From the NCBI GenBank assembly GCA_014621425.1, contig JAANBB010000049.1, positions 1 to 64,000 of the forward strand: 64,000 nucleotides of DNA. Reading direction: 5' to 3'. A program made the position numbers and the translations under genes. The notes under the pieces were generated by a model. That model made no database searches, was not told the origin of the DNA, and saw nothing but the letters and a program-made list of their open reading frames with translations. Origin of the DNA: Cylindrodendrum hubeiense. Lineage: Eukaryota; Ascomycota; Sordariomycetes; Hypocreales; Nectriaceae. Of this stretch, positions 1-64,000 are shown one piece after another. Position 1 is the stretch's first letter, and each line of letters starts with the position of its first letter.

Positions 1-271
1 CCCCCCGCGTCCCATCCTCGCCGCGCCGCGCTCCCCGCTGCACACCCGCCTCCGCGAGTCCTTCACCACCACCGTCTCCGCCGCCGCCGCACTCGAGGCC
101 CGCGCCGAGGTCGCAGCTCAAGCTATCGCATACCTCCGCTCGCAGCGCCTGTACTCGACGCTTCTCGAGCGCTACAACCCCGGCATGGGCATGTCCACCG
201 AGGAACGTGTCCGGTTGACGGCACGAAAGGTCGGCATGGATTTGCCGGTTGAGTACGACATTAAGAAATAA
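1..271 (+). CDS. FMC1: ATP synthase assembly factor FMC1-like, C-terminal part
   Basis: The open frame (first full codon at base 2) runs off the left edge and stops with TAA at 269-271, leaving about 89 residues. The visible part is an alanine/arginine-rich helix, then the stretch LLERYNPGMGMSTEERVRLT and the end VGMDLPVEYDIKK. This resembles the C-terminal part of fungal Fmc1, a small LYR-type mitochondrial matrix protein needed for assembly of the F1 sector of ATP synthase. The call rests on remembered resemblance of that end; the N-terminal LYR segment lies outside the window. No intron is needed in the visible part. Another small LYR-family protein is the main alternative. Confidence 0.6.
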   Translation, partial: PPRPILAAPRSPLHTRLRESFTTTVSAAAALEARAEVAAQAIAYLRSQRLYSTLLERYNPGMGMSTEERVRLTARKVGMDLPVEYDIKK

Positions 272-833
272 GCTTGGGGTCGATGTTAAAGGGCCTACGC
301 TATCGTCCTCGAACGGCCAGAGGGCAGATATGATGGATACGCAATTGGCTCATGGCTACAGCCACGGGAGGAGATATTAAACGGGGAAACACATACCACT
401 CAGACACAACCACACCATCGAAATAGCTCGAAAACGACGCAACCCACACAGGATATTCAACCAACGGAGGGGAAAACAAAATGTACAGTTATAACGTAGG
501 CCTTATTGTGGAGAGGAACCGGCTCGGGCACCAACCTTGGATCCCGGCTCACGATTGTACGAATAAGTGTGGAATACACAGACTTGACACTAGCGACCAT
601 CATCTGGGGACGTCATCTTGGGGAGGATCCGTATTATCATATCTCATTCCATGTATGGGGCGGGGTTTTCAGTGTCATGTCGACTCTCAAATGAAGTATA
701 TACAAGAAATCAAGTCCAACGCTCAAGCCGTGTCAAGGCCATAGGGGTATCAACGCCTCTCTAGTCTTGCTCTGTCCATCTCCCGTCTCTTTCTTTTCTC
801 TTGGGGCTATTGAGCAGTTTGCACTGCTCTAGT
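272..833. other. Intergenic, convergent 3' regions
   Basis: Lies between the stop of the FMC1-like gene and the stop of the large minus-strand gene, so it should hold both 3' UTRs. Two short open frames at 481-744 overlap in different frames and look like chance. No repeat or RNA gene seen. Confidence 0.5.
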
Positions 834-3800
834 CTAGACTGAGCCCACGCCTCCATCCTCGAGCGCCTCGTCCCACCCGCCCATCTGCAGGAGAAACTCG
901 CCGAGCCGCTGTTTGACGTGCGTCACGTTCTCACCCAGGGCGCTTTTCCACTGGTCTCGCACAACGCGGACCTTCTCTTTGAGGTCCTCCGTCAAGCGGC
1001 GCTCTTCGGCCTGCCGCATGTGCTGCGCGCGGGCCTCGCGTTCCTCGGCGGGGATGGGCTTGCCGTCCGCCTCCGCCGTCTGCGTCTCCAGCACCTTGCC
1101 CTTCGCGTGGACAACCGCCTCCTTGACCTCATGTAGTAGGCACAGCAGGTTCGTATGTGACTCGATGAACTGGTGCGTGCTCTTCTCAGCGTGCAGCAGA
1201 AGGCTGAATAGGTACTGCATCGGGTACACGTGGTACATTGGGTTCTCCTCGAACTCGGCCGGGGGAATCTGGATGTTGAAGCCATCGAGGTCGAGCGGGA
1301 TGTTGTCGAGCAGCCCGCACAGCGGAGGTGCAAGGTCCCAGAAGGCAGATAGTTGTATCGCCACGCCGCGTTCAACGGCCTCCTCGATAACGGACCGGAA
1401 GTCTCGCGCCCGGTCCAAGACCTCGTTGGCGAACGCATACTCTCGCCTGGATGAGTCCTCAGCGAAGAAAGCCTCTGCCGATTTGAGCTTCTCCTCGTTG
1501 CCAGAAAGTCGATATGGAGTCATAACGACTTCACAATAACGGCCGTTACGATCCGAAAGGAGGTCATAGATGGCCCGGTGCAAAGACTCGCGAGCTTCAA
1601 AGATCCACTTCAGAAGCGTAAGCTTCTCTAGGAGCTCTGGTCTATCGTCACCCTCCTCTTGCGGCATGTCGGCGTCGTTCTGCCCATTGTCAAACAGATG
1701 ACGAGACACGTCATCAAAGAGTTCGGCAGCACGGGTGATGCGGCTCGTTAGCAACTCATTTAGGGGCACCACCACCTGGTTCTGAAACAGTTCGTATTCC
1801 GACTTTTCGAGCTCCTTCTTCTGGCCAACTTCGCTCTTCTGTGAATCGGATTCAATCGCCGCTGCATCTGCGTAGCTGATGTTTCCAGAGTTGATTTCCT
1901 GCTGCAGGTTCGCCCTGAGAGCACCTTGTCTCTCGGCCGCTGTCTTGGCGAACTGTTCCCGGCGCTTCGAGCTGTCGGCGGCGAATTTTTCCTTGGCAAC
2001 AGCGACTTCTGATAGCTCGGTCAAGGATCGGACTGACGTTCGGATCGAAGTCAGCTGAGGGTGACTGTTGTTGACGGCAGGATGATGCCTGGGATAGGGG
2101 GGCGGCAAGGTAACGAGACGGGAAATGTCCAAATACTCGCGGTTAACCGTAGAAACCGGACTTGAGCCCAGCGAGGTATTGGAGAATGTCAAGGGTTGGG
2201 GAGTCAAACTTGGCTCCGATTGATCATGCCAGCCCGTCTTCTCTGGTGGGTACTCTGAAGCTGAGCCCTGCTCACTCGTGTCTGCGTAGCCTGCCGAGTT
2301 CTGACCATCCTCGGCCCATTGTGTCTTCGAAACACCCATATACTTTGATTCCCGCTTGGATCGCTCTAACCTGGATGGATCACCTTGCTGCGAGTCCGCC
2401 TCCCACCAGCGACTCGGTGGCCTTCCTCGGCTGCTGTTTTCCGGGTTGTCGCTCACGCTCATACTGAGAATGGGAGACAGTGAGGGCATGTAGTTGCTGG
2501 CCCAGTTAACGTTGGTCGCACTGCCGGTCGCACCGCCACCGGGGGACACGGGGATGCCGGCAGAACTGGGAGCTGAGTGAGAGTTGCCCTCGGGCCGTTG
2601 GCTTGAACCAATAGATCCACGGTGGGAGCGCGTTGGTTCAGAAGAATCTGGAGTGAACTCATCGTGGGAAGTATTCGATTCCCGTCGCCCCGTCGCAACC
2701 ATCGGTCGGAAGAGATCGCGCGTCAGGTCAAAGATCTCTGAGCCCATAGCCCCAATAGCCCCGGAGTATCGTTCCCGTCTGATTCTCGATTCGTTGACAA
2801 TGAAGTCAGCGAACATGCGGACTCGGTCTGCATCCATGGGGGCTGTCGCCTCGTTGGCTGCGAATACCCGGAACCGCTCAATAGTATCAGCTGCAAACTG
2901 TTCCGCAGTTTGAGTGACAACTAAGTGTTTTGAGATGGGAATCGACCCAGATGCAGGTGGACGCGATGATTCTCGAGGGCGCGAGCTTGAGGCGGAGCGA
3001 ACGTGAGGCGGGGGAGTTGGGAGAGCCTTGGGAGCCACTGCAGTTGAGCTGCTGCCACCGTACTGAGTTTGCTTGGCGGGATATGGAGAGAAGGGCGGCG
3101 TTTCTGTCTCTGGATGAGGAAGCTTGGCGGATGGAAGTGCTCTGGGTGTCGAGTTCCTGGAATCTCCTTGGGTAAGGGAGTCGCCGGTTTTGGGTGGTAG
3201 TTCAACCAGTCCCCTCCCAGCACTGCGTGGTGTCGACCTGCCCAAGGTTGGTCTGCGAGTGAGTCCGCCCTTATCGCCGGCCACCACGATATCCGAGATC
3301 GAATTCGGCAGAGTATTGTCATCAATAGAGCCACGGACACTTTGCCGGGTTCGACTCTCCGTTCGCCTCTGAATGATCGTCTTGTCATGGCGCACCGCTT
3401 TGGTTCTATTTAAGGCGCCGGCGCTGGATGTGGAAGAACTCAGTGAGTCGATCTGCGGTTGGCTGGAACTGCTCGCGCCTGCGGTATCAATTGTTAGACC
3501 AGGAGAACGACCTCGAGATCGTGGGGCTGGCTGATTGTCAGAATCAACCCAATCTGCTGGTGTTGGTGGAACAGGGCCCAGATTCGTCACGCCGGTGGGT
3601 GGTCGACGTCGGGTGGGAGGAGATATAATAGGAACATTAGTCCGGTCTATACTCTGGACGCTTTGTGATCTCGACCCAGCTGGGGGTGGTCCTGGTGGAG
3701 GTGGAGGAAGAGGCATGCCCGGTTCCCATCTCGTCTGTGAGTCCGATCTTGAGCGAGCGGAGGTCGGTGTTGCTATGGCGCCAGCTGAAGCAGCTCGGCG

Positions 3801-4465
3801 AGCTGCTGGAGGAGCAAACCCAGACATGGAGCCCATATGATCTAGCGGCGACGGGTGGAGGTTGGTTTGTATTATCATGCTCTGTCTGTTGGGATGCATA
3901 GCGGGATGAGGGCCCGGTGAACTCGAGTTGCGGTCGTTTCGACGGCTCAATGAAGGCAGCCCAAAGCGACGGGAGGACCCTCCTGGAGGAGGAGGAAATG
4001 AAGGGTTAATAGGATTAAGAGCATGCGGCTCTGGAGAAGGTCGGTGGATGGTGGTGTTGATCCGCGGTGGTGGTGTCGGAGTAGACGCAGGTGAAGCTTC
4101 AAAGACTTGGCTGATTGGCCGCTGCTGCTGGCTCCTCGGCGGGCTATATGGAGGTGGTGGCAGTGGTGACCCTGAAGCTGTTAGTGAGCATGAGGGTTAC
4201 AGAGCCATGAAGCATAATGCTTACCTTGACCCTCGCCAGAAAATTGGCTGGGCCGCTCTGGGCCGCCAGCGGGCGTGGCGACCCATTGTTGGGGATTGTA
4301 GGGCTGAATGGTGCTGGCGGGGGTTTGAACAGAGTGGAGGTGGGAGGAGGTCATAGAGATGGCAGAGATGGGCGTGCCGTGAGAGTTGGAATAGGCGCCA
4401 AGGGAGGTTGTTGTGAGAGGATTGAGACCATGGCGGAGTCGCGTGGGATCGCGAGGAGAAGTCAT
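834..4465 (-). CDS. Large fungus-specific protein, disordered N-terminus and helical C-terminus (function unknown)
   Basis: Two exons give a 1194-residue protein: exon 1 is 4465-4225 and exon 2 is 4177-834. The 47-bp intron has a GTAAGC donor and CTAACAG acceptor, and the phase is consistent (241 nt in exon 1). The ATG at 4465 opens MTSPRDPTRLRHGLNPLTTT; the apparent start near 3950 is only an internal TTG. Roughly the first 650 residues are proline-, serine- and arginine-rich with poly-proline runs, typical of disorder. From about residue 780 the sequence becomes charged and helical, with coiled-coil-like stretches (for example AVAKEKFAADSSKRREQFAK). A folded segment contains LLDNIPLDLDGFNIQIPPAE and YPMQYLFSLLLHAEKST. 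I recognise no catalytic motif, signal peptide or membrane span, so I assign no function. The C-terminal half is the part likely to be conserved. Confidence 0.8.
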
Positions 4466-7400
4466 GGTGAAGGCGGGCTCCGTCGCGGAGTCGTTAAGAC
4501 AAGTCGGCTTGCTCTGCAACCAACAAGCCGTCCGGGGTGTTGCGCAAGTGGCAGCGCCAGGCAGAGCGACAACCAACAAGGGTCGTCACAGCGGACCAGG
4601 GAAGAGGGATGCCAAAGCTCGTGCCTACGCGCCTGCGTATCAGCTCCTGCGTTGTGGGCGAGCTCTGCTGCGGAATGCGTTTGGGTGGGCGGTTGGCTCT
4701 GCGGCGCGCGCGGTGGTGAGACGATGCTCAGACGAGGGGAGCCAAAGTCGGCAGTCGACGGTCGAAGAGCGCACTCTTGTTGCCCCACGCTCGCGCGCGT
4801 GTGTGTGCGGTGATCTGCAAGCTGGAGCGGGAGCTGGAGCGGGAGCCTGAGCGGCTCGAAACCCACAGGCTTGCTGCGAGGGGGCCGGGGGTTCAATTGT
4901 CCTGGATTAACCACTCCATGAGAGACGGGATTTGGTGGTGCGTGGTGAAGGCGAGGATAGTGAGTGAGGGAGAGGTTGGGAATTGGGGACCCCGCGACAA
5001 GACGAAATATGGCAGAGGATCCTCACTTGGCGTAGTCGGCGGCGACGGCGATTAAGGCCAAGGCTTTCTCGGTCACAGAGAGAGCAAGAGGGATAACTGA
5101 CTTTGGGACCCGGTCTTGCTGGGGTGGAGCGAGGTTGGATGTTGCGTGCCGGCCGACGAGGGTTGGGGTGGCATGTCGCTTTAGCATGTCGCTTTAGGTG
5201 GGACAGTCACAGAAGAGATCATGGTGATAACGCGAGATCTACTTGGTCCGGCAGCAACCCGACGCCCACAACCCACAATCCACAACCCCGGCTGGGTCTT
5301 GGCCGGTAGCCCTGCATGCCTTCATGCTACATTCATGCTACACGCTGTACTGTACGCTTTTGTCCGGCCGTGGCGGGCCCTCATAGTATTCCCACTATTC
5401 CCAGGCTGCCCTGCTGCGCCGGTACCGCGCATCTCTTGGAAGACGGTTCGAACGGCGTCTTCAAACGGGGGGCGAGCCGAAAGCATTTCCCACCCTGGAA
5501 TCTGGATACCGGGACCGATGACTAGAGTGGCCACGCTGGGGCCAGTTCTGTCCCAGCTGCCCGTACCGGACCCCAGATGGTTTCTTTTTTTAATGCCGGG
5601 ACGCCATCTGCTGGGACCCTAACGTAGTGGCTGACCTTGTACATTTCAAGCTTGATTCTCACTCAAAATCTGTCATTCACTCGTATCCATATTACATATT
5701 ACAGATTACCCCGTACCTTGTTGCTGGCTCGAGCACCTCCGTCCACAAGCGCCCAGGACGAGTTGTTTTCAACGGCATGAGATGAGAATCCTTGCCGCAT
5801 GCTAGCCTTCCTGGTCCGTCCGTCCCATCCTCGAGGCAAGGGACAGTCGCTGAATGACCTAGTGGACTTTTCCATGGCCAAAAGAGAATCCGTCCGCTCC
5901 CCCCAGTTCCCTCTAAACTGGGAGGAACCCGCCCCCGCTGCAGCCCAGAGCCGAGAGGTGGTGGAAAAGGGGCCGCATCTCTAAATCCATTGGACAGATG
6001 CTGGACAACCTATTTCTATTATTAGAGCAGCCCCATGGCAAACTGGGATCCTGGTTGGCCACGCCGGTTGACGATGCAGTTGCTGAGTGGAGCCGGCGCT
6101 TAAAATGTGCCCCTCCCTCCGCCTGTCACATCCCGACTTGGTGAGAACTGAGTCGAAGGCAGAGGCGTCACCGGAAGACGGCAACCTCTTTTCGGTTTGC
6201 ACGGACCTGCTCGGTGCATGACGGAGGCGAGCTCATGTGCAAGGGCCGTCTGATAGTGATGGAGGGTGAGTCGGCAGGGTCACTGGCTGGTGTCGGTGGC
6301 TTTGGGGGAAAATAACCGAAAAGACGGTCAGCGGTTTGCTGGAACCTCTAGCACGGGACGTAGCGTGCAGGCAAACTTTGTGACCTTCCATCAGCTTTAC
6401 GTATGAAACCGGTAAGCATTCTACATATGTAGTGCTCCATCGCCGGAGTCGTCCTGCAGCGCGGAGATGGGAGCTCCGGCAGGTGGATCCATGCGAGCTT
6501 CGGCCGACGAGCAACGCCCGGAGCCAACGGCGGTGCAGGCCCGTGAACTTGCATGTCCCGGGAGGCCACCTAGAAGGCCAAGACCACTCGGACGGACGGA
6601 GTCCCCGTTTCTGATTAACTGCAAAATACTTACAGTACCAGCTGACCAATTAATTTGGGAACAGTTCCCCTCCACCAGCTTTCAGCCTCCGGGCAGCCCC
6701 TCACTTCGACATTTATTGCATGATGATGGCCTCGTCCATGAAACTGGGCCCCGGCTCCCTTGGAAGCCCGGGCTTGCCTTCGTCCATCTGACTCGTCATC
6801 GGTATCATGGGGTAGATGTGGTGGCAAGGAGTAATCCTGGACCGGTGAGATGGCTGTTGGTATTTATAGTTGGCGGTGCTTGTCGGGTATCCCGCCCCCT
6901 GACACAGCACCAACCGGACGCTGCGGCCCGTCAAGGCGGCCTGGGGGCCAGGCGGAGGGACCTATTTGTGATTTCCGTGAATGACTTCAAATATATTCCG
7001 TTTTGAGCCTTTCATCGATGACCCTTGTTGGAGGAGTTCAGTCGGCCACTGTGGACAGCTGTCTTTCGCTCTGGGGAACACCTCGGCGCATCAATCCACA
7101 TTTCAGACCCAGTACGTACTCGACTCAATTTCTTTCAAGATGCAGCTGGATATTACAGTGGCACTTCATGGCGTTTGTTGACAATGAGATGTGGCAACAG
7201 TGGGGTAGGCTCTGGAGTCGGCTGCAGATTAATGTCCTGAGCGGATCCAAGCCCATTTCGATAATCATCTGCTTTCCACTTTCAAGGCAATGTCTTGAGG
7301 CATTAGAGCTCGAAGAAATTAGGAATTGTCCATGAAGCCCAGGCATTTTCGGCCTCAGATCACGACATCGATTCGCACGCAGACGGCATACAGTGAGTCG

Positions 7401-8108
7401 GCAGCCGCCATCATGGAGTAATACGGCATACATCACGTGTCTTATAGTGTTTCTGGGTCCCTACCTATCTCCTCATTTGACTTCTGCTACATAACTACAT
7501 ACTTTTTTGTGCATTCTGATTCAAGACTTGTCAACAGGCGTGCCGAGGCTGACATTGGGTTCGATCTCGGCTGTGAGAGACGAGGCTGGGGCTTGGCGAA
7601 AGGAAATGAGCCCCACATTGCTCAAGGTGGGGGCACAAGGCTCAGTGAAATTCTAGAGGGTTCTGAGACTCTCTTCCTCAATTCTCCATTCTCCATTCTT
7701 CTCTCCTGCCAATCCTCCCATCCCCGACTCCCCAAAACCAGCCCGCTCCTCTTCTTTTCCTCTTTTTCCTTTCTCCTCTTTCCTTCTTCCCATTCCTTCA
7801 CACTCATCCACCACACTCTCTCCTCGCAGCCTCGCCAATTTGTAAGTACTACCGCGCATGTTTCCTTGCCCACGCTCGCTTCGCAATTTTCCGTGATGAG
7901 ATATCAGCTGGCACCAGTCATAGAGTGACTTGTACTCCCTTCCTTGATGACTATAGCTGTGGTCTATGACCACTTCTGACCTACAATTGCGAACCCGCGT
8001 TCTTCAGCCTTTTGCTACAGTTCTTTGTCTGTTCTTCAGCTGACCCAATCAAGTTCCCAGATCTTTTCCCCGCCTTGAGCCGCTCGCACCGAGCCTCCCG
8101 AATTCATA
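4466..8108. other. 3.6-kb divergent intergenic region
   Basis: Separates the start of the unknown minus-strand gene from AHA1. It should contain both promoters and the AHA1 leader, which is very C+T-rich at 7660-7840. A 14-bp direct repeat (gcatgtcgctttag) occurs twice in tandem at about 5171-5197. Several open frames of 60-200 codons occur on both strands, the longest at 4217-4813 and 6467-7006. They overlap one another, have arginine/glycine-biased compositions and show no recognisable domain, so I treat them as chance. Confidence 0.5.
7842..8007 (+). other. Predicted intron in the AHA1 5' UTR
   Basis: A consensus donor GTAAGT at 7842 follows a long pyrimidine-rich leader. A branch-like CTGAC near 7976 precedes an acceptor TTCTTCAG ending at 8007, about 100 bp before the AHA1 ATG. 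A second possible acceptor ends at 8039. Inference from splice consensus only. Confidence 0.45.
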
Positions 8109-9261
8109 ATGGTTCTGCACAACCCCAACAACTGGCACTGGGTCAACAAAGACGTGTCGGAGTGGGCTAAGACGTGGTTTGAGAACAACCTCCTCAAGGT
8201 TGAGGCCGAGAACGGTGATGTCAAGGCCAAGATTAGCAAGATCCAGAGCATGGACGGTGATGTCGACGTCAGCCAGCGCAAGGGCAAGGTGATTACCATC
8301 TTCGACGTCAAGCTCGTCCTGGAGTACTCCGGTAAGGACACGTGCCATGCCTGGATCGCTCCTCTGAACTAACCCATGTCCCAGGATCCGCTCCGGGAGA
8401 GGACGACGTATCGGGCACCATCACCGTGCCTGAGGTCGCCCACGACACCGAAGAGGACGAGTACGTGGTACGTGAAGCTCCCTTCGCCCTTGTGCCTTCG
8501 GTGTTGTCGTAGAATATAGCTAAGTGACTCGTAGTTTGACGTAGACATCTTTGCCGAGTCCAAAGAGAAGCAGCCCGTTAAGGACCTTGTCCGCTCCAAG
8601 CTTGTACCCAAGCTGCGCGAGGAGTTCCAGAAGCTTGCTCCAGCCCTGATTGCTGAGCATGGCAAGGATATCCAGCATGCTCCTGGCTCCAACCCTTCCA
8701 GTGGCTTCACGACCCCTAAGGTCCATCCCCCGACCGCTGCCCAGAAGGCTGCCCCCACCTCCAGCTCCCAGACCAACGCTGGTAGCACCGTGAACACCAC
8801 CACTGTCACCGACAACGAGGAGTTCCGTACCACTGCCGATGAGCTGTACCAGACCTTTGTCGATCCCGGCCGACTGGCTGCTTTTACTCGGTCTCCCCTT
8901 AAGGTTTTCGAAGGTGCCAAGGCGGGCGGTAAGTTCGAGCTGTTTGGCGGAAACGTCACCGGCGAGTACCTCGAGCTCGAGCCTGGCAAGAAGATTGTGC
9001 AGAGCTGGCGTCTGGGCCAGTGGCCTGCCGGTCACTACTCCAAGCTCAAGATCGAGTTTGACCAGAACGACGTTGACCACGTCACCATTATGCGTGTCAC
9101 CTGGGACGGTGTTCCCGTCGGCCAGGAGGAGGTTACCAAGCGTAACTGGCTCGAGTACTACATCAAGAGCATCAAGCAGACCTTTGGGTTAGTCCCACAA
9201 CTCCCAACTTGATGAACCCCGGTCACTAACCATGTTGCGTAGCTTCGGCACCATTTTGTAG
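8109..9261 (+). CDS. AHA1: Activator of Hsp90 ATPase (Aha1)
   Basis: Four exons (8109-8331, 8385-8467, 8535-9187, 9243-9261) encode 325 residues, the usual size for Aha1. The cytosolic co-chaperone binds the middle domain of Hsp90 and stimulates its ATPase. The N-terminal Aha1 domain begins MVLHNPNNWHWVNKDVSEWA and carries the typical VDVSQRKGK and FDVKLVLEYSG segments (residues 1 to about 140). The C-terminal START-like domain covers about residues 193-320 (EEFRTTADELYQTF to YIKSIKQTFGFGTIL). The last exon contributes only six codons plus a partial one, ending FGTIL. Introns are 53, 67 and 55 bp, all GT-AG, and phases agree. The gene converges with SWF1. Confidence 0.93.
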
Positions 9262-9594
9262 ACGATCCCGCAAGGGTGGCTAAACGGAGTCGGGAGTCGG
9301 GGGACCACGGCGGAGAGTTTACAGAATCAATGCGCTCTATCTGAGGGTAGTACCAGGGGATTGATGACGCTACCACGGCGGCGGATGGAAGACGCTCACG
9401 CGTCTTCAGTGGCCTGCGCAAGGCCTAGAAGCGTGTGGATATGATTACAATGAGCGATTTGAATGATGAATAATGGATGGGCCTCCTTTATTGGCCAGAC
9501 AAGACGAGCTCGATGATGTCTCAAGTGAAGATAAAAATCTTTGTATGTAGTGGGAAGTATTTTATGCCTAAGATCTCATCTATCACCGCCACCA
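9262..9594. other. Convergent 3' region between AHA1 and SWF1
   Basis: 333 bp between two stop codons on opposite strands, presumably both 3' UTRs. Nothing else recognised. Confidence 0.5.
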
Positions 9595-10932
9595 CTACCG
9601 GGTACGACGTCTCCGTTCTACAATAGGTTCGTCTCCCCTGGTGCCGAAAGTGTAGTTGGGCACAAAGACATCAACAAGGTTGTCCCACAATCCCAAGTCG
9701 TACAAGTTCTCAATGTGATTCAGACTCCATACTCTCTCCCACGGGCCTTCTCCCGGTATGCGGCTGTCCTCCTTTGGCGGCTCCCCATCCATCGTGGTAA
9801 CAAGGACCTGCTCCGTTTCAACCGGCCAACGCGTGCACGCCGGCTCGACAAGCTTGTTTTTCGGCGAGTTGGGGGGCATCGAACGCCGGAACGCGTAGCC
9901 TTCCTGCATGTCCTCCTTCCACTCGGACCACTTGAGGGTCTCGTTGGTGGTGGTGCCGCAGTACACGAGGTAGAGCGTGTAGATGAGAAGACCCCAGATA
10001 AGTGGACAGGTCAGCAACGCAAGGAGCGTCGTGGCGCCGATGTTGACGTTCTCCTGGATGCCCCAGCCCCAGGCACCGAGGTACTGGTTCATGGACATGT
10101 TCTTAGGCGGCCACATTGACCAATTCGGGGCCTTCTGATAGATGCGGGCTGTAAGATGTGACAAGCCGAGAATGCCGCCGTATGTGCATAACAAGGCCGT
10201 GGAGGTTAGCAGAAGTAGGAACCAATGTTGGTTGCCGTAGCCGACGCACGAGTTGATAAAGATACAGTGATGGTCGGACTTGGCGACACAGCGCTTGCAG
10301 ACGCTGCAGTGTTTGGAGCGCGCAGGTTTGAGCAGGCGGCATGTCTTGCACTCGCGGCCAGGCCTGAAGAGTGTATGGTCGTAAGGATAGAGGGAAAGAT
10401 GGTAGTTAATGTTCTCCGGCGTGATATAGCCGGGGTCGCTGGCACAGGCGAGGTAGAGGAAGGTGTAGGGCATGGCGACGACGATGACAACTGTGAGTTT
10501 GGTGAAGGTGCCGATCTTTGGCCACATATGTGGGAGATACATGCACTCAGAGACGACGAGGATTGCGAGAAAGAATCCCTGGGATGGTCAGTCCATGATA
10601 CTCGCGATGCATGTCCTGGAACAAAAGGTTGATGCTTACCACAACGGTCCAGTGTCGATCATACACCATGAAGTTACCAAACCTCGTCAGATATCCCGAT
10701 ATCCTTCCACCGGTGAGAGCCTGGTCCATGGCCAGCACACCGTTGGGTATTTGAACCCATATTAACTTGTGTAGCTTGGCAATAGGAGTACGTCTTGAGA
10801 AAGTCAGCAAGCCTCCCTTGTACGATTCGCCAACACGTACCTCAAAGCAGGCAATCTGCCGAAAAAGGCCACAAAGACCATAAAAGAGATGAAGAGAACG
10901 AGGAGAACAGTTGTTTTGAATGAAAACATCAT
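9595..10932 (-). CDS. SWF1: DHHC palmitoyltransferase, Swf1 type
   Basis: Three exons (10932-10841, 10793-10640, 10578-9595) give 409 residues. The enzyme S-palmitoylates membrane-proximal cysteines of SNAREs and other transmembrane proteins in the ER. Visible features: an N-terminal membrane anchor (residues 3-24, FSFKTTVLLVLFISFMVFVA); a short motif RRTPIAKLHKLIW typical of the Swf1 branch; further membrane spans; and the cysteine-rich domain from C159 with the catalytic DHHC at about 184-187 (the next residues are IFINSCVGYGNQHWF). Two more hydrophobic spans follow. The first intron uses an AAG acceptor (47 bp), the second GTAAGC...CCCAG (61 bp). Two adjacent ATGs occur at 10932 and 10929, and either could start. 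The gene is divergent from RAP1. Confidence 0.9.
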
Positions 10933-11536
10933 TGCTGCTTTCTCAGAGGCTTAGGCCCTGAGGACGATTTGAGCAGTTAAGGGTTAAAATACACCAGCTT
11001 TACTACTTGGGAACGAGGTTGTGCGCTGAGGCTGCGAGTTGCGATCAGACTTCCATGATGATAAAAAAATGAAACAGAGGCTTGAGAAAATCGCATTTGC
11101 GACAGAAAAGGATGAGCACTTAGAGGCCAAAGACCCAGGAAGTACACGTAGTTGCGCGTGGCTTTGAGATCGTCAGCGGCGGACAGCCGGACAGTCCGGA
11201 TATGCCTATAGGCGGATGCCAATGCACCGATAACTCGATAGGTTGCCGCTTTGTCCGGGACACGTGATCGCGCGATCGCGTCCCTCGCGTTTGAGGGAGA
11301 CAGCAAGGAATTCAGTGAACCAGTAAACTACGGGCGGATTCAAAAGGGTCGTGATCCGAGGTTGTCAGTGCGATGAGTCGCAAATTTCTTCTTTGGCTCA
11401 CTTCTTTTTGGCTGGGATTTCTGAGAGTCCTGAGTTGTGACAGCGCTAGCCTGATTCTAATTGATCGGCCCTCGACGCGACGACTGATGAATGAGACGCC
11501 ACCTGCTCATTCTAAAGCGACAACTCACTCGCCAAG
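10933..11536. promoter_or_regulatory. Divergent promoter region of SWF1 and RAP1
   Basis: 604 bp between two oppositely directed start codons. It contains a CACGTG E-box followed by a palindromic CGCGATCGCG at about 11261-11280. No firm TATA box was located. The open frame on the minus strand at 10977-11306 has no recognisable features and is dismissed. Confidence 0.45.
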
Positions 11537-13960
11537 ATGGCAGCGGTGACGTACGACGGCGTTGAGAGCGCCGAGGGGGGGAACATCTTCAAAGACGTCA
11601 AGTTCTGGGTCGCTATGCGAGTTCCAACGAGGAAATCGATACTCGAAATGATCACGGTAGGCCAACTCCTTCAGACAGGCTCGCTCAACCCAACTCTAAC
11701 ATTTTTATAGAATAACGGCGGTACTGTCGTGCCTTTGGAGAAGAATGCAGATATCCTCATCGCGGATCACGCAAGGAAGGATGCCCCCGCAGGATCCTAC
11801 TCATGGAAATTCATCACCGAGTCTGTGGAGAACGGCATCATTCAGATCAAGGATCGATATCGCATCGGACGAGATCCAGATCTTCCAAGGCCAGTTGGTG
11901 GAGCTAGTGGCGGCACAAAGTCGACCCGAACGCCCTTCAGTGTTGCCGACGATGCGGCACTCGCCAAGTGGGTGCTCGCTCACACAGTTGACCGGACGGG
12001 AAACAAGATCTTCCAGGAGTTTGAGGGTATCGTAAGTTTGTCTTTGATTTGAGGGGGGCTGCGCTGACTGGTTTAGAACCCCCGACATACCTGGCAGTCG
12101 TGGCGAAATCGCTTCGTCAAGACCCTCCAACTACTCCCGATAGACAAATTACAGAAGATTGCTGCTTCGGCACCAGAACAGGTGTCGAATAGTCCTGAGG
12201 ACCAAGCCGAAGCGACTACAACTGCTCCGAACCAGCCACAGGAAACTGACAAGGACATTCCTCGTCGACCTGCCGAAAACAGCTCCCCGCCACGGTCTGA
12301 AACCGCAGAGCGGCCCGAAACAGTTCCCGAGCCTATCCAGGCCGAGAATGACACCCGCCAAGACGATGAGCAAGATGTTCTTCTTTCGGACACAGAAGAA
12401 AACACAATAAAGAAGGCATTCTACGAAGACCTAACCGACTTTGTCGCAGCATACGGACTCGATATCAAGCTGCGACCCAAAATTAATGGCAAGACAATCG
12501 AACTCTGGGACCTCGCCCAAGTAGTACAAGAGAAGCTAGGAGACCGTCCAGGGGAGTTGGAAGATGAAGACTGGGCCGAAGTCGCCGTCGATATGGGATT
12601 AGAAGCTGGTGAGATTGCCATTTCCCAACTACGGCAATGCTTCGATGAAAGCTTAGCCGAGTTCTTGGAGGCTGTGGGGAGCTTCGATGAAGAGGATCTT
12701 GAGGCTGAAGATCGAGTCCATGACCCGAGTCCGGTTCTTGCTCGTGCATATGATGGCTTTGATGAGTCATATTTTGAGAACTTGCCAGAGCACCCTTGGC
12801 CAGAGATGTCACTCCCTAACGACGCCCCCGAAGGGCTGCCACACAGCTATGTGAGATCATCGCCACCCATTGGGGCAAAACGGTCTCTGGGCCAGCGGCC
12901 GCTCTCTTCGTCGGGACCTTTGACCAAACGACCGCGGTACAATAGGAAGTTGGAGATTCCCTCAACTCCAGACATGCAGGATAGGACGGGTCGAAAGGTT
13001 CCCTCGGCTCAGTACTTCTCTCCCAGTATCCGAAAGAGCCTTTCGCGGCAAGACTATGTGGATGTTAGCGAAGCATCGCAGCAGCTCCCACCTTTCCGCC
13101 TTCCACAGGAAGATGAGCTACAGGAGGAGGACGAACCAGATGATGAAATTCAGGAGCTTGGGATATCAGACTCGAGGGTGGTGCAGCCCCAATCTCCCCT
13201 ACTTGACACACGAGCAACTCCCGTTAACGAGACAACACCATCTCAGCAACTGGGTGCAGAATCACTAAACCCTAGCCCTATCCCTTTCACTCTTAATAAA
13301 ACTCGCCAGTTCAAGGAGGTAGGCCTGGGAAGATCTCGTTTACAAGCCGAACGGAGGTCAGAGGCAACCCCAAATCCACATCAAGAAGGCAGCTCAAGAG
13401 AAACAGCCATCTCTACACGAAACCTCACGTCTGTCGCCAAAAAGGAACTAAAAGCTTCCTCACGACGCTCCCTCCCCTCCTCATTCAACTCCACTTCCCG
13501 CTCAAAGCCTTCTGCAGATTCAGCTCCAGCCCCAACCCAAACCAACGCACCACAACGCCCACGGCCTATGCCCTCAGATTCTAATCGCCGTGACATCGAC
13601 GAATGGATCAAATACTACGAATCCCTGGGCTTTTCTCGCTCCATCGTCGTCGAGGGCCTTAAGCGCACTACCCTCACTCCCGGTGGCCTCGCCAAACTCG
13701 TCATGCAGAGCCTCCAGGACGGCAACGAGGTACCCTCCCACCACGAGGGCATTTGGACGGACCGTGACGATGCCGACCTGACTCTAATCGCCTCTGTGGA
13801 TCTCCGTCGCGAACCCTCTGGCCCCGCAGATGAGCGTCGCTATCGCAAGGTACGCAAAGCGTCTGATCGGCTCATTAAGAAGCACGGCCCAGCTAGGATG
13901 GAGCTCAGGAAGGGATTTCTTGATGCGCCAGCTTCGGAAACCCCAGAGTCGCGGGGCTAG
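11537..13960 (+). CDS. RAP1: Telomere protein Rap1 (BRCT, Myb, C-terminal RCT)
   Basis: Three exons (11537-11656, 11711-12031, 12077-13960) encode 774 residues. Rap1 is a shelterin-like nuclear protein recruited to telomeres. Order of parts: a BRCT domain in about residues 1-100 (NIFKDVKFWVAMRVPTRKSI to SYSWKFITESVENG); a Rap1-type Myb domain at about 114-167 (FSVADDAALAKWVLAHT, then WQSWRNRFVKTL, split by intron 2); an acidic linker; a segment at about 256-322 resembling an ARID fold (AFYEDLTDFVAAYG to WAEVAVDMGLE); a long basic/serine linker; and the RCT domain from about 651 (WIKYYESLGFSRSIVVEGLK). Both introns are short GT-AG with continuous frame. It is transcribed away from SWF1 and converges with KAR5. 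Confidence 0.9.
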
Positions 13961-14487
13961 GATCTCTTTCACTGGCTATTCTCGACGCCATAATCCGGTG
14001 CTTATCGACTTGATATTTGGTGTTTCATATTGCTTCTTTTGCCCCAAGTTTGATGAGACGGCGTCTGGCGTCTGGCAAAGACTGTGTGTGTATTCATGGC
14101 ATGGAGTGTGTGAGTTTTCGGCTATTGATTCCAGAATACCCAGAGCTAGGTTGTTGATTCTGAACGACATATCAAATTAGAGCAATTGTTTCGAAGTATG
14201 TTCCTAAAGTCTTGAGGCCCGAATAAGTAATCAGAGTTATGGTCTATCGCTTTATAACCTGCTGATTGAAGAGATTCGCTGTTTAGGATGGTGCTTGATG
14301 GCAAGTCCTAGCGCATTTTCCCATGCAACCCACCTAACCCACCAGTGTCCACCTCCAGTGAAATAGTTAAAGCCCGAGAAAGATAGAAAATCGAAAGTAA
14401 CAACCCAAAGCGCCTCTGAAATCCACTCAACACCTCCTATCAACCCAATTTTGACCCAAAGACGATATAATGCCCTGAGACGGTGTC
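13961..14487. other. Convergent 3' region between RAP1 and KAR5
   Basis: 527 bp between stop codons facing each other. Weak open frames on both strands have no supporting features. Confidence 0.5.
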
Positions 14488-16329
14488 TCACTGAAGATTG
14501 TTGTGAATATTTTCTTGAAGATATTTGCCACTGATGGGATTGCTCAAGCTATCCGGAAATTCATCTGCGTTGAAGGTTGTATTAAGTATTAGCTGTCTTG
14601 GACGAGGTGTTGGGGAAAGGATCTCGGTGTAGCGGCTTGCGCTTGAAACAACGCAGCCTACAAGTTCCCCTGCGCATTTGTTAGAATTTTGAATCAAGAA
14701 GTGCCTTCAACACATACCAATGCAAACAAGCCATAGATTACGTCCGATTGACGGTTCGAGGCCGTAGGACCCCATAACGAGAGATGCCACCGGGAAGAGG
14801 ACGTATGGCCACAGTCTAAGGAGCCCAAAGTTGCTAATGAATGAATTTCTGAAAGTGGCGGCAGATGCAGTGGCAGCGTTGAGGGTGTCTAGAATTTGTG
14901 TGGTCTTTTGCTGTGCTTGTTCCAGCAGTCCGTCATGAGTATCGAACTTGACAAGCAAATTATCAGCAAGTCCCTCAAGCCTTTCCATTCCCTATAACAT
15001 GTTAGCGAGACACTTTTAATTACTACAAAAACTTACTGCCTTGAGCTTGGCTTGATTCTGGACCATATAGCCTGTTTGAATTTGCGTTGCTTCCTGCCTC
15101 GTGTGAGCGCCGACGAATCCTCTCAAGTACCTATACTTACCATCTGGTTCTGCAACGAAAGAGAAGACGATACAGCCGCAGCCAACACAGTCATCAAGAC
15201 TTCAATCTCGTGATTTGCATTCTGTGTGACAGTTTGCAGAGCGGTTTCGTGTGATGCAGCAGCCTCGGCTGTTGCATCCGTGGTTGTGCGGAGCAACACT
15301 GCCAAAATCTGCTGCAAAACTCTCGCATCATCAAGTCCTCCTTTGACAAATTTGCTCGATTCCTGCTTGTTCATTAGAATCTTGAAACCATTTTAATTTT
15401 TGAAACTACCTTTGCAGTGCGTTGCAGTTCACCTTGTATGATTTCATCTACCATACCAAGTCCGGTTCTGAGCTCGTCGATTTGGGTTGCAAATGTGCCA
15501 ACAGAACCGGCTGTCTCGTGGAATGCGCGGTTGAGGGATTGCAACCGCTCCTCTAACTCAGCCTCAATTTGGGTAGTGAGATTTTCAAGAACTTTGGTGA
15601 TACGTTGATACACATGGATATTTTGTGCTACAACGGAATTGTTAGCCTCGAAATTCCATCAATGGGCTGGGAGCACCAACCTTTCTCATTATCTGCACGA
15701 GCAGCTTCGCAGAACCTCAAAGTCTTGTGACGATAGCTCACCCATGTGTTCCAAGCAGAGTCTGACTGAGCCAAACCCTCAAGGCAACCATCAATCTCGG
15801 GCGTTGAAACGTGGAGTTGCGGCTGGGTAGAGATGGGGAGCGCAGCCAGAGCAATCTCACGAAACATGGAGCAGCTAGGAGGGATCACAAAATTTCCTCT
15901 CTCCAAGTCGCATATAGCAAGACTCGCCGCGTACGAATCCACAAAGTCCCTTGCTGCTCTTCCACTGTCAATGTGCACCGTCGCCTCGTCCTGACCGTCG
16001 AGCAGGTGGCAGTTGTTGACCAGAAGGCGCGCAGCAATTCGGTGGCAGAGGGGCTCTGACTCTAACTCTTGAAGCTCGCCGAGGGCAATAGTGTACATGT
16101 TGGAGAGTCGGTTCTCGTAATGAACACTTTGCGATGCGGTGTAGCCGGCGGGATCCTGGTGCAAGGTGCTTCCTTCTGACCATCGTTAGTTCAGCGGTCG
16201 CATATTTGAGGTTTCGCACTCGCCATGATTGTGCTGCTTCAAGCCCTACGAGAAGCTCTGGCCATCGTTTGGGAAGAAGCCGAGAACAAGGAAGCCCACA
16301 AGGAGAAAGTCGAGTACCCGGAGCCACAT
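14488..16329 (-). CDS. KAR5: Nuclear fusion protein Kar5/Tht1-like
   Basis: Seven exons (16329-16250, 16168-15681, 15627-15410, 15362-15141, 15093-15037, 14991-14718, 14669-14488) give 506 residues. Kar5 acts in the nuclear envelope/ER during nuclear fusion after mating. It has an N-terminal signal sequence ([19 protein letters not shown]), then the cysteine-containing family core ([40 protein letters not shown]). Long heptad-like helices follow across exons 3-5. Exon 6 carries hydrophobic spans near the C-terminus ([20 protein letters not shown]). All phases agree. The first acceptor (AAG at 16169) was chosen because the nearer CAG breaks the frame, so the exon 1/2 junction is the least certain part. 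Exon 5 is only 57 nt. Confidence 0.82.
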
Positions 16330-17380
16330 CTTGCCTGCAGTACACCAAGCACGGAACACAGGTCTAAGGCAGGTGGAGAGTGGCCACGTCGCGGTGCTTT
16401 GGGTAGGTAATCGGTTTGCTGATGAATCTCTCTTGTGATTCTTAGAGATAAAAGAGAGTGTAACTCGGAGAAGGGAGATACGGGAGGCCAGGGTGGAAGT
16501 TGACAGTGGAATGAGCGGAGGAGGAAGGTGCGAGTGCTCGGAAACCTGATCTCTCAAACCAAACGGCTACCTGCATGCATAAAACGGAAAGACCGAAGAC
16601 TTTTTTTTTCTCACCAACCGCTTTTGGACTTGTGATTCAATGAAAAAGAAAGCGAACAAGTCCAAATGATTGGTATTCTAAGAGACATGTGAATGCAAAT
16701 TCCCGTGTCCGCTAACGATCTGCGGAGTCGTTTTTGTAGAAGGCAACCCAAGCGCGACCGTCACCGTTGTAATCACAGCACTTAACGACAGTCTCATAGA
16801 AAGCCCCTGCGATATGTGCGCGGGCAGTTTTTAGAATGGGCTCTAGTCGCAGACCATTTTCATGTTATCAAACGCTGGAGGGTTATAGATCTGCCCGAGA
16901 CCAGCCAGACATAATAGCGCTCGACAACAACGATGATCATATTTTTGGACAACAGTGCATACCGATTGAACAAAATTTCTAACATTATTTAAGACTCAGA
17001 ACTCCTATTTATTTTTCCTAATCTCATGATCTCGCAGTGTCCCCGCTCCACAACGATGAGGATGAAAACCTGCTGAGAGTCTCTTTCACGGTTCCAAAAC
17101 AACAAAGTTTGGAGCAGATCCCCACGAGTTGTTTGCTTAGATTAAACTATTTCTTCTTGTCTGTAACTCCAGGGACATTGGGTAGTTTGATTAACTTAAG
17201 TCTATATTTTTAGGTAGCCGATTCTTGCGCAGGTAGAGAGTGCGCAGGCTGGATCCTTTCAACAGTTGCGGGCACAGGTCTTACAAGCGCAGATGATTGA
17301 GCTTTCGAAATGCGGATTCTGATGCTTCATGTGCGTGTTATGAGATACCAGAGCCTCGCGAGCTCTCTGTGCCCGCTGAA
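16330..17380. other. Intergenic region upstream of KAR5
   Basis: 1.05 kb holding the KAR5 promoter and the 3' end of the next gene. Moderately AT-rich, with a run of nine T at about 16603. No coding support on either strand. Confidence 0.45.
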
Positions 17381-18077
17381 TTATAGTCCACCAAATGTCG
17401 AGATTGCAACGAGTATCGTGCCGAGTGCAATGCCAGCCACCTTCTCAATAGACACCCGCGAAATAGAATCTGCCCCTGATGAATCTGTCGATGTCGATGA
17501 TGATCCTGCAGACTCGGTTGCTGAAGCAGCTGTCATCTCAATGGTGGTGAAATCCTTTGCCACGGGAACCTCGGTTTTCTCGGCCGCAGTGGTTGATGTC
17601 GATGTCTGTATCCCTCCCACGGGCATCGTAATATTAAAATAATGGGACCGAGCAGCAGGGACGGTTTCCCCAGTCGAGTAGAGTAAGAAGTAGACTACAG
17701 CTACTTCATCGTCTCTGAGGTTCTTCACCCAGTCGAGGGATGGTGTCCAAGTAATCATAGAATATTGAGATGAACCTATGTCCGTAGTCAGCTCAAGTAC
17801 AATAGGTCGGCTACATCGCGAGGCTTGGAGGTCTGTACTTACTTAAAATCCTCTTGTAATTATTATCCGCTTCAGGATATATCTGCCACAGGAGGAGATC
17901 CTTATTGAGAAGATCTGAAGTCCATTTCCACGTCACGCTCACTCCGGCGTCATATACTACATTGTCATCGTAGCTGTCGTCCGCCTCCCCAGGCGGAGGC
18001 TTGGTGAACTCGCTGTCGGCCAATGCATTCCCGATAAAGGCGACAATGACGAGGGCAAGTATAACCAGAGGATACAT
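17381..18077 (-). CDS. Small secreted, probably GPI-anchored surface protein
   Basis: Two exons (18077-17843 and 17775-17381; intron GTAAGT...ACATAG, 67 bp) encode 209 residues. The ATG at 18077 opens a clear signal peptide (MYPLVILALVIVAFIGNALA) cut before DSEFTKPPPG. The middle is a compact, tryptophan-rich domain (VSVTWKWTSDLLNKDLLLWQ, MITWTPSLDWVKNLRDDEVA). A serine/threonine-rich spacer follows, then a hydrophobic tail (EKVAGIALGTILVAISTFGG), as in GPI-anchored or single-span wall proteins. I recognise this architecture in fungal surface proteins but not a named family, so function is unassigned. An earlier in-frame TTG at 18143 is not a likely start. Confidence 0.75.
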
Positions 18078-18753
18078 GGCGAATTCGAGATGAGCTGAGC
18101 GTCCGTTTTTGACAGTTGGATCAAATATTTTTCCATACAACAAAAGCCAACCAGAAGGTGATTATGCATTCGAGGGGATTGCCGTCCGTTCTATATCTCT
18201 CTAGGTTGGCAGCAACAATACACAAGCCCCTGTCATCTAGTGGAGAAGAGGGTCTGGAGGGTCCTTGACAGGGCGGACAGATGATGGTAGAGATGCCCAC
18301 GTCTCATTAACAAGGGCGTGGTGGAGAACCAGCCGCATACAAGCCAGTTGAAGCTGATGGAAATCCGCCGGTAGTGCAAGGCGCACCGCGTTTTCAGGTC
18401 GTGCGTCGCTCAGATCAGAACCTTGCCAACACGTTCCATTAGCGTGGAACTTTTTACACCCTCGATGTTTCTATTATGTCGGCCATGCGCAGTGGAATTG
18501 GCGCTACTACGGGATGATTTTGGCAATCGATTCCAGTGCAGTAACGGTACATACTCCCAGATCCCACACAGCCAAGTCCTACCTGAAGGTCTCTAGGTTC
18601 AATTCTCTCTCCAGACTCAGGCCCAATTTCATCAGCTTCCTCCCATTTCACATTAGAGGGCACAGACTGTTTTCTCTCAAACACACTAAAACGGACACCG
18701 ATTCAGCCTTGTCAAAATCGGTTACTCTCCTAAACAACCAAGACGGTTGGAAA
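18078..18753. other. Intergenic, no clear gene
   Basis: Contains the promoter of the small surface protein. A minus-strand open segment at about 18580-18690 (FERKQSVPSNVKWEEADEIG) could be a second exon of the doubtful small gene at 18754-18966: a GTAATT donor and TTTTAG acceptor would join them in frame. Evidence is thin. Confidence 0.3.
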
Positions 18754-18966
18754 TTACAGTAGGCTGAATTTCACGAAGGCACCATATAGATCCTTGACAC
18801 CGCCCTTGGACCCATGTTCCCGATGGGGCCACCATTGCGACAGGTCTGCTGGGTCTGTGTGGAGCCAAAGTTTCCATTTAATATTCACATCTACTGTGTT
18901 GCTTGCACCTCGAAACACTGCGACGGCTGGACTGAGGGGATCATACGCAACTCTTTCAATCATTAA
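18754..18966 (-). CDS. Possible small protein of unknown function
   Basis: An open frame of 70 residues from the ATG at 18966 to TAA at 18754. Its composition looks protein-like rather than random (VDVNIKWKLWLHTDPADLSQ, HREHGSKGGVKDLYGAFVKF), and it lacks the arginine bias of chance frames here. It might continue through an intron into 18690-18580. No family recognised; it may be a fragment. Confidence 0.3.
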   Translation of the reverse strand, partial: LMIERVAYDPLSPAVAVFRGASNTVDVNIKWKLWLHTDPADLSQWWPHREHGSKGGVKDLYGAFVKFSLL

Positions 18967-19474
18967 GCTACCCACTAATCACAATCTTCTGTGCATTACA
19001 TCCACTATATCCATGAAAACAAAACAAAAAGGCATGTACAAAAGAACTACGTATTCACATAAACGTTGTGACTCTTTTTTCAGTGACACGCTTTGGAATC
19101 CTCTAGCCCAAGGTGGAGATGCTACACTTCCTCTTTCTGTGTTGGTCCACTGCACGAACGTGACTCGGCACCGTATAACAAATCTTGGCGAGTTAAAAAT
19201 GCACCTACAGGTCGGGCAAGTGCCATTTGTTTTCTCCAGGGATATACTCTTCGTATGGGGTTGCAGGTGGGTCATTGGTATCATGCCCGATGCTCAGTCC
19301 TAATCGACAGGTTATCGAATCAACAGCTCTAGGGAACCCTAAGGAGCTCCAGACCTTGAATGAACTGTTTCAAAGCCAATCTAGCGTCTCCAACCCTCCC
19401 CCGCATCGCAGGAGAAGTGTTTAGTCGGATGGGATGTCGATCTTACGACCGGCGCCATCGCCTGATGACTCTCC
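18967..19474. other. Intergenic, no clear gene
   Basis: AT-rich stretch between two doubtful minus-strand reading frames. Overlapping short frames on both strands (for example 18794-19303 plus) lack features. Confidence 0.35.
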
Positions 19475-19964
19475 TTAGAACAGATTCTTACGCCAGTCAC
19501 AGACGGCGTCAATGGCCCAAGACACCCATATGTCGTATCGCCTGCGGTCCTCGCTCGGGTTGTCGACTGGCTCATTGAAGGCGGACTTGTTAATATCCAA
19601 ATTCTCAAGGAGCCACCTGGGGTACTCGACAGATCCCTCGCGAGTCATGCCTCTCCCGTTGTCATGTTTTGATCATATTGAAGATAATCTGACGGGATAT
19701 TATTGGCAGGCAACGTCAACCAATGAAGAGAAGGAAACCTGGTAGAAAAACAAACCTGCAATATGGAACATGATGCTCAATCATTTTATTCTTCGTCGCG
19801 TCATCCCACTGAATGACAGCCTTGCGGCCGGCCGGTGATAGTGGCTTCCGCTGCTGCTGATGGTCCATAATTCGGTCATAATACCAGTTTGTGGCGGTCT
19901 GTCGAAGAGGATGTATTGTGTGGTACCCAGGATAAACATTTTGTAGGCGTGCACGTATTGTATT
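19475..19964 (-). CDS. Two coding-like 3' exons of an unrecognised gene
   Basis: Two frame-compatible exons, 19964-19756 and 19652-19475, read as one 128-residue protein end. The first contains YPGYHTIHPLRQTATNWYYD and KAVIQWDDATKNKMIEHHVP. The second contains MTREGSVEYPRWLLENLDIN and IWVSWAIDAVCDWRKNLF, then TAA. The donor is GTTTGT at 19755 and the acceptor GAG at 19653, with phase 2 on both sides. The residue mix (W, Y, D, P in regular spacing, low arginine) is that of a real protein. I could not extend it convincingly upstream: a stop precedes the first exon after a possible AAAG acceptor at 19965. I do not recognise the family. It may be the tail of a gene with an unfound start, or a relic. 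Confidence 0.4.
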
Positions 19965-21064
19965 CTTTCAATGGGTAATATCAGTGGTTCGTGGAAAAGT
20001 ATCGTGAACCGCGAGTGAGGTCGTTTACGTGGGGCGGGAAACCGAGAAGCAAATTAATATACAAGAATCGAGGGGGGGAATTTGGAAGATATTAGCGATA
20101 AAAAAGACACGCGCTGCTTCTAGAGATCGTGTGACATCTACATTTTTTATAGGCTGTGGGAGCATCTTCTCGGCTGACATTCAGCTGCAGAGGGTGCATT
20201 GCGATGAACATGATCCTTGAAATGTAGACATATCTGCCAAAGTCGCTGATATGGAAGTAGCATGACCAATGATGCAACCAACGCAGGATGCCCCCGAATC
20301 GCTGTGTGTTGGTTTCTATCTGTCAATGCTTACCCTCAGGCTTGTGGTTAATTTATCATCGTGGGAGTGGCCGAGTTCCGAGGCAAGGCAAGGACATGGC
20401 GCATATGCTGAACAGCATGGCTTGCAGCTGACCACTGAGGTACCTGACCATGCAACACGCCGGCAGTTGGTCATGTTCTTTGCTCTGACTCAGTCTTACT
20501 TTGCTGTCACTTGGTATTGATTCGGAGATTGATAGAGATAGGTTGCTCTAAGTAACACGAGTGGCTCATTGCCAGTATTCGTGGTCTGCTTCACACTGTC
20601 TGACGCTAAGTCGCATGGAAGTAGACTTCCGTGTGCGACAAAGAGTGCGGCAGTAGCCTTGTCTATTGGGACCATTCACAGGCAACGGCTGGTGGAGTAC
20701 TCTGAGCTCGATGCGGTTGTACGGCATACTTCTGCAACTCGTGCTCTAGCTGCCCCAAGTACCTAGCCACCACAGAAGCATCTCCCACGCAGGACCAATG
20801 ACAGAGAGCCGAGAGGTCGTACAGACTGTTCAGCTACGGGTCGAGGGTTTGTGATCTGTCATCCGCATCTCGCCGTTGCTGATCGTCACCAACAAGAAAC
20901 GAGAGTCTCAGTCAGACTCACTGCCAATAGCCGAGTCGGTTACGTCAAAGCCAAGGACCAACAGCGCCCAATCATGGGATTCAACAGTTACTGCGGGTCA
21001 CCGTTTGGCGGTTTAGCCTGTCAAACGGCCCGAGATTGGCGACGCCATCTTGTCCACAGCTTCC
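19965..21064. other. Gene-poor stretch, no intact gene recognised
   Basis: Contains several short coding-like snatches on both strands, but nothing that assembles into a start-to-stop model. A minus-strand GTAAGC at about 20336 could be a donor for an upstream exon of the 19.5-20.0 kb gene. No repeats noted. Confidence 0.35.
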
Positions 21065-22080
21065 CTAACCAAACTTGGGGTAAAATCCTCTCCAGCAACG
21101 CACTGCGCCTAGTCGCACCATGATAGATGGGAGACACATGAATAGAGCGGTGAGGATTGCGTGCGGACCAAGGACAATATTGTCTGTGAACGGAATCTCG
21201 GTGTTGCACGGGCTGCCATCTTGGGCAGGTGTTGCCGGGTTGGGTGATCCAGTGGCCTGCTCCAATCCTTCGACACCTTGCAGCGAGAAGTTTTCTCCTC
21301 GTCATCCCGGAGTCAGAAATGAATTGGACTAGTTCTCTCACGCGACAAGCAGAGCTTGGCCAAGAGGCTGTCACTACCCTATACCCACCGCAACCCGCCG
21401 GATACCTCGTTGCCCCAATAAACGGGAGCTATTCCTACATATGGGACGAAGAGGCTACCCTGCCCGGCCTGCCCTAAACCAATAATGCCCTGTGCTTACC
21501 CTTTGTCGGCTCCGTGTACTCGACGACGACCCGCTCAGGCGCATGGTTCCGCTCATGGCGCTTCCTTGCCGAGAGGCGGGATGGTGGAGCCAAATCGTAC
21601 GAGCCTGAGCCAGACGAGACAAGCCCTCTGGACCATGTGCGCCATGCCTATGTTCCCAAAGCCCCAAGTATCCCGGGTTTTTGGGCCCTCGCCAGTGGTT
21701 CGCCGGAAACTGTTGAGAAGCTGCGACAGAATACAGGACAGGCACACAGGGCGAGCCCTTATTTAACCTGGGCCACGAACTGCAGCCGTGCGCCGCGGGC
21801 GTCGTGCGCTGCAGGACATCGTCGTCTCCGCCACGTAGGGGTCCCCTCCCTCTGGCCCAACGAGACCAGTACATTGGCCGGGTTAGGGCATTGCGGCCTT
21901 GGCGTACCCCGTGTAGGGATAGTACTCGGAGACGCAGGCCGGCTGTAGTCGGTAGTGATTCGCCGGTTCGCCCGGCCGCTGCCTCAGTACAGCACGGCTT
22001 CGCTCGACCAGTGTCTGGCGTCGGGCATCATATACTCTGTGTCTTCAACGACATAGCGTCACTCCTCGGCCGGCCGCGCG
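21065..22080 (-). pseudogene. Probable decayed multi-exon gene
   Basis: Minus-strand blocks with protein-like composition lie in order but are interrupted. Block 1, about 22040-21915, includes PACVSEYYPYTGYAKAAMP then TAA. Block 2, about 21910-21800, includes GLVGPEGGDPYVAETTMSC then TAA. Block 3, about 21740-21540, includes TRDTWGFGNIGMAHMVQRAC. Block 4, ending at about 21501, includes HERNHAPERVVVEYTEPTK before a GTAAGC donor. Block 5, 21459-21065, includes GSLFVPYVGIAPVYWGNE, an in-frame TAG at 21381-21379, then after a 44-bp intron GLEQATGSPNPATPAQDGSP and a hydrophobic tail. The blocks sit in different frames with stops inside. A plus-strand frame (21514-21948) is also open, so strand choice is not secure. 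Family not recognised. Confidence 0.35.
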
Positions 22081-22401
22081 TGCTGTTATTAGACAGCCCC
22101 CCAAGCGCCGTGCAGGAAAAAGAAGCGCCAAGTGCGCGAGACGAACCGGGCTTGATCAACGGAGGAACCACAGTGGAATCCAGTGAACCACGGGTCACAT
22201 GGCGGGCCACAGACCTGAAGCACAGTGGCCTTGATCAATAAATCACTCTGAAAAGGTAATTCCTTGGACTATAATAGAACTTCCCCCGTCGTCCTGGTGG
22301 CAGAGGAAACTCACCTCGAACATAGATCTACAACAACGAACCTGTATCAGGAACCAAAAGTCCTCACGACGAGGCCAAGAGCACTATTGTCCCCAACGAA
22401 G

Positions 22402-22587
22402 ATGTGTACGCAGGTGGATAGGCAGTGGGCGTGTGACCATATCGGATATTACCAGATTCGATGGTGTGAAAAGGCACTCAACGGGTGCAAGGGCACATCG
22501 GCGAGCCATGATGTTATCAGAATTGACGCGAAGTGCGACGATTGTATCCGAAAGGAGACGCTACCGGCTCCGCTCGTTATGAAATGA
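22402..22587 (+). CDS. Small cysteine-rich protein, cytosolic type
   Basis: An open frame of 61 residues from the ATG at 22402 to TGA at 22587, opening MCTQVDRQWACDHIGYYQIR. It has six cysteines (C2, C11, C22, C29, C48, C51) with a WxCxHxxYxxxxW-like pattern and a closing CDDCIRKETLPAPLVMK. Short proteins with a similar cysteine/histidine layout and no signal peptide are common and uncharacterised in Sordariomycetes, possibly metal-binding. An upstream in-frame TTG at 22264 is an unlikely start. Single exon. Confidence 0.5.
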   Translation: MCTQVDRQWACDHIGYYQIRWCEKALNGCKGTSASHDVIRIDAKCDDCIRKETLPAPLVMK

Positions 22588-22991
22588 GGCGCCGGAGGCA
22601 AACAAATCGCATCGATAGCGGATGCAGGGGACACGGCATAGAGCGATGGACATACTGTGACGATGATTTTATGCGCCGGTCAGCGACGTACATTGACCGG
22701 TGAGTTTGAACTGTGTTTAGATAGGTAGGTATATACAGTGCCAAATTTAGGTACCACTATTAGCTGATGCAAATGAGAAACCACAGCTCAAACAGCTAGG
22801 GACAATTGTAACCTAGCAAGGAGAGCTTAGAAGTGAAAATAAGAATATCACGGCATCACCCCGGGGAGCCGCACGCTCACTAGCCTCCCCATTTCTTCAA
22901 CTGGTACGAGGCTCCACACCCGAGACCTTGGTACAATGCCCTCGTTCGGACTAGGAAGTGCGAGACGGCAGCGTATGGGGTGGGCTGGAAA
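22588..22991. other. Intergenic, convergent 3' region
   Basis: 404 bp between the small cysteine-rich frame and the stop of the LysM gene. No features recognised. Confidence 0.4.
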
Positions 22992-23702
22992 TCAGTCATC
23001 GGTTGGCAGGAAATCGTTCTGGTCCTGCTGGCCCTTCCTCGAGTACAAGGGATTGTTGGTTCTAGTGTGGTAGTGTCCCGCGAGGAAGCAGGGGCAGGCC
23101 GAGTTGAGCTCCTTGCAGCCCTTACAGAGTCTGCCCACCTTACCGGGCCAGTCCCAGTCGTCCTTGCATCCATCGGCGAACACCTTGTTACACATGCTAG
23201 AGGCCTCGGCGCGGTACTCGTCGTCGCCTCTGCTCAACTCGCCAAAGGCGTACCAGCAGTCACCAAACCGGCATTCGTTGTAGTTGGGCACAGGGGGCTT
23301 TGTGATCTTTGGAGCTCTTGTCTTTGTCTTGTTGGTGCTTTTTGGGTTCTTGGTTGTCTTTGTTGGTTTGGATCCAGTGTTGAGAGATGCCGATGGGGCG
23401 GCATGACCAGAGCCACGGGATTTGACGCAATACCATGTGTTCGCGAGGATTTTGGTGGTGCAGCCTTGTTCGCCGCCTATAGCGGGATTGATACGAAAGA
23501 ACTCGTACCAGTTGAGCTGAGCAGCGGCAATGATGGAATTGCAGTCTTCTCCTACAACGGCGAGGTGGAACTGCTCACAGGCGGGATAGGCTGGCTGGAG
23601 CATTGGACTCGGGGTGTTGATCGGGTTGGTTGCTGCCGTGACCCGAGACAACTGCCCGGAGAGGAGTGCGGCAGCAGCAAGGAGAGAAATTGAGGTCATC
23701 AT
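22992..23702 (-). CDS. Secreted single-LysM protein with cysteine-rich C-terminus
   Basis: Single exon, 236 residues from the ATG at 23702 (a second ATG follows at 23699; either works). A signal peptide spans about residues 1-24 (MTSISLLAAAALLSGQLSRV). One LysM module follows at about 42-92 (CEQFHLAVVGEDCNSIIAAA, WYEFFRINPAIGG, NTWYCV), including the Asn-Pro and terminal Tyr-Cys-Val typical of fungal LysM domains that bind chitin oligomers. A lysine/threonine-rich linker leads to a C-terminal domain of about 65 residues with nine cysteines (CRFGDCWYAFGEL, SMCNKVFADGCKDDWDWPGK, CPCF). Fungal LysM proteins act outside the cell on chitin or in masking it. Whether this one acts in host interaction or in the fungal wall cannot be told from sequence. 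Confidence 0.8.
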   Translation of the reverse strand: MMTSISLLAAAALLSGQLSRVTAATNPINTPSPMLQPAYPACEQFHLAVVGEDCNSIIAAAQLNWYEFFRINPAIGGEQGCTTKILANTWYCVKSRGSGHAAPSASLNTGSKPTKTTKNPKSTNKTKTRAPKITKPPVPNYNECRFGDCWYAFGELSRGDDEYRAEASSMCNKVFADGCKDDWDWPGKVGRLCKGCKELNSACPCFLAGHYHTRTNNPLYSRKGQQDQNDFLPTDD

Positions 23703-26015
23703 CTTTCGGGACTCTTTGACACGTGATTTGTTTGAACTCGAAGTTGGTTGGCGATGTAGAAAACAGGCTTGAGGGCGTGTTATTACATCTTGGAGTTCGG
23801 GCACGACATCTTTTATATAGTCGAGCGAGAGGAATCAATTGATCAGAGCTGGGCTCGACATCTAATCTCCAAGTTTCAGGAATATTTGTATGGTATTCAA
23901 TGGCCGTTATTGACACCCAATTGCAGAGGAAGTTGGTGTTGAGGCAAGAGAAGGATCGTCACAGCAAAGGTGAGGGCATGGTTCGGTGCTTTGAACTGGC
24001 CGGAACTGATTCAAAGGAGTGCGAAGACATACAAAGAGCTCTCTCACGCTTGAGACCAGGCTTTGAGAAGTTGAGACGATCATTGGCTCCGCGTCCAAGA
24101 ATAGATCGGGAAAGCGTCGATCAGTGGCGATGATCCGGAATCAGAACCTGGGGTCGGGCGGGAATAGCGCGTATTTTTGTACATGGAGCGATAGGCACAA
24201 TAGGCACAATAGGCACGGGGTTGCAGTTCGTTGGACGCGCAGACGCAAGATGCGCGCGCACAGCACAAGCACACGCACACGCACACGCAGGCGGGACACA
24301 GACACGGCCTCTTGTCAAATATGGTGGCGGTCAGCAGAGGAGAGAGCACATGGCAAACATGGAAGAGTTGAGACAACAAACCCACTTTGGCCACATGGGA
24401 AGGCCTCGAAGGAGGCTAGGACTCGAGGAGACAGAAAAAAAAAGAGTCGAGAACCCGGACGCCAACCAACGGCGCGTGGCCGAACCGAGACAACAGCGTC
24501 GAATCGGATCCACTGGGCTCACCTGGCGGGGGGGGTAGGGATGGAGAGCGATGGAGAAAATTAGAGCAGCGTGTGGGAGAATTGGGCTTAGGGATGGGGG
24601 CTAGAACAAGGCTGCGGCCTTCTGGACTCTGGACGCCATCGCAAGCGCCCGAACGGACAACGGCGGCCCCAGTGACAGGCGAGCGGACAGGGCCTAGCAG
24701 CCTGTGACAACAGGGCCTAGCAGCCTGTGGCAGCAGGGCCTGGGAGGGCAGAACCCGATGCTGCCAAGGAAACGGGGCAGCGGCGGGTGAAGGGCAAGCC
24801 CCCCCTGTCGCCGTGCGCCGGCCAATCATGGGGCGCCGCCATCGACGCATTCCCCTCCGTAAGATGTAGCCTTGCGGTCCTGACCACATCGTATGATGTT
24901 TGGACAGGAAGTGGACTTTTCTGCTGCTATGTACTCCAGGGATCAGGGCCGGCCCCTGGGGCGACAGACAGCCATGCTCAAAGTCACGCCATTGCGGCCG
25001 ACAAACATCACGACCTCTTCGTCTTCCCGGCAGTGAGAAGGAAACCCCCCGTACACCCTGCCGCCGCTGCTGTCGCTGCTGTCGTTGCTGTCCCTGCTGT
25101 CGCTGCTGCTACCGCCACCGCTGCTGCGTCTCGCAATCCAACATCCCTCCCGCAGGCCGTCTCGTCTGTCTGTTCGCCGACACACACACCCTCCACGACC
25201 CCGAGCAACGACAGAAACGGGGCTCTCCAGTCCCCTCAATCCAATCCTGCCGACTCGACACGCACGCACAGGTCGACAAGCCTTGCCCGGCCAGTGTCGC
25301 CACTGATCCCTCCCTGCCCCCCGCCGTCTGGCGTCCTGCCTCCTGCGAATTGGCCGAGCCGCATCCTGGTCCGTCGTCCTGTCGACTGATACTCCGTAAA
25401 ACCTTTCACCCTGCGATTCTGTGGTTGGGCCAACCTCATCAAATTCGACCTTTGCCCATCGTCCGCCCGGGCCGTTGCCGCTGCCATCGCCGTCGCCGTC
25501 GCCGCACCCGCCCGTTTCCGCCTCGCGACTCGAGTTAAGCTCATCCTCTAGATCTGCCATCAATCTTAACGACACCCCACCTCGCTGTCTGGTCTCCAGT
25601 CTTCCGTCTCCGGTCTCAAGTCTGCCCATCTTCAACGCCCGCCAGCCGCCAGCCATCAGCATCAGCGCCGTCGACAAATCTCTCTCCGTCGCCCGCGTTG
25701 CGTTCTACGAGACTCCCACCACCACCGCCGCGCACTGCGACCATCGCCTCACCTCCCGCGATCCTCCGCCTTGACCAAACAACTCCCTCAACACCCTCAT
25801 CGCCGTCGCGACGCCCCTTTCGATCCTCCCGAGTCCTTTCCCGAATGAGCCAGTTGGCCCGCTGAGACAATCATCCCCCGCCGCGATCCCCTCCTGCCAC
25901 CGTCGCCGCCTGCCGCGAATTGAGCCGGCGTGTGCCTTCTCCGGGCCGCTGACACGAGATCCCCCCGTCTCTGACCACATTAGGCCTCCGTGGGCCTGGG
26001 GATGCCGTGTTAGCG
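23703..26015. other. 2.3-kb intergenic region with GC-rich leader and simple repeats
   Basis: Contains the LysM promoter and the promoter/leader of the bHLH gene. Simple repeats include three tandem copies of ataggcacaa-type decamers (24190-24216), an ACRC tract (24262-24302), a tandem of about 29 bp around cagggcctagcagcctgtg (24690-24745) and an imperfect CTG/TCG triplet tract (25061-25130). Long frames at 24727-25389 and 24943-25677 (minus) arise from the GC-rich triplet bias and are rejected. A 78-residue plus frame at 23900-24133 is unsupported. Confidence 0.5.
26002..26013 (+). promoter_or_regulatory. Three-codon upstream ORF just before the bHLH start
   Basis: ATG CCG TGT TAG lies at 26002-26013, ending two bases before the main ATG at 26016. 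Such a minimal uORF would be met by every scanning ribosome on transcripts that include it and could lower translation. Seen directly in sequence; its use is inferred. Confidence 0.5.
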
Positions 26016-27696
26016 ATGGATCCGAATCTTCTCAGTTTCTTTTCGGTTCCAAATAATCAGACACTCAACCCGGTGGACCAGAATGCCGAATCGTCGGCCG
26101 GCGCCGTCCCCCAGCAGCAGCCAGATCCCACATCATGGCGGCCAACAGGATTAGATGGTGACATTGGCCTCTCCGACCGGACCTCTGCGCCGTCGGGAGC
26201 CACCATTCCCTCTTACGATAACGTCTCGACCGCCCCAAGCGACATCTCCTTTACACAGGCCCCGATGCCGTCGCCCTACGCCCAACACAAAACAGCTCTA
26301 CCCACGAGGGGACATCCGCGAAACCACCAACACCAGCGGAAAAAGGATGCGCATGAGAGGAAGCGCACCAAGGTTGATACCGAATCCGCCTTAGAGTCGC
26401 TGGACTACTGGATTCAATTTGACGATGAAGAAGCCGACAGAATGGGAAGTTTTGAGATTGACTTTTCGAAGCGTTATGACATGACGAATCAGACCAGGTT
26501 TGCATTCCCTCCCGTACTCGGAGAATCCTAAATGCTGATTGACACTTTAAGACCCGCATATGGGACGACTTCAACGACGCCAGGTCTCGGAACGGGCCTT
26601 TACGCCTCAGCACCCGCTTTCAAGGGTTCCGACTTCCTCGACGACAACGCCCTCGATAATGCGCTGTCTGATGACGAGGAAGGCTTTGACTCCATGAATC
26701 TAGAGGAGCATTTGGCCAAAATTGAGACCATGCCCCCACCAGAAGTGCCCCCGCGAGAGGGCCTCTACTCTACTCCCCTCAGTTGGGAAAGACCCGAACC
26801 GGGTCTGCGAATGGACCAACCTTTCGGGGTTGGCGAAAGCCCAGGAAGCATGGGCATGGGCATGGGAGGATATCAGCAGTCGATGCCCGGACTTGGCAAC
26901 CAAGTTAATCAGGTTTTGAGCAACGACGAGCAACGGCGCCTGCTGGCCATTGCCATGAACACTGGCCGAACACCGGCGAGCTTCATGCCCCCAAGTGGTT
27001 TCGGTTTGGGGTTCGGTGCTGGCTTGGGAACTGGTTTGCCTCCGGAGTTCAACGCCAGCATCGACTCTATTCTTGGCGTCGGGGATCAGAGCCAAAGCCA
27101 GACGCCAACACCGGCCGACAGCTCCAACACCATGCGTGCGGAAATCAAGCGCGAAACCTCCTCCAACGACGGAGGCAGCTCCGCGGCATTGAGCTCCTCC
27201 GGACACCCACTCCATCGCACTAATACGGACATGTCCGACGACAAGGGCAAGGACAAACTGAAGGCCGGGGATCGAACAGCTCATAACGACATTGAGCGAA
27301 AATATAGAACAAACCTCAAGGACAAGATTGCGGAGCTGCGCGACGCTGTACCGGCTCTGATGTCCATACCCGAGGACGGAGAAGACGACGGAGAGTCGTC
27401 TTCAAATCCACAAAGGGCCCCCAAAGTGAGCAAGGTCAGTTTACAACTACCATCCATCTGCATAACCATGCTTGTTTCGTTCCCAATAACTGACAATTTT
27501 CCAGGGGACCGTTTTAACAAAGGCCACCGAATACATCCAATACCTAGAACGTCGCAACAAGTCCATTATGAAGGAGCACCAGGAGCTCGCCCGGCGACTT
27601 CAGGCGTTTGAGCAGTTGCTCAGTGCCTCGGCCCGACAGCCGTTCCTGATGCCCAACCACAGCCGAACCCTCTTCGACCCCAGAGGGTTCTGTTGA
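26016..27696 (+). CDS. bHLH transcription factor, SREBP-like DNA-binding type
   Basis: Three exons (26016-26497, 26552-27434, 27505-27696) encode 518 residues. The N-terminal 400 residues are glycine/serine/proline-rich with acidic patches (DFLDDNALDNALSDDEEG). The bHLH begins at about residue 404 (AHNDIERKYRTNLKDKIAEL). H405, E409, Y412 and R413 match the E-box/SRE contacts, and the tyrosine is the hallmark of the SREBP class. A 25-residue acidic loop follows, then helix 2 and a leucine-zipper-like helix in exon 3 (TKATEYIQYLERRNKSIMKE). No transmembrane segments follow, unlike membrane-bound SREBP/SrbA, so this should be a soluble nuclear factor. The last intron splits the loop from helix 2. 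A tiny uORF precedes the start. Confidence 0.88.
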
Positions 27697-28336
27697 AATA
27701 GACATTGCTTTGTTCCAAGGTTACTTGGGATTGTGTATAAAATATACCCCAGAGATGATTCGTGCCGTACACACTGCTCATCCTGCTTCTACGTACATTT
27801 TTGTTTGATTTGCTTGTCGTTGTCTCGGGCTTTTGGCCTTGTGAGCTTTGGTGTATATGTGTTGTTGCGTGTGTGTATGGGGTTTCCACCCTTGCGTGCA
27901 TAATAGAGACGGGTGATGAGATGTTATATGGGCTGTTTATTTTATTAGATGCGAGGGTTGTGTTTCACAGCTTATCTGGGGCTAACAAGGGGTTGTGTTG
28001 TTGGGGGTTGAACTTCAGGTGAAGGTACCCACCCTAAAGCGATGACTTGTCATGAGCTATACAGAGTCTATGATTGGCGACTAGAACTATACCTAGCAAC
28101 GTTGCTTTGGTTATGGAATGATCTATTTTTCACTCGATACGATACTTGCTCGATCGGACAATTCGTATAATCCTGGCAGGTGTAATTTAAACTCGCGGTG
28201 TGTTGCAAGTCTGTGACACTATGTACCGGAACTGAGAAAAATGTGTCATGAATAGAGATCATGGATTGCTCCGTCATGATGTACTTTTACTTACACGGTT
28301 ATTTACACTTTTACGTCTATTTAGTCATTGTACATA
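27697..28336. other. Convergent 3' region, bHLH gene and ICP55
   Basis: 640 bp, T- and G-rich, between two stop codons facing each other. Short frames on both strands have no features. Confidence 0.5.
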
Positions 28337-29945
28337 TCATCGTAAAGCCTCAATATCGGCGACCTCTTTTACGGCCTCAGTAGTGAGAACATATGGTGAT
28401 TCGTCATCAACACACACGCTGTCCTCGATGCGGACGCCCATGCCCCTGAACGCCGCAGGCCACCTCTCATCGTTGGGAACATAGATGCCTGGCTCGACAG
28501 TGACGCAGTGACCACGGCGCAGGATCTCGCGGCGGCTGTAGCCAGGGCAGTCATGCACGTCGAGGCCGATGTAGTGGCCGACGTGGTGGGGGAACAGCTG
28601 GTCGATACTGCTCATGGACACGTTGAAGCCAATGGCGCGCAGCTGATCTACAAGGCCGCGGGCAGTGATGTTGTGGATGTCTTCTAGAGACATACGGGCG
28701 CTTGCGCGACACAGGGCGACGCTCGTGCGTTGGACCTTGAGGACAGCCTCGTAGAGATCGCGCTGGGCGGTGGTGAATTTGCCCGAAGCGGGCCACGTGC
28801 GTGAGATGTCGGTGATGTATGTACCGTATTCGCCGCCTGCGTCAATGAGGATGAACTCGTTCTCGTTGAAAGTGCTGTTGTTAACAGTGTAATGGATGCA
28901 GTTGGCGCGCTCGCCGCCGGCGACGACGGGGATGTAAGCCGGGCCGTCGCACCCGTTGACGACGAACTGGTAGTCCAGGAATGCATGCAAGTCCTTCTCG
29001 CGCTTCCAAGGCTGGCGCATGGCGTCGGTGATGGCGCGCCCAGAGATCTGACCCGCGAGGCGCATGTTGGCGACCTCGGCGGGGCTCTTGATGACGCGGA
29101 GCTTGTTCATGACGGAGAATAGTGGCGTTCGCGTGGGTCGGGACTCGCGACCGGAGAAGAAGCGCAACAGCCAGTTGGCGGCATTATTCTTGGAGGGCTG
29201 GAAGTCGGCGTAGACGAGTTTGGCCTTTTCAAGCAGTTTGGGGAGGAGGGACTCGGCCTCGTCGATGGAGTGCGCCTCGTCGGCGTTGAAGACGTCTCGG
29301 GCTGCCTCAATGCCGTTGCGGTAGCCGGACCACTGCTCATCGCGGGGGTTCTTGGGCTTGACGAACAGCTTGAAGGCGTAGTCACCCAAGTTAGGCCCCG
29401 TCTTCTCGATAATGGCAATGGCATCGCCCTCTTGCCAGCCCGTGAGGTAGAGGAAGTTGGACTCTTGGCGGTAGGGATGGAATACGGCGCCAGACTTGTA
29501 TTGGAGGGAAGCGGCATGCAGCACGGCTACGCTGCCTTCGGTCATGGAGTCGGCGAGGGCGGCGCGGCGGTCGGCATATTCCTGGGCCGTGATACCGGGC
29601 GTCACTGGAAGGGAGACTCGTCAGCAGGGAGTCGCGCGGGCTAGCATTGGCCTCATGGGATAAGGGAGACGAACGCTCGCCAGGTTTTAGGATGTGCGGG
29701 TGCGTCTCATAGACGGGCTGGCCGAATCGCAACTCGGCAGCGGGAACGGAGGTGGCATAGCACCGGTGGTTTGCTGAGGACTGTCGGGCATGCGGACGTG
29801 CAGAGGCGGAGAGCCTGAAGTTGCGGGCAGCTGCGGGCGTCGTCGCTACGGTGGACGGCGCTCGTGGTCGAGGAGTTACGGTCCGGAAGGGTATGGAGGT
29901 GTACGGATCGAGGCTCCGGCGGAATGGAGCTCGAGGGAGCTTCAT
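28337..29945 (-). CDS. ICP55: Mitochondrial intermediate-cleaving peptidase Icp55 (M24 family)
   Basis: Two exons (29945-29675 and 29604-28337; donor GTTCGT, acceptor TTCCAG, 70 bp) give 512 residues. Icp55 removes one residue from MPP-processed precursors in the matrix side of mitochondria. The first about 80 residues are arginine/serine/alanine-rich with no acidic run (MKLPRAPFRRSLDPYTSIPF), as expected for a targeting signal. An aminopeptidase P N-terminal domain follows (THPHILKPGELTPGITAQEY, with the junction across the intron). The M24 catalytic domain shows the five metal ligands: two Asp in LIDAGGEYGTYITDISRTWP, His in HHVGHYIGLDVHD, Glu in VEPGIYV and Glu in GVRIEDSV. Upstream in-frame codons lack an ATG, supporting the chosen start. 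Divergent from DBF4. Confidence 0.9.
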
Positions 29946-31229
29946 TTTTAGACCTGGTGGGATTAAGTGTGAGAGACAAAGCCGGGAGATGAAAAAAGCG
30001 ACGCTGCGGAGGGGCACGGGACGAGGGGCTGGGTTTGGCACGTACGTACGAGTCTAAGTAACGCAATGCGAGGTGAAGAATTCGGGCTTCCTCTGCTCCG
30101 CACCCGGACGATAAGTGTTTTCGTGGTGGTGTCAGGACGTATCGAGATTAGATAGATCTGGCGGCGCCGGGATGCGGCTGGCTGTTCCAGGGTGGGTGGG
30201 TTTGCGGGTGACCGAGGCTACCCTCGGAGGCTACCAGGCTCTAGTCGGTGTGAGGAGGATGAATTGACCAACAACAACGGGAGACACGGTGACAGGGAGA
30301 GGAGAGGAGAGGAGGGATGCTGGAGAGGGATGATGGAAGCCAATTGTCAATGCAATGCAATGCAGCCATTCCCGCAAATGCGTAGGTGGTGCCGATTACA
30401 CGTCGGCGTGGATGATTATTTTCTTATTTTAATCTACAGAAAAATGACCATGTTCTGGTTATGTGGATGGATGGTAAAGTGTGAAGTGCATAGTAGGTAG
30501 AGAAGCGGGAGGGCAAGTCTCTGTTGACATGCTCGTGCTGCGTGCTGCGTGCTGCGTACACAAAAACAAGAGGATGGATATTCATTTCCACTTTACCCCC
30601 CCCTGCGGGCCGCCGTCGGTGGCCTGTGTTTGTGTAATCACAGACTTGTTTATCACGGCAGAGTCGCATTTTGGTCAGTTTTCGGACATGGTGCTGGTCC
30701 GGTTGCTGGTCTGCTTGGTTGGTTGCTGGTGCAGCCGCCCGGGGCCGTGCGTGTTTTTAGCAGGGCGGCCGAAGCAGGCATAGCGCTGTTGTGCCCAGCG
30801 CGAAGAGGCTCCACTTCCAGTCTCGGTCTCCAACAACACCAGTTTCCTCCCACGCAACCAGCACTGCCAACTACCACCACCACCACCAGGCCGACCGCAC
30901 AAAAACATCCGTCCTCGGTCTCTTCGGTTTCGCTCAGTGTCTTTGTCTTTGTCTTCCTCTCTCTGGTCGTCGCCTCCACCGCCGCTCATGTCTTGGTAGC
31001 AGCTTTTACCCTCTTCTCCCCCCTCCTGCCACCTCGCCAAATCGACGTGTCGCCCTCCGCGTCGCGTGCTTCTTCACGGCTCCTCTCCCCAGCTCCTCTT
31101 CCCAGCCCCTCCTCGTCACCAACCAACAACCACCACCCACGCAGCAGCAACGCTAAGCACCGCCCTGCACTCCTCTGAGTGACTCTTGCTCTGGTTTCTC
31201 CCCCCAGAGCATGTTAACGGAGTCATTTT
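29946..31229. other. Divergent promoter region of ICP55 and DBF4
   Basis: 1.28 kb between two starts. Small repeats: aggagag copies at about 30297-30313 and ATGCA tandem units at 30350-30365. The 3' half is a C+T-rich leader typical of a fungal 5' UTR. The long frame 30549-31178 is composition-driven and rejected. Confidence 0.5.
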
Positions 31230-31396
31230 ATGGCCACCATATCTCTATCACCCACGCCAGCTCCCATCTCGGCCATGTCCTCGAGACGGGGCCCGCTCAC
31301 AAACAACCCGAATGTCGCCAATTCGCCTCTGCGAGGTGCTTCCACCCTGGCCGCCTACGCCAAGCAGAAACGCTCCTACGCTACCATCCAGCGTGA
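31211..31396 (+). promoter_or_regulatory. Upstream ATG with a 61-codon frame overlapping the DBF4 start
   Basis: An ATG at 31211 opens a frame (MLTESFYGHHISITHASSHL) out of phase with DBF4 and ending inside it at 31396. If the transcript starts upstream of it, scanning ribosomes would meet it 19 bases before the DBF4 ATG. Seen in sequence; use unproven. Confidence 0.35.
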
Positions 31397-33295
31397 GGAG
31401 CCCTACGGCCAGCCTCCGCCCTTGAAAAAACAGGTTCTCGACAATGGCAGCCAGCGTGCCATGCGGTCTCCAACACGGCCGGTCCGCACCCAGGTCCTTG
31501 TCCAGCGTGGAGCTACGCGTCCTGTCGCCAAGGACCGTGTCTCAAGGACCGCCTCGACCTCGAGAAATACTCAGGATGTCGATACCGAGAAGGAGCAGTG
31601 GAAGAAGCACCATCGGGCCAAGTTCCCCAAGATGGTCTTCTATTTCGAGAGCATCCCAGATGATATCCGTGCCAGGTTAACCAAGAGAGTCACCTATCTT
31701 GGTGCTGTACGTTGTGCCCTTTCGAGAAAATATTTTACCAGCACAAGCTAACTCCCAATGCAGCGTCAAGAACCCTTCTTCTCAATTGCAGTCACCCACG
31801 TCGTCACCACCCGATCGATACCACCCGAGAGGTCTGAGGCCGAGGCTGAGCAGGAGCCTGAACAACCACAGCACCATGAGGAGCACGAGCCCGAAGAACA
31901 GCCCCAGACCATCAACCCTTCGTTGCTGGATCGAAACACAGAAGCTCGACGGAAACTTCTGTTTGAGTTCCGAAATGCACCCATGCGATCCCAGCAGCTT
32001 GATGATCCTACGAAGCGGAGTAAAGCGAGAAATAATGATGTCCTGCACAAGGCACGTGAGATGGGAAAGAAGATTTGGTCGCTGGACAAGTTCCAGACCA
32101 TGCTGTCGGTTCTTCTCGAGTCAGAGACTAGCCACGGCAACTCTTACAGTTCCAGGTCTACCGCCACCCGTGGACACTATGGAACCTCCAAGAGTGCCCA
32201 TGAGCCCAACCTGCTCCAGCTGTTGCACAACGAGCGCCTGAATGGCCCCTCTGATCGTGATCCTACTGCCGTCAACCGGGAGTTGTGTTACTTCAAGGGT
32301 CCCCACATTTACATCTGGGATATGGATGAGAAGCAAAAGCCCATGATGGTTCGCGAATATCCCAAGGTGGCTAACAAGGCCGACGGAGAGTGGCCCCAGT
32401 TCCGAAGTGTCGGCAACGGCCGTTGCCCTTTCGTGGAGGAGATCGAGGTCCCGGACAAGGAGCAGCGCCGGCAACGAGAGCAAGAAAAGGCTCGCGTTGT
32501 CAAGCGAGAAGATCCTGTCCCCATTCTGAAGCCCCCACAAATCCCAGTACTGAAGGCTGTGACAGGGAAGCGATCACTGACGGAAATGGAAGACGGTCAT
32601 AACAAGACCCGTGCCGCTGACTCCCACAGTAGATTTTCAACCCGGCCAAGGCGACCCTATCGAAGCAGAGTGGGCAGAATGCCTTTACAAGCCGTGCTGG
32701 CACCGGCCGCCTTTTTGCTGGCGAACCCGTGGCGTCTGGTGTTCAGCCGTCCAACATCACTTCGGCTATCCGCTCCCAGATGATTTCATCTACATCTGGT
32801 GTCAACGGGGCCAAGGCTGGAACCAGCAAGGAGATTCATGGTCTTCAGCGAAAGGTGCTTCAGAAGGCTGCTCCCGCATCTCATGATGTTAGCTCGCGTC
32901 GCCTGGCTGAGGTGTCGATGGATGTCGCATCTAGCAGATCGACCAATATGGGTCGACACACTTCGCGTCCTGCCGAGGTCCAAGAGGAAGAGAGCCAGAA
33001 GACCACGGAGAATAAGGAGCGAAAGACACACACGTCGTTGAAGAGCAAGAAGGATCTCAAGCCTGGATATTGCGAGAACTGCCAGGACAAGTTCCGCGAC
33101 TTTGATGAGGTGAGTTTGAATGTAATACGATGACACCTGGAATCAAGCTAACATGTCTCCTAGCACATCCTGTCCCGAAAGCACCGCAAGTTTGCCGAAA
33201 ATAACGACAACTGGACCGAGCTGGACTCTTTGCTGGTTCAACTGAAGCGAATGCCAAAGTACTCATCAGGATCGGACGAAGACGAAGGGTGGTAA
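31230..33295 (+). CDS. DBF4: Dbf4-type regulatory subunit of Cdc7 kinase
   Basis: Model: exons 31230-31706, 31764-32558, 32633-33109 and 33164-33295, 626 residues. Dbf4 activates Cdc7 to fire replication origins in the nucleus. Motif N (BRCT-like) spans the first intron (KFPKMVFYFESIPDDIRARL, ARQEPFFSIAVTHVVTTRS). Motif M is near IYIWDMDEKQKPMMVREYP and NGRCPFVEEIEV. Motif C is the zinc finger CENCQDKFRDFDEH with ILSRKHRKF, its CxxC and H-x5-H pieces joined across the last intron. The second intron (32559-32632, weak GTGACA donor, CAGTAG acceptor) is the uncertain part: the frame is open across it up to about 32620, then must shift to reach NPAKATLSKQSGQNAFTSRA. Either this intron is spliced or the copy carries a frameshift. 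Confidence 0.85.
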
Positions 33296-35206
33296 AGAAA
33301 TCTACCCGACTACCGATTCAATCTACGACACGCTGCATCGCAACACAACCCCATAATGCGCCCTTCTGATACCGACGACATCTCGGATCCTTCCATGACT
33401 TTTCTAGCTCTATGAGCTCACAACATTTGGCACCCTCTGAGGCGGGTCCCCATTCCCAACTCCATTTTGCGCATCTCGATACAGATTCCCACACGGTACA
33501 AAAACAGCAACGGAGATACCTCGTGGTTTGGTTACTTAGGTGGTGGTCGCATTTCCCGAGCGGTCTTTCGTTTTTGAGATGATTAATCTTCGTTACCTAC
33601 TTTTCTTTCGAACTCCATTACATGAACTGCATGCGACGGCGTATAGCGGCATGGCTTGGCACTTTATTCTTCTTCTTGTTTGTTCTTTTCCTGGAATGGA
33701 ACTGCATATACTATACAATGGGGCGTTTGTCGCGGTCCATCACACAACATGACAGAGACACGGTAGCATGGAATTGCATGGTCAAGGATTGGGATGACAT
33801 TGGGAGGACGGGAGAGGCATACGGGGGGAGGGGGACACAATGGGAAACGGCGATTGCAAGAGCGGCCCGAGGGTCGACTGATGTAGATATGCGGTAAGGG
33901 CAATGTATATGTAGCTTACATGTTACAATCATGAAGTCTTTGGAACAAAATAGTTGCCAGTTGAAGATGACGTGACTTGACTATGGAAATTGTGCTTGGT
34001 ATGGTGTTCGATGAGATGTCTCAGCGTCCCACCGTCACGTTGCCTTTTCTTCTCTGATCCTCCAGACAAGGACCCGGTAAATTGGCCTTTGGAGAGACAC
34101 TTTTAGCCCAGTTAAGATCATGTGATGATGGTGGTTTTGGGGGAGAAGCTGGGGACAAAACCACCGGAGCACGGCCGATCTTACCACGTCAACGAGGTCA
34201 ACAATCCTTCGTCCCAACTTAATTTGTGAGTAAATTCGTAATGTTAGACCGTGTTTAGGACAAAGGAATCATAAATCTCAAGATCTAAGCCCAAACGACC
34301 CTCCATCAACTGTCGATCTCCAGCCCGCCGCCTTCCAACCCGCCGAACGTGGCGTAAATGGCGTTGCAGTAGTCCACTCGCTAGGAGTAAGCCCGCGAGG
34401 GGAACTTTGAAGCTGCTGCCTCGAGTTGAAGTCGTTTGTCTGATGCAGCCACTTGCTTGGACCCCGCCTGATTAGTCTCAGTGGCAGTTTAACCAGCCTG
34501 ACGGAATGCGTCCTCTTACTTCGGTACCCCTGATACCAACGGTACGGACCGACGGTACTTTGGAGCTTGGCAATGGACTGAGTGCCGGAGTTTGCATATC
34601 AAGCTGGTCTAATAAAGGACCCTAAACCTTATGGAGAGGCGGGAATTGATTCTGTCCATTATAGCTTCCGTGGGTTCCCGAAGGAGGAATTACTGCTGTC
34701 ATCTTACAAGACGGAGTGAGAGGCGAGGTGACACATTTTTTCTTCTTCCCAATAGCTGACAGGATGTCTCACCGCCTGCTAGAATTTCCGCATCGCTTCC
34801 TAATCCGAGAGAGATAGTTACACAACCTTTCTTTTCAAGTCGGTTTCGTGCGGAAGCCACAGACAGGTACTTCTGACCCAATCCCTTCCACCTCAAACCC
34901 AAGACATTAGACCACATCAAGTCAATCGGGCGCCAGCCACCGCCGAATCTCCATCTGCGACTTCCTCACGGATCCAACGCGCCGAATTCCGGCGTTTTGT
35001 CTTGCTGGTGCTTGGGGTTTCTCCAGAGAATAAATATCAGCAATCCGGGGCCCCATCGTGGATCCAACGACTTTCCACCTCAGACCCTCCTTTCTCCATT
35101 CATTCTGCCTCGCTTCGCATCCGTTTGACTTAGACGGAGCATAATCCCGGGAAAGAGTGCTGACCTCTTGATCGCCGGCTACGACAATAGCTCTCCGACT
35201 TTCACC
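33296..35206. other. 1.9-kb intergenic region upstream of the ammonia-lyase
   Basis: Holds the DBF4 3' UTR and the ammonia-lyase promoter. It also holds a coding-like relic at 34306-34488 listed separately. Otherwise no gene, RNA or repeat recognised. Confidence 0.45.
34306..34488 (-). pseudogene. Interrupted coding-like fragment
   Basis: A minus-strand frame of 60 codons between TAA and TGA reads SKQVAASDKRLQLEAAASKF then, after an in-frame TAG at 34383-34381, RVDYCNAIYATFGGLEGGLE. Both sides look protein-like, and one base change (CAG to TAG) would explain the stop. Alternatively the TAG is the end of an intron (CTCCTAG) and the second half an isolated 3' exon. Family not recognised. Confidence 0.25.
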
Positions 35207-37381
35207 ATGTCGACCTTCGGAACGTCGGCCCACGCCACCTCTACGCTGGATATCTGGCGTCGCCTCCGGGATCTCAAGACCGGCAAGAGCAAGATTGTCC
35301 TCGACGGCAATAGCCTTGACATCTCCTCCATCATTGCCGTGGCCCGCTACGGCGTCAAGCCTGAGATTAGCCAGGATGAGGCCCTCGCCCGCCGCATCGC
35401 CCTGAGCGTTGATGCCCTCAACAATTACCTTGCTAACAAATATGTTGTGTATGGCGTCAACACTGGCTTTGGCGGCAGTGCTGATGTGCGCACTGACGAC
35501 TGGATCGAGAATCAGATCGGTGTTCTGCAGCATACCCAGAGCGCAATTATTACCTCCTTCGACAAGGCCCCTGGGAACAACTCGGAGCGTGAGCCCTCTC
35601 ACGTCATGCCGCTCGAGTGGGTGCGCGGTGCCATTGTCGCTCGCGCCAACCAGAATATGCGCGGCCAGAGCTCCGTCCGGCTTGAGGTGCTCCAGAGGCT
35701 GGTGAAGCTGCTGCATCATGATATCACTCCTCTGGTGCCGATCCGAGGCACAATCTCTGCGTCGGGCGACCTCATGCCCATGTCATACATTGCTGGCGCA
35801 GTTACCGGCAATCCGGATATCTTTGTGCAGGTCGGAAAGGAACAGGCGGCCAAGGTAATGCCCTCGTCAGAGGCACTTCAGCAGAGCGGCCTCTCACCCA
35901 GCGGTCTTGGCCCCAAGGAGGCCCTTGGCCTTATCAACGGCACTGCACCCTCTGTGTCCCTCGCCAGTCTCGTACTCCACGACACGCATCAGCTCGCCGT
36001 GATGGCCCAGATGCTGACTGCCTTTGCATCCGAAAGCATGGGCGGCAACGTTGAGTGGGCAACACCTTTTATCCATGCTGTACGACCACATCCCGGCCAG
36101 ATCGAGGCTGCTGCAAACATCCGCAGCTTCCTGCGGGGTTCCAGCTTCGTTGTTGGCCTGGATGAACGAAAAAGAACCGGCGAGGGACTCTGGCAAGATC
36201 GATATTCCACACGAACGAGCCCCCAGTGGATTGGTCCTTACCTAGAGGATCTCCTTCTGGCCCAGCGACAGATCTCTGTAGAGCTGAATTCTACGTCGGA
36301 TAACCCCCTGGTTGATGCATCGGAGAAGGATGGCAAAGCGGTGGGAGAGGTGTATTCTGGAGGAAACTTCCAGGCTGTCGTTATCACTTCGGCCATGGAC
36401 AAAACGCGACTGGCCCTGCAGATGATCGGGCGTATGCTCTTCTCCCAGGTCAGCGAGATCATTAACCCGTCCACCAGCAATGGCCTCGAGGCCAACCTTA
36501 ACGTCAGCGACAAGGAAAACTTTACCATGAAGGGCATTGATGTTAACATGGCCGCGTACATGTCGGAGCTGGCAGCACTTGCGCACCCTGTCTCATCCCA
36601 CGTCATGTCTGCTGAGATGCACAACCAGGGAATCAACTCTCTCGCCCTGCTCTCGGCCCGACGAACCATGGAGGCCGCGGATCTGGTCGCTCACATGTGC
36701 GCCTGCCATATTTATATCTCGTGCCAAGCGGTTGATCTGCGTGCGAGCCACCTTCTTTTCCTAGAGACTCTACGAAATAGAATGTTGAGGGATGCCACGG
36801 AGAGCGGGCCTTTCCACGCCTTTGGATTGACAGAAGTAGAAGTACAAAAACTGACCGAATTTGTCTTCCCGGTTGTCGAGTCGGCTTGGTATGCTCACAA
36901 CGCTGGCTCCTGGAAGAATCGCGTGTTGCCCGCGGTGGACGCTGCGATGGCACCTGTCACCCAGTTCCTGGCGACGGAGAATAAGGACTGCACTATCTCC
37001 AGCCTCGCTGTTTTCAGAGCAACTTTCCACAAGGCCGTCGTTGAAACCTCATCATCCATTTTCTACCCAAACATGGCCATCCGCCCTGTTGATGTGGCCA
37101 CTAAGCTGGGTGATGGTTCTGCCCAACTGTATACGTGGGTACGGTCGAAGCTGGGTGTACCAACTCAGTGTGGTATCGACGATGACCCCCTGTACAATGC
37201 CCAGAAAGGTCTCCCGACAGAGAACAAGAAAACTATTGGAAGCTGGGTCAGCATGGTGTACGAGAGTTTGAGGGGGGACTTGATGGACATGGCTATGGAG
37301 TCGATGGAAACGCCGCGAGCTGGACCACGGACAGCTGATGAATTTGATGAGCTATGTAAGGTGATGAAGGAAAATTACTAG
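35207..37381 (+). CDS. PAL: Phenylalanine ammonia-lyase family protein (MIO enzyme)
   Basis: A single exon of 724 residues from the ATG at 35207; the frame is open from 35168 but only via TTG. Family members deaminate L-phenylalanine (or tyrosine/histidine) non-oxidatively to the trans-acrylate and ammonia. The Ala185-Ser186-Gly187 triad in GTISASGDLMPMSYIAGAVT forms the MIO cofactor. Catalytic Tyr82 lies in YGVNTGFGG, and NGTAPSVSL, STSDNPLVD and GGNFQAVVI are the expected active-site loops. The C-terminal extension and shielding domain match eukaryotic PAL length. The substrate-selectivity pair in LQHTQSA is His109-Thr110 rather than the usual His-Gln or Phe-Leu, so substrate is uncertain. 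Neighbours give no pathway clue. Confidence 0.88.
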   Translation: MSTFGTSAHATSTLDIWRRLRDLKTGKSKIVLDGNSLDISSIIAVARYGVKPEISQDEALARRIALSVDALNNYLANKYVVYGVNTGFGGSADVRTDDWIENQIGVLQHTQSAIITSFDKAPGNNSEREPSHVMPLEWVRGAIVARANQNMRGQSSVRLEVLQRLVKLLHHDITPLVPIRGTISASGDLMPMSYIAGAVTGNPDIFVQVGKEQAAKVMPSSEALQQSGLSPSGLGPKEALGLINGTAPSVSLASLVLHDTHQLAVMAQMLTAFASESMGGNVEWATPFIHAVRPHPGQIEAAANIRSFLRGSSFVVGLDERKRTGEGLWQDRYSTRTSPQWIGPYLEDLLLAQRQISVELNSTSDNPLVDASEKDGKAVGEVYSGGNFQAVVITSAMDKTRLALQMIGRMLFSQVSEIINPSTSNGLEANLNVSDKENFTMKGIDVNMAAYMSELAALAHPVSSHVMSAEMHNQGINSLALLSARRTMEAADLVAHMCACHIYISCQAVDLRASHLLFLETLRNRMLRDATESGPFHAFGLTEVEVQKLTEFVFPVVESAWYAHNAGSWKNRVLPAVDAAMAPVTQFLATENKDCTISSLAVFRATFHKAVVETSSSIFYPNMAIRPVDVATKLGDGSAQLYTWVRSKLGVPTQCGIDDDPLYNAQKGLPTENKKTIGSWVSMVYESLRGDLMDMAMESMETPRAGPRTADEFDELCKVMKENY

Positions 37382-38033
37382 AGAAACGTTTCTACAAGAA
37401 CTTGTTTCTACGAGAACTTGTTTCTTGCGGCAGTCATGATAGATTACAGCCGACATCCCATCTCATGATAATTAAATAAAAAGGCCGACGAAATAAACGG
37501 CCGAAGATCAAAACTTCTATCCCAAAGTTTGATCATGAACATGATCTGTCGAGGTGCTGTAAATCTAGGCAAAGCGGATGAGGACGAGCCTGAAGTCAGG
37601 GTGAGTGTTGGTTGCTGTTTGGACACATGGATTAGATGAGGGAAAATAAAACATGTAAATCTGGGGAGATAAAAAAAAGAAACACAATCATTGTTAAAGT
37701 TTACATATACGTATAAGAGAAGTTTATTTGTACTTTATTTATAATGGACATTTAAGGATATTGATTGAGTGGATGCGAACGAGCTTGTCTAAGCATCTTG
37801 AAGGCCAGTCGGTGCACGGTGTTGGGGAGCCCCGCAGTATCCCGCCTCGCCCACGTTGTCTCGCCGAGCCTCAGGCCTAGGCAACCTCACCAGGCAGCCC
37901 GATCACTTGCATCAGCATATCTTTACTCTACACCTTCACACTCAAGCAAACACTGCAGTCTTCACAGCGACACACTAAAAACAACCAGAGTATTATCTCT
38001 CAAAGCGCATTCCTTGTTCTGTTTCTCAAACCC
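37382..38033. other. Intergenic region before ATG12
   Basis: 652 bp, AT-rich at 37600-37760, holding the ammonia-lyase 3' UTR and the ATG12 promoter. Just after the ammonia-lyase stop, cgttTCTACAAGAACTTGTTTCTACGAGAACTTG contains a 17-bp near-perfect direct repeat (37390-37423). Confidence 0.45.
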
Positions 38034-38558
38034 ATGTCGGACTATCCTCCACCCCAAGAGGCCATGTCTTCATCCCCATCCCCGCCAGCCGCCGACGTCG
38101 ACGCCGACACCGATACGCCCGACCGCGCCACGTCTCCTGACCTCTTGCTGACCATGTCCGCCTCGGTCGTGCTGGCCGACCTGCCGCGGGACGCGAGCGC
38201 GGCGCTGGCTAGCGCAGGCGGCTTCCTTGTTGATAAGGTGGTGATCCGATTCAAGCCCGTCGGGTCGGCGCCGGCGCTCGCCCAGGATGTGTGCAAGATC
38301 AGCGCAGCGCGCAAGTTTGAGGAGGTGGTGCGGTACTTGCGGCGGAAGCTGCGGTGCAAAAACACAGACAGCGTGTTTCTGTATGTCAACAGCGCGTTTG
38401 CGCCGTCGTTGGATGAGGTTGTCGGAAACTTGCACCAGGTATGCCCCCAACAGTCTTGATCGCCATGACCACAAGCTAAGATGGAGATATCACAGTGCTT
38501 TAAGAATTCACATGACCAGCTGATCGTGGCATACTCGCTGACTCCTGCATTTGGATGA
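38034..38558 (+). CDS. ATG12: Autophagy ubiquitin-like protein Atg12
   Basis: Two exons (38034-38438 and 38496-38558; intron GTATGC...TCACAG, 57 bp) give 155 residues. Atg12 is activated by Atg7/Atg10 and linked through its C-terminal glycine to Atg5; the conjugate with Atg16 promotes Atg8 lipidation. A proline/serine/aspartate-rich N-terminal tail of about 45 residues precedes the ubiquitin-like domain ([60 protein letters not shown]). The short second exon encodes [20 protein letters not shown], ending directly in the conjugating glycine, so no proteolytic maturation is needed. Converges with PanB. Confidence 0.93.
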
Positions 38559-38772
38559 ATGATAAATGCCCATGCGGGTTGGTATGCTTCTAATGATGCT
38601 GAAGATACAAGAACAAACAAGGGCCTTTGGTTTGGCCCAATCAAGAACTCCACCAGATGCTAAGTCTAATGCTTTGCTATGCCATGCACTTGATTGCAAA
38701 AAAACGCTCGCCTCCCTCCTCATCAAAACGCTATCAGTCACTGAAGTCGGATCTTACAATCAACTCAACACG

Positions 38773-39849
38773 TTACAAGTCCTTGACTGCCTTGGTAAAG
38801 GTCTCGAGCTCCTCCGAAGAGATTGGATAGGTGTGCTCCGGTGCAGGGTACTGTCGGCTCTTGACCTCATCCCGGTACGTCTCGATGGCCCTCATGCTCT
38901 CGCCCCATACGTCGCCGTATTTCTTAACAAACTTGGGGATGAACCTTCCGGGAGGAAAGTTGCCGGTCATGTCGATCTGCACAAGGACTTGGCCGGAGCA
39001 GCCATTGCCAGCGCCGATACCAATGGTCGGAATTGACAGCTTCTCAGTGATGAGGGCGGCAACCTCAGCAGGGACAGCCTCGATGACCATGGCGAAGCAG
39101 CCTGCCTCCTGAATAGCCAAAGCGTCTTCAAGGATGCTTAGGGCACCGCTGCTGGTCTTGCCCTGAACGCGAAAACCACCAAGGGCGTTTTGGCGCTGGG
39201 GCGTCAAGCCAATGTGGCCCAGGACAGGAATGCCAGCGGTGGTAATCTTGCGGATGGTCGAGGCCATCTCCTTACCACCTTCGAGCTTGATGCCCTGGAC
39301 ACGGCCTTCCTTGATGACGCGGATAGCTGAACCGAGGGCTTGCTCAGGAGAAATCTCATAACTGCCCATAGGCAAATCACCCACCTGTTGTGGTCAGCGT
39401 ATGGCTCTTAAAAGTATGTAGAAGGGTGGAGTCCTTACAGTAAAGGCTGTTTTAGAGGCCCTTGCAACGGATCGACAATGCAGGATCATTTCTTCTAACA
39501 AGATCTCACTGGTATCCTCCATGCCCAGGGCGACCATGGCCAAGCTGTCACCAACAAGGACGATATCCATGCCAGCATGGTCGGCGACGTGCCCGCTTGG
39601 AAAGTCATGAGCAGTCATGACAGTGATGGGCTCACGCTTGCGATGCAGAGACCGCAGCGTGCCCAGCGTGACCTTCTTGCGCTGGTTGGTGGGCGTTGAA
39701 CCCATGGGGGAATGCGAGCTGTGCCGGGCCTGTGCGACAGCGAGGGCCCGGGTGGCGCCGAGGGTCCATGCCGGCCGGACGGGTCGTATGCTCCGAGACA
39801 GGAGGGACGAGGCACACGACCTCATAATGGGTGCAATAGTCGAAGACAT
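38773..39849 (-). CDS. panB: Ketopantoate hydroxymethyltransferase (PanB)
   Basis: Two exons (39849-39439 and 39384-38773; intron GTAAGG...ACAACAG, 54 bp) give 340 residues. The enzyme transfers a hydroxymethyl group from methylene-tetrahydrofolate to 2-oxoisovalerate, giving ketopantoate for pantothenate and coenzyme A synthesis. The first about 55 residues are arginine/serine-rich without a matching bacterial segment, a probable mitochondrial targeting signal. The (beta/alpha)8 core shows ITVMTAHDFPSGHVADHAGM, DIVLVGDSLAMVALGMEDT, the junction FTVGDLPMGSYE across the intron, VKLEGG-like IKLEGGKEMA, GHIGLTPQ and PTIGIGAGNGCSGQVLVQID, all classic PanB motifs with metal-binding Asp residues. 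Length fits fungal homologues. Confidence 0.93.
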
Positions 39850-41006
39850 GGGGGCAGAGGGAATGGAGTGTCTATGAGGATTGGGTGGGTTGTATTGCGT
39901 TCTGAGAACTTGACTCGTGACACTTGACTTGTACCTCTAAGTCAAAAGTTTTGGATGGGTCCCACCACTACCAAATGACTAATAGAAAAAAAGAGGGAAA
40001 AAAAGATGCAGAGAAAATGTCAGATAGTATTCCTTAGTTGTGAGATGCAAAGGAGCTTAACACAGCGCGATTCGTGAAAATGGGGCGCGGCGAGCTTTTA
40101 ATCATCTCCTGTGATAACTTGTACGTTGTAATTGTGAGACTACTGAGTATTTGCCCGAACTGCGGCACTGAGTGGTGTTTTTTTCTCCAACGCCCCGCTC
40201 AAATTCGCCGTGGTTGGGGCGGGTACGTACCCCCAACCGGGAGGCCACAGGCACAGCTCCGTGAACGCCGAGCAACCGAGGGGCAAAGGCCAGGGAGAAC
40301 CGGGGGATTGGTGGGGTAGCACGGAGTAGAGGTACAGAGCATTTTGCCATCACTGGTGCCTACCACCTAGGTACCTACGCTAGTGAGTTGGGGTACCTAG
40401 AAGAGTGCTGTGCGCAATGTCCTGCAGCGTGCCTGGCATGGACGTGCCGAGGCTGTTCGGCCGTAGGGCGGAGGTCTGGGGAGAGGAGTGGTGATTGGAG
40501 GGCGAGGAACCGGAGTTTGAGGAGTACGCGGATAGCACAGTCAACATGCCGAGGACGTTGAGAAAGATGGATTCGGACTATGATGTGGTGAATTTAAAAG
40601 AGACAGTGCTGGCTGTCATTGCGTGGAGCGACGAAGGGGATAGGGTTTGAGTTGCCACGCTCTCAACGGTCAAGGGAAACATTTGTATCCCAGGAACTTT
40701 CATGGGGCCGATTGTGCAGCCGTGAGGAGTGAGTCAATCAGCATGAAGACATGGACACCAAATTTCTACTATGTTTATTTGAATCCAGGCTTGCTTGGAA
40801 ATGGGCTGGAGACTGATATGCCGTATGATTACACACCGATGTTAGAGAAATGAGGTTACAGGGGTGGTCACAACGGCTCCTCCACCATTTGAGCAACATA
40901 GCCAACCCTGGCCAGCCCATGGCCACCACGTCGAGGCTAACAATCCCGAATACGCCCTCGCTTTCCATAGCGCAACCACCCAAAAAGAAGTTCAACAAAA
41001 AATGAA
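39850..41006. other. Intergenic region upstream of PanB
   Basis: 1.16 kb with the PanB promoter and an interrupted coding-like frame at 40438-40650 (separate entry). Nothing else recognised before the 5S rRNA genes. Confidence 0.4.
40438..40650 (+). pseudogene. Interrupted short coding-like frame
   Basis: From the ATG at 40438 the frame reads MDVPRLFGRRAEVWGEEW, then TGA at 40492-40494. It then continues in the same frame with EEPEFEEYADSTVNMPRTLR and VVNLKETVLAVIAWSDEGDR to a TGA at 40648. The second part is acidic and protein-like. One base change (for example TGG to TGA) would explain the break. No family recognised. Confidence 0.25.
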
Positions 41007-41007
41007 A

Positions 41008-41126
41008 ACATACAACAGTGAGGATTCCCCGGTCGTCACCGACCCGAGTACTAATTCACCGCTTCTCAGCTTGACTAGGGGAGAGCGGACGGGATCCCGT
41101 ATTTTCTAAGAGCTATGGTCGTATGT
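41008..41126 (-). rRNA. 5S ribosomal RNA (copy A)
   Basis: 119 nt on the minus strand from acatacgaccatag to ctgttgtatgt, with the internal box region (gggatcccgtccgct and tactcgggtcggtgacgacc) characteristic of ascomycete 5S rRNA. The two ends pair (ACATAC with G-rich GTATGT). It is followed by T-rich sequence at the 3' side, a Pol III terminator. It differs from copies B and C at two positions, both transitions (C to T in the 3' strand of the terminal region; G to A in gtggatta). Confidence 0.88.
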
Positions 41127-41131
41127 ACAGG

Positions 41132-41143
41132 TTGAGGTGTTGA
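41132..41143 (-). promoter_or_regulatory. Upstream element of 5S copy A
   Basis: Minus-strand tcaacacctcaa, five bases upstream of the 5S start. Matches the element before copies B and C at 11 of 12 positions. Confidence 0.45.
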
Positions 41144-41191
41144 GTGGCATCAAATCTACAGGAATCAAGATTCCAGGAAGAGGCAAAAAGA

Positions 41192-41310
41192 ACATACAAC
41201 AGTGGGGATTCCCCGGTCGTCACCGACCCGAGTACTAATCCACCGCTTCTCAGCTTGACTAGGGGAGAGCGGACGGGATCCCGTATTTTCTAAGAGCTAT
41301 GGTCGTATGT
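41192..41310 (-). rRNA. 5S ribosomal RNA (copy B)
   Basis: 119 nt on the minus strand, identical by eye to copy C at 47499-47617. It ends in gtatgttctttttgcc, giving a T5 terminator. It lies 65 bp from copy A in the same direction, so A and B form a local direct pair. The flanks between them are not duplicated beyond the short upstream element. Confidence 0.9.
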
Positions 41311-42367
41311 GCTGGTTTGAGGCGTTGATGTGAGTTATAAGGGCGATTGGGTGTGATCCTAACGGGGCTGCGCTGTGGCACCTAATGACAAGTGTCTAGA
41401 GGTACTGAACGACACCAATCTGTGGTACCCGAGTACTTCATGCGCTTCGATTAAGGATCAACCTACATGACGCCGTACCTACGGTTTTGTGATTAATCAT
41501 TGAACCGGAAGACTCGGGTCGCAGCAGAATGAGTCCGAGACGGGTATGTGAGCGGCAGACCATGTCAGCCCTCCTCACCTGTGGCTTGTTGTAGGTCAGG
41601 GTTCGTCTCAGAGTCATTCGTCCTCATAGCCGTGCTTCCGTCACCAACCTTAAGTGCCTGCTTGATCGGTATTCAAACACTGGTGCAACATTGTCTCGTC
41701 GACAGAGCATGTGAACAACCCCCGCCTTTCAGGTTGACGTGGCGCCTATGTTTGAGCAAGTATTGATGGCGTGCGTGGCTTGGGTAGGCCGTGTCTTTGG
41801 ATGAGGCCCACTGGTTTCGCAACGCTCGGCGAGCAGAAACCCGGTCACGACCAGCTCGGCAAAGAAATATGGCCGTTAAATGTTCCACGGCTTGGTGATA
41901 TGCCTTGTAGTCTCACTGTTAATGCGTGATGGGGTTCGTGGATGTGGCGTGGTGTGAGAAGGACATCATCTCGATGTGGATGCGTACTGCGCAATGGTAC
42001 AAGCCGGCGCCGTTTATCGATAAAGAGATGCCCCGCTAAATCTTCGGCCCCTCTTTCCGCCTGCACGAGCGGCTTATCACGGCAGTCCACGATCACTCTA
42101 CCGTCGTCCGCGTGACCTGTGACTTGGACCAGACGTCGATTACTTTACCTCCCCTCACCTACTGCTTGATCAACCTCAGCAACGCCAATATCTCTCGGAA
42201 TCTGCCTCCCGCCACGAAGCCCGTCTTAAATCGCCTCAATCTTTCTGCCGTGCATTATCCCACCTCCGCTCGTCTACGCCTCCACTATCGCACCCCTCAC
42301 CGGTTCCGGAGTCCTTGGATTGCGCTTCCACCCCACATCCACCCCCGAGTCGCCATCTACCGCAATT
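41311..42367. other. Intergenic region upstream of UBC8
   Basis: About 1.05 kb. The last 250 bp are a C-rich leader for UBC8. A short plus-strand frame at about 41930-42040 (DVAWCEKDIISMWMRTAQWY) looks protein-like but is isolated. No intact gene. Confidence 0.4.
41317..41328 (-). promoter_or_regulatory. Upstream element of 5S copy B
   Basis: Minus-strand tcaacgcctcaa, six bases upstream of the 5S start, identical to the copy C element at the same distance. Confidence 0.45.
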
Positions 42368-43377
42368 ATGAGTAGCCCACGCCGCAGGATTGAGACTGAT
42401 GTGAGTCTTGAGTCGCATGGAAGTCACTGGTGTGATCAAAGCTGACCAAATCCTCCATCTTAGGTCATGAAGTATGCCGGCGCAGTCTGCTCATTCAATA
42501 TGGTCTGAGGTGCTAACCGTGTCGCAGGATGTACGATGCAGCTCTGCAGAACCTCGACGACGACTCGCTAACATATACAGGCTCATGAGCGATTACGAAG
42601 TCACGTTGGTTAATGACAACAGTAAGGTCCCCCAGCTCTGACGACGGTAGATAAGCTAACATTCTACAGTGTAAGCGCAGTTCCTGCCGACAGACTCCTC
42701 GTCCATCCCCTCCCTAACCGATGCTTCCAGGCAAGAGTTTTTCGTTCGATTCAAGGGCCCGGCCGAAAGTCAGTACCTTAAAGAGCTTCCTCCAACTGGG
42801 TGTGTCCGCTGACACCTGGCAGCTCCGTTCGAAGGCGGCATATGGAAAGTCCACGTCGAGCTCCCCGATACCTACCCGTACAAATCCCCTAGCATTGGAT
42901 TTGTCAACCGCATCTTCCACCCCAATATCGATGAACTGTGAGTCACTTCGGACATATAAACTGGAAAGGTCCGACAGAACGAGAGATACTAAGACGAGGT
43001 ACCTCAGGTCTGGATCCGTTTGCCTGGACGTCATCAACCAGACATGGTCTCCCATGTTCGACATGATCAACATATTCGAGGTCTTCCTGCCCCAGCTCCT
43101 GCGATACCCCAACCCTACCGATCCCCTCAATGGCGAAGCCGCTGCCTTGTTGATTAGGGAACCTAAGAGCTATGACGTCAAGGTCAAAGGTACGCGATAC
43201 CGGCGATTCTCTCCCCCAACTCGTGTTGACCATGGAACAGAGTACGTGACAAAGTATGCGAACAAAGATGCTGCAGACGAGGCTGGAGCCGAGAGCGAGG
43301 ATGATGATGATTTGTCCTCGGTTGCCAGCTTCGGCGATGACGACGAGGAGCCCGCTGGCCAGATGGATGATGTATAG
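42368..43377 (+). CDS. UBC8: Ubiquitin-conjugating enzyme E2, Ubc8/UBE2H type, with microexons
   Basis: Nine exons give 185 residues: 42368-42400, 42464-42471 (8 nt), 42528-42530 (3 nt), 42581-42621, 42670 (1 nt), 42731-42768, 42823-42937, 43008-43189, 43241-43377. Every intron (63, 56, 50, 48, 60, 54, 70, 51 bp) begins GT and ends AG, most with a clear CTAAC/CTGAC branch. The protein opens [20 protein letters not shown] and continues [20 protein letters not shown]. The active Cys85 sits in [15 protein letters not shown], and the C-terminus is acidic. Ubc8 enzymes act with the GID/CTLH ligase on gluconeogenic enzymes. Without the 3-nt exon the family-conserved KxLMSD loses a residue. Without the 1-nt exon (which completes the ATG codon of NDNMQEF) the frame is lost. 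Confidence 0.88.
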
Positions 43378-43806
43378 AGCGCCCCATCGGCAGCGTATGA
43401 ACTCGACGAACGTTTTGTTTCTCACACGGCGTAATGGGACTACGGCAAAGGAGCCATCATTGGACGGAGTTGCAGTCACCCAACGGGCCTCTCCACCCCA
43501 GACTGGGTTGGATCGAATTTTGTTTCCTGGGATTAGGTAGGTAGATATATCACTGTGCTTTTGACACCTTGATGGGCAAGAAAGGTTGGAGGACTGCTGG
43601 GTATTGGCAGCGGAATCGACAAGGAGGCTTTGCATCATCTCACAGTTAGCCATACTCCCTTGGCCGAAGACGTAGCCGAGAGAACCGCAGAATATTTGAA
43701 TTTCAATAGGATTGCACTATAATAACGTCCCAGGGTATCTTAACTAAACAAATCCATGCTGTGCTATGCCGTTTCTCATCAATACCATGTGCAATGTTAT
43801 CCTTCA
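43378..43806. other. Convergent 3' region, UBC8 and splicing factor
   Basis: 429 bp between two stop codons facing each other. Nothing recognised beyond presumed 3' UTRs. Confidence 0.5.
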
Positions 43807-44853
43807 TTAATCAGAGTCATAATTCACCAGTCCGGCCAAGACGCTGGCTTCCTGCGCGAGTACCTTTGGGGCCGGGGCTGCATCTTCCTGTAACGTACGT
43901 TTTCGTTTCACTCCTGGCAGCCTGGCTGGTGGTTTGGCTTCTCCAGCTCGAGCATCCCGTAGGAAGGGATCCTTGGCCACCCGGGTGTTGCCTATGAGTT
44001 CCGATACCAGAGACTCCTTCCTCCGTGACGCCTCCTTCTCAGACTTGAGCATGACGCTCTTGGATGAGGCTTGTGGTTTCTTGCTGGAGCTACCACCACC
44101 GAATAAGGGCTTGGAGAGTGCGCGGTCCCGAGCGTCATCGTCAACGGGACCGAAATCGACCAGGGCGGCACGACGGGAATCCTCCTCCGTTGCCGGTACC
44201 AGGTCGATCCCAAGGCTCATGCGGTCTTTGAGGTCCTCCGTTGCCGCGGCGGCGGTCTCGCGGCTCTTCCTTCCCACGCGGAATGCCCGACGCAGCTTCT
44301 GATTTTGAGTATATGGGTCGTCCCAGTGGCGCGCTGACGCTTCTTCCAAATCGTCGATCCGTTCCGTCGCTTGCATCAGCTGCTCGCGGTCCGCGATGGT
44401 CTTCTCTAGGCTCGCAAACGCATTCTTGCGCAGCGCCTCGCGCTCCTGGTCCGTCAAGATGACGCTGTCGCCTTCACGCACGAGGTCCTCGCCCGTATCG
44501 CGCTTGGCGGCGCCCTCGACGACGACGTATGCAGTATTCTTGGGGTCGGTGCGGATCTCGATGTCGCCGCCGCAGTCGAGGTGGCGGATACGAAAGGCCC
44601 ATATGGGCGTCGACAGGTAGTTGCCCACGCGGCGCTTTTGGGCGTTGAAGCGGACGCCCTGGCCGATGATGGTGGGCTTCGGGCAGGTCGAGCACCAGAT
44701 GGCGAATGGCATCTCGAAGCGCACCGTGAGGACGCCGTGCGAAGCGAGTTTGGAGGCGCGCGCGCCGAGGGCGTGTTTGCCGTGCAGGCGGTTGCCTGAC
44801 GTGGTGCCTTCGACGTCCGGCGGGACGTAACGTCCCATGTTGAAGCCCTGCAT
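43807..44853 (-). CDS. SAF4: Cwf16/Yju2-family splicing factor, Saf4/CCDC130 type
   Basis: Single exon, 348 residues from the ATG at 44853 (MQGFNMGRYVPPDVEGTTSG). The N-terminal 130 residues carry the family core: KHALGARASKLASHGVLTVR, FEMPFAIWCSTCPKPTIIGQ, GVRFNAQKRRVGNYLSTPIW and DCGGDIEIRTDPKNTAYVVV, including the cysteines of a zinc site. The rest is a helical, charged tail ending in a basic stretch (PGVKRKRTLQ), a possible nuclear signal. Family members join the spliceosome at the catalytic step. The CCDC130/Saf4 branch is favoured over Yju2 because of the GxxSGNxLxGKHALG-like opening and the CPxPTIIGQG insertion, both known to me from that branch. Confidence 0.88.
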   Translation of the reverse strand: MQGFNMGRYVPPDVEGTTSGNRLHGKHALGARASKLASHGVLTVRFEMPFAIWCSTCPKPTIIGQGVRFNAQKRRVGNYLSTPIWAFRIRHLDCGGDIEIRTDPKNTAYVVVEGAAKRDTGEDLVREGDSVILTDQEREALRKNAFASLEKTIADREQLMQATERIDDLEEASARHWDDPYTQNQKLRRAFRVGRKSRETAAAATEDLKDRMSLGIDLVPATEEDSRRAALVDFGPVDDDARDRALSKPLFGGGSSSKKPQASSKSVMLKSEKEASRRKESLVSELIGNTRVAKDPFLRDARAGEAKPPARLPGVKRKRTLQEDAAPAPKVLAQEASVLAGLVNYDSD

Positions 44854-45470
44854 AGCGGGCGATTTCGAGACAAGGACGAGGACGAGGGTGAGGACGTGGA
44901 CGAGTTGTTGCGGCGAGTTGTGGTTCGCGGGCGTGGGCGTCGGGCCTCAGGCGTCGGGAGGTTGCGAGGGGTGAATCCGCGACTGGGGCATCATGGCAGC
45001 CTATTATTTGTGGTGATGGTTCGCCTGCCTGCTTTGTGTGCTCTCGGCAATTGCCACTTTGCTACAGGCAGGAAAATCGATCCAGACGTCACTTTCCGGA
45101 GTAGAGCTCGGGGCGTTTCCCCATGATGCCCGGCCCCTCTTGTCATGACATCCTTACATGGTAATTTTCGGCGATTATTACGCGGAAGTTTTCTCCAAAT
45201 TGGTCAAAATGCTACTGCCTCGAGTTTGGGAGGCAATTCGTCGACGAAAACGCCAACTTTTAAACACTGAGCTACTCGATCACAACCCCTCTTGAAATTC
45301 CGAGCTCTAATTGGCTAATTCAACTTCGATGAACCATCATCTGACAATAGAGCCTGACCGATAAATGATTCGTCCCTTGCGCTTGCTACCAACTACGATT
45401 TTGAAGAGCAAACCCCCGCGTTCTCGATCCCACTAGTCTCTCACAATTGGGGTACTCGACTTAGCGAGCC
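44854..45470. other. Intergenic region
   Basis: 617 bp with the splicing factor promoter and the 3' end of the sirtuin gene. No coding support. Confidence 0.5.
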
Positions 45471-46531
45471 TTATTGGCTGCCTTTGTCCTTGCTTGGCTT
45501 CTTCCCGCCCTCCGGAAGCTTCCCAATTACCGGCTCCAGGAGCAGTGGAAGATACTCGGCAGCATCTTTTCCAAATGCAAAGTCGCCCGGTTTCACCTTG
45601 AACATCTCATCCTCATTCTCCGCATCTGGGTTGACCGTGACGATGCGGGCTCCTAGCGCCTTGGCTCGCGAGATGTAGCCCGCTGCAGGCCAGACCTGGG
45701 CCGATGTGCCAATGACGAACATCAAGTCCTATAAGTTGTCAGTGCTGATCTTATAATGCGGTCCTGCCACGATAGTCGAATTACAAGGCTTCGGGGAGTA
45801 CAGACCAGCTTCCCCTGCTTCATCCAGACATCCACGCCTGCAAGCATCATTTCGTCTAAGCTCTCGCCAAACCACACCACGCCAGGTCGTTGCAGCCCCT
45901 TGTTGCAGGAAGGGCACTTTGGGATCTCGTCTTCAGTGACGTGCTTGATGCGGTGGTAAGGGTCCAGAAGCGGGAGCTTTTCGCCAGGGGGCATGTCTAC
46001 TGAGGCAGGTGCGAGAGCCGGGCAGAAGGGATCGTCGTAGTTTCCATGCTGGATCCAGCCACAGGCGTTGTTGGAGCACTTGATGTCGAAGAGTGAGCCG
46101 TGGAGGGTGCGCAGTTGATCGGATGGGTGGTCTGCCCGTTGTGAAAGGTCTTGAGCGTTGTCAGCATCTTCCTACGTTTACACGAGCAACTGCGCTCAGG
46201 CGAATGACTTACTATCAACATTCTGCGTCAGGCATATGAAGTCCTTGTTTTCACGAGCCAGTGCAGCGAGCGCATGATGGGCAGGATTCGGTTCCGCACC
46301 CAGAGACATGTGACGGCGGTAACCATAGAACAGCCAGACGAGGCCCGGGTCGGTGCGAAAAGCGTTCATGGTGGCCAGCTGTGTGGCCTCATAGTTGCGC
46401 CAGAGACCACCAGCGCCGCGGAAGGTTGGCAGGCCAGATGAAGCAGAGAGCCCTGCGCCGCAGAGGGCGAGGATACGCTTGCTGGAACGGAGGACCTCGT
46501 GAAAGGCCTCAACATCGTTGTGGGGAGCCAT
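45471..46531 (-). CDS. Sirtuin, class III (SIRT5-like deacylase)
   Basis: Three exons (46531-46213, 46149-45806, 45728-45471) give 306 residues from the ATG at 46531 (MAPHNDVEAFHEVLRSSKRI). NAD-dependent lysine deacylase. Visible: NAD site GAGLSASSGLPTFRGAGGLW; QNVDN at 103-107 (Asn107 bridges the intron); catalytic His123 in TLHGS; zinc cysteines C131 and C136 with CPSC; FGESL; and VIGTSAQVWPAAGY. Tyr69 and Arg72 in LFYGYRRHM match the Tyr-x-x-Arg pair that lets SIRT5 take succinyl or malonyl lysine, so deacylase rather than deacetylase activity is inferred. An in-frame ATG at 46735 would add 68 residues resembling a mitochondrial signal. Donors are AGTAAGT and a weaker GTCTGT. Confidence 0.88.
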
Positions 46532-47413
46532 GGTGTTGTTGGTTGTATAACAGCGTGACAGGGGTCGCGATGACGTCGGTGAGGGGAAGACTGGATGCAG
46601 ACGGGGTCTCACACGGGCGCACGATGGAAGCCGGGACAGTGATGAAGAGGCTCGCGGCAGTAGTAGTGGTAATAAAAATTCACAAGAAAGGGGGGGATGT
46701 GATATATATAGGTGTCGACGCAAAGCAGAAGTCATCACCGTACCAATAGGGGAGTCACGCCGGAACCCTGCAGTGCAGCCTTGTGAGCTGCCTTGGACAC
46801 ACACGACGATCACTGCAGGTGAGGCCTGTTCGCGAGACGACTGAACCAACAACTGAACTAGACGACAGGCAAACTTCAACACGGGTCAAAGTCGACAATA
46901 GGTTGGTGTGATTTGTCGCCTGCAGCACCCGCAGGTGGTGGCCGTCACGAAGCAAGGTACAAGCGCGCGTCTTGAGGTCGTGTTGAGTGAACTGCTCGGG
47001 GTAGTGGGAGGCGCTAATGTCGGCTCGGGGAATACGGCAGCTACGAGCGCTAGGGATTGGCTTCTCTGCCACGACGTTAATTTTCAGGGTCCCCATTTTG
47101 CGGGGTCTCTTCCCAACATGGTTATTATATCTTTGGTTTTGGATTTTGGCATTGGGATAAGGTTTAGTATTGGGACTGGTGTTTTCATCTGTATTTTGGC
47201 ATTTCTTGGCCGTATTCTTTGCCGCACCTTCCCTCCTTGTCAGTCAACACAATTGGCAGGTTTCTACAAGTTATTTCCAAAGACATGATTACCTCCGAAA
47301 CACCAATACATCTTAATCATTAGCCAAGTTAGTGTGCTGGATGTTAGGAAGTTGGTATTTATTTCCTTCAGTAGCCATCGGCATTTCAGTAGGTAGCCAA
47401 CCAAAGGAGACTA
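46532..47413. other. Intergenic region upstream of the sirtuin
   Basis: Contains the sirtuin promoter. On the minus strand a TATA-like ctatatatatca lies at about 46699-46711. T-rich and G-rich stretches at 47100-47280. No gene recognised. Confidence 0.4.
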
Positions 47414-47414
47414 G

Positions 47415-47435
47415 AGAATCCCCACTGTCGTATGT
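47415..47435 (+). pseudogene. 5S rRNA 3'-end fragment
   Basis: gaatccccactgtcgtatgtt matches the last 21 nt of the 5S gene 63 bp downstream at 20 of 21 positions (tcg instead of ttg). No 5S sequence precedes it, so it is a truncated copy. Confidence 0.6.
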
Positions 47436-47480
47436 TTTGGTCTCTTTCTGAAATCTCTGTTCCTCTGGATTTGATCCGAC

Positions 47481-47492
47481 TCAACGCCTCAA
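47481..47492 (+). promoter_or_regulatory. Upstream element of 5S copy C
   Basis: tcaacgcctcaa, six bases before the 5S start, identical to the copy B element. The similarity to copy A extends further upstream (gatttgat..cactcaac). Confidence 0.45.
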
Positions 47493-47498
47493 ATCGGC

Positions 47499-47617
47499 AC
47501 ATACGACCATAGCTCTTAGAAAATACGGGATCCCGTCCGCTCTCCCCTAGTCAAGCTGAGAAGCGGTGGATTAGTACTCGGGTCGGTGACGACCGGGGAA
47601 TCCCCACTGTTGTATGT
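47499..47617 (+). rRNA. 5S ribosomal RNA (copy C)
   Basis: 119 nt from acatacgaccatag to ctgttgtatgt, followed by tctcttttttgc, a T6 Pol III terminator. Sequence equals copy B by eye. It lies about 6.2 kb from copies A/B in the opposite orientation, fitting a genome with dispersed 5S genes. Confidence 0.9.
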
Positions 47618-48236
47618 TCTCTTTTTTGCTGCCAGTACTTTTTATGACTTTCTCTGACGTTTTCTTTTGTCTTCCCTGCTTTCAAATCACAACGTGCACT
47701 ATCTAAGTAGTTGCTGTCTGTTTTCTGACAGTGCAACAGGCACTCGCGATGCTGAAAGATATCAGCAAGGATCCTTGGGAACGCGGTTGGGCGAGTTGGA
47801 TTCTTGTTAAGGACGCAGTGAGCCTTAATAGCTGCCATGTTTTCCCAGAAAGCAAGGAAATGGCGCAATATGGCAAGGGTCTCTCGGTGGTCTCTTCGCA
47901 CTCGTCAATCTCATCCTGCAGCTGGATCTGAAAATCGACGCCCCATAGGTTGTCTCTCAGAGAGATAGGATCAACGATAGGAATCTTCTGCAGTTTGCTA
48001 GCGAATATAAGTCTCACATTATGGAGTGAATATTCCACAAAGAGCAAAGGTGTTGAGTTGTTTCTGAGCCGAGGACAAGAACTAGGCTGGGAAGCCAGGT
48101 CTCCCACCATTATGCTCCTCCAGATGGCCGAGTCAAGAGACCAACGAGAACAATTCCCGTGCGTTATACAGCAGGGTTCCGCACGTGTGCTACGGTCGAT
48201 CTCATGCCATGACCGCCGGGAGGAAATTGAGTACAA
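47551..48236 (-). pseudogene. Possible broken gene in two frames
   Basis: A minus-strand frame from about 48236 reads MYSISSRRSWHEIDRSTRAE to NLWGVDFQIQLQDEIDECEE at about 47890. Protein-like sequence then continues in another frame (RETLAILRHFLAFWENMAAI, PRILADIFQHRECLLHCQKT) toward 47700. A single frameshift near 47885 would join them. The second frame finally runs into 5S copy C on the opposite strand, so its end is not meaningful. No family recognised. Confidence 0.25.
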
Positions 48237-49437
48237 ATACTAGAGTGATATCCCGCTCCTCACACTTGCCTTGTATTACTCCTCGCACGCAGAAGAACAT
48301 TCGTCAAGTCTAGGAATAACAAATTGCATTATCTCGAGTAAATGAAAGGCAAGATAACATACCCTTATACTTATTGATCGACTTATTTTAATTCCTACTC
48401 ATTCTCCTTGGACTTATTCATAAATCTTATCTGGTATCTGGTGCGTGTCAATAGCAACACTCGTATCGTTTGCTGCTTAGTAGAGAGCAGTGAGCCATGG
48501 AACAACTTTCTAGGCTATTAGCACCCAGTGCCTTGGCTTTGTCTTTATCCTTCTCCAAAAATCTACCCGCGAAAGAAAAGAAAGAAAAAGAAATCTTTTG
48601 CAGAAACTTACCGGGCATCGTCACCAACTTGGTAGAGAGTATTGATGCCGACATGACTGGTGTTATTGTGCCAACAGCAGTTAGGCAGTCCAAGCACATG
48701 TTTGATAGCTGGCAGCCGGATATTAAAATAGTAATTAAACGAAGAAAACATCGCACTTTGTCCCCCTTCCTTTTTTCTTCTCTACAACCTACTCGTTGCT
48801 TGAGAACTCGCTATTGGAGTGGCCGTTCCCCTAGTTTTCAGGGGTTGATCTGGCCTTTTCAGGCTTGCGAACGTGGCAAGTCAACCCCTTTTTGAAGCTG
48901 ACGACCCCACGGCTATCTCTTCATCTACGGCAAGTCTTGGTGGTGACGTTGCCTCCTGGAGGTTTAGCACTTGTTTCAACTCATCCATCATTTCAACCCC
49001 TCGAGGAACTCGATGTATTGAGTAGATGCGGAAGAGTCTACAACATTGAGTGACCGGCTGTGAGAAGTGATTCAGAGACGATCTTAGTGTGAAGGAACCA
49101 CCATTTATCAACCCATCGCTCCCTCCTTCTTTGCCCTATCATTTTTACCCTCTCCCTCTGTTGCTCCCGCTTATCCCTCCACTTGTACAGCTCCTACTGA
49201 CATCAGAACAAAACTCCTCATCTCCAGGGCCGACCCCAACATGGGTTTCTCGTTACAGTTTCCCCTTGACCCGAGCAACGAAAACGACGACTTTGGCACG
49301 TTGTGCTAATATTTTTTCTGTTCTAGCTGTGCCCTAGTAATGGCTAGGAACTGGGGAAATGATCGGGCGGAGCAAGCACTTGGTTTGAAGACAAAAGTAG
49401 TGCTGACAGAGACGCACGCGCAAGAGAACCGTCAAGT
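48237..49437. other. Intergenic, no intact gene
   Basis: AT-rich with short frames on both strands (longest 48497-48895 plus), none with a recognisable domain. Confidence 0.4.
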
Positions 49438-50360
49438 TTGACTCACGGTCAGTTTGCCGCCTGCACCCACGTCGAGGAAGTCAAGCCTGATAATGACCTG
49501 CACAACCTATTTCCCAATGTCAAGAAGAAGCATTCGCTGTTCAATATCTCCGTGGATAATTGCGCAAAGTGCAAGGTCAAGCGATGGGGTATGCCCCTTA
49601 TCAACTCTAGTCACCAATGCGAGAGATGGCTCAATCGAAATGATCCTGTCGTCGGCAGCAGCACCTTGCTTGGTGTCTCCTGTTTTTAAGAATATGGATA
49701 TTAATTATATGAAGGGAATCTCTTTAAGTGGTATTGGTGGGTATCGTGGATCAAATCTCCCCTATCCTGTCCCCCTGCTGAGAAATGTCCGACTGATCTA
49801 CGAACTATGTACGCAGCTGTGCATGGTCTCGAGCCTGTTCGATCTTCACCAGGACACATCCTATGATGATATAACTTTTGAATACGGAACGGTATGCAAT
49901 ATCAACTTCCCATATCATGAAATCTGTCGGCAGCTTAAGACTTACTTGAACCAGATATACCCAATGGAATTAACTCCGACGAATAGTGATACTGCCCAAA
50001 GAGTCTTCATCCACTACGGTAACTCGTCTTCTCTCGTCAACAAATCAACCATTTCAATAGAGGGCCCTGTTCAATTCAAGGTCGCACTTGATCTTTTCGG
50101 TGATTTTTCCAAGGCAAAAATGATCGACCTGGCCCAAATTAACACCACCGCGCCTTACAAGGCCAATCTCGATGTCATCGAGCCATTGCAAAAGCTTAAA
50201 GCGCTCAGCCCTTTTCTCCCCTTTTTCTCTTCCACCTGGCATCAACGGCCGATTCAACCCAAGGTCGGAGGGTGGTATTGCCGTTGTCATCATGGGAACA
50301 GCGAAAACGTCTAGCCCGGGATTCACCGCAGCTGAGGATCTTCTCAAAGTCATGTCATAA
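49438..50360 (+). pseudogene. Broken gene of unknown function, three successive frames
   Basis: Protein-like sequence runs along the plus strand but changes frame twice. From 49438: VEEVKPDNDLHNLFPNVKKK and NISVDNCAKCKVKRWGMPLI, ending TAA at about 49689. From about 49700: IYELCTQLCMVSSLFDLHQD, INFPYHEICRQLKTYLNQIY and FKVALDLFGDFSKAKMIDLA. From about 50240 in the third frame: INGRFNPRSEGGIAVVIMGT and SPGFTAAEDLLKVMS, then TAA at 50360. The middle frame is open for 286 codons (49454-50314), but its ends are out of character. The second shift falls in a C/T-rich tract at about 50210-50240 without a GT-AG intron. I recognise no family. Confidence 0.4.
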
Positions 50361-52614
50361 TCGGTGATCATAATTGGGTGGGACAGATAGATACTAGAAA
50401 GAGGAATAAATGGGTAAATGGCACGGCGAAGTCTGATAAGATAAATCTGGACAAGCCCTGGAAGGCGATCGGTCCTGGCGGCGGACTTAGTTGACGAGAG
50501 GCACTGTCCTGCGTCATCTGTGCGCCAAGTTATACGAGAGCGGCCAAGTACTTCGCATCTAGGTCCTGGTCAAGAAGGATCACGCCGTGGGCCTAAGTAG
50601 TCCCAGCCTATAAAAGAGCGTAGGATAGCGTGTGTGGGATGATAAGAAGGGTTGTAGGATGAAATCAAGCCCCAATTTATCCGCATAATCCTACATTCCT
50701 TACCCAACGTTACCCCCAACACTCACTCAGCGCCTACGCCTAAGGACGCAGCGAGCCCAAGTGGCTCCGGCGGGTAAGTGGGAGCGGCATGACCTACATG
50801 AGATGTGCAAAGGGATTGTAACTAGCTTCACTGAGCTGCTGGTGCTCTGACCTGGAGGATGGTAGCAGTCTCGGACAAGAGGCTTCTGAATTGAGAATCG
50901 GACATTTTAGTCTCCTTAGAACTTTCCGCAGGGTCACGATGACCAAGGGAGTGTATGATTGTGCCTTTCCCCTCTCTCAACATTCACTGTCAGATTTTGT
51001 CAGTCGCAGCGACGGTTTTCGTTGTCAAAGTCTCAGGGCATAGTATTTTTCTTTCTCGGTCTTAGTCTTAGTCTAAGTCTTAGTACTCATCTTAGTATCA
51101 AGATTGGTATTAGTCCTCATCTCAGAAGCCTCCCTTAGAGACGTACAGGTCTTCTCACTCTAGTCATCAAAACAACCGCTAACGTGCCAAGTAAACAAAT
51201 TTTCCTCCAAGCTGGAGTTGTGGCAAGGGGGGCCTAGCGAGCACACCCTCCCCGCGTGAGATGGCATGAAAGATAAGGACATAATTCAAGGGGCAGCCGA
51301 TCTCCCCAGATTCCGGTCGGCGCCGTTAGCAGGACGCTCATCTTGAAGCGTCTTCATTTCCCGTCGAGGACCGCCCAGGCGATAGTCTGGACGCGTGCGG
51401 ATCATAACAAGTCAATATTGGCAGCTTAGCTGATGAGAATGTCTCTTGGTCTTTGTCGCTCAACACAGCACAGCACAGCAGCGCAATTGGTCATCGGAAG
51501 CGACGAGTCCCCATACATCTCAGATTCATCTGGACTGTCTCACAAGCCTCATCTGCGTCTTCTGCCGCCCAAGTCATTCCCCTCATCCTTATCTCCAACC
51601 ATGTAAAAATCCTCTCCACCCATCCCTCTTCGAGACGGTCCGTTCCCCCTGCTGCCATGACATCAATCCCCGCGGCCGAAACCCACCCCCAGCCCTAAGT
51701 CGGCCGTCCCTTGCATTCGCGCTTCGGATCCCGGCATGGATCCCCCTTAGCGTGTCCCGAATTCCCCCTGTGAGCTGTCCCCCATCTGGAAGCGCTGTCA
51801 CTTTGCAAGATGACTAGACCCAATAGCGTCTCTTTGCCCAGGCTGCCCAGGCCCCAGGGGAGATGAGAACTTTGGTCCCAATCGAAATGAGGTGCCCAGT
51901 AGCTCGTGTTCGGCCACCAGTCTCAGGCACTCGACCTATTGGCCGCTTACCGAGTCTTTGAAACCCCTTCGGAAACATCTCCGAAAATCGCTCAGTCAAT
52001 CCAGACCACCCTCACAAATCACAGAGTCAATTGGAGCAAACAAGAATAATTGCAGGTATCAAACGCTGCTGTCTATCATTTATAAGTTTCTCTTATAGGT
52101 ATCTCGGGCGAGCAATGAGCTCTAACGCAATATGTAAAATCAGAATCTACCACTTCTCTCTCCTCTTCTTCTTCTTCTGCGATGATCATCCGTACCATGC
52201 ATTTCCCCGTGAATGTGATCATGTCCTCCGATAAACACCCATGTAAAAATCGTTCCGAACAAAGCGCCCCAAAGATCGTGCCACATGCTTATGCCCTGGT
52301 GCCGAGCGGCGCCGGGAGATAAGCCAAGGGGTCGCGGCAGCATCTTGATGGGTGCGGCGAACGGAGTGCAACCCCCATTACAACGCTGAACCCTCAAACA
52401 AGTGTTGCCTTGCCAAGCCCCTATTCTTTTTTTTCTTCCTCTTTTGTTCTGTTATTTGATCCCAGTGTCTGGTCTGGGCAGGGTACATCGCCTGGCAAGC
52501 GTAAGGATCGTGTTGAAATATGTGAATTAATTGGGTTGCTATCCGCGCGCAGGTGCAAAGTCTCTACATGCTTCGTGACCCAAATGAAGATATAGTACAA
52601 TCAGAAGCGAAGAC
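50361..52614. other. 2.25-kb gene-poor region
   Basis: Contains a short imperfect repeat of cttagt units at about 51060-51115. Open frames (51446-51817, 51453-51698 plus; 52140-52397 minus) lack features. A minus-strand 85-codon frame at 52140-52397 has one hydrophobic span (LWGALFGTIFTWVFIGG) but no other support. Confidence 0.4.
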
Positions 52615-53977
52615 TTAGATGAGGAGCTGGGCAATGAAGAGACCAACGCAGGCCATGGCAACGTTGCCGCCCATGCGGGAAGCAGAGTTACCAGGGACAG
52701 TGCTGACGGTCTCAGAGGCGCTGGAAGAAGTGCCGGAGGCGGTTCCAGAGGCAGTGGTCTCAGCGCTGTCGGTGGTCTTGGAGCCGCTGTCAGTGGTAGC
52801 AGCAGCGGTGGTGAGGGTGGTCTTCTCGGCAGAGGTCTTGGTCTCCTTCTCGGCGGAAGTCTTGGTCTCCTTCTCGGCAGAGGTCTTGGTCTCCTTCTCA
52901 GACTCGGTCTTGGTCTCGGACTCGGTGGTGGAAGTCTCCTCGTCATCGGTGGTCGTGGTGGCGGGGGCAGTCTTGGTCTTGGAGGCAGCCTTGGTGGAGG
53001 TGGTCTTCTCAGCCTTGGTGGAGGTGGTCTCATCGTCGGATCCGTCGCCCTTCTTGATCACAATGCTGTCCCAGTTTCCGGTCTTGTCACCGTAGACGTA
53101 CTCCTTGACGTTGGAGTTCTGGCCAGCAGCATCCTTGCCCATGTAATCAACAATGGTAACACTCTGGTAGTAAGCGTTGAAAGGGGCGTCGTCGAAGTTG
53201 GTGTAACCTCCAGCCCACTCAACGGTGCCCTTGGCAGTGTCCTTGCCACCAGCAACCCACGTTCCAAGCTTGACCTGCATAGGGGTCTGGGGGAAGCCGT
53301 TGGCGCCTTGAGCATTGGCGGCGAGAAGGGTGCGAACAATGGCGTCGTCAATGAGCCAGTTGACAGCAGTAGAGGTCCACTCAATGGAGTACTTGTGGTA
53401 CGAGCTCAGAGGACCATCGACAGGGTGGTAGGCACCACGGTCGTAGGTGGAGGTGTCACCCTTGCTGAAGTAGTTGGTCTGGACCTGGGCGTTGTCACCA
53501 CCAACCCACTCCCAATCAATCTCATCGAGATCATCGGACTGGAGGACGGCGCTGGTGACGATACCCTGACCCTCAGCAGCCTGGACAACGACATCGACAC
53601 GGCCAAAGAAGAGGTAGTTGTCGGATCGGACGGTGGGGGCGTTGCTCTCCTTCTGGATCTCGAAGTTGGCTCCCTTGCCGCTGTAGGTGAGGCTGGTGCC
53701 GTCCATCTCATGGAAGGCAGAGCATTCTCCCTTGGTGAAATCACAAGTGACGGTCTTGGCGCCGAAAGCAGGGTCGGCAGGACATGCTGAACGTGGTGTT
53801 AGTAAATTGAAGCCATCGTTGAGCTGTCACAGGCCACACAAGACGTCATGACACACGCAGCTGACAGGGTGGGGACGTACTCTTCTCGAGGGGGTTGCAC
53901 TCAGTGAAAGTCTGGGCAGAGACCAGAGTGGACGCGGCAAGAGCCAGCGCGGCGGCAGAAATGGACTTGGGGAACAT
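52615..53977 (-). CDS. CRH1: GH16 Crh-type chitin-glucan transglycosidase, GPI-anchored
   Basis: Two exons (53977-53881 and 53786-52615; intron GTACGT...GTTCAG, 94 bp) give 422 residues. Crh enzymes cross-link chitin to beta-1,6/1,3-glucan in the fungal wall. A signal peptide (MFPKSISAAALALAASTLVS, cut near AQ) leads to the GH16 domain. The catalytic site DEIDWEWVGG is at about 120-129 (E121 nucleophile, D123, E125). Substrate-binding aromatic segments follow (NYFSKGDTSTYDRGAYHPVD, YSIEWTSTAVNWLIDD). From about residue 285 a Ser/Thr/Lys/Glu-rich stalk follows, including tandem copies of EKETKTSA. The hydrophobic end (GNVAMACVGLFIAQLLI) after a small-residue omega region is a GPI signal. No chitin-binding module is present. 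Confidence 0.92.
52812..52894 (-). repeat. Tandem repeat within the CRH1 stalk
   Basis: Three near-identical units of 24 bp encode EKETKTSA (reading S-A-E-K-E-T-K-T), with a degenerate unit before them (ESEKETKTSA). Copy number in such wall-protein stalks often varies between strains. Confidence 0.7.
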
Positions 53978-56900
53978 TGTCGGTGAAGTTGGTATTAACG
54001 AGGCGAATCTCAGTCGTATCAAGCGATTGGAATGACGATGAGAGCGAGGTTGACGGGCGTGTCGAACGAGAGATGAGACAGCCACTTAGATGTACCAGAG
54101 CGAAGGTATAGTAGGTTGATAGCGAAAGACACGAGGTAAGGATAGAAAGGCTTCGTTGGAGAGGCGGAAGCGGAGGATATTAATAAATGGCTGGCTGGGA
54201 CGTCTGAACTAGAGGCAGTTGGGGCAGAGACAGTTGGGTGGCGTCTTATTATGGCCAGGCAGGGCAACGAGGGAACGACTAGTTGCGTCAAGGCGCGCGA
54301 CCCCTGACACCGTCGTGCCAAGGGCGACCAGGGCTAACGAAGGCGAGGGGCCGGATCCCTGGAATCCCAGACCCCGGTCGAGTCACTAGAGTGGGTGCAG
54401 AGACGAGAGTCAGAGTCAGAGCGAGCGAGCGAGCGAGAGAGCGAGACTGCCAAGCCTGGGCACCGGTCGCCCAGAACGTCCCGCGACGGCCTCCATCCGC
54501 CCACAGGGGGGTGTTCGGCGGCTGAGACATTCCAGCGAATCCAGCTCCCTCGAACTGTGTCACGGTCCAGATGCGTCGCATGGCGCTTCAAAGCTGCCTA
54601 CCAGGCTGACAAGGCATGCACTGGGCACACCTGAGTTGGTGCGCCCATCTGCATCTGGTCTGCCGGGAGTACTGCTGGCCGTCTGCATCTGCATCGCATC
54701 TGCCGCGAGACTCACGCAGCAACAGGTGTCGGCCGTCCGCGTGATTGCTCACCTGGAAGCCGGGTCTTGGATCTAGCCTTGCCGTCATGCCGGAGTCGTC
54801 GGGCGCCGTTGGCGACAGTCTATTCTTGCCTTCCGGGTCGGGTTGTCCGTCGTCTAGAACACGAGCTTCACGGCCTGTGGGTGCACTCGACTCAGGACCC
54901 GAACGGGACAGTACGAGACAGCCAGAATCGTCTGTCTAGGTGCCATCCACCGATGACGAAAGGCTCTCGTGTCGGACCCTGCCATATCGAGACGACTCGA
55001 GTGGTGCATACCAGGCGGGCCGGTCACAGGCCGTCCCCAGCAACGCCGCCAACCAGATAGCCGCGTCCCTGGGTGATCGGCTCGCTCCTCCACCATTCTC
55101 CCCTCCTCCACTTCTTCAGGGTGTCCACACCGCGAGAGCAACAGGCTCGTGGTCAGAGCATGGATGGCATGTGCGATACGAGGCCCGCGTCTATCTTCAG
55201 AAAGCAATTTCATGCTTGAAGCTCCCAGCGGCGCCCGCAAAAGCCGCGATGCCGGATGGTTGGTGTAGTGACCCTCGGCCAGGGCAGGAAGGTAAACGAC
55301 TGAAGCGTACCGCACGCAGTACGTCGGCCACCAGATGCCAGGCTTTGAGTGGCTTGTTTACCTACGTAGCCTGATCCTTCGCGCTCCCAATGACAACAAA
55401 GCGGGTTGGTATTTTGCTTTCACTTGGCGCATGGCAACTGTCGGCAGTACACTGACGTCTGAAGGAGAAGCATCCAGCTCAGTCGTTTGGGGGGACAATT
55501 CCATGCCAATTCCATGCCACCCACTCTGGAGGTGCCGCAAAACCGAGCAGTCAAGCCACCCCTGCACGCCCCCGCCAGTCGCCGTCTCCGCCAAACAAAG
55601 TCGGGCGGGTCCAGGGCTTCTGAGCAGGGCCCCAAGACGTCGCGCCCGTAACCCGTTCATGCAACGAATTGAGACGGTCAATCAGGCCAGGCAGGCCAGC
55701 TCTGTGGACCCTAGTCCTTGGCCACAATACACAGCCCGTAGCCTGGAGAGCTTGGGGTTTGGTGGTGCGGAAGACCGTCGTCGCCCTATGGGTGGTGGAC
55801 CGCTCTGGGCTGGACGCACTGGTCACAGCGGAAAGCAAGGGAATCCTAGATCAAACGGCCAAGAGGGCATCAGATCTCGTCTCCTTGCTCTTGTCCTGCT
55901 GACCGTGACTTTGCGCTCTGCAGTCGGCTGAGTGTCTTATCGCCATCGCCATCGCCGGGACCCGTGACCCCCGGCGGTTGAGTTGCCGTCCCCGTCGCCT
56001 CGTATCACCCAGCTGTGCCTCTTTAGCTCGTCGCCCCCCCTCGCCTTTCGCCGTTTCGCCGACCAGAGCCCTCACCTCACCTATTTCGGTAGGGGCCTGC
56101 TATCTGGACTTGGTAACGCCGAGCCAAAAGAGGTCAGTTGCCAGGGTGTGAAGCCTGAGCAACGGGAACACGAGAGAGCAATTCGGTATGGCCCTTGGCA
56201 CCGGTCGTCCACGTCGTCCACGTCGCCCACAACAAAACAAAAGTCACGACGCTCTGGGACCCGTACCCGTCGGGTCGCTCATTCAACCATCGTATCCATC
56301 CGACCGTCCTTGGCTCTCGTTAGTCCCTGGGAATGGTCAGCTCCAGGCCTCGGGCACCGCTGCCGGAATATGAGGCCTTATCAGCGCGGCTGACTAGCGG
56401 CAAATAGCCTGGTCTTGGTATTGCCATAGGTATGGCTGAACTGTTCAGGCGGGCGGGACGACTCTAGGGGACGCCGAGGAGACCAGCTCGGTGGGCCAGT
56501 GAGCGTGAGCCAGCGAGCTTGAGCCAGTGAGCTTGAGCAGTAGCCTCCATCGTCATGGCTGATGGGCCCTTGGTGCTGGCGCAGCGCTGCATGTGGCGCT
56601 GGCTATTGCATGAGATTTGCATGAGAATTGCATGAGAAGGGGTCCTGGACCGGGGCATGTCACTGAAGGAAGGTGCTGCTCTGGGCGAGCCTGGGTGTGT
56701 CTTGGTGCGTCTGGGTGCGCTTTGGGTGCGGAAGGACCCCTGGGCTCTGCCTGGTCTCACCATCCCAAACCTTACATAGTACAACGCTTCCACTGACTGT
56801 GCAGGCTGGCTCAGTGCAAGACCTCCAAGTCCTCCAGGCCCTCGCTGCTACGTATGATTCGATGCCATCCATCGCCGTCGCTCACCCGTCCAACGTCTCC

Positions 56901-59900
56901 ACCACGCCCATCCCGCGCTCTGGGCTCCCCCCGGGCTCCCCCGAATGCGCCCGCGACGTCACCTTCCTTCTCTTCCATTCTTTGCCGGATCGACATACCC
57001 ACGCGGGCCAAGCACCACCCACGGCCCACGGCCCAACCCAAAACACATCCAGAAAATCCCATCCGCCATCACGAGCTTCATTCCATCCCCGGCCCAGCCC
57101 GTCTAAGTTTACGCTAACCATCGCTAACTATCGACCCTCCCCTCAGCGCCGTGTTCTAATTTTACTCCAGCTCCTCCGTCCTGGGTTAGGCACTTGGCAT
57201 CACTGTGGCGGAGGTCCGCCACGGCCACACCCAATGTAACGGAGGGGAGGGCAGCTTGTCGGCGATTTTCCTCGACGACGGGAATGGGGGAGGCACCGTC
57301 GTCAAGGTGGGAGGGTCGCAATCGCCGCTGACAGGTCGCCGAACGTCCATCCCGGCACTCTCCCAGTCTCCCCTCCCCTCCCCTGCATGGCCCCAAGGGC
57401 CCCAAGGGACGGCCTCGAGCTTCCTGCAGGGCCACCCGCTCGCGAATCGCGTCGCCTCCCGCCCCTCACTCATGCAACGTGCGATCTTGGGATGCTTTCG
57501 GAGGGTCGTCGCAGCCATGGGAACTCCATGATTAGCTGGGGATCCTCATGGCTAACTAATCGTGGCTGTTACCTGCAGCCTGCGACGTGGTGAGGATCCT
57601 GTCACTCTGCAGCCGCGCCTCCTCCTTGTCTCTTACTGTCCCAAGGTCTCATTATGCTCGTGCTGACATTGCTGACACCAGCCTGGTCAAATGCAATTGC
57701 CGACTCAATCGACTGACAGCTTACAGCCAAGTCTGACCGCTTCTGCCTCCGGCAACCCCCCATTGACTGATTGCATGTTTCACCACGTCAGACCCCATGC
57801 GTTGCTTTTTTCCTTCCTTCGTGTGGGATTCCGGAGACGCTTACCTGGCCCTCACATCCTGAGACAGCGTACTCTAGGACTATGGTAAGCTTCACGCCCA
57901 ACAGGCCGATCCTCCGGAATGCCTTCCTGTCTTGGATTCGTACTTTACAAGCTGTTTCGCCTTGGCCTTGCAGACCGCCCTTCCGCCCTATTCCGCAGCG
58001 AAAGTGGGAAACCCTAATCCCCATCTCCAACCTTTACGAATATTATGGAGAATGGCCTTCTCGGTCGGAGCCGATCCCTCGTCAGATCTCGTTTCGCCGC
58101 TGACTGATTAGATCCGCTAATGCTCTCTCCCTCTCCTTATTTCTCGACCCCTCTAAAGCTTCCAATTGTTGACAGAGCCAACCGCCGAACCACCCCCCTG
58201 CTTCGAAACTAACCCCTGAGTTTCAGAAGCCAAGAGGATCATCGAACCATCTCACTCCGTCTAGGTCTGGACAATGCTTTGCTAAACCGCCAAGCGGTGA
58301 TCATACCGCGCGATTATTCCCCTCTAGACGATTGAAATTGATTGATTGACGACCTGCAAGCAGAAGGTGGCAACCAACCCTGGCAGAAAACGTCAGGGAC
58401 CACAAGAACCGACAATCAGTGACAATCAACTCCACCATGTAGACACAAGATGACAATCACCTCCACTCAACACGAGATGATCGGTCTGATCCTTTTTTTT
58501 GCCTTGTCCCAACCAACAGAAACCCCTCGATCCATCAGTGATCCACCGTCCTGGTCGGCGAGACGAGCCCTGTTCCCACTATTCCTGTTAAGCCGATGGC
58601 TATCATGATGCAGTAGGAGCCTTCACCTGCCCTCCGTGGACTTGAACCAGTCGATCCCAGTGAGGTACCCGTTACGAGTCACCCAATGAGCGCTCTCGCC
58701 CGTTGGACAGCGCCACGGCTGCGGAGCATGGCATAATTTGCTTGCCTGGCCGTTCTTAAACTCGGGTTTCGGGGGTCCGGATCCGTTGATATAGATAGAC
58801 TGGAGTAATATTCAGAATCGGGTTGCGCGGGATGCGTCCGCATGCCGGTGGCAGGAGGTTCCACAGCAGGACACCGATCGACCGACGGCATCCGTACCAT
58901 GGCTGATCTTCGTAACGCCTTGAAGCATGGATTCGCCAAGGTTACGAGCAAATGAACCGAATACTTGTGTTCATCGACCAACACTTTTCAGTCTTGGCGA
59001 CTTATTCGGCCCTGATCGCCCGGCGTCTAAGTTATGCGACGGAGGGACCATTGTTGGTGTTGGGCGGGGGGACTGTCGAAGGATCAGCCTGGTCCCTGAC
59101 CAAAATAAAGCACATGCTGCACAGGGCTTCCCAGTGAGGATCCGATTGCACCGAGGCAAAGTTGGGATGGAATGGCTCTGGACCGTCCAACATCTCGTCC
59201 CACTGAGAGTTGAAATATATGTGAAACTGCTGTCACACGCCTTGATCATTCCAGGGCCACTAGGTTGGATTAAACTCTTGTCCAACAGGCCACCATGTTG
59301 TTTCCTCAATGCCTGTGGATTGTTTGAGGGAAATGAGGTTTCTGTCGGCGGAGAATTTTTCATCTCGCCTCTTTGTTAATGCAAGACCTTGGTGCAGCCG
59401 AGGAATGACAGGAAGTTGGTCCCACAGCCTCTCGGATAACTTGTTCCACAGCAGGATGGCTTCTCTCCGTCCCACCAGCCGGGCGCGGCCAGATCCCTGC
59501 GGTCCACTCCAGCGGTAAAACGAATGCGGGGTCAGCGACCAGTGTTGATGCGATGACTTAAGCCTATTCACACTCACTTTGTGTTTTGCTAAGGTGCTGA
59601 CAACTGCTGCGGCTGCAATATTTGGTTCTTGATTTGCTGCGCTGTCCTCTAACGTAGCTTGTCTACTTGATCTGTTGCCTTCTCTTTTCTGAAAATGCTT
59701 TGAGGTGCATCATGACTTCTCAAGTGGTTAGAGAAACCCTGGCACAACTCATCAGGTGTCAGGTCGCCTGAATCCCCTCCTCGATCCCTCGGAGATAAAA
59801 AGCCCCTACACAAGACACCCAACACTATATACGATATGATAGGATTTCTGATGAATTTGGTATTTGACCATTCTCATCACCGACATGATCAACTGTCACG

Positions 59901-60049
59901 AGGCGGGGTTAGCGGAGGTGGTGGGAATTGTTCATCCGGCTTAGACCCACCGACCTCGGTTCTATGGTTCTTCGCATTCAGTATTTCTAGAGGAATACAT
60001 CGTCTGGACCTCTCATACACTCGATCGACCAATATAGCATTCAGTCGCA
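53978..60049. other. 6.1-kb region without a convincing protein gene
   Basis: Between CRH1 and the alcohol dehydrogenase. Many overlapping open frames exist (longest 55335-55931 and 56673-57239 plus), but they occur on both strands at once and have proline/arginine-biased compositions and no domains. Simple repeats: GAGC/GCGA units at 54417-54445, cgtcgtccacgt units at 56204-56230, (c)cagcgagcttgag units at 56508-56540, and three ttgcatgaga units at 56606-56638. Pyrimidine-rich stretches at 56880-57060 and 58120-58210 resemble leader sequence. A tRNA-like B box at 58635-58645 has no cloverleaf. Confidence 0.45.
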
Positions 60050-61232
60050 ATGGCCTCGCAAGATTACAGGTTTGAGGGCTGGCTCGGCCTGGACCCCAAG
60101 TCCGTCGAGGGTAACATGGTGTGGCAGGAGTTTGAGCCGAAGCCGTGGGAGGAGACTGATATCGATATCCAAGTCACACACAGTGGTATCTGCGGCTCTG
60201 ACATACATACGTTGCGCAGCGGCTGGGTGAGCAATTGCGACATACGCGCGGTGAGATGACGAGAGCTGACGAAGCCGCAGGGTGAAACCCCATTCCCCCT
60301 CTGCGTCGGCCATGAGATCGTCGGCATTGCTGTCCGTGTCGGCACCCAGGCTGAGGGTGACATCAAGTTGGGCGATCGTGTAGGCGTGGGCGCGCAAAAC
60401 GACTCGTGCCTCGGGCGCCAGGGCGACTGCGAGGAGTGTGCGGCGGGACTCGAGAGCTACTGCTCCAAGATGGTCGTCACATACGGCTCGACGCACTTCA
60501 ACGGCGGCAAGGCCATGGGCGGCCACGCGACGCACCACCGGTGTCCGTCTCACTTTGTCGCCAAGATTCCCGACGGATTGGCCTCGGAGCACGCGGCGCC
60601 GATGCTTTGCGGGGGGCTAACTCTGTACGCGCCGCTCAAGTACCACGGCTGCGGGCCGGGCAAGAAGGTTGGCATCGTGGGTGTCGGTGGGCTAGGGCAT
60701 TTTGGCGTTCTATTTGCGAGGGCTCTTGGGGCGGACCTGGTCGTGGGGATTTCGAGGAGGTCAAGCAAGAGAGACGAGGTGTTGAAGATGGGGGCGGATG
60801 AGTATATTGCAACTGAAGAGGATGCGGACTGGGCCAAGAAGAATGACAAGAGCCTGGATCTCATCATCTCTACTCTGTCGTCTTCCAAGGTAAATTCAAT
60901 GCTTCCTTTGATTCTGGTCATATACTGACAACCTTCGACAGGTCCCGATGCAGGACTATCTTAAATTGCTCAGGACGGACGGCACTTTCGTGCAAGTAGG
61001 CAACCCCGACGATGGCGGATATACGATACACCCGATTACCCTCATCATGAGGCGCATCAAGTTCACGGGTTCAAGCACAGGATCGCCTCGTGAGATGGCC
61101 GAGATGTTGCAGCTAGCAGCGGACCAGGGAGTTCATCCTTGGGTGGAGCAGCGGCCGATGGGCGAGGCGAACCAGGCCGTTGTAGATATGGAAGCCGGCA
61201 AGGCACGATATCGCTACGTGTTGACCAACTGA
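60050..61232 (+). CDS. Zinc-dependent, NADP-type alcohol dehydrogenase (ADH6/CAD-like)
   Basis: Three exons (60050-60226, 60281-60889, 60942-61232) give 358 residues. Medium-chain dehydrogenase/reductase of the cinnamyl-alcohol type, reducing aldehydes with NADPH. Catalytic zinc ligands: Cys48 (HSGICGSDIH) and His70 (CVGHEIVG). Structural zinc cysteines 102, 109, 112 and 120 lie in NDSCLGRQGDCEECAAGLES, the spacing usual for fungal members. GYADY-like GGHATHH follows. The cofactor fold shows VGIVGVGGLGHFGVLFARAL, then a basic SRRSSKR after the second strand, favouring NADP over NAD. Introns are 54 and 52 bp with continuous frame; the first junction reads SGW|GETPFPLC. Substrate cannot be assigned. 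Confidence 0.9.
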
Positions 61233-62585
61233 GAGGCATAGGGATTCGGCGTTGTGAGTGCCTGTTGAGGTTGGCGTTGGGTAAAGGGAGTTCAGGACTA
61301 CGTTCTTTACATGAATGAGGTGATGATGAGAATGGCTGATACGTTTTTGTGTCTAATGAGAAACTATTGAATAATTTCAAAGCTCAATGGTGGTCTGTTT
61401 TCTACCTCTACCAGAGCTTTGCCGTTGAGAATTACGTTAAAGAGGATGGGTCTGGGTGGATCTTAAATGCAAAGGAGTATGTTAACTGTGAGAAATTGAG
61501 AGCCTGGGAATGTATTCTCACTTAGAAGAGCCTTGGAACTTTTGGTAAGGGGTAACTTCCATGCTAGTTGAGTCTGAACACTCATGTTGTCCAGTTTTCT
61601 TCGGCTTCAAGTATAGGACGACCAGTTTGTGCTTCGGTCAGTTCTAGCCACGCGTAAGACCTAAGCCAACCACTATTAGCTACGTCCTTATTCCACCATT
61701 TCGCTCTTTCTCGTTTGTATTGCTACGAGTTTAAAAACTGTCCTACTTCGAATCGTCAGTTTCCATACAGTTGTGTGATACCCTCCGATATGGAAGTTAG
61801 CTACCCTAAAGCCGGCCACTTCCACGAGTATTAAATTAGTACGAGTACTATGGAGTAGTTACAGATTAGACTAACTCGGAGCATAATCGAGGATTCCAAT
61901 TTTTCCTTGTGTTCTTCTTGCTGTGACATTATTTAGAAAGAGTGAAAAGAAAAAGTTGACATTATGATTACGTATGTCTGATTTAATCTTCCATGTATTT
62001 GAGGACAACAAAACTACAGCACGAAATATCGATAATAGAATATCTCAATCATCATTGGTAAAATTTATTCAGAATTGCCAAAAATAATACTTATGTGGAT
62101 TTAACTACAATTTCTAACTTGACATTTGGTATGAACTGTGGCCTGCCTCTAGGGTAGTTGCTTTGTGGCGGTACTTTGTCCGGGTTGGGCGTGGAATGTG
62201 GCTGACGACATTACACATTTACTCACAGAGGCATCACCATTTTAAGCACTCCTTGTTAGATTGGTATTGAGAATAGTAGTTTGACAATATCAAAAACCTC
62301 GATTGAAGGTAATTGGCGTTGCTATAGGTTGACGCGACGAGTGACTCTTTCGCCGACTCTAGGCAGCATTCGGTGTGGCTGAGGGAATTCTACTAGCAGC
62401 TACGCGAAAGGCATCACATCTAAACCACTTTCGTTGGAACCAGAAAGCTACATCCGGGTTTAAGTCAGACAACTGCGCCTGAGAACAAAGAAGCCGATAC
62501 AACGTTAATCGGGGCATCCAAGACTGGATATTACCGTCCCTAATTCAACACTCCAGTTCAACTTCAGCACTAGAGCATCAATATC
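61233..62585. other. Intergenic, AT-rich
   Basis: 1.35 kb with low coding potential, AT-rich at 61840-62110. Holds the dehydrogenase 3' UTR and the promoter of the next gene. Confidence 0.5.
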
Positions 62586-64000
62586 ATGGAAGCGCGGCCC
62601 CCTACGTTCGTGCTCCCCAACTCACCTTCATGCCGCGTCCTCGATCGCTTTAGCGACCTGCCCGAAAACATCAGCGTCGATGAGGATGAAACAGGCCGAA
62701 TCCCCTTTTGGCCCTTGTTGCGCCACCTTCTCCAAGAGCCAATTTCAACAGCGACACACCTCATCGACAGACTGCAAACCATCGCCGCCAATGCAGAAGG
62801 CTGCCATGCTGACGACTATGGATCCCTCAAGAGTTTTCTTGCCAGTGATTTGTTCGCGGCCAACGACTTCTTTGGGTCGACATGGCTCAATCTGCGCGAG
62901 ATCGCCCTCGATCTTCCGCTTTACTTCCCCGAGGGGCAGCTCGGCCTCCTTGAACTAGGACACCCCCTTTGTCTGAGCCGTGGCCAAGTGGCCTGCCTTG
63001 TAGTCCACCAGTTTCTCAGTTCTGCAGTCCCGCAAAGGCAAGATGATGGATACCAGGACTTTAGCATCTGGTACGCTTCGAGACAGAGGCACCCGACCGC
63101 AGTCAATATGTATCTGTCTTCCCTGTTTGCCTATTTTGAGAGTCTTCCGGAAGCGAAAGCTTTGATAGAAGACCACAAAGCTGCCCCTGGGGACCCTGGA
63201 AGATATGTTACGTATGAGTTGCATGGATATGACGAGGTGTCGCTCGAGGGCGGCTCTTTGGGAGCAGTGCATATTGATTACCTGGATGACTATAATACAG
63301 AGTCTCACCTACCGGAGGTTCAAGGGCCCGGAGGCGCAGTCGTCGTTTCCGCGAATAAAGTCATCGGGTTTGGCCAGACCGCCACTCAGGAGGAGATATT
63401 TGTTGGAATTGCCCCAGAGGCCTGCCCCGCTGTACTGGTTGCACCGCATCTCACCGACAAGACCACCATAACCGTCTCCGGAGCAAGAGCCATGCTGACC
63501 GTCACCGGCCAGAGAAGGGGCATTTCATGGGTGGTTCGGCCATCGCCGGCACCCACGGGGGATTTCAACTCATGGATACAAGGTTGGCGCGGAGGCCGGC
63601 TGCTATTCATGGATGCCCTGGAGATGGATATGGTGGACGCATCAGATAAGATACTGCCGGATCTTCTGCCGGAAAACATTGACCGCGAGTTACAAAAGGC
63701 GATAACGGGATTCACTGCATACCCAGAGCGCAACGCCGTATGGAGCGGACTTTGGGGATGCGGTGCGTTCTGCGGCGACGCTGGTGTTAAGCTCGTCGTG
63801 CTGTGGCTGGCAGCTTCGGCGGCAGGCGTGAAGTTGAACGTGATGCTCAGTACAGAGCAGCACGAGATGGGGCGTCAGCTCGAGGCGCTAGTGAAGGAGT
63901 GCGAAGGCATGTCCACGCAATCGCTGCGAGAGGTACTGTCGGATGTTCCGGAGGGGCTGCGGAAGTTGGAGATCCTCGAGTGGATATCGGGGAGGGTCTC
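62586..64000 (+). CDS. PARG: Poly(ADP-ribose) glycohydrolase, fungal type (3' end outside window)
   Basis: An open frame from the ATG at 62586 runs through the window edge without a stop (471 complete codons visible). PARG removes ADP-ribose polymers from proteins. The helical N-terminal domain has LPLYFPEGQLGLLELGHPLC and LSRGQVACLVVHQFLSSAV, matching the family pattern before the macrodomain. The signature region is SANKVIGFGQTATQEEIFVG, with the catalytic Glu-Glu retained, then APEACPAVLVAPHL, ITVSGARAMLTVTGQ and NAVWSGLWGCGAFCGDAGVK, LVVLWLAASAAGV. In animal and bacterial enzymes the signature is GGG with six to eight residues before QEE; here it is GFG with four. I believe this shorter form occurs in other fungal members, but cannot verify. 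No intron needed so far. Confidence 0.82.
   Translation, partial: MEARPPTFVLPNSPSCRVLDRFSDLPENISVDEDETGRIPFWPLLRHLLQEPISTATHLIDRLQTIAANAEGCHADDYGSLKSFLASDLFAANDFFGSTWLNLREIALDLPLYFPEGQLGLLELGHPLCLSRGQVACLVVHQFLSSAVPQRQDDGYQDFSIWYASRQRHPTAVNMYLSSLFAYFESLPEAKALIEDHKAAPGDPGRYVTYELHGYDEVSLEGGSLGAVHIDYLDDYNTESHLPEVQGPGGAVVVSANKVIGFGQTATQEEIFVGIAPEACPAVLVAPHLTDKTTITVSGARAMLTVTGQRRGISWVVRPSPAPTGDFNSWIQGWRGGRLLFMDALEMDMVDASDKILPDLLPENIDRELQKAITGFTAYPERNAVWSGLWGCGAFCGDAGVKLVVLWLAASAAGVKLNVMLSTEQHEMGRQLEALVKECEGMSTQSLREVLSDVPEGLRKLEILEWISGRV

Follow-up and report, generated by a model that had tools for sequence, protein, structure and literature searches.

The UBC8 gene of Cylindrodendrum hubeiense lies on the forward strand at positions 42368-43377 of the window (the whole stretch of 64,000 nt that was analysed), with nine exons encoding a protein of 185 aa (Table 1). 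All eight of its introns are GT-AG introns, and its three smallest exons measure 8, 3 and 1 nt. The 8 nt exon together with its donor occurs a single time in the 47.5 Mb genome. Tail-to-tail with UBC8 is a gene for a Saf4/Yju2 protein (PF04502, E 2.2e-71), presumably a member of a splicing-factor family; this proximity is probably a coincidence. Three dispersed 5S rRNA genes are present in the window, two of them on the reverse strand a short way upstream of UBC8. Further away are a long ORF encoding an ARID domain together with a Rap1 C-terminal domain, a combination that is presumably telomere-protein-like, an ORF for an aromatic amino acid lyase (PF00221, E 5.6e-143), and a 1038 aa open frame that matches nothing in Pfam at E 0.001.

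Table 1. Exons and introns of UBC8 and other features of the window.
Feature	Position	Strand	Details
Exon 1	42368..42400	+	33 nt
Intron 1	42401..42463	+	63 nt, GTGAGT...TTAG, CTGAC
Exon 2 (8 nt micro-exon)	42464..42471	+	GTCATGAA; V12, M13 and first two bases of K14
Intron 2	42472..42527	+	56 nt, GTATGC...GCAG, CTAAC
Exon 3 (3 nt micro-exon)	42528..42530	+	GAT; last base of K14 and first two bases of M15
Intron 3	42531..42580	+	50 nt, GTACGA...ACAG, CTAAC
Exon 4	42581..42621	+	41 nt, phase 1 end (AAC A)
Intron 4	42622..42669	+	48 nt, GTAAGG...ACAG, CTAAC
Exon 5 (1 nt micro-exon)	42670..42670	+	T; middle base of ATG for M29
Intron 5	42671..42730	+	60 nt, GTAAGC...CCAG, CTAAC
Exon 6	42731..42768	+	38 nt, phase 2 start (G CAA GAG)
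Intron 6	42769..42822	+	54 nt
Exon 7	42823..42937	+	115 nt
Intron 7	42938..43007	+	70 nt
Exon 8	43008..43189	+	182 nt
Intron 8	43190..43240	+	51 nt
Exon 9	43241..43377	+	137 nt, stop codon included
Saf4/Yju2 protein	43807..44853	-	PF04502
5S rRNA gene	41007..41126	-	
5S rRNA gene	41191..41310	-	
5S rRNA gene	47499..47618	+	
ARID/Rap1 C-terminal ORF	12182..13960	+	
Aromatic amino acid lyase ORF	35168..37381	+	PF00221
Open frame	834..3950	-	1038 aa

The UBC8 protein contains a ubiquitin-conjugating enzyme domain (PF00179, E 2e-38). Its top three solved relatives are 8pmq_E ('E2-24 kDa', residues 1-183 aligned), which is presumably yeast Ubc8, and human UBE2H 8pjn and 2z5d. At the site of the 3 nt exon there is no gap in the alignment with either 8pmq_E or human UBE2H; at the site of the 1 nt exon 8pmq_E again aligns without a gap, and human UBE2H is one residue short. 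E2 enzymes of the UBC8/UBE2H type are the E2 partners of the GID/CTLH ligase. A Pfam scan of the genome returned 33 E2 matches. In a tblastn search of 30 of these 33 loci with the UBC8 protein, a close match was found at UBC8 only (stretches of 86 % and 50 %), with 24-40 % elsewhere except in L016/L023 (50 % over 48 residues). The gene encodes a UBC8/UBE2H-type E2 of a hypocrealean fungus and is the sole one of this type found among the 30 E2 loci searched.

The preliminary description of this DNA placed the micro-exons at 42464-42471, 42528-42530 and 42670, and the sequence matches these positions exactly. Its further claim, that the single T completes an ATG codon and holds the frame, is correct; skipping the T shifts the rest of the protein. 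The 3 nt exon was described as supplying the residue that keeps the K-x-LMSD spacing. It does supply this residue, but it is not required for the frame, as skipping it is in frame and costs only M15. The flanking introns were described as complete introns with CTAAC branch points, and GT-AG ends and donors are indeed present in all five. CTAAC is present in four of them, introns 2-5, where its last base lies 11, 9, 10 and 13 nt, respectively, from the 3′ splice site; intron 1 has CTGAC instead, 18 nt from the 3′ splice site. The 1 nt exon appears in the context ACAG-T-GTAAGC, between two short introns each with its own CTAAC.

An ab initio harvest of introns from 54 of 62 sequences (the window and L001-L061, with eight overlapping loci dropped) gave 8 and 7 clusters at first and then 48 clusters, and both motifs were found in 22 of the 48. 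Because the harvested introns had been selected by GTRNG and CTRAY, only length and branch distance are independent, and they were used for these two properties only. The 22 introns, none of which lies in UBC8, measure 51-102 nt (at most 75 nt in 20 of them), with the branch motif 9-41 nt from the 3′ end (12-14 nt in 15). UBC8 introns 3 and 4 are slightly below the shortest harvested intron, and all but one of the four CTAAC sites are slightly nearer the 3′ end than in the bulk of the harvested introns. Searching the genome with the strict pattern CTAAC-N4-18-CAG-N0-10-GTAAGY returned 52 matches versus 140 for a reversed control, with no sign of many micro-exons of this pattern. Of the three other matches with a 1-base gap, L044 and L055 resemble ordinary coding sequence by eye; nothing indicating a micro-exon was seen by eye at the third, L058, or at L060, one of the matches with a 2-base gap.

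All open, in-frame chains that begin at the start codon and finish with exon 6 (42368-42768) were enumerated, allowing up to six introns of 40-130 nt, GT-AG introns only. Among the resulting 18,864 chains, the one with the 8, 3 and 1 nt exons is the best match to yeast Ubc8, with a score of 150. The runner-up, at 140, also uses the 1 nt exon, and depends on TGAG as acceptor and GTCGCA as donor. If the 3 nt exon is skipped the score is 137, the best chain without any 1 nt exon gives 134, and the best chains without exons shorter than 4 nt and shorter than 9 nt give 124 and 115, respectively. Exactly one of the 18,864 chains encodes the UBC8 protein. Against human UBE2H, which is one residue shorter here, a single-intron rival reading NDNSKFF scores 68 versus 66 for the micro-exon chain. 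In-frame joins without a 1 nt exon do exist (NDNKFF and NDNSKFF), and are rejected because of homology and the short-contig proteins considered below, not because of frame. For NDNKFF, a 114 nt intron (42622-42735) with an AAG inside exon 6 as its acceptor would keep the frame, yielding NDN-K-FFV with two residues fewer. This join is open, yet it scores 124 against yeast Ubc8 where the micro-exon chain scores 150, and it loses the M-Q-E of the conserved MQEF.

Dinucleotide shuffles (20,000 each) of a 109 nt interval around each exon, with the outer splice sites fixed, were used as a chance test. The T exon with its full signals was found in none of the shuffles, and any open 1 nt exon with full signals in 3; the corresponding counts for the GAT exon and any open 3 nt exon are 0 and 1. 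With YAG and GT alone, the T exon arises in 244 shuffles and any open 1 nt exon in 1,213, compared with 18 for the GAT exon and 814 for any open 3 nt exon. It is thus the completeness of the signals that makes a chance origin of the two exons unlikely. The pair of introns around the T also resembles a stwintron, in which nested introns are both wholly removed and no exon is left between them, in that adjacent introns are removed sequentially; stwintrons are described in Hypoxylaceae and Xylariaceae (PMC12403724). However, if everything between the outer splice sites were removed, A would be joined to GCAAG and the frame shifted, so that one T must stay, and the interval contains just one YAG-T-GT with at least 40 nt on both sides. 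A stwintron is therefore extremely unlikely as an account of the present gene; the arrangement may have originated as one.

Relatives were collected in three protein searches, seeded with the window's UBC8 protein, Dothistroma P0077 and Tuber P0165, taking the best 120 of over 5,700 matches each. The matches listed comprise 214 distinct proteins, of which 152 are from named Pezizomycotina, 6 from other fungi, 2 plant-labelled and 54 without an organism name. Taxonomic classes were assigned from genus names, and the plant-labelled entries P0001 and P0096 were excluded from the Pezizomycotina count. P0001, a 302 aa E2 labelled Quercus suber, has the top score in all three listings, yet is 62 % identical to each seed; it is possibly a model containing two E2 domains. 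Sites were classed by regular expression, with VMKRLMSD (P0043), which may be an artefact, scored as intact and VMSLMSD (P0183) scored as a skip.

At the 1 nt site, 135 of the 152 named Pezizomycotina proteins among the matches listed are distorted and 17 are intact, although the list may be enriched in distorted models because two of the seeds, P0077 and P0165, are themselves distorted. The 17 intact models could reflect intron loss. Distorted models are found in Sordario-, Leotio-, Dothideo-, Eurotio-, Lecanoro-, Geoglosso- and Pezizomycetes. The expectation that gene finders would miss exons of this size is borne out by these 135 models and by the 95 of 151 evaluable listed models that are distorted at the 8/3 nt site. 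Several of the distortions can be read directly against the window. NDNM[YF][VAM], in 12 listed models, fits A plus T read through into a GTA- or GTT-type donor, and NDNSK, in 30, fits a read-through of A-GTAAG. An inserted peptide precedes RQEF in 48 listed models, 21 of which have LT close upstream; in the window, translation of the CTAAC branch motif gives LTD at the place of this LT.

The residues at the two junctions of the distorted models, with codons inferred from peptides, are informative about phase. A codon starting in A could encode the residue after NDN in all 123 readable listed models (12 of the 135 being unreadable at this junction), and one ending in G could encode the residue before QEF in all 111 readable ones (24 unreadable); the latter is a weaker test in that 13 of the 20 residues qualify. 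In positional controls on slightly smaller sets, the counts after NDN are 121/121 at offset 1, 71/103 at offset 2 and 21/76 at offset 3, and those before QEF are 100/100, then 65/94 and 53/69. The junction residues imply a phase-1 donor and a phase-2 acceptor, both conserved, and therefore exons 4 and 6 that cannot be joined without one extra base. Searches for the relatives' DNA gave no match in viral contigs and only three distant prokaryotic loci in genome contigs, which were not used. An assembly or sequencing error, that is, a base lost or gained beside exon 4 or exon 6, would mimic such a mismatch at a locus known from one assembly; the same mismatch implied at every readable junction of the listed relatives, and the complete intron pair surrounding the T, make an error of this kind extremely improbable.

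The 54 proteins without an organism name provide a second line of comparison. Their contigs measure 0.9-7.3 kb (no length is given for P0051) and their frames are uninterrupted, and because of these two features they are taken to be mostly transcript-derived, which is probable, the source tags being silent on type. All 54 unlabelled proteins listed have the NDNMQEF form intact (in some as NDNMSEF, HDNMQEF or similar, of equal length), and the K-x-[LMF]MSD spacing is kept in all 51 that can be evaluated. Six of them agree at every aligned position downstream of the micro-exons with named models that are distorted at the 1 nt site. The pairs, with the intact protein first, are P0005 and Ilyonectria destructans P0008 (151/151), P0089 and Lepidopterella P0211 (152/152), P0099 and Penicillium chrysogenum P0139 (151/151), P0114 and Aspergillus carbonarius P0214 (151/151), and both P0091 and P0186 with Morchella snyderi P0190 (150/150 each). 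P0005 begins at M13, which fits either retention of intron 1 or a cut contig. The downstream part of the window's UBC8 is 150/151 identical to P0005 and P0008, the nearest pair of the set, which places the window near Ilyonectria, a genus of the Nectriaceae. The NDNKFF join discussed above has a counterpart in the NDNKF of 12 listed named Pezizomycotina models, but it is seen in 0 of the 54 unlabelled proteins, and P. chrysogenum P0139 has NDNKF where the downstream-identical P0099 has NDNMQEF. Splicing by this join is accordingly very improbable.

At the 8/3 nt site, the 152 listed Pezizomycotina proteins divide into 56 intact, 47 without the residue, 5 with KMY, 43 otherwise altered and 1 uncovered. 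The MKMY of the five KMY models fits GAT read through into its donor, and one of them, the Beauveria model P0013, has KMYDA, just as the window's GAT and donor would read. Normal skipping of the 3 nt exon (VMK-LMSD) would be in frame and would match the 47 models in which the residue is absent. The residue is kept, however, in all 51 evaluable unlabelled proteins as well as in the yeast-type and human relatives of solved structure, complete introns flank the GAT exon on both sides, and KMYDA in P0013 fits read-through from a GAT exon; habitual skipping is hence most unlikely. Support at this site is strongest in Hypocreales, where 3 of 42 listed proteins are intact, and weakest in Dothideomycetes, where 23 of 35 are. 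The breadth of the 3 nt exon is less sure for this reason, and in Dothideomycetes it may be absent or better annotated.

The named fungi outside Pezizomycotina (Saitoella, Borealophlyctis, Chytridium, Gamsiella, Paraphysoderma and Neocallimastix) are intact at both sites in six of six cases, and the Pezizomycetes (Tuber, Morchella, Terfezia and others) are intact at the 1 nt site in 0 of 10. As the Pezizomycetes are also distorted, the simplest interpretation would place the origin of the out-of-phase intron pair on the Pezizomycotina stem, judged from few outgroups whose intact models are no proof of intron absence. The 1 nt exon arrangement is apparently old and widespread in Pezizomycotina, and would not be peculiar to this fungus. 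A more extended reading is that all three exons date from the base of Pezizomycotina or earlier and were kept because their demanding sequential splicing, through intron retention or skipping, might tune the amount of functional Ubc8. The ancient origin that forms half of this reading is well supported by the protein comparisons; the regulatory half is speculative and the reading as a whole is doubtful.

Intron definition is favoured as the mode of recognition because the introns flanking the UBC8 micro-exons are complete and close in design to the other introns of the genome. Each has its own donor, branch motif and acceptor, and could be recognized across the intron. With a single base separating the intron 4 acceptor from the intron 5 donor, the two sites could hardly be occupied simultaneously, so that these introns should leave one after the other, intron 4 probably first. 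Their successive removal would leave the T as the second base of the codon for Met29. Were intron 4 to leave first, the exon context of the intron 5 donor is predicted to become CAT instead of AGT; the usual donor exon context is (C/A)AG, to which CAT is the closer. Intron definition with sequential splicing is thus proposed as the best mechanism for the UBC8 micro-exons. The preliminary description holds with respect to gene identity, coordinates, frame logic and splice signals. From these and from homology we infer that splicing in this fungus follows the same course, and it is very probable that the UBC8 mRNA is made by removal of eight GT-AG introns with the 8, 3 and 1 nt exons between them, the 1 nt arrangement being apparently old and misannotated in most of the genome models listed.

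Mitochondrial 1 nt exons are reportedly the subject of placozoan and Ophiostoma/Ceratocystis mitogenome papers. No earlier report of a UBC8 micro-exon was found among titles and abstract starts in the open PMC literature. The authors describing a 1 nt exon in Fusarium CYP621A call it the first in a fungal gene, and report RNA reads across it (PMC12940212, 2026). CYP621A is, like UBC8, a nuclear fungal gene in which a single base completes a conserved codon, a phase-one end cannot be joined to the phase-two start of the next exon, and gene models are wrong. It differs in the base (G rather than T), in being a Fusarium P450 gene and in having one micro-exon rather than exons of 8, 3 and 1 nt in one gene; the UBC8 signal extends across several classes and is known from protein comparison, whereas CYP621A has reads (PMC12940212).

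Likewise, Arabidopsis APC11 is a misannotated ubiquitin-pathway gene with a constitutive 1 nt exon, although it is a different gene in a plant, the base is A, and it was tested with constructs (PMC4674806, 2015). Its authors favour intron definition and recursive splicing with introns removed one by one, and simultaneous use of splice sites across tiny exons is argued to be implausible both for APC11 (PMC4674806) and for plant micro-exons generally (PMC8831610). The conserved 1 nt exons of plant APC11 and VPS55 are, like that of UBC8, absent from reference annotations, but belong to land plants and have RNA-seq and RT-PCR support (PMC8831610, 2022). Trichoderma Xlr2 also has a micro-exon in a filamentous ascomycete, in that case of 20 nt and glucose-dependent (PMC11121469).

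Single-base exons are already known from plants and Fusarium CYP621A, and UBC8 stands out by combining three micro-exons in a single gene and by its apparent breadth. It would be a second nuclear fungal gene with a 1 nt exon and, by the protein evidence, far wider spread. By implication, residues have been invented or lost in many of the UBC8 entries deposited for filamentous ascomycetes (135 of the 152 listed). The gene is additionally a natural test of the minimum exon size for the spliceosome and of the order in which adjoining introns are removed.
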